Below, in pieces: positions 1 to 27,711 of a DNA stretch of 27,711 nucleotides. A program made the position numbers and the translations under genes. The number at the start of each line of letters is the position of its first letter. Position 1 is the first letter of the stretch. This stretch comes from a virus, in the IMG/VR virus record IMGVR_UViG_3300035698_004014, positions 1-27,711 of that record. One strand, 5' to 3'. The notes under the pieces are model-generated. The model was not told where the DNA came from, ran no database searches, and saw only the letters and a program-made list of their open reading frames with translations.

Positions 1-1429
<1,429 letters not shown>

Positions 1430-1444
1430 ATTTTTAGAGTTAAA

Positions 1445-1771
1445 TTAATATCTTCGACTATAATTGCAAGAACCGTTAAATGTTCCACCGGTGACTTCTA
1501 AAATAAAGTCTTCGCCAGGAGGGCATTGAAATCTTGGAACATTATCATTTCCAGGTTCATCTTGTTCTGTAAGACCCTGACCCTTGTCAAGCGTGAACGA
1601 AGCCAATTCTGTAGTACCAGACCTGACTATAAGATTTCCAGCATCTGCCAAATCACCAATCAACAAGTGAACGTAAATCCATGATTCAACGTCACCTGCG
1701 ATAATTGTGCTTGTTCCTACAACAGCAGCTACTGCTATAGAAGTTTTGCGTGTATGTGCATCTTGTAGCAT
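1445..1771 (-). CDS. Small beta-rich virion protein, unknown
   Basis: The 108-residue ORF starts with ATG (MLQDAHTRKTS) after a leader of A and T only, with no Shine-Dalgarno site. The sequence alternates hydrophobic and polar residues (AAVVGTSTIIAGDVES, ILEVTGGTF) with many Gly/Thr, as in small beta-sandwich head or neck proteins. I do not recognise the family. It lies between the HNH endonuclease and the coiled-coil gene in the virion operon, so a head-tail joining or minor structural role is plausible but unproven. Confidence 0.65.
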   Translation of the reverse strand: MLQDAHTRKTSIAVAAVVGTSTIIAGDVESWIYVHLLIGDLADAGNLIVRSGTTELASFTLDKGQGLTEQDEPGNDNVPRFQCPPGEDFILEVTGGTFNGSCNYSRRY

Positions 1772-1844
1772 ATTTTTTTATTAATTATAAATTAACTACT
1801 CTTACTAATCCTATCTCCATAAGACTAGAGACAGAGAAGAAAGA

Positions 1845-2420
1845 CTAATGTCTTTTTTTATGACACTCCTTGCATAACGTTATTACGTTTGATTTCGCGA
1901 ATCGCAATTCTTCGTAATCAGCAAACGACTTTTTGTGATGAACATTTAAGATAACTCTGTCGCCAACCTTTCGTTTTCTTCCGCAATCCTTACAAGTATA
2001 TTTATCTCTCTTAAAAATTTCTTCTCGAAAATCTTTATATTTTTGCGACCATCTAATTTTTTTATGTTCAGGAGTAATTCCGCCATTCCACCTAGGATTA
2101 TTCTTTCCAGTAAAATGTGGGTTCTTTTTACCCTTCCAATAAGACGTATCTCCCTTCTTAAACTGTGTACTAGGAGAAAGATGTTGACCTTTCTTGATGT
2201 GAGTCCTCCCTGTATTGCAAGTTCTCCCTTGAAGAACTTTACTGAGGTGGAGTTTCTGTTCCTCAGTATAACGATTTGTCACTCCCTTAAACTTAGAAAC
2301 CCTACCTTTGTTAATACAAGAAAGTGAACAATATTTCATCGTCTCCCATTTTTTTTGACTAACAGTTGACTTCTTTTTGAAAGCAACTCCACAGGTTTTG
2401 CATTGTTTAGTATGTGTCAT
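1845..2420 (-). CDS. Free-standing HNH homing endonuclease with zinc fingers and NUMOD-like repeats
   Basis: The 191-residue protein begins with a Cys4-type zinc finger (CKTCG at 8-12, CSLSC at ~31-35). A middle stretch of short G-K/N-rich motifs (KKGQHLS, FKKGDTSYWKGKKNP, GKNNPRWNGG) resembles NUMOD-type DNA-binding repeats. The C-terminal HNH domain has FKRDKYTCKDCG, the catalytic HH pair in LNVHHKKS, an Asn in SNVITLCKECH and a final CxxCH. Such genes are selfish mobile elements that cut homologous phage DNA and spread by repair. It interrupts the head operon just after the capsid gene, has its own promoter at 2487-2515, and its start codon sits inside a large inverted repeat. No intron halves are visible, so it looks intergenic rather than intron-borne. 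Confidence 0.88.
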   Translation of the reverse strand: MTHTKQCKTCGVAFKKKSTVSQKKWETMKYCSLSCINKGRVSKFKGVTNRYTEEQKLHLSKVLQGRTCNTGRTHIKKGQHLSPSTQFKKGDTSYWKGKKNPHFTGKNNPRWNGGITPEHKKIRWSQKYKDFREEIFKRDKYTCKDCGRKRKVGDRVILNVHHKKSFADYEELRFAKSNVITLCKECHKKRH

Positions 2421-2445
2421 ACATTAAGTATAACACATACTAAAC
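2405..2445 (-). promoter_or_regulatory. Perfect 13-bp inverted repeat enclosing the HNH start codon
   Basis: Arms GTTTAGTATGTGT (2405-2417) and ACACATACTAAAC (2433-2445) are exact complements separated by 15 nt. On the HNH mRNA the start ATG (2420-2418) is the last triplet of the loop and the first codons lie in the 3' arm. Folding should limit ribosome access and so hold down endonuclease synthesis. Alternatively it could be a dyad operator. No ribosome binding site is seen outside the hairpin. Confidence 0.7.
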
Positions 2446-2486
2446 GGTAATGCAATCGCCGTTGGTATAATTCTCTAAGAACTTAT

Positions 2487-2515
2487 ATTATACCATTACT
2501 TGACAAAATGGTCAA
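2487..2515 (-). promoter_or_regulatory. Sigma70-type promoter for the HNH gene
   Basis: Minus-strand TTGACC (2515-2510), a 17-bp spacer and TATAAT (2492-2487). The -35 box overlaps the capsid stop codon. The expected start near 2480 gives a ~60-nt leader that includes the inverted repeat around the HNH start codon. Confidence 0.65.
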
Positions 2516-3549
2516 ACTGTGGCACCGTCGCCGTCGCTCCACATCCAACCACGAAGATCAGATCCGCCCATAACGGCTAATGAGTTAAAGTTCAACACCA
2601 AGTCCTGATTACCTAGCAAGTCAACGACTGCTGGTTCTGCACGAGTTGGTAAAGCTTCAATATATTTGAAGCCATAGTCTTCATTCATCATCTTAGAATC
2701 GAACATTCCCCACATTAAGCCGTCCATTGCCAAGTTTTGGTAAGGAGAAAGCTCAACTACTTTGAAAGTTTCAGTAGCTGGAGAATTATTGAACAAATTA
2801 GTTTGCTGAGGAGCCAAACCTTTGTCAATCGTACCTTTGATTGTCTTGGCGAATTGAGCAGTGGTTGAACCTCTGCGACAAATCAAAGTATCTAAGTCTG
2901 AGACGAGTGGATTTCCACGACCATCTTTCTTAACTGAATGTAACCTACGAGCAGCCAAGAGGGATGAATAAGTAAATTGAGGTGAATCTGTAGCACCGTC
3001 AACGATGACATTCGACCAAGCTGTTCCGCCGTCTTCACGAGGGTGAGCTTGTGACCAATACTCAACAGCATCGGCACCGATTGTTGCAATAGTCGTTGTC
3101 GTACCTACTGCGTTAATTGGTGTCCATGTGAATGAAGTATCAAATCCTTGTGCCAAAAGTGACTGGGCTAAATAGTTTTTTGCGTGTTCGATAGAATTTT
3201 TTCCTTCAATGACTTTTGCTTTTACAGAGCCTTTAATTTTCTTAGCTGCTGATTCAAACAAGAAGAAATTGGTTTGGAATGTCAAACGTACTTTCTTCGT
3301 AAAGTGCATTTGGACATAATTCTTTGAGTAACCTTGAATAGGTGCATCGGAAGCTCCGATTCCACCATCTGGGATTATTTGAGCCATACCTAGTCCTGTA
3401 ACTCCAACGTCAGTGTAAGTCCTTTCGCTGTTGTCAACTTTGTACATAAAGTCCAAATATTCAGAGCGAATAGTTGGCGAGACTTTGGGAGCAATGTGTT
3501 TTAAGACATTGTTTACTATGACTGCATAATCATTAATTGTTCCTGTCAT
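2512..3549 (-). CDS. Major capsid protein
   Basis: 345 residues, ATG start after an AT-rich leader without a Shine-Dalgarno site. Size and position fit a major capsid protein: it follows portal, scaffold-like and decoration-like genes. The N-terminal part has the pattern expected of HK97-fold subunits: an N-arm with SEYLDFMYKVDNSERTYTD, a glycine-rich E-loop-like segment (IPDGGIGASDAPIQGYS), then FTKKVRLTFQTNFFLFESAAKKIKG, which matches the strand and spine helix of the P-domain. The C-terminal half includes the LDTLICRRG segment typical of A-domain cores. I cannot name the closest family by eye. No protease gene is visible beside it, so capsid maturation may not need proteolysis or the protease lies elsewhere. 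Confidence 0.85.
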   Translation of the reverse strand: MTGTINDYAVIVNNVLKHIAPKVSPTIRSEYLDFMYKVDNSERTYTDVGVTGLGMAQIIPDGGIGASDAPIQGYSKNYVQMHFTKKVRLTFQTNFFLFESAAKKIKGSVKAKVIEGKNSIEHAKNYLAQSLLAQGFDTSFTWTPINAVGTTTTIATIGADAVEYWSQAHPREDGGTAWSNVIVDGATDSPQFTYSSLLAARRLHSVKKDGRGNPLVSDLDTLICRRGSTTAQFAKTIKGTIDKGLAPQQTNLFNNSPATETFKVVELSPYQNLAMDGLMWGMFDSKMMNEDYGFKYIEALPTRAEPAVVDLLGNQDLVLNFNSLAVMGGSDLRGWMWSDGDGATV

Positions 3550-3570
3550 GTTTTTGTTGTATTAATTAAA

Positions 3571-3981
3571 TTATTTAGTCAAAAATTTTCCGATAATCGT
3601 CTTATCGGATGCTTCTCCATAGGGCTCGACTTGCTCTACGATACCAGTACCGCTGGTAGTATGTGTGTTATTAACTTCTGTTGCACTAGCAAGAACCATA
3701 GCTTGACCATTGTCAGTAGCTTGTGTGTTATTGCTTGTTGGAAAGATATAAGTATCTTCATCCGAAGGCACAATATAAGAAACACGAATCAAAGCATCAG
3801 CTATTGCGATTGTTTGGTTACAAACACCTAACAAATCCGCAACAACAGTACCGCTATCAGCATCAACGGCAAGTCCAGCTGTTTGAGCTACTATGTTGCC
3901 GAGTGTCATAACCGTACCCGTTGCCTTATCTGTTTCCAATAATTGCCTTGTATTTTTGATTGTAGCTTGTCGTACAGGCAT
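3571..3981 (-). CDS. Probable capsid decoration/stabilisation protein
   Basis: 136 residues, ATG start (MPVRQATIKN). The sequence is Thr/Ala/Val/Gly-rich with alternating hydrophobics (GTVMTLGNIVAQTAGLAVD, ALIRVSYIVPSD) and no catalytic residues, as in small beta-barrel decoration or DUF2190-like head proteins. It sits between the scaffold-like gene and the capsid gene, the classic position for a decoration protein, with short gaps of 21-24 bp. The assignment rests mainly on position, size and composition. Confidence 0.6.
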   Translation of the reverse strand: MPVRQATIKNTRQLLETDKATGTVMTLGNIVAQTAGLAVDADSGTVVADLLGVCNQTIAIADALIRVSYIVPSDEDTYIFPTSNNTQATDNGQAMVLASATEVNNTHTTSGTGIVEQVEPYGEASDKTIIGKFLTK

Positions 3982-4005
3982 AATTTTGCTTTTTAAAGGA
4001 TTAAA

Positions 4006-5004
4006 TTAATCCGATATAAGCTCGACTGCCTTTTCTTCTGACATACCAGTTGCGATAAGTTCATCTAAGTCCTTACGCTTTTCTGGTGAATACTCCGTCT
4101 TTGCTATAGTTCCTCCTGGAAACTGCATAGCATTGACTTTCTCCTGAACGTTTGCACCCTTTAGAACTCTTTCTTGAATAGACTCTGAAGGCTTGAACAT
4201 GCTGTCACGAGCTAATTCCAAGACTGTCATCAAATCCTTACCACCCTTGTTTTGCCAAGAGTAGTTAGCATCAACGAAATCAAAGAATACTTCTCTCGTG
4301 TCCTCATCTGCAAGCTCAGTATGCCTACCTATGAAAGAATCTAAGGTATTTTTGACATCTGTCTTCAAGCGATCCTCTTGAACCATCTTTTGAATGTCCT
4401 CCTTCGTCGCTCCACCAAGTTGTCTCAACCGTTCTTTGTCAGCCTCTAAGGCTTTTTCATCGTCGGTCTCTATCGGTGGGTCAGTTTTTTCCGTTAATTT
4501 TTCATTTAACGGATTGACGAACCTATCAGCTCCATTGATAGTTTTAAGTTGATTCTTAGCCGTATCAATTTTACCTGATATTTGTTCACGTTGTTCTTCA
4601 GATTTAGCAAGCTTTCGTTTCTTAACTAAGTCTAAAAGCTCAATTCGCTTTTCGAATGACTCGTCAGATTCGAACTTACCCTTGTTAGGTATGCGAAACT
4701 CATAAGGTTTCGGCTCAACTATTTCTTCTGATTCAACATCAACGGGAGGGGTGCTGGTATCCTCCACCTTGGGAACCTCGGGAACTTCTTTTTTAGGAAT
4801 TTCTTCCTTTGAAATCTCTTCCGTTGGAACGTCAGGCTTGGCTTCCTCCTCTTTAACGGGAGTAGGCTCATTTCCAGCTTTGACAGCTTCTATAGACTCT
4901 TCTAAGATTTTATCAACCTCAGATTCATCTTCCACTACTGGTGCAATTTCAAGTGCATCTGTAGCAGGTTCTCCTGCCTTTATCTCTTCTTTAGGATTAT
5001 CCAT
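4006..5004 (-). CDS. Probable scaffolding protein
   Basis: 332 residues. The N-terminal ~100 are extremely acidic and Pro/Glu-rich (for example TPVKEEEAKPDVPTEE), followed by mixed-charge helix and coiled coil (~105-235) and a helical C-terminus ending in EKRKDLDELIATGMSEEKAVELI. This low-complexity acidic plus coiled-coil pattern directly before decoration and capsid genes is typical of phage internal scaffolds. No protease motif is seen. It has its own likely promoter at 5048-5076 and a leader hairpin at 5012-5030 shared with the gene upstream, so its level may be set apart from the portal. Confidence 0.72.
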   Translation of the reverse strand: MDNPKEEIKAGEPATDALEIAPVVEDESEVDKILEESIEAVKAGNEPTPVKEEEAKPDVPTEEISKEEIPKKEVPEVPKVEDTSTPPVDVESEEIVEPKPYEFRIPNKGKFESDESFEKRIELLDLVKKRKLAKSEEQREQISGKIDTAKNQLKTINGADRFVNPLNEKLTEKTDPPIETDDEKALEADKERLRQLGGATKEDIQKMVQEDRLKTDVKNTLDSFIGRHTELADEDTREVFFDFVDANYSWQNKGGKDLMTVLELARDSMFKPSESIQERVLKGANVQEKVNAMQFPGGTIAKTEYSPEKRKDLDELIATGMSEEKAVELISD

Positions 5005-5011
5005 ATTTTAT

Positions 5012-5030
5012 CCGCCCGTATCGTGGACGG
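5012..5030 (-). promoter_or_regulatory. Leader hairpin with conserved ACGATAC loop, copy 1
   Basis: On the minus strand CCGTCC - ACGATAC - GGGCGG forms a 6-bp stem with a 7-nt loop, 8 nt before the start at 5004. The 3' arm runs into GGCGGA, the only Shine-Dalgarno-like run in the leader, so folding may hide it. The same loop with a different stem occurs before the next gene (5528-5547). Confidence 0.6.
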
Positions 5031-5047
5031 TACCGATGGTTAATTTA

Positions 5048-5076
5048 ATTATACAACGCTTTTACTTATTCTGCAA
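5048..5076 (-). promoter_or_regulatory. Possible promoter for the scaffold gene
   Basis: Minus-strand TTGCAG (5076-5071), a 17-bp spacer and a perfect TATAAT (5053-5048), about 45 nt before the start codon. The -35 box is weak (3 of 6), so moderate support only. Confidence 0.45.
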
Positions 5077-5520
5077 TCATCTATCAGAGTAATCTACAAA
5101 ATTCTTTATCCTTTCCAACTTCTGTCTCATTGTGTCAAGATTTACTGAACCCTCATTCAAAAATGAAATGGCGTGCTTCTGGAAGTCACCGTCCACAGAG
5201 TCATTAAAATCACCAATTGAAGTCGAATACTTCATAGGAATAACAACTAAATAGACTTCTTTATCTGTCTGTTTGTAGAACAGAATATTATCTTTAGGCT
5301 TAAAAACTTTGTGAAATAACTCTACTAGATCCTCTCTATCGACAGGTTTTCCACAGGTACCTTCGAATCCAGCTGGGACTATATTCTTATAAAAATAATC
5401 AGCTGCTGGAACTTCTTTGCCGAGAGCGTTTTTTATAATTACCTTTTTGGTAACTTTTTTTACAACTTTCTCAGCTGCCTTCTTTGGCTCAACAGGAGCC
5501 ACTTTTGGTTTGGTTTCCAT
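5077..5520 (-). CDS. Unknown head-module protein with Lys/Ala/Val-rich N-terminus
   Basis: 147 residues, ATG start. The first ~35 residues are a low-complexity K/P/A/V region (KKAAEKVVKKVTKKV) and the rest looks globular (DNILFYKQTDKEVYLVVIP), ending in a charged helix. I do not recognise the family. The basic tail suggests contact with nucleic acid or with the acidic scaffold gene product downstream. A hairpin with loop ACGATAC lies just before the start, matching the one before the scaffold gene. Confidence 0.65.
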   Translation of the reverse strand: METKPKVAPVEPKKAAEKVVKKVTKKVIIKNALGKEVPAADYFYKNIVPAGFEGTCGKPVDREDLVELFHKVFKPKDNILFYKQTDKEVYLVVIPMKYSTSIGDFNDSVDGDFQKHAISFLNEGSVNLDTMRQKLERIKNFVDYSDR

Positions 5521-5527
5521 ATAATTT

Positions 5528-5547
5528 CCAACCCGTATCGTGGGTGG
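5528..5547 (-). promoter_or_regulatory. Leader hairpin with conserved ACGATAC loop, copy 2
   Basis: Minus-strand CCACCC - ACGATAC - GGGTTGG. The stem pairs with one bulged base, and its inner pairs differ from copy 1 while the loop and the upstream TAACCATCG are kept. It ends 7 nt before the ATG at 5520; GGTTGGA overlaps the weak ribosome site. Confidence 0.6.
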
Positions 5548-5566
5548 TGACGATGGTTACAATTAA

Positions 5567-6043
5567 CTATTTTTTGCCTAAATTAGTATTTCTAAAACTC
5601 TTATAAAACTTCTTCATAAAGCTCTTCTGTTCTGGTTTTAATTTCTTCTTCACATCATTAATATACTTTTTTGTCAAAGTGATAGCAGGGACATCCATTT
5701 TTATTTGAGCTATCCCCCATACCTGTTCTATTAATGCAAATTCTAATGGATATGGATGCTTGTAGTTTAGTCGAAACTTATCCCCAGCTTTCATATCTTT
5801 ATCTAAAATACACTCCAGCTGCCTACCAACTTCTACAACATTAATCTTTTCTGTGTCAACGAAAGTAGCTTCTAGTGTAGCCTGATTAACTCCTCCAATA
5901 AGCATCGAAGATAATTCCTCGGCACTAATCTCGAATTCATCACCAGACTTTGAGATAAACTTCAAAAGCTTATCTTTCTTAGCTTTCTTAGAGTATCCAA
6001 TTTGAACTGTGTAATCCTTTTTTTTAATTTCTTGTGCTTTCAT
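5567..6043 (-). CDS. Unknown head-module protein
   Basis: 158 residues, ATG start (MKAQEIKKKDYTV). A globular centre (EFEISAEELSSMLIGGVNQATLEATFVDTEK, LECILDKDMKAGDKFRLNY) is followed by a strongly basic C-terminus (KKYINDVKKKLKPEQKSFMKKFYKSFR). The start directly adjoins the stop of the preceding 78-aa gene. No family is recognised. The basic tail could bind DNA or RNA. Confidence 0.6.
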   Translation of the reverse strand: MKAQEIKKKDYTVQIGYSKKAKKDKLLKFISKSGDEFEISAEELSSMLIGGVNQATLEATFVDTEKINVVEVGRQLECILDKDMKAGDKFRLNYKHPYPLEFALIEQVWGIAQIKMDVPAITLTKKYINDVKKKLKPEQKSFMKKFYKSFRNTNLGKK

Positions 6044-6279
6044 TATTTTGTTTCATGCAAACTACCCTTTCTAATAGCTTCCAAATAGTCTACCATTTCA
6101 CGCAACATAGTTCCTTGAACTTCGAGAGTTATTGCATTAACAATGGTCTGCCATTGTGTCTTTGCCACAAGGTCATTCTTAGACATGCAATCTTTCATAA
6201 GCTCAATAATAACTGGAGCATGTTCACTAGCAGCTAAAGCCATTTTTTTTTGCTCTACACTTTGTGGTTCGTCTGTCAT
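6043..6279 (-). CDS. Small helical protein after the portal, unknown
   Basis: 78 residues from ATG at 6279 (MTDEPQSVEQ), which begins just past the portal stop at 6284. An in-frame upstream start at 6318 would overlap the portal gene and is less likely. The sequence is amphipathic helix throughout (EHAPVIIELMKDCMSKNDLVAKTQWQTIVN). Position right after the portal is typical of small head-completion or chaperone proteins, but there is no recognisable motif. Confidence 0.55.
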   Translation of the reverse strand: MTDEPQSVEQKKMALAASEHAPVIIELMKDCMSKNDLVAKTQWQTIVNAITLEVQGTMLREMVDYLEAIRKGSLHETK

Positions 6280-6283
6280 ATAT

Positions 6284-8461
6284 TTATTGATTAAAAGCAG
6301 CTCTACCAAGACTTGCATCTACAGCACTACCCATAGGGCTTTGCGGTCGTGGTACTTCTCCAGGTGCTTGTGGCTGCATAGGATTTGTACTATCTCCAGC
6401 CATAGCCTGACCAGAAGGCATCGCTCCGCCTCCACTTCCACCGCCAGCTCTATCTTGCATCGCTGTATTCTGAGCATCTTGCTGCATTTGCTCTTGCTGC
6501 ATTTGCTTCTGAGCATCGGAAGGTTGTTTTGCTATTATAGCATCGTAGTCAGCTTTTGGAATATAACTATATATATCCCCACCCTGAATCTCAAGCAATT
6601 TCGCTAAAGCCATCAATTGAGCTGATGCTGCTTCAGGATCTTGATTCCTCATTGAGTAAATTAATGTAATTTGATTTGTAATAACTGGGAATAAAGCCAT
6701 AAATGACTGTTTCTGAATTTCCATTGAAGGTAAGAGCATCGAATCAGGATCAATAGTAAAATCAATGTAATCTGACATGTGCCCAGAATTCTTCATCTCA
6801 TCATATAAGCCTTTGGTTGAAATTTGACGAGTATCAACATTATCCATAACATTACCTTCTTGATCAAAGTCAAAGTTAAGTCTGAGATTCTTAGAAGCAG
6901 CAGCCACCATACCAACAGGGATTCCATAATCATCTAAGACGTTCTGTGACTCTACGAAATAGTCTGGGTTCTGCTTAGAGAACTCAGCCAACTGCTCGTC
7001 AGAGTCAATCATGAAGATTTTGTCAACTGGATAAATTTGCTTCATCCAAGTATTAGCAATGTGGGCATCTCTTTCAAGCCCAACCACCATTGAATTTCTA
7101 GGAGCAGTTAATCTATTGTAAGCAGCTTCCTTCATTATAACAGTAGAGCCGAGTGTGTCTTCTCCGCCAGAGCCAGCTACTATATTATTAATACCAGTAT
7201 TTTGTTCGATATTCTCTTTCTGCTTGTCTCCAAATAAGATTCCTTGCTGAACATTGCCAGAGGTCTTAACCACATCAATATCAGTTCCAGGATTCTTAGG
7301 ATTAATGATGTTAGGTCCCCTCTTGTAAGTAGAGGTCCCGTTCTGAACTTGAGCACCAAATAAAAGTGGGAATATCTCCGCCTCTATTTGCTGTGCATTT
7401 AATGAATTTATATAAGTGTAAATTGCTGTATTTCCTCGCATCATCTCATAAAGTCCAACTCCGTAAGGATCGTTCATATCCTTCTGGAAACAACGAGCCG
7501 TAACAATTGATCCGTGAGATCCGTCATTAGGAAGTTCACCATCATAAATAACCATCTTTCCACAAACAACAGTATATCTATTAGTTAATTCATTTTCGTA
7601 ATAACCAATAGTAACGCTAGTTAATACTTTATCAGAATTATCATCTTTAGCTTCTTCAGATACTGAAACTTCATTTCCTTCTTTGTTTAATTTTTCCTCA
7701 GTCTTTTTAATCTCCTCTTCTTTACTTACAGAAACGTACTCCAATTTCTTTTTATTCTTTTTACCGTCTGGATACATAAGGAAGAATTCTTCCTTCGGCA
7801 CATCCTTTTCGTAATAAGCTTCAGTCTGTGACCAAACATCACCGACATTAAACCCTATTCCAAGCCAAGTTCTGTCACATTTCAATGGCTCTCTATATAC
7901 ATCGTCGAATAATATTTTTTCAACACCATTTCTAGTTACCTGAACACGCCTTGGATAAACTCTCCAAGCACCCCATCCATAAGTAAATAGATTCTGGTAA
8001 GTAAGCATCAGGGTATTCTCTCCGTTTGCACCAGTCATAGACCAGTTTCGTTTCCACAATTCGTAGGATGCTCTTGCGTAAACCTTATCGTCAGCCGTAA
8101 CTTTTGCATCTGGAAGCTTTCCAGCTAGAACCTGCGTAGCAATCATAATTTTTGAGAAAGCTATTGGCTCCTGAGAAACTGGTACTCCAGACTTGTTTTG
8201 ATCACGATCAGTAACTTTCTGAGGGTATACATTAATATCGTAAGAACCGTCAGCCATCTTATTATAAAAAACCATCGAGCCCCAGCCCGACTTCTCGTAT
8301 AACTTCTGTCCATAAGAGACAGCAGTATTCATTATATTAGTCTTTATTTCAGCAGCGAGTGCATCAAATCTTACTCGATATTGAGATCTCTTCATCTCCT
8401 TCTTTTTGTCAGCTATGAACTCTAGTGTTTTTTTATCAGCTTTAGATTTTGATGTAGCCAT
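6284..8461 (-). CDS. Portal protein
   Basis: 725 residues, ATG start (MATSKSKADKK). The portal is the dodecameric channel at one capsid vertex and docks the terminase. Evidence is size, position just after the large terminase, and pattern: a helical N-terminus (YRVRFDALAAEIKTNIMNTAVSYGQKLYE), a wing-like beta region with GWGAWRVYP and DDVYREPLKCDRTWLGIGF, a charged insertion at ~240-285, then QQIEAEIFPLLF and LGSTVIMKEAAYNRLTAPRNSMVVGLERD, which resembles the conserved long stem-helix region of portals. The last ~80 residues are low-complexity Q/M/G-rich (QMQQEQMQQDAQ, GGGSGGG), as in portal barrel tails. A promoter lies just upstream (8492-8519). Confidence 0.85.
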   Translation of the reverse strand: MATSKSKADKKTLEFIADKKKEMKRSQYRVRFDALAAEIKTNIMNTAVSYGQKLYEKSGWGSMVFYNKMADGSYDINVYPQKVTDRDQNKSGVPVSQEPIAFSKIMIATQVLAGKLPDAKVTADDKVYARASYELWKRNWSMTGANGENTLMLTYQNLFTYGWGAWRVYPRRVQVTRNGVEKILFDDVYREPLKCDRTWLGIGFNVGDVWSQTEAYYEKDVPKEEFFLMYPDGKKNKKKLEYVSVSKEEEIKKTEEKLNKEGNEVSVSEEAKDDNSDKVLTSVTIGYYENELTNRYTVVCGKMVIYDGELPNDGSHGSIVTARCFQKDMNDPYGVGLYEMMRGNTAIYTYINSLNAQQIEAEIFPLLFGAQVQNGTSTYKRGPNIINPKNPGTDIDVVKTSGNVQQGILFGDKQKENIEQNTGINNIVAGSGGEDTLGSTVIMKEAAYNRLTAPRNSMVVGLERDAHIANTWMKQIYPVDKIFMIDSDEQLAEFSKQNPDYFVESQNVLDDYGIPVGMVAAASKNLRLNFDFDQEGNVMDNVDTRQISTKGLYDEMKNSGHMSDYIDFTIDPDSMLLPSMEIQKQSFMALFPVITNQITLIYSMRNQDPEAASAQLMALAKLLEIQGGDIYSYIPKADYDAIIAKQPSDAQKQMQQEQMQQDAQNTAMQDRAGGGSGGGAMPSGQAMAGDSTNPMQPQAPGEVPRPQSPMGSAVDASLGRAAFNQ

Positions 8462-8491
8462 ATAAAATGAAGATACTATTTAGGTATTCTA

Positions 8492-8519
8492 ATTATAATA
8501 CATTTTTCAAGTAATACAA
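8492..8519 (-). promoter_or_regulatory. Promoter upstream of portal
   Basis: Minus-strand TTGTAT (8519-8514), a 16-bp spacer and TATAAT (8497-8492). It lies in the only real gap (82 bp) between large terminase and portal, giving a predicted ~25-nt leader. Confidence 0.55.
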
Positions 8520-8543
8520 GGAAGTTATCCACTCCCACACCAT

Positions 8544-10274
8544 TTAGTGCATTATTTGTCCATTCTCTTCACCAAACATCGCAGAAAAGTGACCTTCGTC
8601 ACTATTTTTTCCACTTTCTTCGATGAAATCACCCTGTTCTTGCAAAATTGCGTACGCAATTGCACCAGCCATGATAACGTCATCGTGTTTTTTCGCCATC
8701 GCTTCAGGTTTTCCTTTTATATTTCTCACAAAAGTAAACATCTCGTTCAACAACTCAGCTGGAAATCCAGAATCTTTTCTGAAAAACACAGCCTTCAACG
8801 CTGCTAATTGGAATGGACGAGTAGCAGAGGAAGTCTTCCAGCCAAAAAACTTAGTCATCTTCTTGGTTATATCGTCAAAAGACTTCCGATAGTACATATT
8901 TATGTATCCTAGCTTGTCCAGAGCATCATTCACCCAAAGTCCGTCTTTATTAACCTCGATCCCAAGCAGAGCAAAATTATAGTACTTCCCCAGCTTGTAG
9001 GCTTCTGTAGCCAATTCATCGGGTGCAACATGAGAAATATAAAGGGCATCACACTCCTCTGTCTTCTGGTTCACTACATAGAGAACCTGAGCATCTCCGT
9101 GAGCCAACCCCTCAGCAGTATCTCCTCCTATAATATACTTACCTCCTGGCTGTGGCTCATTAAACAGCTCCAACGACCCCACAGACACTGGGTTGAATAT
9201 AATATCTCCCTTATCGTCGTAGCCCAACTCACCTTTCTCGCCAGGACTTGTCTCCAGCAACAACTTAGCAACCTTCGCAGTAGGGAAATAAGTCTGTCCT
9301 GTAGAAAGAAATGCCTCCTCCTCCGTAGTTGGGTACTCCTGCATCAGAGATTTCATAGCGTCCACACTGTTCTTTCCTCCGAACTGCAACCACTTCATAT
9401 AATAATAAGTAATCTCCTTATCTGTTAATTTGTGCTCAGTCTGATACGAAGCCCAGTCAATCTCGCACTCGTCCATATCCTTAACCGGAATATCCTCGTA
9501 AATCTTCTTCATTTCCATATCATCGTACTGCCAGTTGTAGAAATGCGGCAGGAAATTCACCTGCGATATTTGGGGCGTAATCTTGTCTCGAGTCAGCCAG
9601 TTTTGCTGGAATATCTCGTAGAACCTGCCAGCCATTCCTTCGGCTGTGGATTCTATGAATATAAACCCGTCGAACGGTACAGTCGGGAATGTTCCTCTCT
9701 CCACTTCTTCCGCACGCTTAGGGAACGCAACGCACATCTTTGCGAACTCTGATATGTGGACATAGTGGTAAGTTCCCGAACGTCCTGAAACAGCCACTGC
9801 CAGTGACGATGTGGAACCCTCGTCCGGTCCGTAATCTATTACAATCTGGACTTTTCTCGCAGACCGGTGATTAATCTTAAAAAACGCACCCTTCACGTCA
9901 TCAGCCATATTTCTGAGTGCAAATTCAATCTTCTTATCGAAAATCTCCGTCGCATCCTGAACCTTGTGAGCAATAACAATTCCCTCCTTATTAGGACTGA
10001 ACAGAATCGCATCTAATATAAAAAGGTCAATAAAGGTTGTAAACCCTAATTGACGGCTCTTGAGGATAACGTGCCTGTGGTACGGGTGGGGTATATTAAG
10101 GTAATTGTCGTAGAAATGCTTTTGAGCCCTGTTCATCTTGAATACTTGCTTGTCTCCGTCTTTAGAAATTATCCAATACAAATTCTTGAATCTCCATTTC
10201 TGGTTCTTTATCAGGCTAGGATTCTCGGTCAGCTCTTGAACAATCCTCTCGTTATGTTGTGTTTGAGTTTCCAT
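8544..10274 (-). CDS. terL: Terminase large subunit (DNA-packaging ATPase/nuclease)
   Basis: 576 residues from ATG at 10274 (METQTQHNER); a TTG start at 10301 would lengthen it by nine residues and overlap the preceding gene more. The N-terminal ATPase has a Walker A variant KSRQLGFTT at ~72-80, Walker B YVHISEFA at ~171-178 with the catalytic Glu, and coupling motif IESTAEG at ~208-213. The C-terminal RNase H-like nuclease has GGDTAEG (Asp ~385), LLGIEVNKDG (Glu ~440) and KHDDVIMAGAIAYA (Asp ~531/532), so all three metal ligands are present. It drives genome translocation into the prohead and cuts the concatemer. The RQxGxTT Walker A form is common in phage terminases. Confidence 0.95.
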   Translation of the reverse strand: METQTQHNERIVQELTENPSLIKNQKWRFKNLYWIISKDGDKQVFKMNRAQKHFYDNYLNIPHPYHRHVILKSRQLGFTTFIDLFILDAILFSPNKEGIVIAHKVQDATEIFDKKIEFALRNMADDVKGAFFKINHRSARKVQIVIDYGPDEGSTSSLAVAVSGRSGTYHYVHISEFAKMCVAFPKRAEEVERGTFPTVPFDGFIFIESTAEGMAGRFYEIFQQNWLTRDKITPQISQVNFLPHFYNWQYDDMEMKKIYEDIPVKDMDECEIDWASYQTEHKLTDKEITYYYMKWLQFGGKNSVDAMKSLMQEYPTTEEEAFLSTGQTYFPTAKVAKLLLETSPGEKGELGYDDKGDIIFNPVSVGSLELFNEPQPGGKYIIGGDTAEGLAHGDAQVLYVVNQKTEECDALYISHVAPDELATEAYKLGKYYNFALLGIEVNKDGLWVNDALDKLGYINMYYRKSFDDITKKMTKFFGWKTSSATRPFQLAALKAVFFRKDSGFPAELLNEMFTFVRNIKGKPEAMAKKHDDVIMAGAIAYAILQEQGDFIEESGKNSDEGHFSAMFGEENGQIMH

Positions 10275-10482
10275 CGTTATTACTAAACTGCTTAAATCCA
10301 ATCTCTGCCAAGCCCAAAAGATGCTTCTCCTGTTCCTCGCAGTGCCTTTTCTGAGCCCTCCAGTATTCCAGCCGTTTGAATATCACAAACAGTGAAGTGT
10401 GTTCAGCCGGAGTATCAATCGGCTGGAACTTCAACTCCTTCGGCACTTTCTCGTATTCACGATGGAAATTATGTGTATTCAC
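10252..10482 (-). CDS. Small protein between Acb2-like gene and terL, unknown
   Basis: 76 residues starting with GTG immediately after the TAG of the preceding gene (TAG-GTG), with AAAGGAAT about 10 nt upstream as a possible ribosome site. It overlaps the large terminase start by ~23 bp. A Tyr/Glu/Lys-rich N-terminus is followed by a helix (SLFVIFKRLEYWRAQKRHCEEQEKHLLGLAEIG). No family is recognised. Tight coupling on both sides shows it belongs to the packaging operon. Confidence 0.6.
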   Translation of the reverse strand: MNTHNFHREYEKVPKELKFQPIDTPAEHTSLFVIFKRLEYWRAQKRHCEEQEKHLLGLAEIGFKQFSNNDGNSNTT

Positions 10483-10686
10483 CTACTTTGTTATTCCTTT
10501 AACAGCCCACATTACAGCTTCTTCCAACTTAGTCTTAGCGAGAGTTATTTCTCTATCATTATTGGGGTCAAGATATGTTGTACTAAATTCGTTGTATAGA
10601 TTTTCAGCAAACATTTTTACATTATTCACCGACCTTTCTTGGTCCTTAGTTAATTCACTAGGTATTTTTCGAAATACATCTTCCAT
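10483..10686 (-). CDS. Acb2/Tad1 hairpin-domain protein, putative anti-CBASS cyclic-nucleotide sponge
   Basis: 67 residues, ATG start. The C-terminal part DREITLAKTKLEEAVMWAVK closely fits the signature I associate with the Acb2/Tad1 hairpin family (an R-E-x-S/T-L-A-x-T-K-L-E-E-A-x-M-W-A pattern), preceded by an amphipathic helix (ERSVNNVKMFAENLYNEF), so a helix-turn-helix hairpin is expected. Known Acb2 proteins form hexamers that bind cyclic oligonucleotides made by CBASS enzymes and stop abortive infection. Length is normal for the family. It sits between small and large terminase in the late operon, not among the early genes. Its leader carries the GCTACCTAA hairpin also found in front of early genes on the other strand. 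Nucleotide binding is inferred from family, not seen. Confidence 0.72.
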   Translation of the reverse strand: MEDVFRKIPSELTKDQERSVNNVKMFAENLYNEFSTTYLDPNNDREITLAKTKLEEAVMWAVKGITK

Positions 10687-10713
10687 ACTTTTCGGCTATT
10701 AGGTAGCCACTCC
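10687..10713 (-). promoter_or_regulatory. GCTACCTAA hairpin leader, minus-strand copy
   Basis: Minus-strand GGAGTGGCTACCTAATAGCC followed by GAAAAGT and the ATG at 10686. GGCT pairs with AGCC around loop ACCTAAT. GGAG lies upstream of the hairpin, so folding would bring a Shine-Dalgarno-like site close to the start. Plus-strand relatives are at 15294-15321, 15568-15595 and 16662-16689. Confidence 0.65.
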
Positions 10714-10724
10714 ATTAACAATTA

Positions 10725-11204
10725 TTAGAAATCCATAGGTTCCTCAACGTCTACCACCTCACCTTGAATAACAGGCGAAGCGGGTTCTTCGACTGGTACT
10801 GTTGAGTTATTAGTCTGGTTCTCAATTTGCTGAAGAACTACAGTGCGAAGCTTGTTATTAGAATCACCTTTGCTTCGTTCCTTCGGCTGGGCATTAAATT
10901 TCGACCAAGCGGAGCCAATAGCATTAAGAGCACCAACGAGTTCCTTGTTTGAGAAATCCTTAAAACCACGAGCTTTGAACTCGTGCATAGCAGCCAATGC
11001 CAGGTTATTACTATCTACAGCAAGTCGAGCCATAGCATTGTGAAATCCTGGTTGGTTTTCTATGTGAGATGAAATTGAATTAGACACGTAAGGAGAATAA
11101 CCACAGTCAAGGGCGATCTGTTTTTTTGATTCACCCTGACCACCGAAAATTCTCTTGGCGTACGCTAATTGTTTGAGGCTAGAGCCTCCTTTTCTTACAA
11201 ACAT
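10725..11204 (-). CDS. terS: Terminase small subunit
   Basis: 159 residues, ATG start. Residues ~10-45 (LKQLAYAKRIFGGQGESKKQIALDCGYSPYVS) form a helix-turn-helix of the small-terminase type, with central helices (FHNAMARLAVDSNNLALAAMHEFKARG) for oligomerisation and an acidic, Pro/Glu-rich tail (EVVDVEEPMDF) likely to contact the large subunit. It recognises the packaging site and feeds DNA to the large terminase. It is first in the leftward operon; the promoter -10 box ends only 7 nt before the ATG, so the mRNA may be leaderless. Confidence 0.82.
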   Translation of the reverse strand: MFVRKGGSSLKQLAYAKRIFGGQGESKKQIALDCGYSPYVSNSISSHIENQPGFHNAMARLAVDSNNLALAAMHEFKARGFKDFSNKELVGALNAIGSAWSKFNAQPKERSKGDSNNKLRTVVLQQIENQTNNSTVPVEEPASPVIQGEVVDVEEPMDF

Positions 11205-11210
11205 AACTTA

Positions 11211-11238
11211 ATTATAGCAAGCTTAGGTGCTAAGTCAA
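11211..11238 (-). promoter_or_regulatory. Main leftward (late/structural) promoter, apparently leaderless
   Basis: Minus-strand TTGACT (11238-11233), a 16-bp spacer and TATAAT (11216-11211), then TAAGTT and the small-terminase ATG. The expected transcription start falls on or next to the A of the ATG at 11204. It is the strongest leftward promoter-like site in the window. Confidence 0.75.
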
Positions 11239-11280
11239 GGGGTAGATTTAGATTATGACACATAAGTGGAGATTAAACAA

Positions 11281-11678
11281 GGCATAACTATTTTCTTATG
11301 CCCTTGGGAAAACCTTGATGAGCTTGGGCTGGAGAGATATTTATTACAACATCATAGTTATGCCCTGTCAACGTGTACATGAACAAAGGGCTAGAGAACT
11401 CTGGGCATAAAAAACGAAAAAAAACTATTTTTCTATGACAGTATTTCACCTCATACAGCGTATATAATATATATTAATATATTTATAATAAAGGTTTATT
11501 AAAAAAAGAGGGGGTTATGCCCTAAAATCTCTGTAGCCCCCTAGAATCAATAACTTTGGGTTGGGCATAACTATTTAGTTATGCCCTAGAGGTACTCGTG
11601 TTTTTGGGCTTAAACTCATACCTGTTATAGCTCTGCGGTGATTGGGCATAAGGGGGGGTTATGCCCAGAGTTATGCCC
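11281..11678. repeat. Ten half-sites of GGGCATAA/TTATGCCC, several as palindromes
   Basis: Half-sites begin near 11281 (GGCATAA form), 11296, 11358, 11403, 11515, 11563, 11579, 11644, 11659 and 11671. Four form inverted pairs or near pairs: 11281-11303, 11563-11586 (10-bp arms GGGCATAACT/AGTTATGCCC with a 4-nt gap, perfect) and 11644-11666. Both orientations and varied spacing suit a dimeric DNA-binding protein, either a replication initiator or a repressor. Confidence 0.8.
11461..11490. other. AT-only stretch, possible DNA-unwinding element
   Basis: Thirty consecutive A/T bases made mostly of TATA and TAAT steps, placed among the GGGCATAA sites. Low melting energy here is certain; an origin role is inference from the neighbours. 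Confidence 0.45.
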
Positions 11679-11803
11679 TAAAACAGGGTTTTTCAGCCAA
11701 AAATGGATTTTTTTGGACTTTTTTGAGTGAAAATAGGGGGGGGGTACTTATATAGGGGGGAAAAATTGATCGGCTATAAAATGGAAAAAAGTCAGATTAA
11801 TGG

Positions 11804-11854
11804 TTTTTGAGTAGTTTTGAGTAGTTTTGAGTAGTTTTGAGTAGTTTTTGAGTG
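11804..11854. repeat. 10-bp tandem repeat TTTTGAGTAG, about five copies
   Basis: Four exact head-to-tail copies of TTTTGAGTAG plus a degenerate fifth (TTTTTGAGTGG). The 10-bp period puts every copy on nearly the same face of the helix and repeats a T-tract, so intrinsic curvature or cooperative protein binding is likely. Confidence 0.85.
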
Positions 11855-12022
11855 GAAAAATGATCTCGGCTGGATTTGAGTCCCCCCCCCCTCCATAGAA
11901 AAATGTGGCGGGGGGGGTGCTAAGGGGTTGCCCCGTCGCCCTTCTATTATTAATACGTCACAAAACAACGATAAAGTCAAGCCAAATAAAAGCCCTTATC
12001 ATACAAGGGCGGGTATTAAAAA

Positions 12023-12120
12023 GCCCCGCATATATAGATAGGATCAAAAAGCCCCGCATATATATAGTATCATTACAAGCCCGCATATATAATGAGTATC
12101 TAAAAAAGCCCGCATATATA
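12023..12120. repeat. Iteron-like direct repeats GCCC(C)GCATATATA
   Basis: Four copies start at 12023, 12051, 12079 and 12108, that is 28, 28 and 29 bp apart, each preceded by A-rich bases. A degenerate fifth (GCCCGCATAA) starts at 12221, 113 bp on, close to four periods. Constant spacing with divergent spacers is iteron-like, as used by plasmid and phage initiator proteins. Confidence 0.8.
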
Positions 12121-12152
12121 ACACTTGGGACAACGTTATGTTTTGTGAATAG

Positions 12153-12182
12153 ACGTGTTTTAGTATTGCCTAACGTGTTTTA
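12153..12182. promoter_or_regulatory. Paired ACGTGTTTTA boxes, 20 bp apart
   Basis: Exact ACGTGTTTTA at 12153-12162 and 12173-12182. A close relative (ACGTGTTTGA, 12415-12424) overlaps the spacer of the rightward promoter, and GTCAACGTGT is shared by 11367-11376 and 12411-12420. The pattern suggests operators for a regulator of early transcription. Confidence 0.5.
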
Positions 12183-12402
12183 ATCGCTTAGGATCGATCC
12201 TATAACGTCACCGCCCGCAAGCCCGCATAAATCAAGCCCCGTATTCAATACCGCCCGCACAATAGCACATAAACACAATAAAAAACCTATCAAGTCAAGG
12301 TTATTATTATACCACAAAAAGCCAAAAAAAAAATGCATTTTTATTGTGCTACCATATCCAGCGGGCTTTTAAGCGTGATTTATTTTTTTTTATTGAAAAT
12401 CC

Positions 12403-12430
12403 TTGACAACGTCAACGTGTTTGATATAAT
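12403..12430 (+). promoter_or_regulatory. Main rightward (early) promoter with overlapping dyad
   Basis: TTGACA (12403-12408), a 16-bp spacer and TATAAT (12425-12430): both boxes are perfect consensus. The -35 lies in an inverted repeat TTGAC-AAC-GTCAA (12403-12415). The 11-mer TTTGATATAAT around the -10 is repeated at the 16788 promoter. Expected start is near 12437. Confidence 0.8.
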
Positions 12431-12453
12431 GATTACAGATGATAAAACATTTA

Positions 12454-12480
12454 ATAAGTGTAATAAAAAGCAATGCAAGA
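12454..12480 (+). repeat. 27-nt start-site leader repeat, copy 1
   Basis: The 27 nt from ATAAGTGTAATAAAAAGC to the end of ATGCAAGA are identical at 12454-12480 and 12695-12721. The repeat covers the start codon and first codons of two different small genes, which supports both starts. No Shine-Dalgarno site is present; the leader is A-rich. Confidence 0.8.
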
Positions 12481-12646
12481 GAAAAATATATACATTGGCA
12501 AGAGTAAAAAAAGATTAGACTTAAGCAAAAGAAGAATTGAAAAAAGCATAATAATCAACGGTGATAGACTAGCTGAAAACATAAAAGAGTTAAAACAAGT
12601 AAACGAGGGTTATAAACATTTAACTCTAAAAGAGTTGAATATATAA
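12473..12646 (+). CDS. Small basic early protein (57 aa), unknown
   Basis: ATG to TAA, MQEKNIYIGKSKKRLDLSKR at the N-terminus, rich in Lys/Arg and Ile/Leu. It is the first gene after the rightward promoter and starts in the 27-nt leader repeat. The NIYIGKSK start loosely resembles the KAYLYIGQNN start of the gene at 12796. A basic protein in first early position could bind nucleic acid or a host target, but no family is recognised. Confidence 0.55.
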   Translation: MQEKNIYIGKSKKRLDLSKRRIEKSIIINGDRLAENIKELKQVNEGYKHLTLKELNI

Positions 12647-12696
12647 ATTACAATTAGAGGGCTTGAAATAGTCAAGCCCTCTCAAGTGTAATTTAT
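12643..12696 (+). other. Long two-part hairpin between the first two early genes
   Basis: Outer arms ATAAATTACA (12643-12652) and TGTAATTTAT (12687-12696) and inner arms AGAGGGCTTGA (12656-12666) and TCAAGCCCTCT (12672-12682) pair perfectly around a 5-nt loop, 21 bp in all. It overlaps the stop codon of the first gene and abuts the leader of the next. No T-run follows, so it may be an mRNA processing or stabilising element rather than a classical terminator. Confidence 0.75.
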
Positions 12697-12721
12697 AAGT
12701 GTAATAAAAAGCAATGCAAGA
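12695..12721 (+). repeat. 27-nt start-site leader repeat, copy 2
   Basis: Identical to 12454-12480; here it starts the 26-residue gene at 12714. Confidence 0.8.
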
Positions 12722-12794
12722 CAAAAATTTTCACATTTGGGAGATCTCGGCAATAATCGGATTAATATGTTTAATTAAAATAATACTACAATAA
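12714..12794 (+). CDS. Tiny single-pass membrane peptide (26 aa)
   Basis: MQDKNFHIWEISAIIGLICL followed by IKIILQ and TAA. The hydrophobic run ISAIIGLICLIKIIL is long enough for one transmembrane helix. The start is supported by the duplicated 27-nt leader. The next gene starts 1 nt after the stop. Possible roles are a membrane-acting early peptide or a leader peptide. Confidence 0.5.
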   Translation: MQDKNFHIWEISAIIGLICLIKIILQ

Positions 12795-12795
12795 A

Positions 12796-13074
12796 ATGAA
12801 AAAAGCGTATTTATACATTGGACAAAACAACGATACGAAAAAGCTAGAAAGTGATAAAATTGAAAAAATAGTATCAAGCTATTTCGACGGCTTTACTGCA
12901 ATTGAAGTTATCGGTTTTTGGCGGGGCAAAAAAGAACTTTCTTTAAAAATTGAAATAGTAACTGATGAAGAAAACGCTAAACTTGTTAGATTATGTAAAG
13001 AGTTGAAAAAAGAGTTAAAACAAGAGTCGATCGGGCTTGAAATTACAAAAAGCAATTTCGCATTTATTCAATAA
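12796..13074 (+). CDS. Small early protein (92 aa), unknown
   Basis: ATG after ACTACAATAAA, a leader shared with the next gene. MKKAYLYIGQNNDTKKLE, a beta-rich middle (FDGFTAIEVIGFWRGKKELSLKIEIV) and a C-terminal helix (NAKLVRLCKELKKELKQESIGLEI) suggest an alpha/beta ferredoxin-like fold. No family or active site is recognised. Confidence 0.65.
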   Translation: MKKAYLYIGQNNDTKKLESDKIEKIVSSYFDGFTAIEVIGFWRGKKELSLKIEIVTDEENAKLVRLCKELKKELKQESIGLEITKSNFAFIQ

Positions 13075-13084
13075 CTACAATAAA

Positions 13085-13324
13085 ATGAGATTATTCAAGA
13101 TTAATAAAGAGTATACCGCGATTTGTGAGGTTAAAAAAACACGGCTTGCATTTAAGCACACCGCAATACTACTGAAAAACGGGTACGAGATTGATCAAGT
13201 TAAAATATGTTATCAAAACAGAACGTGGGAACGTTACCAATTTGAAAGTGTACTTGCTCATTTATTAGCTAAAACTAAGATTTTAACAGAACTAAAAGCT
13301 AAAAATTGGATCAATAGACAATAA
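13085..13324 (+). CDS. Small early protein (79 aa), unknown
   Basis: I place the start at ATG 13085 (MRLFKINKEYTAICEVKKTR) because it follows the same AACTACAATAAA leader as the preceding gene; an upstream in-frame start at 13037 would overlap that gene by 38 bp. Two beta strands with basic residues (AICEVKKTRLAFKHTAILL) and a C-terminal helix are visible. Function unknown. Confidence 0.6.
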   Translation: MRLFKINKEYTAICEVKKTRLAFKHTAILLKNGYEIDQVKICYQNRTWERYQFESVLAHLLAKTKILTELKAKNWINRQ

Positions 13325-13327
13325 CTT

Positions 13328-13419
13328 ATTAATATATTGATTGGGATCTAAAAGTTTTAGATCCTTAGTGAATAGATTAATAAATTGTGTGATTGATCAC
13401 CTTAAGTGATTAAAAAAAA
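13328..13419 (+). promoter_or_regulatory. Repeated two-hairpin leader, copy 1
   Basis: Hairpin I: arms GGATCTAAAA and TTTTAGATCC (13344-13364). Hairpin II: TTGATCAC - CTTAA - GTGATTAA (13393-13413), then A residues and the ATG at 13420. The ~92-nt unit recurs almost unchanged before the next two genes, and hairpin II alone before two more. Confidence 0.85.
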
Positions 13420-13758
13420 ATGTACTTAAAAAATGAGCATTTTAAGGATATACTGATTGACAATAACATTGATCAATCAAAAATGTTTAATTCAAAAAAG
13501 CGGTTATCATCAAAAGCATTTATTTTTTCAAGCGATAAAAATATAGCTATTATATACGTCAATACCATTGTATTTCTAAAGATTGGTAAAAGAATAGTTT
13601 TAGACACGGCGGGCTGGTATTCTGAAACTTCTAAAAATTGGATCAATCACGGCTTTTCTCTTATTGGTAAAAATTACAATATGCACCGTAAAAATTGGAT
13701 ATGGTATATAGATATAGACGGCAAGGACATTGAATTTTTTGACGAAATGACAATCTAA
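13420..13758 (+). CDS. Small early protein (112 aa), perhaps DUF8033-like
   Basis: ATG directly after the hairpin II/poly-A leader. The central YVNTIVFLKIGKRIVLDTAG followed by WYSETSKNWIN has the look of a small phage family I know only as a DUF (strand-turn-strand, Gly-Trp, then a Thr/Ser-x-x-x-Asn helix start). That resemblance is tentative. The C-terminus is rich in Trp, Tyr and Asp. Function unknown. Confidence 0.6.
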   Translation: MYLKNEHFKDILIDNNIDQSKMFNSKKRLSSKAFIFSSDKNIAIIYVNTIVFLKIGKRIVLDTAGWYSETSKNWINHGFSLIGKNYNMHRKNWIWYIDIDGKDIEFFDEMTI

Positions 13759-13761
13759 TTA

Positions 13762-13852
13762 TTAGTATATTGATCGGGATCTAAAAGTTTTAGATCCTTA
13801 GTGAATAGATTAATAAATTGTATGATTGATCACCTTAAGTGATTAAAAAAAA
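13762..13852 (+). promoter_or_regulatory. Repeated two-hairpin leader, copy 2
   Basis: Hairpin I at 13777-13797 and hairpin II at 13826-13846, with only a few base changes from copy 1, ending in A residues and the ATG at 13853. Confidence 0.85.
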
Positions 13853-14200
13853 ATGGCAAAAGATAACTTGCAGTATATAGAAGAAAATACAATAAGTTGT
13901 GACGTATCGCATCGGGGCGGTACTATAAAAATTGACGTATCAGAACTATTTCCTGAAATTGAAGAAAACGCAATAATGGGGGCGTATCAAAACTACTTGG
14001 GCGGGGGTATGGCGGGATCAGTTGTAGGCGGGGCGATGTTTGAGAAAGAAGAACTTGACGAAAAAAATATCGAAAAGTTTGAGATTTTATTTGAAGAAAT
14101 TAAAAAGTATTTTTTCTTTATCAGTAATGACTTGAATACTGATGATTGGGCTACTTCTGATTATAAAACTAATCAAACCCGCCCCGTATCAGCTTATTAG
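13853..14200 (+). CDS. Small early protein (115 aa), unknown
   Basis: MAKDNLQYIEENTISCDVSH start. A glycine-rich centre (YQNYLGGGMAGSVVGGAMF) is flanked by acidic helices (EKEELDEKNIEKFEILFEEI) and a polar C-terminus. No nucleotide-binding or catalytic motif is convincing in the Gly-rich loop. It starts at the hairpin II leader; its stop lies inside the next leader repeat. Confidence 0.6.
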   Translation: MAKDNLQYIEENTISCDVSHRGGTIKIDVSELFPEIEENAIMGAYQNYLGGGMAGSVVGGAMFEKEELDEKNIEKFEILFEEIKKYFFFISNDLNTDDWATSDYKTNQTRPVSAY

Positions 14201-14287
14201 TATATTGATTGGGATCTAAAAGTTTTAGATCCCTAATGAGTATATTAATTAATTGTATGATTGATCACCATAAGTGATTAAAAAAAA
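14195..14287 (+). promoter_or_regulatory. Repeated two-hairpin leader, copy 3
   Basis: Hairpin I at 14212-14232 and hairpin II at 14261-14281 with loop CATAA instead of CTTAA while both stems are kept. Ends in A residues and the ATG at 14288. Confidence 0.85.
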
Positions 14288-14746
14288 ATGAAAGTTAAAA
14301 CAAGTTTAACTGATTTTAGGGGCGAAAAAATGACTTTCGGCGGTGAATATGCGGATAAGTTATTGAAATATATCCAAGAGAGTGAAGAATTAAAACTTGG
14401 AGATTTCGATGAAATTTGGGATAGCTATGATGAAAAAAATTATAATAGTTATAACGGATCATTTTTAGGCAATGACTACTTGATAAAATGGTACAAGGAT
14501 AGACAATATCTAGCTTTTCATCGATCGGGCGATATACGGGGCAATTATACTGATTTCGTTGATATAACTGATAGTTGTATAATTGATGAAATAGATATTG
14601 TCAATGCTACAATTGAAATTGAAAGCAAGGGCAAAACATATACAAGCTACAATAATAGCAATTATGATACTTATCAATTTGAAGAAATTGAAGAATTGGG
14701 GCTTGATAAAGAAAAACTTGAAGAAATGTTTTATGACAATGAATAA
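14288..14746 (+). CDS. Acidic early protein (152 aa), unknown
   Basis: MKVKTSLTDFRGEKMTFGGE start. Very acidic and rich in Asp, Glu, Tyr and Asn (WDSYDEKNYNSYNGSF, DEIDIVNATIEIESKG). Strong negative charge in a small early phage protein can mean DNA mimicry, but nothing specific supports that here. Start fixed by the repeated hairpin leader. Confidence 0.6.
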   Translation: MKVKTSLTDFRGEKMTFGGEYADKLLKYIQESEELKLGDFDEIWDSYDEKNYNSYNGSFLGNDYLIKWYKDRQYLAFHRSGDIRGNYTDFVDITDSCIIDEIDIVNATIEIESKGKTYTSYNNSNYDTYQFEEIEELGLDKEKLEEMFYDNE

Positions 14747-14747
14747 A

Positions 14748-14788
14748 TTAATTAATTGTGTGATTGATCACCATAAGTGATTAAAAAA
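14748..14788 (+). promoter_or_regulatory. Short hairpin II leader, copy 4
   Basis: TTAATTGTGTGATTGATCAC - CATAA - GTGATTAA with the stem at 14764-14784, then the ATG at 14789. Hairpin I is absent. Confidence 0.8.
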
Positions 14789-15013
14789 ATGAAAACTCTT
14801 AACTATAACTACGCAAAAAACTTGGAGATCTTAAAAGAGAACCTTAAAAGAGGTATGAGAAATGAGCAAGTGCAAGGTGTTATAAACTCACAAGAGAAAC
14901 AATTCATCAATGCTGATCAATATAATCAAGAAGAAAAAAATTATATTAATGAAATGAGAAAAGCAACAATTGAATTTTTTACCAATCTATCAATTCACAT
15001 TGTAAAAGCATAA
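14789..15013 (+). CDS. Small helical early protein (74 aa), unknown
   Basis: Start chosen at ATG 14789 (MKTLNYNYAKNLEILKENLK), right after the poly-A of the leader as in its sister genes; a GTG at 14777 in frame lies inside the hairpin. Predicted to be mostly helical with basic N-terminal and mixed C-terminal halves. Function unknown. Confidence 0.6.
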   Translation: MKTLNYNYAKNLEILKENLKRGMRNEQVQGVINSQEKQFINADQYNQEEKNYINEMRKATIEFFTNLSIHIVKA

Positions 15014-15014
15014 T

Positions 15015-15052
15015 TAATTGTGTGATTGATCACCTTAAGTGATTAAAAAAAA
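15015..15052 (+). promoter_or_regulatory. Short hairpin II leader, copy 5
   Basis: Same element as copies 1-4, stem at 15026-15046 with loop CTTAA, ending in A residues and the ATG at 15053. Only hairpin II is present. Confidence 0.8.
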
Positions 15053-15196
15053 ATGACTTATAAAATTGTAAGATTTTATCAAGATAAAGAAAGTAAAATA
15101 ATTAAAAGAGGTTTAACTCTTGATCAAGCACAAGAGCATTGTAACAGAGAAGACACTCACGGTAATGATTGGTTTGACGGATATACAAAAGAATAA
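15053..15196 (+). CDS. Small widespread phage protein (47 aa) of unknown role
   Basis: MTYKIVRFYQDKESKIIKRG, then LTLDQAQEHCNREDTHGNDW and FDGYTKE. I recognise the pattern (YKIxRFY...R.IK.GLTL..AQ.HC...WFDGYT) from many phage genomes, where it is an uncharacterised protein of about 50-60 residues. The His-Cys pair and C-terminal WFDGY are family features. It starts at leader copy 5. Confidence 0.8.
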   Translation: MTYKIVRFYQDKESKIIKRGLTLDQAQEHCNREDTHGNDWFDGYTKE

Positions 15197-15240
15197 TTAA
15201 AAATAACTAAGCCGTAGGATCGATTTTAAGATCTTATAAA

Positions 15241-15321
15241 TTGCTTGGCAATAGCAAAACACCTTATTGCTAGGCAAGAATAATATCTTAATTGGTGTGG
15301 CTACCTAAAAGCTAAAAATGT
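15241..15321 (+). promoter_or_regulatory. Structured leader element A (hairpin, possible pseudoknot, GCTACCTAAA hairpin)
   Basis: A 13-bp stem (15241-15253 with 15265-15277) has an 11-nt loop containing ACACC (15259-15263), which can pair with GGTGT at 15294-15298 as a pseudoknot. It continues into TGGCTACCTAAAAGCTA (TGGCT/AGCTA stem) and AAAAATGT before the ATG at 15322. A second copy at 16610-16689 keeps the pairing through compensating changes. The ~45 nt upstream (15197-15240) share GATCGATTTTAAG with that copy. Confidence 0.75.
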
Positions 15322-15567
15322 ATGGACAAAAAAATTAAAGTTGAAAAAATAGCAGAAGAAATAGAAAAAACTCTTGATGATTGGGATAATGATGATGAAA
15401 CAATGGAAAAGCTAGAGAAAGCTATGGAATATTTTTGCAGTAACTGGGATATTGCTGAGGGCTTTAAGCACGCAATACTGCTTACAATTCAAGATCAAGT
15501 TAATCATCACCTATGCGAGCAAGATCCTAAAGATTTTCAAGAGTTGCTTAAGTTGTTAAATAACTAA
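15322..15567 (+). CDS. Acidic helical protein (81 aa), unknown
   Basis: MDKKIKVEKIAEEIEKTLDD start, ATG being the second of an overlapping ATGTATG pair. All-helical, strongly acidic (DDWDNDDETMEKLEKAME) with a hydrophobic helix FKHAILLTIQDQVNHHLCEQ. No family recognised. Translation is probably controlled by structured leader element A. Confidence 0.6.
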   Translation: MDKKIKVEKIAEEIEKTLDDWDNDDETMEKLEKAMEYFCSNWDIAEGFKHAILLTIQDQVNHHLCEQDPKDFQELLKLLNN

Positions 15568-15595
15568 TTGGAGTAGCTACCTAAAAGCTAAAACT
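15568..15595 (+). promoter_or_regulatory. GCTACCTAAA hairpin leader, short copy
   Basis: TTGGAGTAGCTACCTAAAAG then CTAAAACT and the ATG at 15596. TAGCT pairs with AGCTA around ACCTAAA. It lacks the larger hairpin of elements A and B. Confidence 0.7.
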
Positions 15596-15715
15596 ATGAA
15601 AAAACTAATTAAAGAACTAGATATTATACTTGAGAAGATATGGAAAAAGTCGAGCGTTGAGTTGAGAATTGAGATACGGGGTTTTCAAAAAGCATTGAAT
15701 AATTTGTCAAAATAA
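15596..15715 (+). CDS. Small basic helical protein (39 aa), unknown
   Basis: MKKLIKELDIILEKIWKKSS then VELRIEIRGFQKALNNLSK. An amphipathic basic helix. The start is supported by the conserved GCTACCTAAA leader and the gene by tight spacing (4 nt) to the next. Confidence 0.55.
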   Translation: MKKLIKELDIILEKIWKKSSVELRIEIRGFQKALNNLSK

Positions 15716-15719
15716 AACT

Positions 15720-15959
15720 ATGACAACAGTTAAAGATTTTATTAAGGAACTTAAAAAGCTAGATCAGGATAAAAACATTAAGATAGCTTGTGATGAAGAG
15801 TGGAATACTATCTTTTGTGATACTGGAATAGAACAAGACGGAAAATATGGTGCTTATGTTATGTTTGGGCTTTCAGGATCAGAAGAGGAAAGTTATGAGG
15901 ATATAGCTAACGGAAAATTTGATCACAACATTGAGCCAATCACCGAGAAAGAAATTTAA
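15720..15959 (+). CDS. Small phage protein (79 aa) of a common unknown family
   Basis: MTTVKDFIKELKKLDQDKNI followed by KIACDEEWNTIFCDTGIEQD and an acidic tail. The pattern T-V-K-(D/E)-x-I-x-x-L-(K)-x-L-(D)-Q-D-x-x-I with a following beta strand is seen in many phage and mobile-element hypothetical proteins. No biochemical role is known to me. Confidence 0.7.
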   Translation: MTTVKDFIKELKKLDQDKNIKIACDEEWNTIFCDTGIEQDGKYGAYVMFGLSGSEEESYEDIANGKFDHNIEPITEKEI

Positions 15960-15975
15960 TTGTTAAATTAAAATT

Positions 15976-16395
15976 ATGAACAAAAAATTATTGTTAATTA
16001 GAAAAGAGAGTTTTACTGATTTTTACTTTAGTGATAAAGATAGCAGATATGATACTTGTGATAAGTTGATAAAAACAGGTTGCGTGTCTTTGACTGAACT
16101 TTTAAGAAATGTTGGATATATCCCAGTTGAAATGATAATCAATCAAGAAAACTTAGATAAGCAAGATAGAGAATATGCAGATAGAAATGGAGAAGTTTTA
16201 AGTCCTAACGAAAAATATGTATTAGAACTTCTCCAAGTTGAAAAAGAAACTTATTATGATGTTCAGATAGCTTTTACCCTAAGAGTAAAAGCTGATAGCG
16301 GTGATGAAGCAATAGAATATGTAGAAAATATCGAGCTACCTAGTGGATATGTAGAGGATAGCTTTGAGGTTTTTGGAGCAGATATAAGTAATTAA
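15976..16395 (+). CDS. Early protein (139 aa), unknown
   Basis: MNKKLLLIRKESFTDFYFSD start. The C-terminal part YYDVQIAFTLRVKADSGDEA with IEYVENIELPSGYVEDSFEV looks like a small alpha/beta module common in phage hypotheticals (a strand, a D/S-G-D-EA helix cap, then P-x-x-Y-V/I). The N-terminal half has no parallels I recognise. Confidence 0.65.
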   Translation: MNKKLLLIRKESFTDFYFSDKDSRYDTCDKLIKTGCVSLTELLRNVGYIPVEMIINQENLDKQDREYADRNGEVLSPNEKYVLELLQVEKETYYDVQIAFTLRVKADSGDEAIEYVENIELPSGYVEDSFEVFGADISN

Positions 16396-16401
16396 ATAAC
16401 T

Positions 16402-16578
16402 ATGAAAAATCTTAACTTTGATGACTACTTAAAAAAGGTTCATGCCAAACAATATCTAGGCACTGATGATGATATGTGTGATGATTTTGATAACTGGATA
16501 GTTGAAATGAGTCAATCAGACTTTATTAACTATCAAGCTAGATTTATCAAAATACTGCTAAAAGTGATAAATAACTAA
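16402..16578 (+). CDS. Small phage protein (58 aa) of a common unknown family
   Basis: MKNLNFDDYLKKVHAKQYLG then TDDDMCDDFDNWIVEMSQSD. The motif DDYL-x-x-x-HA-x-x-Y-x-G-x-DDDM-x-D-x-F-x-x-W is familiar from many phages and mobile elements, function unknown. Normal length for the group. It overlaps nothing and ends just before structured leader element B. Confidence 0.75.
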   Translation: MKNLNFDDYLKKVHAKQYLGTDDDMCDDFDNWIVEMSQSDFINYQARFIKILLKVINN

Positions 16579-16609
16579 GCCCCACGATCGATTTTAAGCC
16601 ATTATAAAT

Positions 16610-16689
16610 TGCCTAGTAATAGCAGAACACCCCTGTTATTAGGCAGTAATAATATCTTAATGGTGTGGCTACCTAAAAGCTAAAAATGT
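16610..16689 (+). promoter_or_regulatory. Structured leader element B
   Basis: Stem 16610-16620 with 16635-16645 (11 bp, two G-U pairs), loop with ACACC at 16627-16631 complementary to GGTGT at 16662-16666, then GGCTACCTAAAAGCT and AAAAATGT before the ATG at 16690. Compared with copy A several stem pairs change on both sides, which supports an RNA structure. Confidence 0.75.
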
Positions 16690-16782
16690 ATGAAGAAAGA
16701 AATGTTCAAACTACTAGACGAAAACTTTAAGAAAATATGTAGGGCTTTATATCCTGCAAGCTGTGATATTATACCTGTTTAG
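16690..16782 (+). CDS. Very small ORF (30 aa) behind leader element B
   Basis: MKKEMFKLLDENFKKICRAL then YPASCDIIPV and TAG. It has the same structured leader and ATGTATG start as the 15322 gene, which is the main reason to accept it. It could be a leader peptide: its stop lies inside TTTAGGTAGC (16778-16787), the exact complement of the leader loop GCTACCTAAA (16668-16677). Confidence 0.45.
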   Translation: MKKEMFKLLDENFKKICRALYPASCDIIPV

Positions 16783-16787
16783 GTAGC

Positions 16788-16815
16788 TTGACTACCTCGA
16801 CAGATTTGATATAAT
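16788..16815 (+). promoter_or_regulatory. Second rightward promoter
   Basis: TTGACT (16788-16793), a 16-bp spacer and TATAAT (16810-16815). It shares TTTGATATAAT with the main early promoter. The -35 lies within the inverted repeat AGGTAG-CTTGA-CTACCT (16781-16797), which could act as an operator or, in RNA, as a hairpin ending the upstream transcript. Confidence 0.75.
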
Positions 16816-16838
16816 TAACTTAATAACATAAATGTATG
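16813..16838 (+). repeat. Start-site direct repeat, copy 1
   Basis: TTAACTTAATAACATAAATG followed by TATGG occurs here and at 16984-17009, covering the start codons of two successive unrelated small genes. Confidence 0.8.
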
Positions 16839-16988
16839 GACAAAGAAACATTTGAGGCATTGAAAAGGGTTCTTAGCAATAGATACGGAAAAACGAGTAT
16901 GCAGTATAAATCTGACATAGAAAAACTTGAAAACTGGATTGACCAAGAAGAGCAATATCAAGAGCAAACAGAAAAAGCAATATTTTAA
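16836..16988 (+). CDS. Small charged helical protein (50 aa), unknown
   Basis: MDKETFEALKRVLSNRYGKT, then a Gln/Glu-rich coiled-coil-like C-terminus (LENWIDQEEQYQEQTEKAIF). First gene of the transcript from the 16788 promoter, with a leader of only ~14 nt and an ATGTATG start. Confidence 0.6.
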   Translation: MDKETFEALKRVLSNRYGKTSMQYKSDIEKLENWIDQEEQYQEQTEKAIF

Positions 16989-17005
16989 CTTAATAACATA
17001 AATGT

Positions 17006-17173
17006 ATGGCAAAGAAAATAGAAGAGACAAAAACCCAAGAGAACAAGTCTATCTCTATTAACTTTACAGAAAGTGATTTAGATGACTTGAGAAGCGGAAG
17101 AGAACTTGACTGGTGCTTTGATGGAATAGATGTTCATTTGTATATGGGAGAAGAGGAGGAAACAGAAAACTAA
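17006..17173 (+). CDS. Small phage protein (55 aa) of a common unknown family
   Basis: MAKKIEETKTQENKSISINF then TESDLDDLRSGRELDWCFDG and IDVHLYMGEEEE. The ISINFTESDLDDLRSG...W-x-FDG-x-D-V-H-L-Y pattern occurs in many phage hypotheticals. Its leader is a direct repeat of the preceding gene's leader. Confidence 0.75.
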   Translation: MAKKIEETKTQENKSISINFTESDLDDLRSGRELDWCFDGIDVHLYMGEEEETEN

Positions 17174-17174
17174 C

Positions 17175-17390
17175 ATGAAAAGCCCAAAAAGAAATAACAA
17201 AAGTGTGTTCTTCAAAGATTGGACTACCCAAAAATTGAAGGACGAAGCGAGGAACTACGATGAACTAATCAATGGTCATAACGGAGGATTTTCTTCTGGG
17301 GATATGAATAACTTTGATGGGATAAAAGAGGTTCTTTATAGTCGAGGAATAGAAATAAGTAGTAGCATAAGATTTACTAGATTTAACTAA
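17175..17390 (+). CDS. Small protein (71 aa), unknown
   Basis: Start at ATG 17175 (MKSPKRNNKSVFFKDWTTQK), 1 nt after the previous stop; a longer in-frame TTG start at 17130 would overlap that gene. FKDWTTQKLKDEARNYDELI followed by a Gly/Asp-rich turn and DGIKEVLYSRGIEIS matches a small phage hypothetical family built from two helices. Confidence 0.65.
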   Translation: MKSPKRNNKSVFFKDWTTQKLKDEARNYDELINGHNGGFSSGDMNNFDGIKEVLYSRGIEISSSIRFTRFN

Positions 17391-17396
17391 AAATGT

Positions 17397-17579
17397 ATGA
17401 TTAAAAAAGAAATCCTTGAAACAATAAGTAGGGTATATAAAGAGGTGGAAATTTTAAGAGATACTGCGACTGAAGACTCAGAAGAATATGACGATGAAAT
17501 GTTAGGAGATTTACAAGTTGTATTCAATAAATTGTCTGATGTCGTAGTTATGGTTAAAATGTTAAGAAAAAAATTATGA
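17397..17579 (+). CDS. Small acidic helical protein (60 aa), unknown
   Basis: MIKKEILETISRVYKEVEIL start, ATGTATG start context. Two predicted helices around an acidic linker (TATEDSEEYDDEM). Its stop overlaps the next start by 4 nt (ATGA), showing translational coupling. Confidence 0.6.
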   Translation: MIKKEILETISRVYKEVEILRDTATEDSEEYDDEMLGDLQVVFNKLSDVVVMVKMLRKKL

Positions 17580-17734
17580 CTAGAAGATACAGAGAAATAG
17601 ATAGACCACTAGGAGAATTGCCAAGTTATAGGTGTACGGCAACAATGGTAATTATGAGTATAGTTATTCTAGCTATAGCAATTCTTGTTATAACTTATAC
17701 AATATCTGAACTTGCTAGAGCAGTAAGCTACTAG
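17576..17734 (+). CDS. Small single-pass membrane protein (52 aa)
   Basis: MTRRYREIDRPLGELPSYRC then the hydrophobic helix MVIMSIVILAIAILVITYTI and a short tail. The basic N-terminus predicts an N-in topology. Overlaps the genes on its left by 4 nt. No holin signature beyond size and one helix, so only a membrane role can be stated. Confidence 0.6.
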   Translation: MTRRYREIDRPLGELPSYRCTATMVIMSIVILAIAILVITYTISELARAVSY

Positions 17735-17735
17735 A

Positions 17736-17879
17736 ATGAAGAAAGATGAGCTAACAGGCTTCAGCAAGCCAGTATTATTCTTTCTGAATATAGTTTACTG
17801 GACTGCTGGAGTTGTTTGGAGGTCAATAGTATTTATCCCGTATTGTATAACTGAATTAAAAAATAAACTAAAAAAATGA
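17736..17879 (+). CDS. Small membrane-associated protein (47 aa)
   Basis: MKKDELTGFSKPVLFFLNIV then YWTAGVVWRSIVFIPYCITE and a basic tail. One or two short hydrophobic stretches with aromatic residues. Its TGA overlaps the next ATG (ATGA). Function unknown. Confidence 0.55.
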   Translation: MKKDELTGFSKPVLFFLNIVYWTAGVVWRSIVFIPYCITELKNKLKK

Positions 17880-18148
17880 CAAATGTAGTAAAAAAAGTAA
17901 AGAAAAGAACAAAAGTTAATCCTCTCGGATTGAGCCACTATGACTTTTTTCGGAATGAGTACATGAAACTGAAAGACAGGGCTAAATTCACACCTACCGA
18001 AAGACTGTTTATGGAACTAAAATTCACAAAGAATAAGAAAAAAGGTATTAATCTATTTAATTCTATGAACCTTTTTGATAATAGTAAGAAGATGCAATTA
18101 CGGTTCGAAAGCCGTGCAATCGGTAAGGTAATAGATTTGATGGACTAG
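17876..18148 (+). CDS. Basic protein (90 aa), unknown
   Basis: MTNVVKKVKKRTKVNPLGLS start, highly basic throughout (KLKDRAKFTPTERLFMELKF, FTKNKKKGINLF). Likely binds nucleic acid. No motif is recognised. It is coupled to the membrane protein before it and lies 9 bp before an HNH-like gene. Confidence 0.6.
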   Translation: MTNVVKKVKKRTKVNPLGLSHYDFFRNEYMKLKDRAKFTPTERLFMELKFTKNKKKGINLFNSMNLFDNSKKMQLRFESRAIGKVIDLMD

Positions 18149-18157
18149 GAGGTTCTT

Positions 18158-18412
18158 ATGAGTCGGAGTAAGGGTAAGCGGAGTCATAAGACTAATAGGA
18201 AAAAGACCAAGCACCGACAGAGGAAGTTTAGAGGTAGGAACTATCACCATTTAATTCCTAAGGCGAGAGGAGGGAACAGAGAGCCTAGTAATCTCCTTCT
18301 CATGGGCATCGAGAAACATCGGTGCTGGCATCAAATCTTCGGCTTACTGAATTTGCGAGAAGTTATCCAGTTGCTAGAACGACTGGATAAGAAGAAAAGG
18401 AGTCAGAAATGA
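18158..18412 (+). CDS. HNH-like protein (84 aa)
   Basis: A strongly basic N-terminus (SKGKRSHKTNRKKTKHRQRK) leads to an HNH-like core NYHHLIPKARGGNREPSNLL with LLMGIEKHRCWHQIFG: His-His, the P-x-x-R-G-G turn, Asn, and later His residues. I read it as a compact HNH/beta-beta-alpha-metal nuclease-like protein; similar small proteins (HHL-P-S-R-G-G...N-L...KH-x-x-WH-x-x-F) occur in phages and bacteria. Cysteine zinc ligands of classical HNH are missing, so activity is uncertain. It has the clearest Shine-Dalgarno site of the window (AGGAGG, 8 nt before the start). Confidence 0.7.
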   Translation: MSRSKGKRSHKTNRKKTKHRQRKFRGRNYHHLIPKARGGNREPSNLLLMGIEKHRCWHQIFGLLNLREVIQLLERLDKKKRSQK

Positions 18413-18525
18413 ATAGAGAAACTATTCTTAGGATAATCTTAGCACTGGAAGACAGGATTTATTTGCTCCAGCAAAGATTGGCTTGGCTGAGAGAACAGCT
18501 AAAAAAAACTGGGCAAGCGAAGTAG
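18409..18525 (+). CDS. Small helical protein (38 aa), unknown
   Basis: MNRETILRIILALEDRIYLL then QQRLAWLREQLKKTGQAK. One long leucine-rich amphipathic helix, likely a coiled coil. Its start overlaps the stop of the HNH-like gene (ATGA) and has AAGGAG upstream, so it is a translationally coupled partner of that gene. Confidence 0.6.
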   Translation: MNRETILRIILALEDRIYLLQQRLAWLREQLKKTGQAK

Positions 18526-18530
18526 TTTGC

Positions 18531-18625
18531 CCTCTCTCCCCTAGTCGCAAGACTAGTTATATATCTTAGCAGATACTCCTAGCCCATATATGCCTGAGCC
18601 TTAGCTCTTGGGGTTAGGGGAGAGG
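18531..18625 (+). ncRNA. Candidate structured leader RNA hiding the ribosome site of the 18632 gene
   Basis: CTCTCCCCTA (18534-18543) is the complement of TAGGGGAGAG (18615-18624). Inside are a hairpin CTAGTC-GCAA-GACTAG (18541-18556) with a GNRA tetraloop, ATATAT arms (18559-18564 with 18586-18591) and GAGC-CTTA-GCTC (18596-18607), so a four-stem junction can form, with slight competition at 18541-18543. The 3' strand of the closing stem is the only ribosome site of the next gene (GGGGAGAGG, then A residues and ATG). It could be a riboswitch, thermosensor or protein-binding autoregulatory site. Confidence 0.55.
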
Positions 18626-18631
18626 AAAAAA

Positions 18632-18829
18632 ATGTGTAATAAAATTATGAACAAGTGTAGCTTTTGTGGAAAAACACCAGTGAAAATACGAGTTGGTTGC
18701 CCTTACGGTGAACCTGACTATTTCTGCAATAAAAAATGTATGTATAAAAAGCATGAGGAGAGTAAAAAAAAGCACGAAGCCTTCTCTTGTTTCCCTCCTG
18801 TTTGGATTAAAAGCGGTAAAAGATTATGA
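18632..18829 (+). CDS. Small zinc-ribbon protein (65 aa)
   Basis: Start at ATG 18632 (MCNKIMNKCSFCGKTPVKIR), 7 nt after GGGGAGAGG. CSFCG and FCNKKC give a Cys4 zinc site as in small zinc-ribbon proteins; the C-terminus is Lys-rich (KKHEESKKKHE). It probably binds nucleic acid or protein. Its ribosome site is part of a structured RNA. Its end overlaps the next start by 4 nt. Confidence 0.65.
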   Translation: MCNKIMNKCSFCGKTPVKIRVGCPYGEPDYFCNKKCMYKKHEESKKKHEAFSCFPPVWIKSGKRL

Positions 18830-19038
18830 ATACAGAACAAGACAATTACATAGATACTGAATACAAGGAGTCGTTAAAAGACTTTAAGTTTGAGTTTGGT
18901 AGCCCTGACCACATCAGAATTGTTACTGCTATGAAGATTATAGCTAAGAATGAGAAAGCCAAACAAACCCCCAAGATTATCGAAGACACTATAAAACTTA
19001 GAGAAACTGTTATTTGGTTAATAAAAATGGACTTTTAA
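18826..19038 (+). CDS. Small helical protein (70 aa), unknown
   Basis: MNTEQDNYIDTEYKESLKDF then KFEFGSPDHIRIVTAMKIIA and a helix TIKLRETVIWLIKMDF. Coupled to the zinc-ribbon gene by a 4-nt overlap and 1 nt from the next gene. No family recognised. Confidence 0.55.
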   Translation: MNTEQDNYIDTEYKESLKDFKFEFGSPDHIRIVTAMKIIAKNEKAKQTPKIIEDTIKLRETVIWLIKMDF

Positions 19039-19039
19039 T

Positions 19040-19537
19040 ATGAAAACAAATTGGAAAGTAGAAATTAGAACAAATTGCAAAATATGTGGCAAACCCTTAC
19101 CTAATGCGAGGTACAGGACTTATTGTTCTGCAAAATGTAGGAACAAAAGAAATAACAGGATTCAGGTCACGACTGGCTACGCTAAAAAATTTCAAAGAGA
19201 TAGACGAGATAAGATCGCAAGCGTTCCAAGTCCCGACAAGTGCCAATGCCTGATTTGTGGGAAATGGTATGTGCAAGTTTGTTCTCATGTCTACCACGTT
19301 CACGGTATGACTGGTAGACAATACAGAGAATACTTTGAGCTAGAGGTCAAGCGAGGAGTTGTTCCAGCTTGGTACAGGAAACTTAAGGGAGATATAGCAA
19401 TGGATAATGAAACTTATAAAAATCTAGTTAAAGGTGCTAAGTTCAGATTTAAGAAAGGACAAGATGGCTTGGGGGAGTATAAGCGTTCACCAGTCACGAT
19501 TGAGAGATTAAAAAAATTACACACATATAATAAATAG
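19040..19537 (+). CDS. Zinc-finger protein with MucR/Ros-like finger
   Basis: 165 residues. The N-terminal Cys4 finger has CKICGKPLPNARYRTYCSAKC; the second has CQCLICGKWYVQVCSHVYHV followed by HGMTGRQYREYFEL. The C-x-x-C-G ... H-x-x-x-x-HGMT-x-x-x-Y-x-x-x-F-x-L pattern is that of the MucR/Ros zinc finger, seen in bacterial transcription regulators and in phage-encoded DNA-binding or endonuclease-linked proteins. The C-terminal part (KNLVKGAKFRFKKGQDGLGE, RSPVTIERLKKLH) resembles a NUMOD-like DNA-binding tail. It is probably a DNA-binding regulator or a nuclease relative without a catalytic domain. Confidence 0.75.
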   Translation: MKTNWKVEIRTNCKICGKPLPNARYRTYCSAKCRNKRNNRIQVTTGYAKKFQRDRRDKIASVPSPDKCQCLICGKWYVQVCSHVYHVHGMTGRQYREYFELEVKRGVVPAWYRKLKGDIAMDNETYKNLVKGAKFRFKKGQDGLGEYKRSPVTIERLKKLHTYNK

Positions 19538-19538
19538 T

Positions 19539-20771
19539 ATGAAAATACCTAAAATAATTCATCAGTTATGGGTTGGAGATTTACCAGTGCCTGACAAATG
19601 GATGCAGACTTGGAAAGATAAGCACCCTGACTGGGAGTATAAACTCTGGACTGAAAAAGAGTTGGGCGAATTTGATTTTGTAAATCAGAGTCAGATTGAC
19701 CACTTCATGAAGAACGAAATATATCCTGGAGTTGCTGACGTAGCTAGATACGAAATACTTCATAAGTTCGGTGGATTTTGGGCTGGAGCAGACACGGAGT
19801 GCCTGATACCGATTGATGAATTATTTGTTGATGATGAATTCGAGACTTACACATTTTACGAGAACGAGGAGATACGACCTAACTTAGTCGCTCCAATTTG
19901 TGCTTGCGTTCCCGGAAGTTCATTTGCAAAAAGGTTGATAGATAATATGCCTACTATTGAGAATATAATTTTTACCCAAAGAGAACCGTGGCAATGTACT
20001 GGAAATTATTACGTTATGATGGAGATGTTCTCCGCTAATGACGAAAAACTAAAGGTATTTCCTAGCCACTTTTTTGTTCCAGTTCATTATACTGGGTGGA
20101 CATACAAGGGAACTGGCAAAGTGTATGCCACTCACCTGTTCGGAACTTCACAAGAGAACTATGATGAGGGGAGGAAGGTTGACAAATTTCAGGAAAGATA
20201 CCTTGAGCATCAGACAAGGAAGGGAGATGGTAAGGTAGAACCAAACACAAATGTTTATTCAGACATGGAACGTCAAGTATTCTTTAGAATTTTAGAGAGA
20301 AGAAGAAGTCAGAGGAAGTTCAGCCATGCAGGTATTTGCGAGAAATACATTAAGGCATTATATGGTAGCGTAATGTTAGCTCCATCGTCTTGTAACAGGC
20401 AAGCTATTTATATTCAAAAAGTAGATATAATGAAGGACTTGCTAGTTGGCGGTAAGGGTTGGATAAATAATGGTGATACTATTTTTCTCATCTTCGCCAA
20501 CACTACAGCCTACAAATCACCGAATGAAATAGATTTTATGCCGTACTTAGATGCAGGAGTTGTAGTTCAGAACTTGTACTTAATGGCAGAAGTCTTGAAT
20601 CTCGGTGCTTGTTTCGTAAATCCCAACATAAGAAAAGAGGACTTGGAGGAATTCAACAAAGAATACAATAAAAAAGGACACATATTTTGTGGTGCTATGG
20701 TATTCGGACACTATGATAAGAAATCAATCGCTCCACCACTCAGGGATTTAGGGGCTGTAAGTAATTTTTAG
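19539..20771 (+). CDS. Two-domain glycosyltransferase (GT32-like)-nitroreductase fusion
   Basis: 410 residues. Residues 1-~215 are a GT32-like sugar transferase (DXD-type, Och1/TcdA family): IPKIIHQLWVGD start, PDWEYKLWTE, VADVARYEILHKFGGFWAGA, then DTE at 85-87 in place of the usual DxD, and a late THLFGTSQ. Residues ~245-392 are a nitroreductase-like flavin domain: ILERRRSQRKF (FMN phosphate contacts), APSSCNRQ at 281-288, DAGVVVQNLYLMAEVLNLGA at 338-357 and FCGAMVFG near the end. The linker (212-245) is charged. The frame is continuous, so this is one polypeptide as written. The nitroreductase part is ~150 residues, shorter than free-standing enzymes. Donor, acceptor and redox partner are unknown; neighbours include a methyltransferase, which suggests glycan or DNA-base modification. 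Confidence 0.8.
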   Translation: MKIPKIIHQLWVGDLPVPDKWMQTWKDKHPDWEYKLWTEKELGEFDFVNQSQIDHFMKNEIYPGVADVARYEILHKFGGFWAGADTECLIPIDELFVDDEFETYTFYENEEIRPNLVAPICACVPGSSFAKRLIDNMPTIENIIFTQREPWQCTGNYYVMMEMFSANDEKLKVFPSHFFVPVHYTGWTYKGTGKVYATHLFGTSQENYDEGRKVDKFQERYLEHQTRKGDGKVEPNTNVYSDMERQVFFRILERRRSQRKFSHAGICEKYIKALYGSVMLAPSSCNRQAIYIQKVDIMKDLLVGGKGWINNGDTIFLIFANTTAYKSPNEIDFMPYLDAGVVVQNLYLMAEVLNLGACFVNPNIRKEDLEEFNKEYNKKGHIFCGAMVFGHYDKKSIAPPLRDLGAVSNF

Positions 20772-20775
20772 TAGT

Positions 20776-20784
20776 TTATCCACA
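20776..20784 (+). promoter_or_regulatory. Single DnaA-box match
   Basis: TTATCCACA is a perfect DnaA-box consensus, 11 bp before the -35 of the SSB promoter. One 9-mer can occur by chance, so support is weak. Confidence 0.3.
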
Positions 20785-20794
20785 CCTATTGGTA

Positions 20795-20823
20795 TTGTGT
20801 TAGCGTCGGTGTCGTAGTATAAT
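20795..20823 (+). promoter_or_regulatory. Promoter for the SSB-like/replication operon
   Basis: TTGTGT (20795-20800), a 17-bp spacer and TATAAT (20818-20823). It lies in the 145-bp gap after the glycosyltransferase gene and gives a leader of ~88 nt. Confidence 0.65.
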
Positions 20824-20845
20824 CATATTAGGTCGACAAAATCTT

Positions 20846-20893
20846 GCGGGGATTACTCCGCTACTTAAACAAAAAATAGTAGTAAGGCTACTA
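20846..20893 (+). other. Two leader hairpins before the SSB-like gene
   Basis: GCGGGG-ATTA-CTCCGC (20846-20861, one G-U pair) and TAGTAG-TAAGG-CTACTA (20877-20893) in the 5' leader. No ribosome site is contained in either; they may stabilise the message or bind the product. Confidence 0.55.
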
Positions 20894-20916
20894 ATTAATT
20901 GAATAAAAACAAATAT

Positions 20917-21543
20917 ATGGGATTAGAAAACAGACAAGGTGGTAATTATATCACCATACTAGGCGGAAAGTTCTGCCAAAGAGTTACAAAAGAAACAGAG
21001 GGTGCAATCGAAAGAACAAATAAGATAGGCAATGTAGTATTCGAGAAATTTTATGACAATTTTACAGGTAAGTTAATAGATATTACAACAAGAGACGGAG
21101 AATATGGCAAATCTTGGAATTTCATGTTTCAGGATAAGGGAGATGTTTACACTTTGCAGTTGTCTTACTCGAATAGCTTCTCTCAAGCGTTATTGAAGAT
21201 ACTGCCAAACATTGATCTCACTAAGGAAATGAAAGTTTCCCCAAGTGTTAAAGAGGTTGATGGCAAGAGAAAGAGTTCATTATTCGTCAATCAGGACGGT
21301 AAAGCATTGAAACATGCTTATACCAGAGATAATCCAAATGGCTTACCTGATTTAAAACAAACTAAGGTTAAGGGTGAAGTAGTTTGGGACGATACTGAAA
21401 GATTAGAATGGTTGGAGAAAATGGTCAATAAAGATATTAAACCTAAACTTACAGGACCAGTTGAGTATGAGAAAAAAGCCTCAACAGGTCTTGCAGAGGA
21501 CGGAGCAAAGGAAATTAATGTCGAAGAAGACGTTCCTTTCTAA
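20917..21543 (+). CDS. SSB-like single-stranded DNA-binding protein
   Basis: 208 residues from ATG 20917 (MGLENRQGGNYITILGGKFC); a TTG at 20899 in frame adds six residues. The strongest clue is the last segment EINVEEDVPF: an acidic tail ending in a D-x-P-F tip, the interaction peptide of bacterial and phage SSBs. The body is beta-rich with an OB-like order of strands (GNVVFEKFYDNFTGKLIDIT, WNFMFQDKGDVYTLQLSYS). It has its own promoter and lies before the primase-helicase. A large divergent phage SSB is the best reading; sequence identity to classical SSBs is low. Confidence 0.65.
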   Translation: MGLENRQGGNYITILGGKFCQRVTKETEGAIERTNKIGNVVFEKFYDNFTGKLIDITTRDGEYGKSWNFMFQDKGDVYTLQLSYSNSFSQALLKILPNIDLTKEMKVSPSVKEVDGKRKSSLFVNQDGKALKHAYTRDNPNGLPDLKQTKVKGEVVWDDTERLEWLEKMVNKDIKPKLTGPVEYEKKASTGLAEDGAKEINVEEDVPF

Positions 21544-21563
21544 TTAATTAAAATTAAAAAAAT

Positions 21564-21719
21564 ATGAAAACTTTTAACCCAAAACTATCTGACTTCATAA
21601 AGAGAAATCCAGACCAAAAAGTCCTAAGCTTTTCATGGTCTATGTATTGGAGGCTATTGGTAATAGTTTGTGCGGTAGAACTCGTAATCTATTTCTTTTT
21701 CATTGCATTACTTGTTTAA
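21564..21719 (+). CDS. Small single-pass membrane protein (51 aa)
   Basis: MKTFNPKLSDFIKRNPDQKV then SFSWSMYWRLLVIVCAVELV and IYFFFIALLV. One transmembrane helix near the C-terminus with a basic N-terminal half. It lies between the SSB-like and methyltransferase genes. Function unknown. Confidence 0.6.
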   Translation: MKTFNPKLSDFIKRNPDQKVLSFSWSMYWRLLVIVCAVELVIYFFFIALLV

Positions 21720-21728
21720 TCCAAAAGT

Positions 21729-22295
21729 ATGTTCACGAATAATTGGTTCGAGATCACGGCGAAAGCTAACTTCGAGAAGTACATTCTTCCTCTTGCAAAA
21801 AAAGAGGATATGGAGTGTCTAGAAATAGGTTGCTATGAAGGTCAGGCTTCAACGTGGTTACTAAAGAATACTCAAGCAATCTTAACCGTAATTGATACTT
21901 TCAAGGGCAGTAAAGAACACGACGCTCAATTTGAGAAAACTTTACTAGCTAGATTCACTGAAAATATCAAGGAATATGCTCACAGAGTACATATCTTCGA
22001 GGGAACATCAAGGGAAAAGTTGAAGGAAATGACTAATGATTACTTTGACTTTATCTACGTTGATGGTTCCCACCAGGCAAGCGATGTGTTGGAAGATGCT
22101 ATCTTAGCTTTTCCACTACTTAAAGAGAAAGGTATAATGATATTCGATGATTATACTTGGGGTCCAGGATTGAACCCCTACGAACGCCCAGCGACTGGGA
22201 TAGAAGCTTTTCTCAATGTGTATGGCAGTCAAGTGTTCATACTAGAGAAGAATTCACAGGTAATAGTTCAAAAAAGAGAAATGCCTAAGGCATAA
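21729..22295 (+). CDS. Class I SAM-dependent methyltransferase (Methyltransf_24-like)
   Basis: 188 residues, ATG start. LEIGCYEGQASTWLL at 31-45 is the glycine-rich SAM-binding loop, VIDTFKG at 54-60 carries the acidic residue for the ribose, and FDFIYVDGSHQASDVLEDA at 106-124 plus GIMIFDDYTW at 135-144 are the remaining Rossmann motifs with a likely metal/catalytic Asp-His set as in sugar O-methyltransferases. No DNA-specific NPPY motif is present. With the glycosyltransferase upstream it suggests methylation of a glycan or other small acceptor. Confidence 0.82.
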   Translation: MFTNNWFEITAKANFEKYILPLAKKEDMECLEIGCYEGQASTWLLKNTQAILTVIDTFKGSKEHDAQFEKTLLARFTENIKEYAHRVHIFEGTSREKLKEMTNDYFDFIYVDGSHQASDVLEDAILAFPLLKEKGIMIFDDYTWGPGLNPYERPATGIEAFLNVYGSQVFILEKNSQVIVQKREMPKA

Positions 22296-22305
22296 AACAA
22301 TTTAA

Positions 22306-22451
22306 TCTCCCCGATATAAATGTAGACTTAATCTAAGAATATCGGAGGAGAGCAGACTATTAGCGGTTATACAGTACGCTTGAGCAGGTTTCTACATTTC
22401 CTACTCACCTGGTACATAATAATCGCTTTTAGTTTGCTCTTTCCCGATATT
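22306..22451 (+). ncRNA. Candidate switch-like structured RNA upstream of the primase-helicase
   Basis: ATATCGG (22339-22345) can pair upstream with CCGATAT (22311-22317; 12-bp stem with GGAGA/TCTCC) or downstream with CCGATAT (22444-22450), extended by 22347-22359 with 22430-22442 and 22362-22370 with 22419-22427, but not both. AAATGTAGA (22318-22326) is the exact complement of TCTACATTT (22391-22399) in the distal loop, giving a 9-bp pseudoknot. Inner arms GTAC (22374-22377/22412-22415) and AGGT/ACCT (22386-22389/22407-22410) close the distal domain. The 173-nt gap has no ORF. The RNA ends ~18 nt before the start codon of the replication gene. Confidence 0.65.
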
Positions 22452-22468
22452 ATTAATACGAAAAATGT

Positions 22469-24856
22469 ATGAATAAACCATTCCTAACTTATTTTCCTAA
22501 CCACGTTTACAGGTACATTGACTCAACCGGTCAAGGTAGACCTGCAAAAGTGTGCAAGGAGATAAACGAGGATCTTAACATTAAAGGATACGAGAGTTAT
22601 TTCACTGTTAATGGATTTGGAAACACTCCAAATGCAAAGATAGGTAACTGCACGAACCTTAATGCGTTTTTTGTTGATATTGACGGTAGGAAGGACTTGG
22701 AGGAATTAAAGGAAGTAAAAGTTAAGTTCAACCCTAGTTTTATTATCGAAACTCAGAATGGTTATCACTTATATTGGCTTTTAAAAGAGCCAATTTTTAA
22801 AACAAAATACTCTCCTGAAGAATGGGATAACATTATTGCTAGGTGGGAAAGGATTGAGTTGGCTATAGTAAAAGAGTTCAATGCTGACCCAGTTGTTAAA
22901 GACGTTCCTAGAATTCTTCGAGTGCCTAACACTTATTACTGGAAAAAGACAGGAGATAAATATAAGAAAGGTACAAAAGGTGTATTCAAAATTAAAGGTT
23001 TGTATAAAAATGCCTCCAGTAAGTACACAATGGAAGAAATCGAAAAGATAATAACAGTAGCAATCGAGCCTGCAACACTAACCGAGGTAGCCAAAGTAAC
23101 CACAAATAAAAACCAAAGATTTGCTGAAGAAATGAGAAATAATTTCTTTGAGAAAGTCATTGAAGAATATCCAATTGAAGACAGAGACAGTTTCCAAGCC
23201 TTAATCAGTGCTAGTCCTGACAGTTTATATCCCACAATCGGTCGCAACAGCACACTGCACGTTACAGCTTGCCTGATGAGACAAGCAGGTTGGACTATTG
23301 ATAAGGCTTTCAAGCACATTGAGAAAGTTGGTTGGCACGGAATGGACAAAGAGCCAGGAGGCTCTCAGGAGATCGCTAACACAATTAAAAGTGCCTTCCA
23401 GAGTAATTATACCTACTCTCACAAAAATGAAGTAATCAAGCACAACACCTCTCTGACCGAGAAGATTGCGATAGATAGTGCAATCACTAAAGTATCTAAG
23501 AGCCGTAGAGAACAAGACAAAGTTCGGTATGCAGATTACGAAAGAGAAGTCCTACTTAATAATCCTTTCTTAAAAAAGAATGAAATCGGAATAATTTATC
23601 AGTACAAAAATGGGGTTTACGAAGAAATGAAAAAAGGAGAAATAGAAAACATTTTTTACAATGGACTATATGATGATATGTTGATAGGATTTAGGACAAA
23701 AAAACATATTTCAGATAAGATAGCTTGCTTGTTATCAATCATACCTGACCTAAAAATTTCAAACGATAATGGTTACATAGCTAATGTAAAGAATGGTTTA
23801 CTGAATATCATAACGAAAGAACTTCTGCCTCATACTCCGGACTTTGTATCCCTTATACAATATCCAATTGAATATAATCCTAACGCAACCTGCCCTGTAT
23901 GGGATAAATGTATTGATGACTGGATGTCTGGACCAGAGAAGAAAGAAAAGATTAGACTTCTCCAACAGTTTTCAGGGTACTGCCTATCTTCTTCAATGCT
24001 TTACGATAGGGCATTGTTTATGGTTGGTGATGGTGCAAATGGTAAGTCAACATTTATAGATACGATTGCTATGGTTGTCGGAGATAGAGCAACCTCTCAT
24101 ATTGACCTTGATACCTTGTATGGTCAGTTCGGATTTAAGGGGCTAATGGGTAAAAGGTTGAACATAATTGAAGAAGTCAGTGGGAATTACTATCAGAGTA
24201 ACAAGCTGAAAAAACTAATCTCTGGAGAAAGGGTAACGATAGATATAAAATATAAAGACCAATTTACTTTCAGACCTCAAGCCAAGTTCGTTTTTGCAGT
24301 GAATTTATTGCCTAGAGTTGATGATGTTTCAACTGCTACTGAACGCAGGATTTGTTGTTTGAAGTTTCTAAATAACTATCGCATAAATCCTAACTACGAA
24401 TTGCGTTCAGATGTTGGCTTACTTGCACAGGAATTATCTGGGATACTGAACTGGATGATTGAGGGAGCAATTGATTTGGCAGAAAATAAGGAGTTCGTAA
24501 GGACAAATGAACAAACAGAAATGTTAAGCGATTATAGAGCAGAAAACTCCTCCGTTGAAGGCTTCTTATCTCAATGCGTAGTTCTGGACGGAACAGGAGA
24601 GATTGAAACACCCGTACTTTATGATGAATACAAAGAATGGAGTTCTTCTGACGGAGGTAGAAAAACGAAAGCAAATATCACATTCACAAAAGAAGTAATT
24701 GCTTACGGAGAAAAAAATCAACGATTCAAATATGTTCCTAGAGGTGGAGGAAGTGGAGAATCAAAATTCGTTGGTATCAGTTTAAGCCCTCAATGGCTAG
24801 AAAGAAGTAGGCATAGAGGTGGGTTAAATAATAATTTCCCAAACCTAAAAAGATGA
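22469..24856 (+). CDS. Primase-helicase (AEP-type primase plus SF3 D5/P4-like helicase)
   Basis: 795 residues. The N-terminal primase-polymerase region has FFVDID at 67-72 (metal-binding DxD), NGYHLYW at 97-103 (the catalytic His) and DPVVKDVPRILRVPNT at 140-155, as in archaeo-eukaryotic primases of mobile elements. A D5-N-like linker follows. The C-terminal SF3 helicase has Walker A MVGDGANGKST at 518-528, Walker B LNIIEEV at 564-570, sensor 1 FVFAVNLLPRV at 607-617 and the Arg finger RR at 626-627. It would unwind the origin and prime synthesis. Start is the second ATG of ATGTATG, behind a structured RNA. The 3' end overlaps the next gene by 4 nt. Confidence 0.92.
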   Translation: MNKPFLTYFPNHVYRYIDSTGQGRPAKVCKEINEDLNIKGYESYFTVNGFGNTPNAKIGNCTNLNAFFVDIDGRKDLEELKEVKVKFNPSFIIETQNGYHLYWLLKEPIFKTKYSPEEWDNIIARWERIELAIVKEFNADPVVKDVPRILRVPNTYYWKKTGDKYKKGTKGVFKIKGLYKNASSKYTMEEIEKIITVAIEPATLTEVAKVTTNKNQRFAEEMRNNFFEKVIEEYPIEDRDSFQALISASPDSLYPTIGRNSTLHVTACLMRQAGWTIDKAFKHIEKVGWHGMDKEPGGSQEIANTIKSAFQSNYTYSHKNEVIKHNTSLTEKIAIDSAITKVSKSRREQDKVRYADYEREVLLNNPFLKKNEIGIIYQYKNGVYEEMKKGEIENIFYNGLYDDMLIGFRTKKHISDKIACLLSIIPDLKISNDNGYIANVKNGLLNIITKELLPHTPDFVSLIQYPIEYNPNATCPVWDKCIDDWMSGPEKKEKIRLLQQFSGYCLSSSMLYDRALFMVGDGANGKSTFIDTIAMVVGDRATSHIDLDTLYGQFGFKGLMGKRLNIIEEVSGNYYQSNKLKKLISGERVTIDIKYKDQFTFRPQAKFVFAVNLLPRVDDVSTATERRICCLKFLNNYRINPNYELRSDVGLLAQELSGILNWMIEGAIDLAENKEFVRTNEQTEMLSDYRAENSSVEGFLSQCVVLDGTGEIETPVLYDEYKEWSSSDGGRKTKANITFTKEVIAYGEKNQRFKYVPRGGGSGESKFVGISLSPQWLERSRHRGGLNNNFPNLKR

Positions 24857-26130
24857 AACCACTATACGAACATCAAAAGAAAATTATAGATCAAGATAGA
24901 CATAAGTGTGGTCTATTTCTAGGGACGGGTGCCAGTAAGACTAGAACAGCTCTAGTCTTGGCAGAAGGAAAAACTTTAGTTATTTGCCCCAAACAACAGA
25001 GAGAGGATAAGACTTGGGAGAGAGAAAATGAGAAATGGGAAACTAAAGTAAAATTGACAGTAATCAGTAAAGAGGATCTAAGGAAAAATTGGGAGACTCT
25101 CCCTAAATTTACAACAGTTATAATTGATGAGTGCCACAACAATCTCGGAGTTCTTCCCGCTTATGTTCAGAGAAATAGAATACAGAAACCTAAGACCTCT
25201 CAGATATTCGCAGCTACTCTAGGATACGTACAAAAACATCAACCTAAAAGACTTTACTTATTGTCAGCTACTCCAGTTCCAAAACCTATGAGTATGTGGG
25301 GTATCGGTACTTTGTTCGGTCAGAAATGGGATTTCGCAGAATTTCGTAGAAAATATTATGTTGAAGTTAGGCTGGGTGGTGTAAGAAGAATTTGGATGCA
25401 CAAGAAAGATGAAGCATCTAAGCAAAAACTAGCCCATCTAGTTCAGGCTTTCGGATATACTGGTGGTCTTAACGATTTCTTCGATGTACCAGAACAGACT
25501 CACAAGGTTGTCCAGATTGAACTGTCAACAGAGCAAAAAGTAGCAATGAAGAAGATGATGTCTGACGAGGCAGATCCACTGGTTCGTCGCTCACGGCTTC
25601 GTACAATAGAGAATGGAGTGCTATATGGCAAAAAGATTGAAGAATTGGACGGAAAGATAGATCAAATGACTAATATGACCACCATTTTCAAATCAAAAAA
25701 GATAGAATATATACTTGAAAGGGCTCAAGAGTTCCCAAAATTACTGATCTATGCTAATTACACTGCTCAAATTTTAGAGATTGCAAAACATTTAAGAGAG
25801 GCTGACTACAAAGTTTCAGTTTTAAGTGGGTCCACAAAAGATAGAACTTTTATAAGGAAAGTAAATGATAGTCCTAGTCCTCACATTATAGTAGCTCAAA
25901 GCTCTATCTCGTCAGGCTATGAACTTCCAACATTTCCTTGTGTGATTTATGCCAGCAAATCTTGGAGATATGTAGATTATGAGCAATCACTTGGGAGAGT
26001 TCTGCGAGCAAATCACTTAAAGAAAAATTTGTATATACACCTTGTGGTCGACGGGTGTGACAAGGACTGTCATGACTCTATTATGAGCGGGCAGGACTTC
26101 CAAGAAAAATTAACTCTTAATATCTATTGA
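24853..26130 (+). CDS. SF2 helicase, SNF2/DEAD-like (DECH box)
   Basis: 425 residues. YEHQKKIID at 5-13 is a Q-motif-like start; Walker A reads GTGASKTRT at 24-32, with an Ala-Ser where most have Gly-Lys neighbours but retaining K-T; motif II is IIDECHN at 90-96; motif III LLSATP at 136-141; the second RecA domain has QSSISSGYELP and motif VI DYEQSLGRVLRANH near 386-400. Used in phage replication, recombination or remodelling. It is translationally coupled to the primase-helicase (ATGA). Its stop overlaps the -35 of the next promoter. Confidence 0.9.
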   Translation: MKPLYEHQKKIIDQDRHKCGLFLGTGASKTRTALVLAEGKTLVICPKQQREDKTWERENEKWETKVKLTVISKEDLRKNWETLPKFTTVIIDECHNNLGVLPAYVQRNRIQKPKTSQIFAATLGYVQKHQPKRLYLLSATPVPKPMSMWGIGTLFGQKWDFAEFRRKYYVEVRLGGVRRIWMHKKDEASKQKLAHLVQAFGYTGGLNDFFDVPEQTHKVVQIELSTEQKVAMKKMMSDEADPLVRRSRLRTIENGVLYGKKIEELDGKIDQMTNMTTIFKSKKIEYILERAQEFPKLLIYANYTAQILEIAKHLREADYKVSVLSGSTKDRTFIRKVNDSPSPHIIVAQSSISSGYELPTFPCVIYASKSWRYVDYEQSLGRVLRANHLKKNLYIHLVVDGCDKDCHDSIMSGQDFQEKLTLNIY

Positions 26131-26155
26131 CACCAACGTCGACGTATGTTAACAT
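26127..26155 (+). promoter_or_regulatory. Promoter for the RlpA-like gene, apparently leaderless
   Basis: TTGACA (26127-26132), a 17-bp spacer containing the perfect palindrome ACGTCGACGT (26136-26145), and a weaker -10 TAACAT (26150-26155). The expected start falls about at the ATG (26163). Confidence 0.5.
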
Positions 26156-26162
26156 TAAATAT

Positions 26163-26552
26163 ATGAAATATTATTTAGCTATCATACTTATACTAATATC
26201 ACTTCCATTTTTGCTAAGGAAAGAAAGGGTGGTATATAGAGAAGTTGAAACAATCGTACTAGAGATAGACACTGTATCAGGAGGTGCTTCCTACTACGAT
26301 TATGTACTGGATGATGGATGGTCTTCGGTAGGGCACTTAGTTTGTGCCACTAGGGATTGGGAAAGATATTCCTATATCGAAGTAACCAACATTGACAACG
26401 GTAAATCTGTGGTCTGTAGGGTCACTGATTACGGTCCAGATGCCAGCGTATTCCCAGAGAGAATAGTTGACCTATCAAGTTATGCGTTCAGTCAAATTGC
26501 TGACTTGAAATTAGGAGTCATAGATGTATTTGTAACTCAAGAGATAGAATGA
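26163..26552 (+). CDS. Secreted or membrane-anchored RlpA-like double-psi beta-barrel protein
   Basis: 129 residues from ATG 26163; a TTG at 26127 in frame covers promoter sequence. The N-terminus MKYYLAIILILISLPFLLRK is a signal anchor or signal peptide. The body fits the RlpA/double-psi beta-barrel pattern: GGASYYDY (usual GxASWY), LVCATRDWERYSYIEVTNID, NGKSVVCRVTDYGPDA (usual NGxxVxVxVxDRGP, with the catalytic-type Asp present) and RIVDLSSYAFSQIADLKLG. RlpA enzymes cleave naked glycan strands of peptidoglycan. In a phage this could be a lysis protein or envelope-acting factor. Its weak own promoter allows separate timing. Confidence 0.75.
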   Translation: MKYYLAIILILISLPFLLRKERVVYREVETIVLEIDTVSGGASYYDYVLDDGWSSVGHLVCATRDWERYSYIEVTNIDNGKSVVCRVTDYGPDASVFPERIVDLSSYAFSQIADLKLGVIDVFVTQEIE

Positions 26553-26920
26553 AAAGAGAGCAGAAGTGGAATACAATTCTTAACCAATACCTGAGAGAGA
26601 CACGATTTTACTGTTACTACGAACTGAAGCAAACAATGACTGAGTCATTCCAGTTCAGTAAGATAGAGAAGGTTCAATGGGACGGGTTACAATCAACAGA
26701 GAAAAGGGGACTTGTATGGAAGTGGTCTGACGAGATAAGCAGACCCAAGCCCTGTGATGGAGCGTGTTTACCACCATTACCTTCCTACTTGATCATTAAA
26801 TTCAGTGGAGCATTTTGCTTCATTCGTTTCGAGGAAATTGTTAAATTGAGAGACGAAGGAGTAATATCTATTGCTAAGTCGAAAGCAATGGAGCTCGCAG
26901 AAAAAATAATTAAATTGTAG
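26549..26920 (+). CDS. PD-(D/E)xK nuclease, RecU-like Holliday junction resolvase candidate
   Basis: 123 residues, overlapping the preceding gene by 4 nt. YYELKQTMTESFQFSKIEKV has the E-x-K catalytic pair of PD-(D/E)xK nucleases, followed by a Q-x-x-x-L helix (VQWDGLQ), KWSD and KPCDGACLP and a strand YLIIKFSGAFCFI. This order resembles RecU-like resolvases found in many phages (ELK...hQ...L...D...kPfD). Substrate is inferred from family resemblance and from the replication context; an early acidic catalytic residue is not obvious. Confidence 0.6.
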   Translation: MKREQKWNTILNQYLRETRFYCYYELKQTMTESFQFSKIEKVQWDGLQSTEKRGLVWKWSDEISRPKPCDGACLPPLPSYLIIKFSGAFCFIRFEEIVKLRDEGVISIAKSKAMELAEKIIKL

Positions 26921-26930
26921 AATAAAAACT

Positions 26931-27086
26931 ATGACAAACAAAAGAGAACAACTTTCTAGAGTCAATACAAGAATTTTTGTCAGTCAACAAAAATACATCA
27001 AGGCACTAGCAAAGAAAACTAAAAAAACCGAAGGTGAGCTTTATAGAGCCATCGTTGCCGAACACATACGACTAAGCAAAAAATAA
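26931..27086 (+). CDS. Ribbon-helix-helix DNA-binding protein (51 aa)
   Basis: MTNKREQLSRVNTRIFVSQQ then KYIKALAKKTKKTEGELYRA and IVAEHIRLSKK. One beta strand (RVNTRIFVS) followed by two helices with a conserved turn (KTEGELYR) is the MetJ/Arc ribbon-helix-helix fold. Such dimers usually repress transcription. It is the only clear small repressor-like gene seen on the right side. Confidence 0.7.
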   Translation: MTNKREQLSRVNTRIFVSQQKYIKALAKKTKKTEGELYRAIVAEHIRLSKK

Positions 27087-27099
27087 ATTAACTAAAACT

Positions 27100-27396
27100 A
27101 TGATTGACAAAATGTTAGAAGATTATGCAGTGTTTGATGCTCAAATCAAGATACTGACGAAGAAAAAAGACGAACTAAAAGGCAAGATACTTTGGGAAAT
27201 GCTAGAGAAGAAAAAACGTGCTATCTATGCACCAACTGGCACTTTCACAGTCTCCAATTTGAAGACATGGAAGTACACTCCTAAGGTTGCTGCACTAGAA
27301 GAAACATTCAAGGCTCAAAAAGCTATTGAACAAAGCACTGGTGATGCCACCTTTGAGGAAAAACCATCTCTAAGGTACGTCACAGCCAAACTTTAA
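27100..27396 (+). CDS. Helical phage protein (98 aa), unknown
   Basis: MIDKMLEDYAVFDAQIKILT start, coiled-coil N-terminal half (TKKKDELKGKILWEMLEKKK), then a beta hairpin (YAPTGTFTVSNLKTWKY) and a C-terminal EKPSLRYVTAKL. This helix plus G-T-F-x-h-x-x-x-K-T-W-x-Y plus L-R-Y/F layout is shared by many phage hypotheticals found near recombination genes. Resemblance to Gam/Gp157-type proteins is only structural. Confidence 0.65.
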   Translation: MIDKMLEDYAVFDAQIKILTKKKDELKGKILWEMLEKKKRAIYAPTGTFTVSNLKTWKYTPKVAALEETFKAQKAIEQSTGDATFEEKPSLRYVTAKL

Positions 27397-27415
27397 TTTA
27401 CTAATCCGCAAAAAT

Positions 27416-27711
27416 ATGACTAAACCAAGAACAAGAAATGGTCCAGAAGAAGGGGCAAGTAATGGACCACCTAAAGAGAAAAATGGTATTTCTGCAGCTG
27501 GCATGACTATTGGTACTATGTCAGATAAGAAACCAGTAGTTAAAAAGAAACCAGTAGCTAAAAAGAAGCCAGTAGCTAAAAAGAAGCCAGTAACCAAGAC
27601 TTTGCCAGTAGAAATGATTAGCTACTCAATTAAAATGGTAATACCTACTGTTCAATTTGGTAACATTCAACCTGAAATAGTTGTCAAAGCAAAGTCACCT
27701 AAAGAAGCCCA
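27416..27711 (+). CDS. Lys/Pro/Val repeat protein with C-terminal conserved domain (partial)
   Basis: 98 codons from ATG 27416 to the window end. A Gly/Pro/Asn-rich start is followed by four KKPV(A/V)K units of 18 bp each (about 27526-27593), a basic tether that would bind DNA or acidic partners. Then MISYSIKMVIPTVQFGNIQP begins a beta-strand domain that I have seen in phage hypotheticals. The 3' end is outside the window, so size and function are unknown. Confidence 0.65.
   Translation, partial: MTKPRTRNGPEEGASNGPPKEKNGISAAGMTIGTMSDKKPVVKKKPVAKKKPVAKKKPVTKTLPVEMISYSIKMVIPTVQFGNIQPEIVVKAKSPKEA

Follow-up and report, generated by a model that had tools for sequence, protein, structure and literature searches.

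In the repZ system of ColIb-P9, the loop of a hairpin is the pseudoknot partner and a leader peptide is translated first. For repZ, a replication gene of ColIb-P9 (IncI-alpha), translation is controlled by a long-range pseudoknot that adjoins the beginning of the gene (PMC8383071). The timP toxin mRNA adopts mutually exclusive conformations, one of which contains a long-range knot, and these decide translation (PMC11228461). The operator of T4 gene 32 consists of a pseudoknot followed by an A/U-rich initiation region, and a homing endonuclease gene overlaps or borders it (PMC535899).

The element described here lies in a 27.7-kb fragment from a tailed phage (27,711 nucleotides, the whole stretch of DNA that was analysed and is called the window below). 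A gap of 173 nt (22296-22468) separates a methyltransferase ORF from a primase-helicase ORF, and the original prediction placed in it a switch-like RNA with mutually exclusive stems and a 9-bp pseudoknot. That this RNA is real is near certain. It is a previously uncatalogued family with strong covariation that sits on a replication gene, in phages without close relatives in the annotated collection searched.

Structure of the RNA and its setting in the window

The predicted minimum free energy of the 173-nt gap is -54.7 kcal/mol, compared to -28.5 +/- 4.0 kcal/mol for dinucleotide shuffles (z = -6.59; 0/200 as good), in agreement with the initial impression of more pairing than expected for a gap of this length. 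The strand ATATCGG indeed has two exact partners, one upstream and one downstream, and the 9-nt match between the two proposed loops, here termed U and L, is exact. The genes and RNA segments referred to in the text are the following.

20899-21543, plus strand: probable single-stranded DNA-binding protein (SSB) gene; conserved acidic tip, weak OB-fold matches
22311-22317, plus strand: 5' strand of stem P0, CCGATAT with CUCC just upstream; exact complement and alternative partner of X
22318-22326, plus strand: U, AAAUGUAGA; upstream partner of L, 9-bp exact complement, covaries with L
22334-22455, plus strand: P1, long hairpin of 8+13+9+4+4+3 bp plus a 3-bp clamp; apical loop 22389-22399
22339-22345, plus strand: X, AUAUCGG; shared strand that pairs with P0 upstream or P1 downstream
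22391-22399, plus strand: L, UCUACAUUU; in the apical loop, pairs with U or D
22444-22450, plus strand: 3' strand of P1, CCGAUAU; second partner of X
22463-22469, plus strand: D, AAAUGUA; second partner of L, overlaps the first base of the primase AUG
22469-24856, plus strand: primase-helicase; D5_N and DUF5906 (Pfam and PHROG matches), PDB 7ola primase C-terminal match

P1 consists of one long arm, closed by the weak 3-bp clamp and ending at 22455, and the 'first stem' and 'second stem' of the original prediction are therefore two forms of one switch. L fills 9 of the 11 nucleotides of the apical loop. Its duplex with U has 9 bp and -8.7 kcal/mol, and its duplex with D 7 bp and -5.0 kcal/mol. 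P0 is extended by CUCC/GGAG pairing. The structured part stops 13-18 nt 5' of the primase AUG, close to the ca. 18 nt first stated.

The mutual exclusion of the two stems was upheld by the energy model, in which P0 and P1 of the window are near-equal (-51.6 vs -53.5; nearest-neighbour energies with knots excluded). Folding of successively longer prefixes gave P0 with a probability of 1 from 22349 to 22445 and P1 with a probability of 0.99 by 22451. The same model gave mutually exclusive P0 and P1 forms about 2-7 kcal/mol apart in 7/7 members of the window's clade, and in all seven P0 forms before the 3' strand is transcribed. By its calculated energy, the U-L helix could tip the balance between P0 and P1. 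Only the seven members of the window's clade have the alternative stem P0; on the primase tree it was gained once, inside a larger clade of eight members without the leader ORF described below.

The primase-helicase is presumably the gene under control of the RNA element. The gene at 20899-21543 probably encodes an SSB: its product has retained an acidic tip with VPF, IPF or PW at its end, and a protein model gave weak OB-fold matches (best PrgE, E 4.5e-3, low TM-score). It would lie upstream in the same operon as the primase-helicase. In another window ORF, at 19539-20771, the N-terminal part resembles a glycosyltransferase and the C-terminal part a nitroreductase. A tRNA/tmRNA search gave no match.

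Conservation, leader ORFs and start-site partners

Scans with the primase sequence yielded about 35 contigs of related phages, which were 53-73% identical, the next matches being only at about 33%. Some 30 of these contigs carry a long hairpin directly upstream of the primase, with an apical part complementary to a site before the stem, so that the shared architecture consists of the P1 hairpin, the apical loop L and the upstream complementary site U. The paired U/L sequences themselves vary among relatives (UGUAGA, UGUAAC, UGCUAA, UACUAC, UAUGGCACA, UAACCCGCAAA and others). Complementarity of U and L averaged 8.3 nt within the same phage versus 5.35 nt between phages, and 0/20000 permutations were as good. 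The stem is paired and conserved in the alignments A3, A4 and A5. In A5, which holds ten sequences and excludes the window, 94% of the cells in the stem and the U-L knot are paired and 26 pairs changed on both sides; 0/500 shuffles and no slid version of the alignment were as good. A covariance model of the stem built from these ten sequences found the window element at 22318-22451 (E 7e-4) as well as most other divergent members. Relatives thus kept the pairing while the sequence changed, the opposite of the pattern (sequence kept, pairing lost) that the original prediction had named as contrary evidence.

Outside this group the RNA was not found. Distant primases (about 30% identity) were covered at 44 loci, where the covariance model detected no copy. 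With Rfam 15, riboswitches included, no family reached the curated threshold in the window, a permissive threshold around the element gave chance matches alone (E>0.7), and a search of 18 relatives returned one tRNA and nothing else. The annotated phage collection gave only chance matches at the DNA level; for the primase protein, the matches listed reached at most about 27% identity. No relative of the primase was found in bacterial genomes. Pattern scans for the RNA away from the primase produced a single match, in L128, which was judged to be due to chance as it lies within a coding gene. A model match at 353-496 in L024 (E 0.014) was rejected as a second copy since no U-L pairing was seen by eye; it is located upstream of a different gene that has the AAAAATGTATG start motif. 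The element was not recognised in L039, L054, L056 and L057, of which L054 and L039 were inspected closely. In L054, an SSB-like ORF (1858-2487) without the acidic tip overlaps the start of the primase ORF (2474-4873) and the RNA is missing.

In 21 loci examined, a leader ORF extends across the hairpin. For the majority of family members that do not belong to the window's clade, this ORF comprises 26-52 codons, starts at or just before U and stays open through the hairpin, with a p-value for this openness of 5e-10 that is inflated by relatedness and by post hoc choice of the start. Its stop often coincides with the primase AUG or lies close by, and overlaps the AUG in several relatives, an arrangement that looks like translational coupling. 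A conserved leader peptide was considered and rejected: the frame in which the ORF crosses the conserved stem differs from phage to phage, and changes between the most closely related pairs show no third-position excess, so that it is not the peptide that has been conserved. The clade of eight rows that includes the window has no leader ORF. In the window, U reads AUG-UAG, which to judge from the sequence may be all that is left of the relatives' leader ORF, a start codon followed by a stop codon.

Five relatives (L020, L025, L027, L043 and L084) have an endonuclease-like ORF between the RNA and the primase, and the RNA is kept; the 'endonuclease' label was assigned by eye, and the ORF of L084 has no Pfam match. 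In L025 (1846-2493) and L084 (1529-2035) this ORF begins inside the RNA and the leader ORF reads into it in frame. The endonuclease-like ORF of L027 is split in two.

The site D extends the pairing possibilities of L to the primase start. D, the leader ORF of the relatives and the restriction of P0 to the window's clade were all absent from the original prediction. In most members of a clade of 20 that includes the window, L is complementary to D. The complementarity of L to its own D was 7.2-7.5, versus 5.9-6.4 otherwise (7 to 19 of 50000 permutations in three D-clade subsets). The clearest instance comes from L036 and its sister lineage L037/L044, between which all three sites (U, L and D) change in concert. 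In the L037 and L044 records the 8-mer AAATGCTA is present solely as U, L and D, and a genome-wide repeat was rejected for these two because further copies are lacking. D-L complementarity is absent from the deep branch except for L029, so D is not a universal target. Taken by itself, D carries little weight in the window's clade because it coincides with the AAAAATGTATG start motif of many early genes.

Recurrent sequences occur at other gene starts of the window as well. The motif AATGTATG, mostly within AAAATGTATG, is found at the starts of seven plus-strand genes, and a near-identical 25-nt sequence lies directly 5' of the ATG in three genes.

15317, 16685, 16831, 17001, 17392, 18735 and 22464, plus strand: copies of AATGTATG
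13395-13420, 13828-13853 and 14263-14288: upstream sequences GATCACCTTAAGTGATTAAAAAAAA

In the relatives G003, G011 and G012, AAATGTATG occurs 7-14 times, with all or almost all copies on the same strand, and many of these copies are embedded in a longer consensus like TTAATTAACTAATATAAAAATGTATG.

Proposed control of primase-helicase translation and alternative readings

We consider it fairly probable that the RNA is an mRNA element acting in cis to set the level at which the primase-helicase is translated, with L serving as an internal antisense to initiation regions. This reading is preferred because U and D are at start sites and covary with L, the leader ORF ends at the primase start, and P0 replaced this ORF. 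Control of translation, its direction and the mutual exclusion of U-L and D-L pairing in the cell are what we infer from these observations.

In the proposed mechanism, P1 would present L as an antisense to the translation-initiation regions of the same transcript. In the ancestral form, L would pair with U at the start of the short leader ORF; ribosomes entering the leader ORF would open the hairpin and then pass on to the primase, and U-L pairing would restrain this handover. In the clade that holds the window, L could also pair with D on the primase start, and U and D would compete for L. In the subclade of the window the leader ORF is gone, and an RNA-only switch between P0 and P1 may open the base of the hairpin instead. 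In the order of transcription, P0 would form first and give way to P1 when synthesis of the nucleotides just before D is completed. Either protein, the SSB encoded upstream or the primase, is a candidate trigger, and so is the speed of folding without any further factor. U-L pairing would have opposite signs in the two forms, repressing in the ancestral and relieving in the derived one. The series of lineages, from leader ORF to two competing sites to RNA-only switch, would make the replacement of one regulatory mechanism by another directly testable.

The geometry sets a constraint on the pairing of L with both U and D. About 30 or more bp of stem separate L from the base of the hairpin and the linkers to U are just 3-27 nt long; therefore L must fold back, the stem must open partly, or the pairing occurs in trans.

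The element is a plus-strand RNA. This follows from an excess of mismatches that are G-U on the plus strand over those that are G-U on the minus strand (A-C), at 100:49 with a p-value that kinship among the sequences makes inexact, from more stable folding on the plus strand in 28/30, and from one U-G wobble that is invariant in 10/10 A5 sequences. These three observations also speak against an unlikely alternative, a replication origin in which U, L and D would serve as DNA iterons for the primase-helicase to bind, with extrusion of the inverted repeat as a cruciform; iterons should show no strand preference in mismatches, contrary to both the mismatch ratio and the plus-strand stability. An origin would suit the position next to a replication initiator-like gene, and concerted change of U, L and D is equally expected of binding sites. 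There is also a precedent in NrS-1 PrimPol, which starts at an 8-nt site (PMC8718748). However, the middle copy is always in the apical part of a hairpin, and the L037 and L044 records hold no further copies of the repeat. An origin by GC skew was rejected since the skew turns at 11 kb, away from the element. The loss of the RNA from L054, which manages without it, speaks against an indispensable origin.

We likewise regard as rather unlikely that the hairpin is a transcription attenuator, terminating before the primase and relieved by the alternative pairings. Switching between P0 and P1 while the 3' arm emerges would fit attenuation, and a T-run follows or lies within the 3' arm in L029, L035, L043, L055 and L077. 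In most members, however, the T-run is paired inside a longer stem, and the plus strand at the element of the window has no terminator-like site.

Long stems between cistrons are known as the intercistronic RNase III sites of T7. Uninterrupted stems of 20-30 bp between cistrons in many members could similarly be RNase III-type cleavage sites between the SSB and primase messages, with the loop pairing as a protective fold, but a processing or stability element of this kind would leave both the covarying U-L and D-L pairing and the leader ORF unexplained, and we give it a very low probability.

A similarly low probability is given to a trans-acting RNA, in which L would target U or D on different transcripts, or else the AAAAATGTATG motif of early genes. 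Covariation is equally compatible with pairing in cis and in trans, and the geometry is easier in trans. The window, G003, G011 and G012 carry 7-14 copies of the motif, with nearly all copies sharing a strand; the match to this shared start motif is only 6-7 nt, though, L037 and L044 hold the target 8-mer nowhere else, and no promoter or terminator evidence points to a discrete RNA. A related and equally improbable variant is that L acts between molecules, each primase message being antisense to its own and sister start sites, which would be an RNA-only dosage control. If this were true, intermolecular pairing would rise with transcript number and control the dosage of replication, and in the window's clade, with AAAAATGTATG on a dozen early genes, L could damp the whole early operon.

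An origin, a riboswitch and a free RNA are all less supported than the cis-acting translational switch. Among the three functions originally offered, a regulator of initiation is best, because U and D lie in initiation regions and D covaries with L; nothing speaks for a riboswitch-like element, for which no Rfam class matched, nor for a free-standing RNA, the element occurring only upstream of this primase gene and its counterparts in relatives, directly behind the preceding gene.

Comparison with known RNA switches

The cis-acting switch proposed here has parallels in each of the three systems introduced above. As in ColIb-P9 repZ, a long-range pseudoknot lies beside the start of a replication gene. 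A leader ORF is present in the phage relatives but absent from the window. The ColIb-P9 pseudoknot is located upstream of the ribosome site and is activating, whereas D of the phage element overlaps the start codon. Moreover, the ColIb-P9 pseudoknot is blocked by a separate antisense RNA, whereas the phage element has U as a second internal partner and no antisense RNA came to light for it. The two have no sequence relationship.

With timP the element shares exclusive mRNA conformations, one of which has a long-range knot. It differs in that timP is a toxin-antitoxin gene of the host chromosome whose antitoxin RNA is a separate molecule, and the sequences are unrelated. Three properties of switches of the repZ and timP type were found in the phage family: a covarying long-range loop pairing, exclusive P0 and P1 conformations (by the energy model, in 7 members), and a partner at the start codon in the form of D, in members of the 20-row clade that includes the window and, within the deep branch, only in L029.

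The setting is reminiscent of T4 gene 32, where a pseudoknot in a phage replication operon is likewise combined with an A/U-rich initiation region and a bordering or overlapping endonuclease-like gene. The T4 knot, to which the SSB binds cooperatively, is about 28 nt long and is part of the message of the SSB itself. In contrast, the phage element measures about 120-150 nt and is located on the primase message downstream of the probable SSB gene, and binding of a protein to it is hypothetical. By analogy, the element may thus work like the ColIb-P9 repZ and timP switches in a setting that resembles T4 gene 32, while we claim membership in none of these families.
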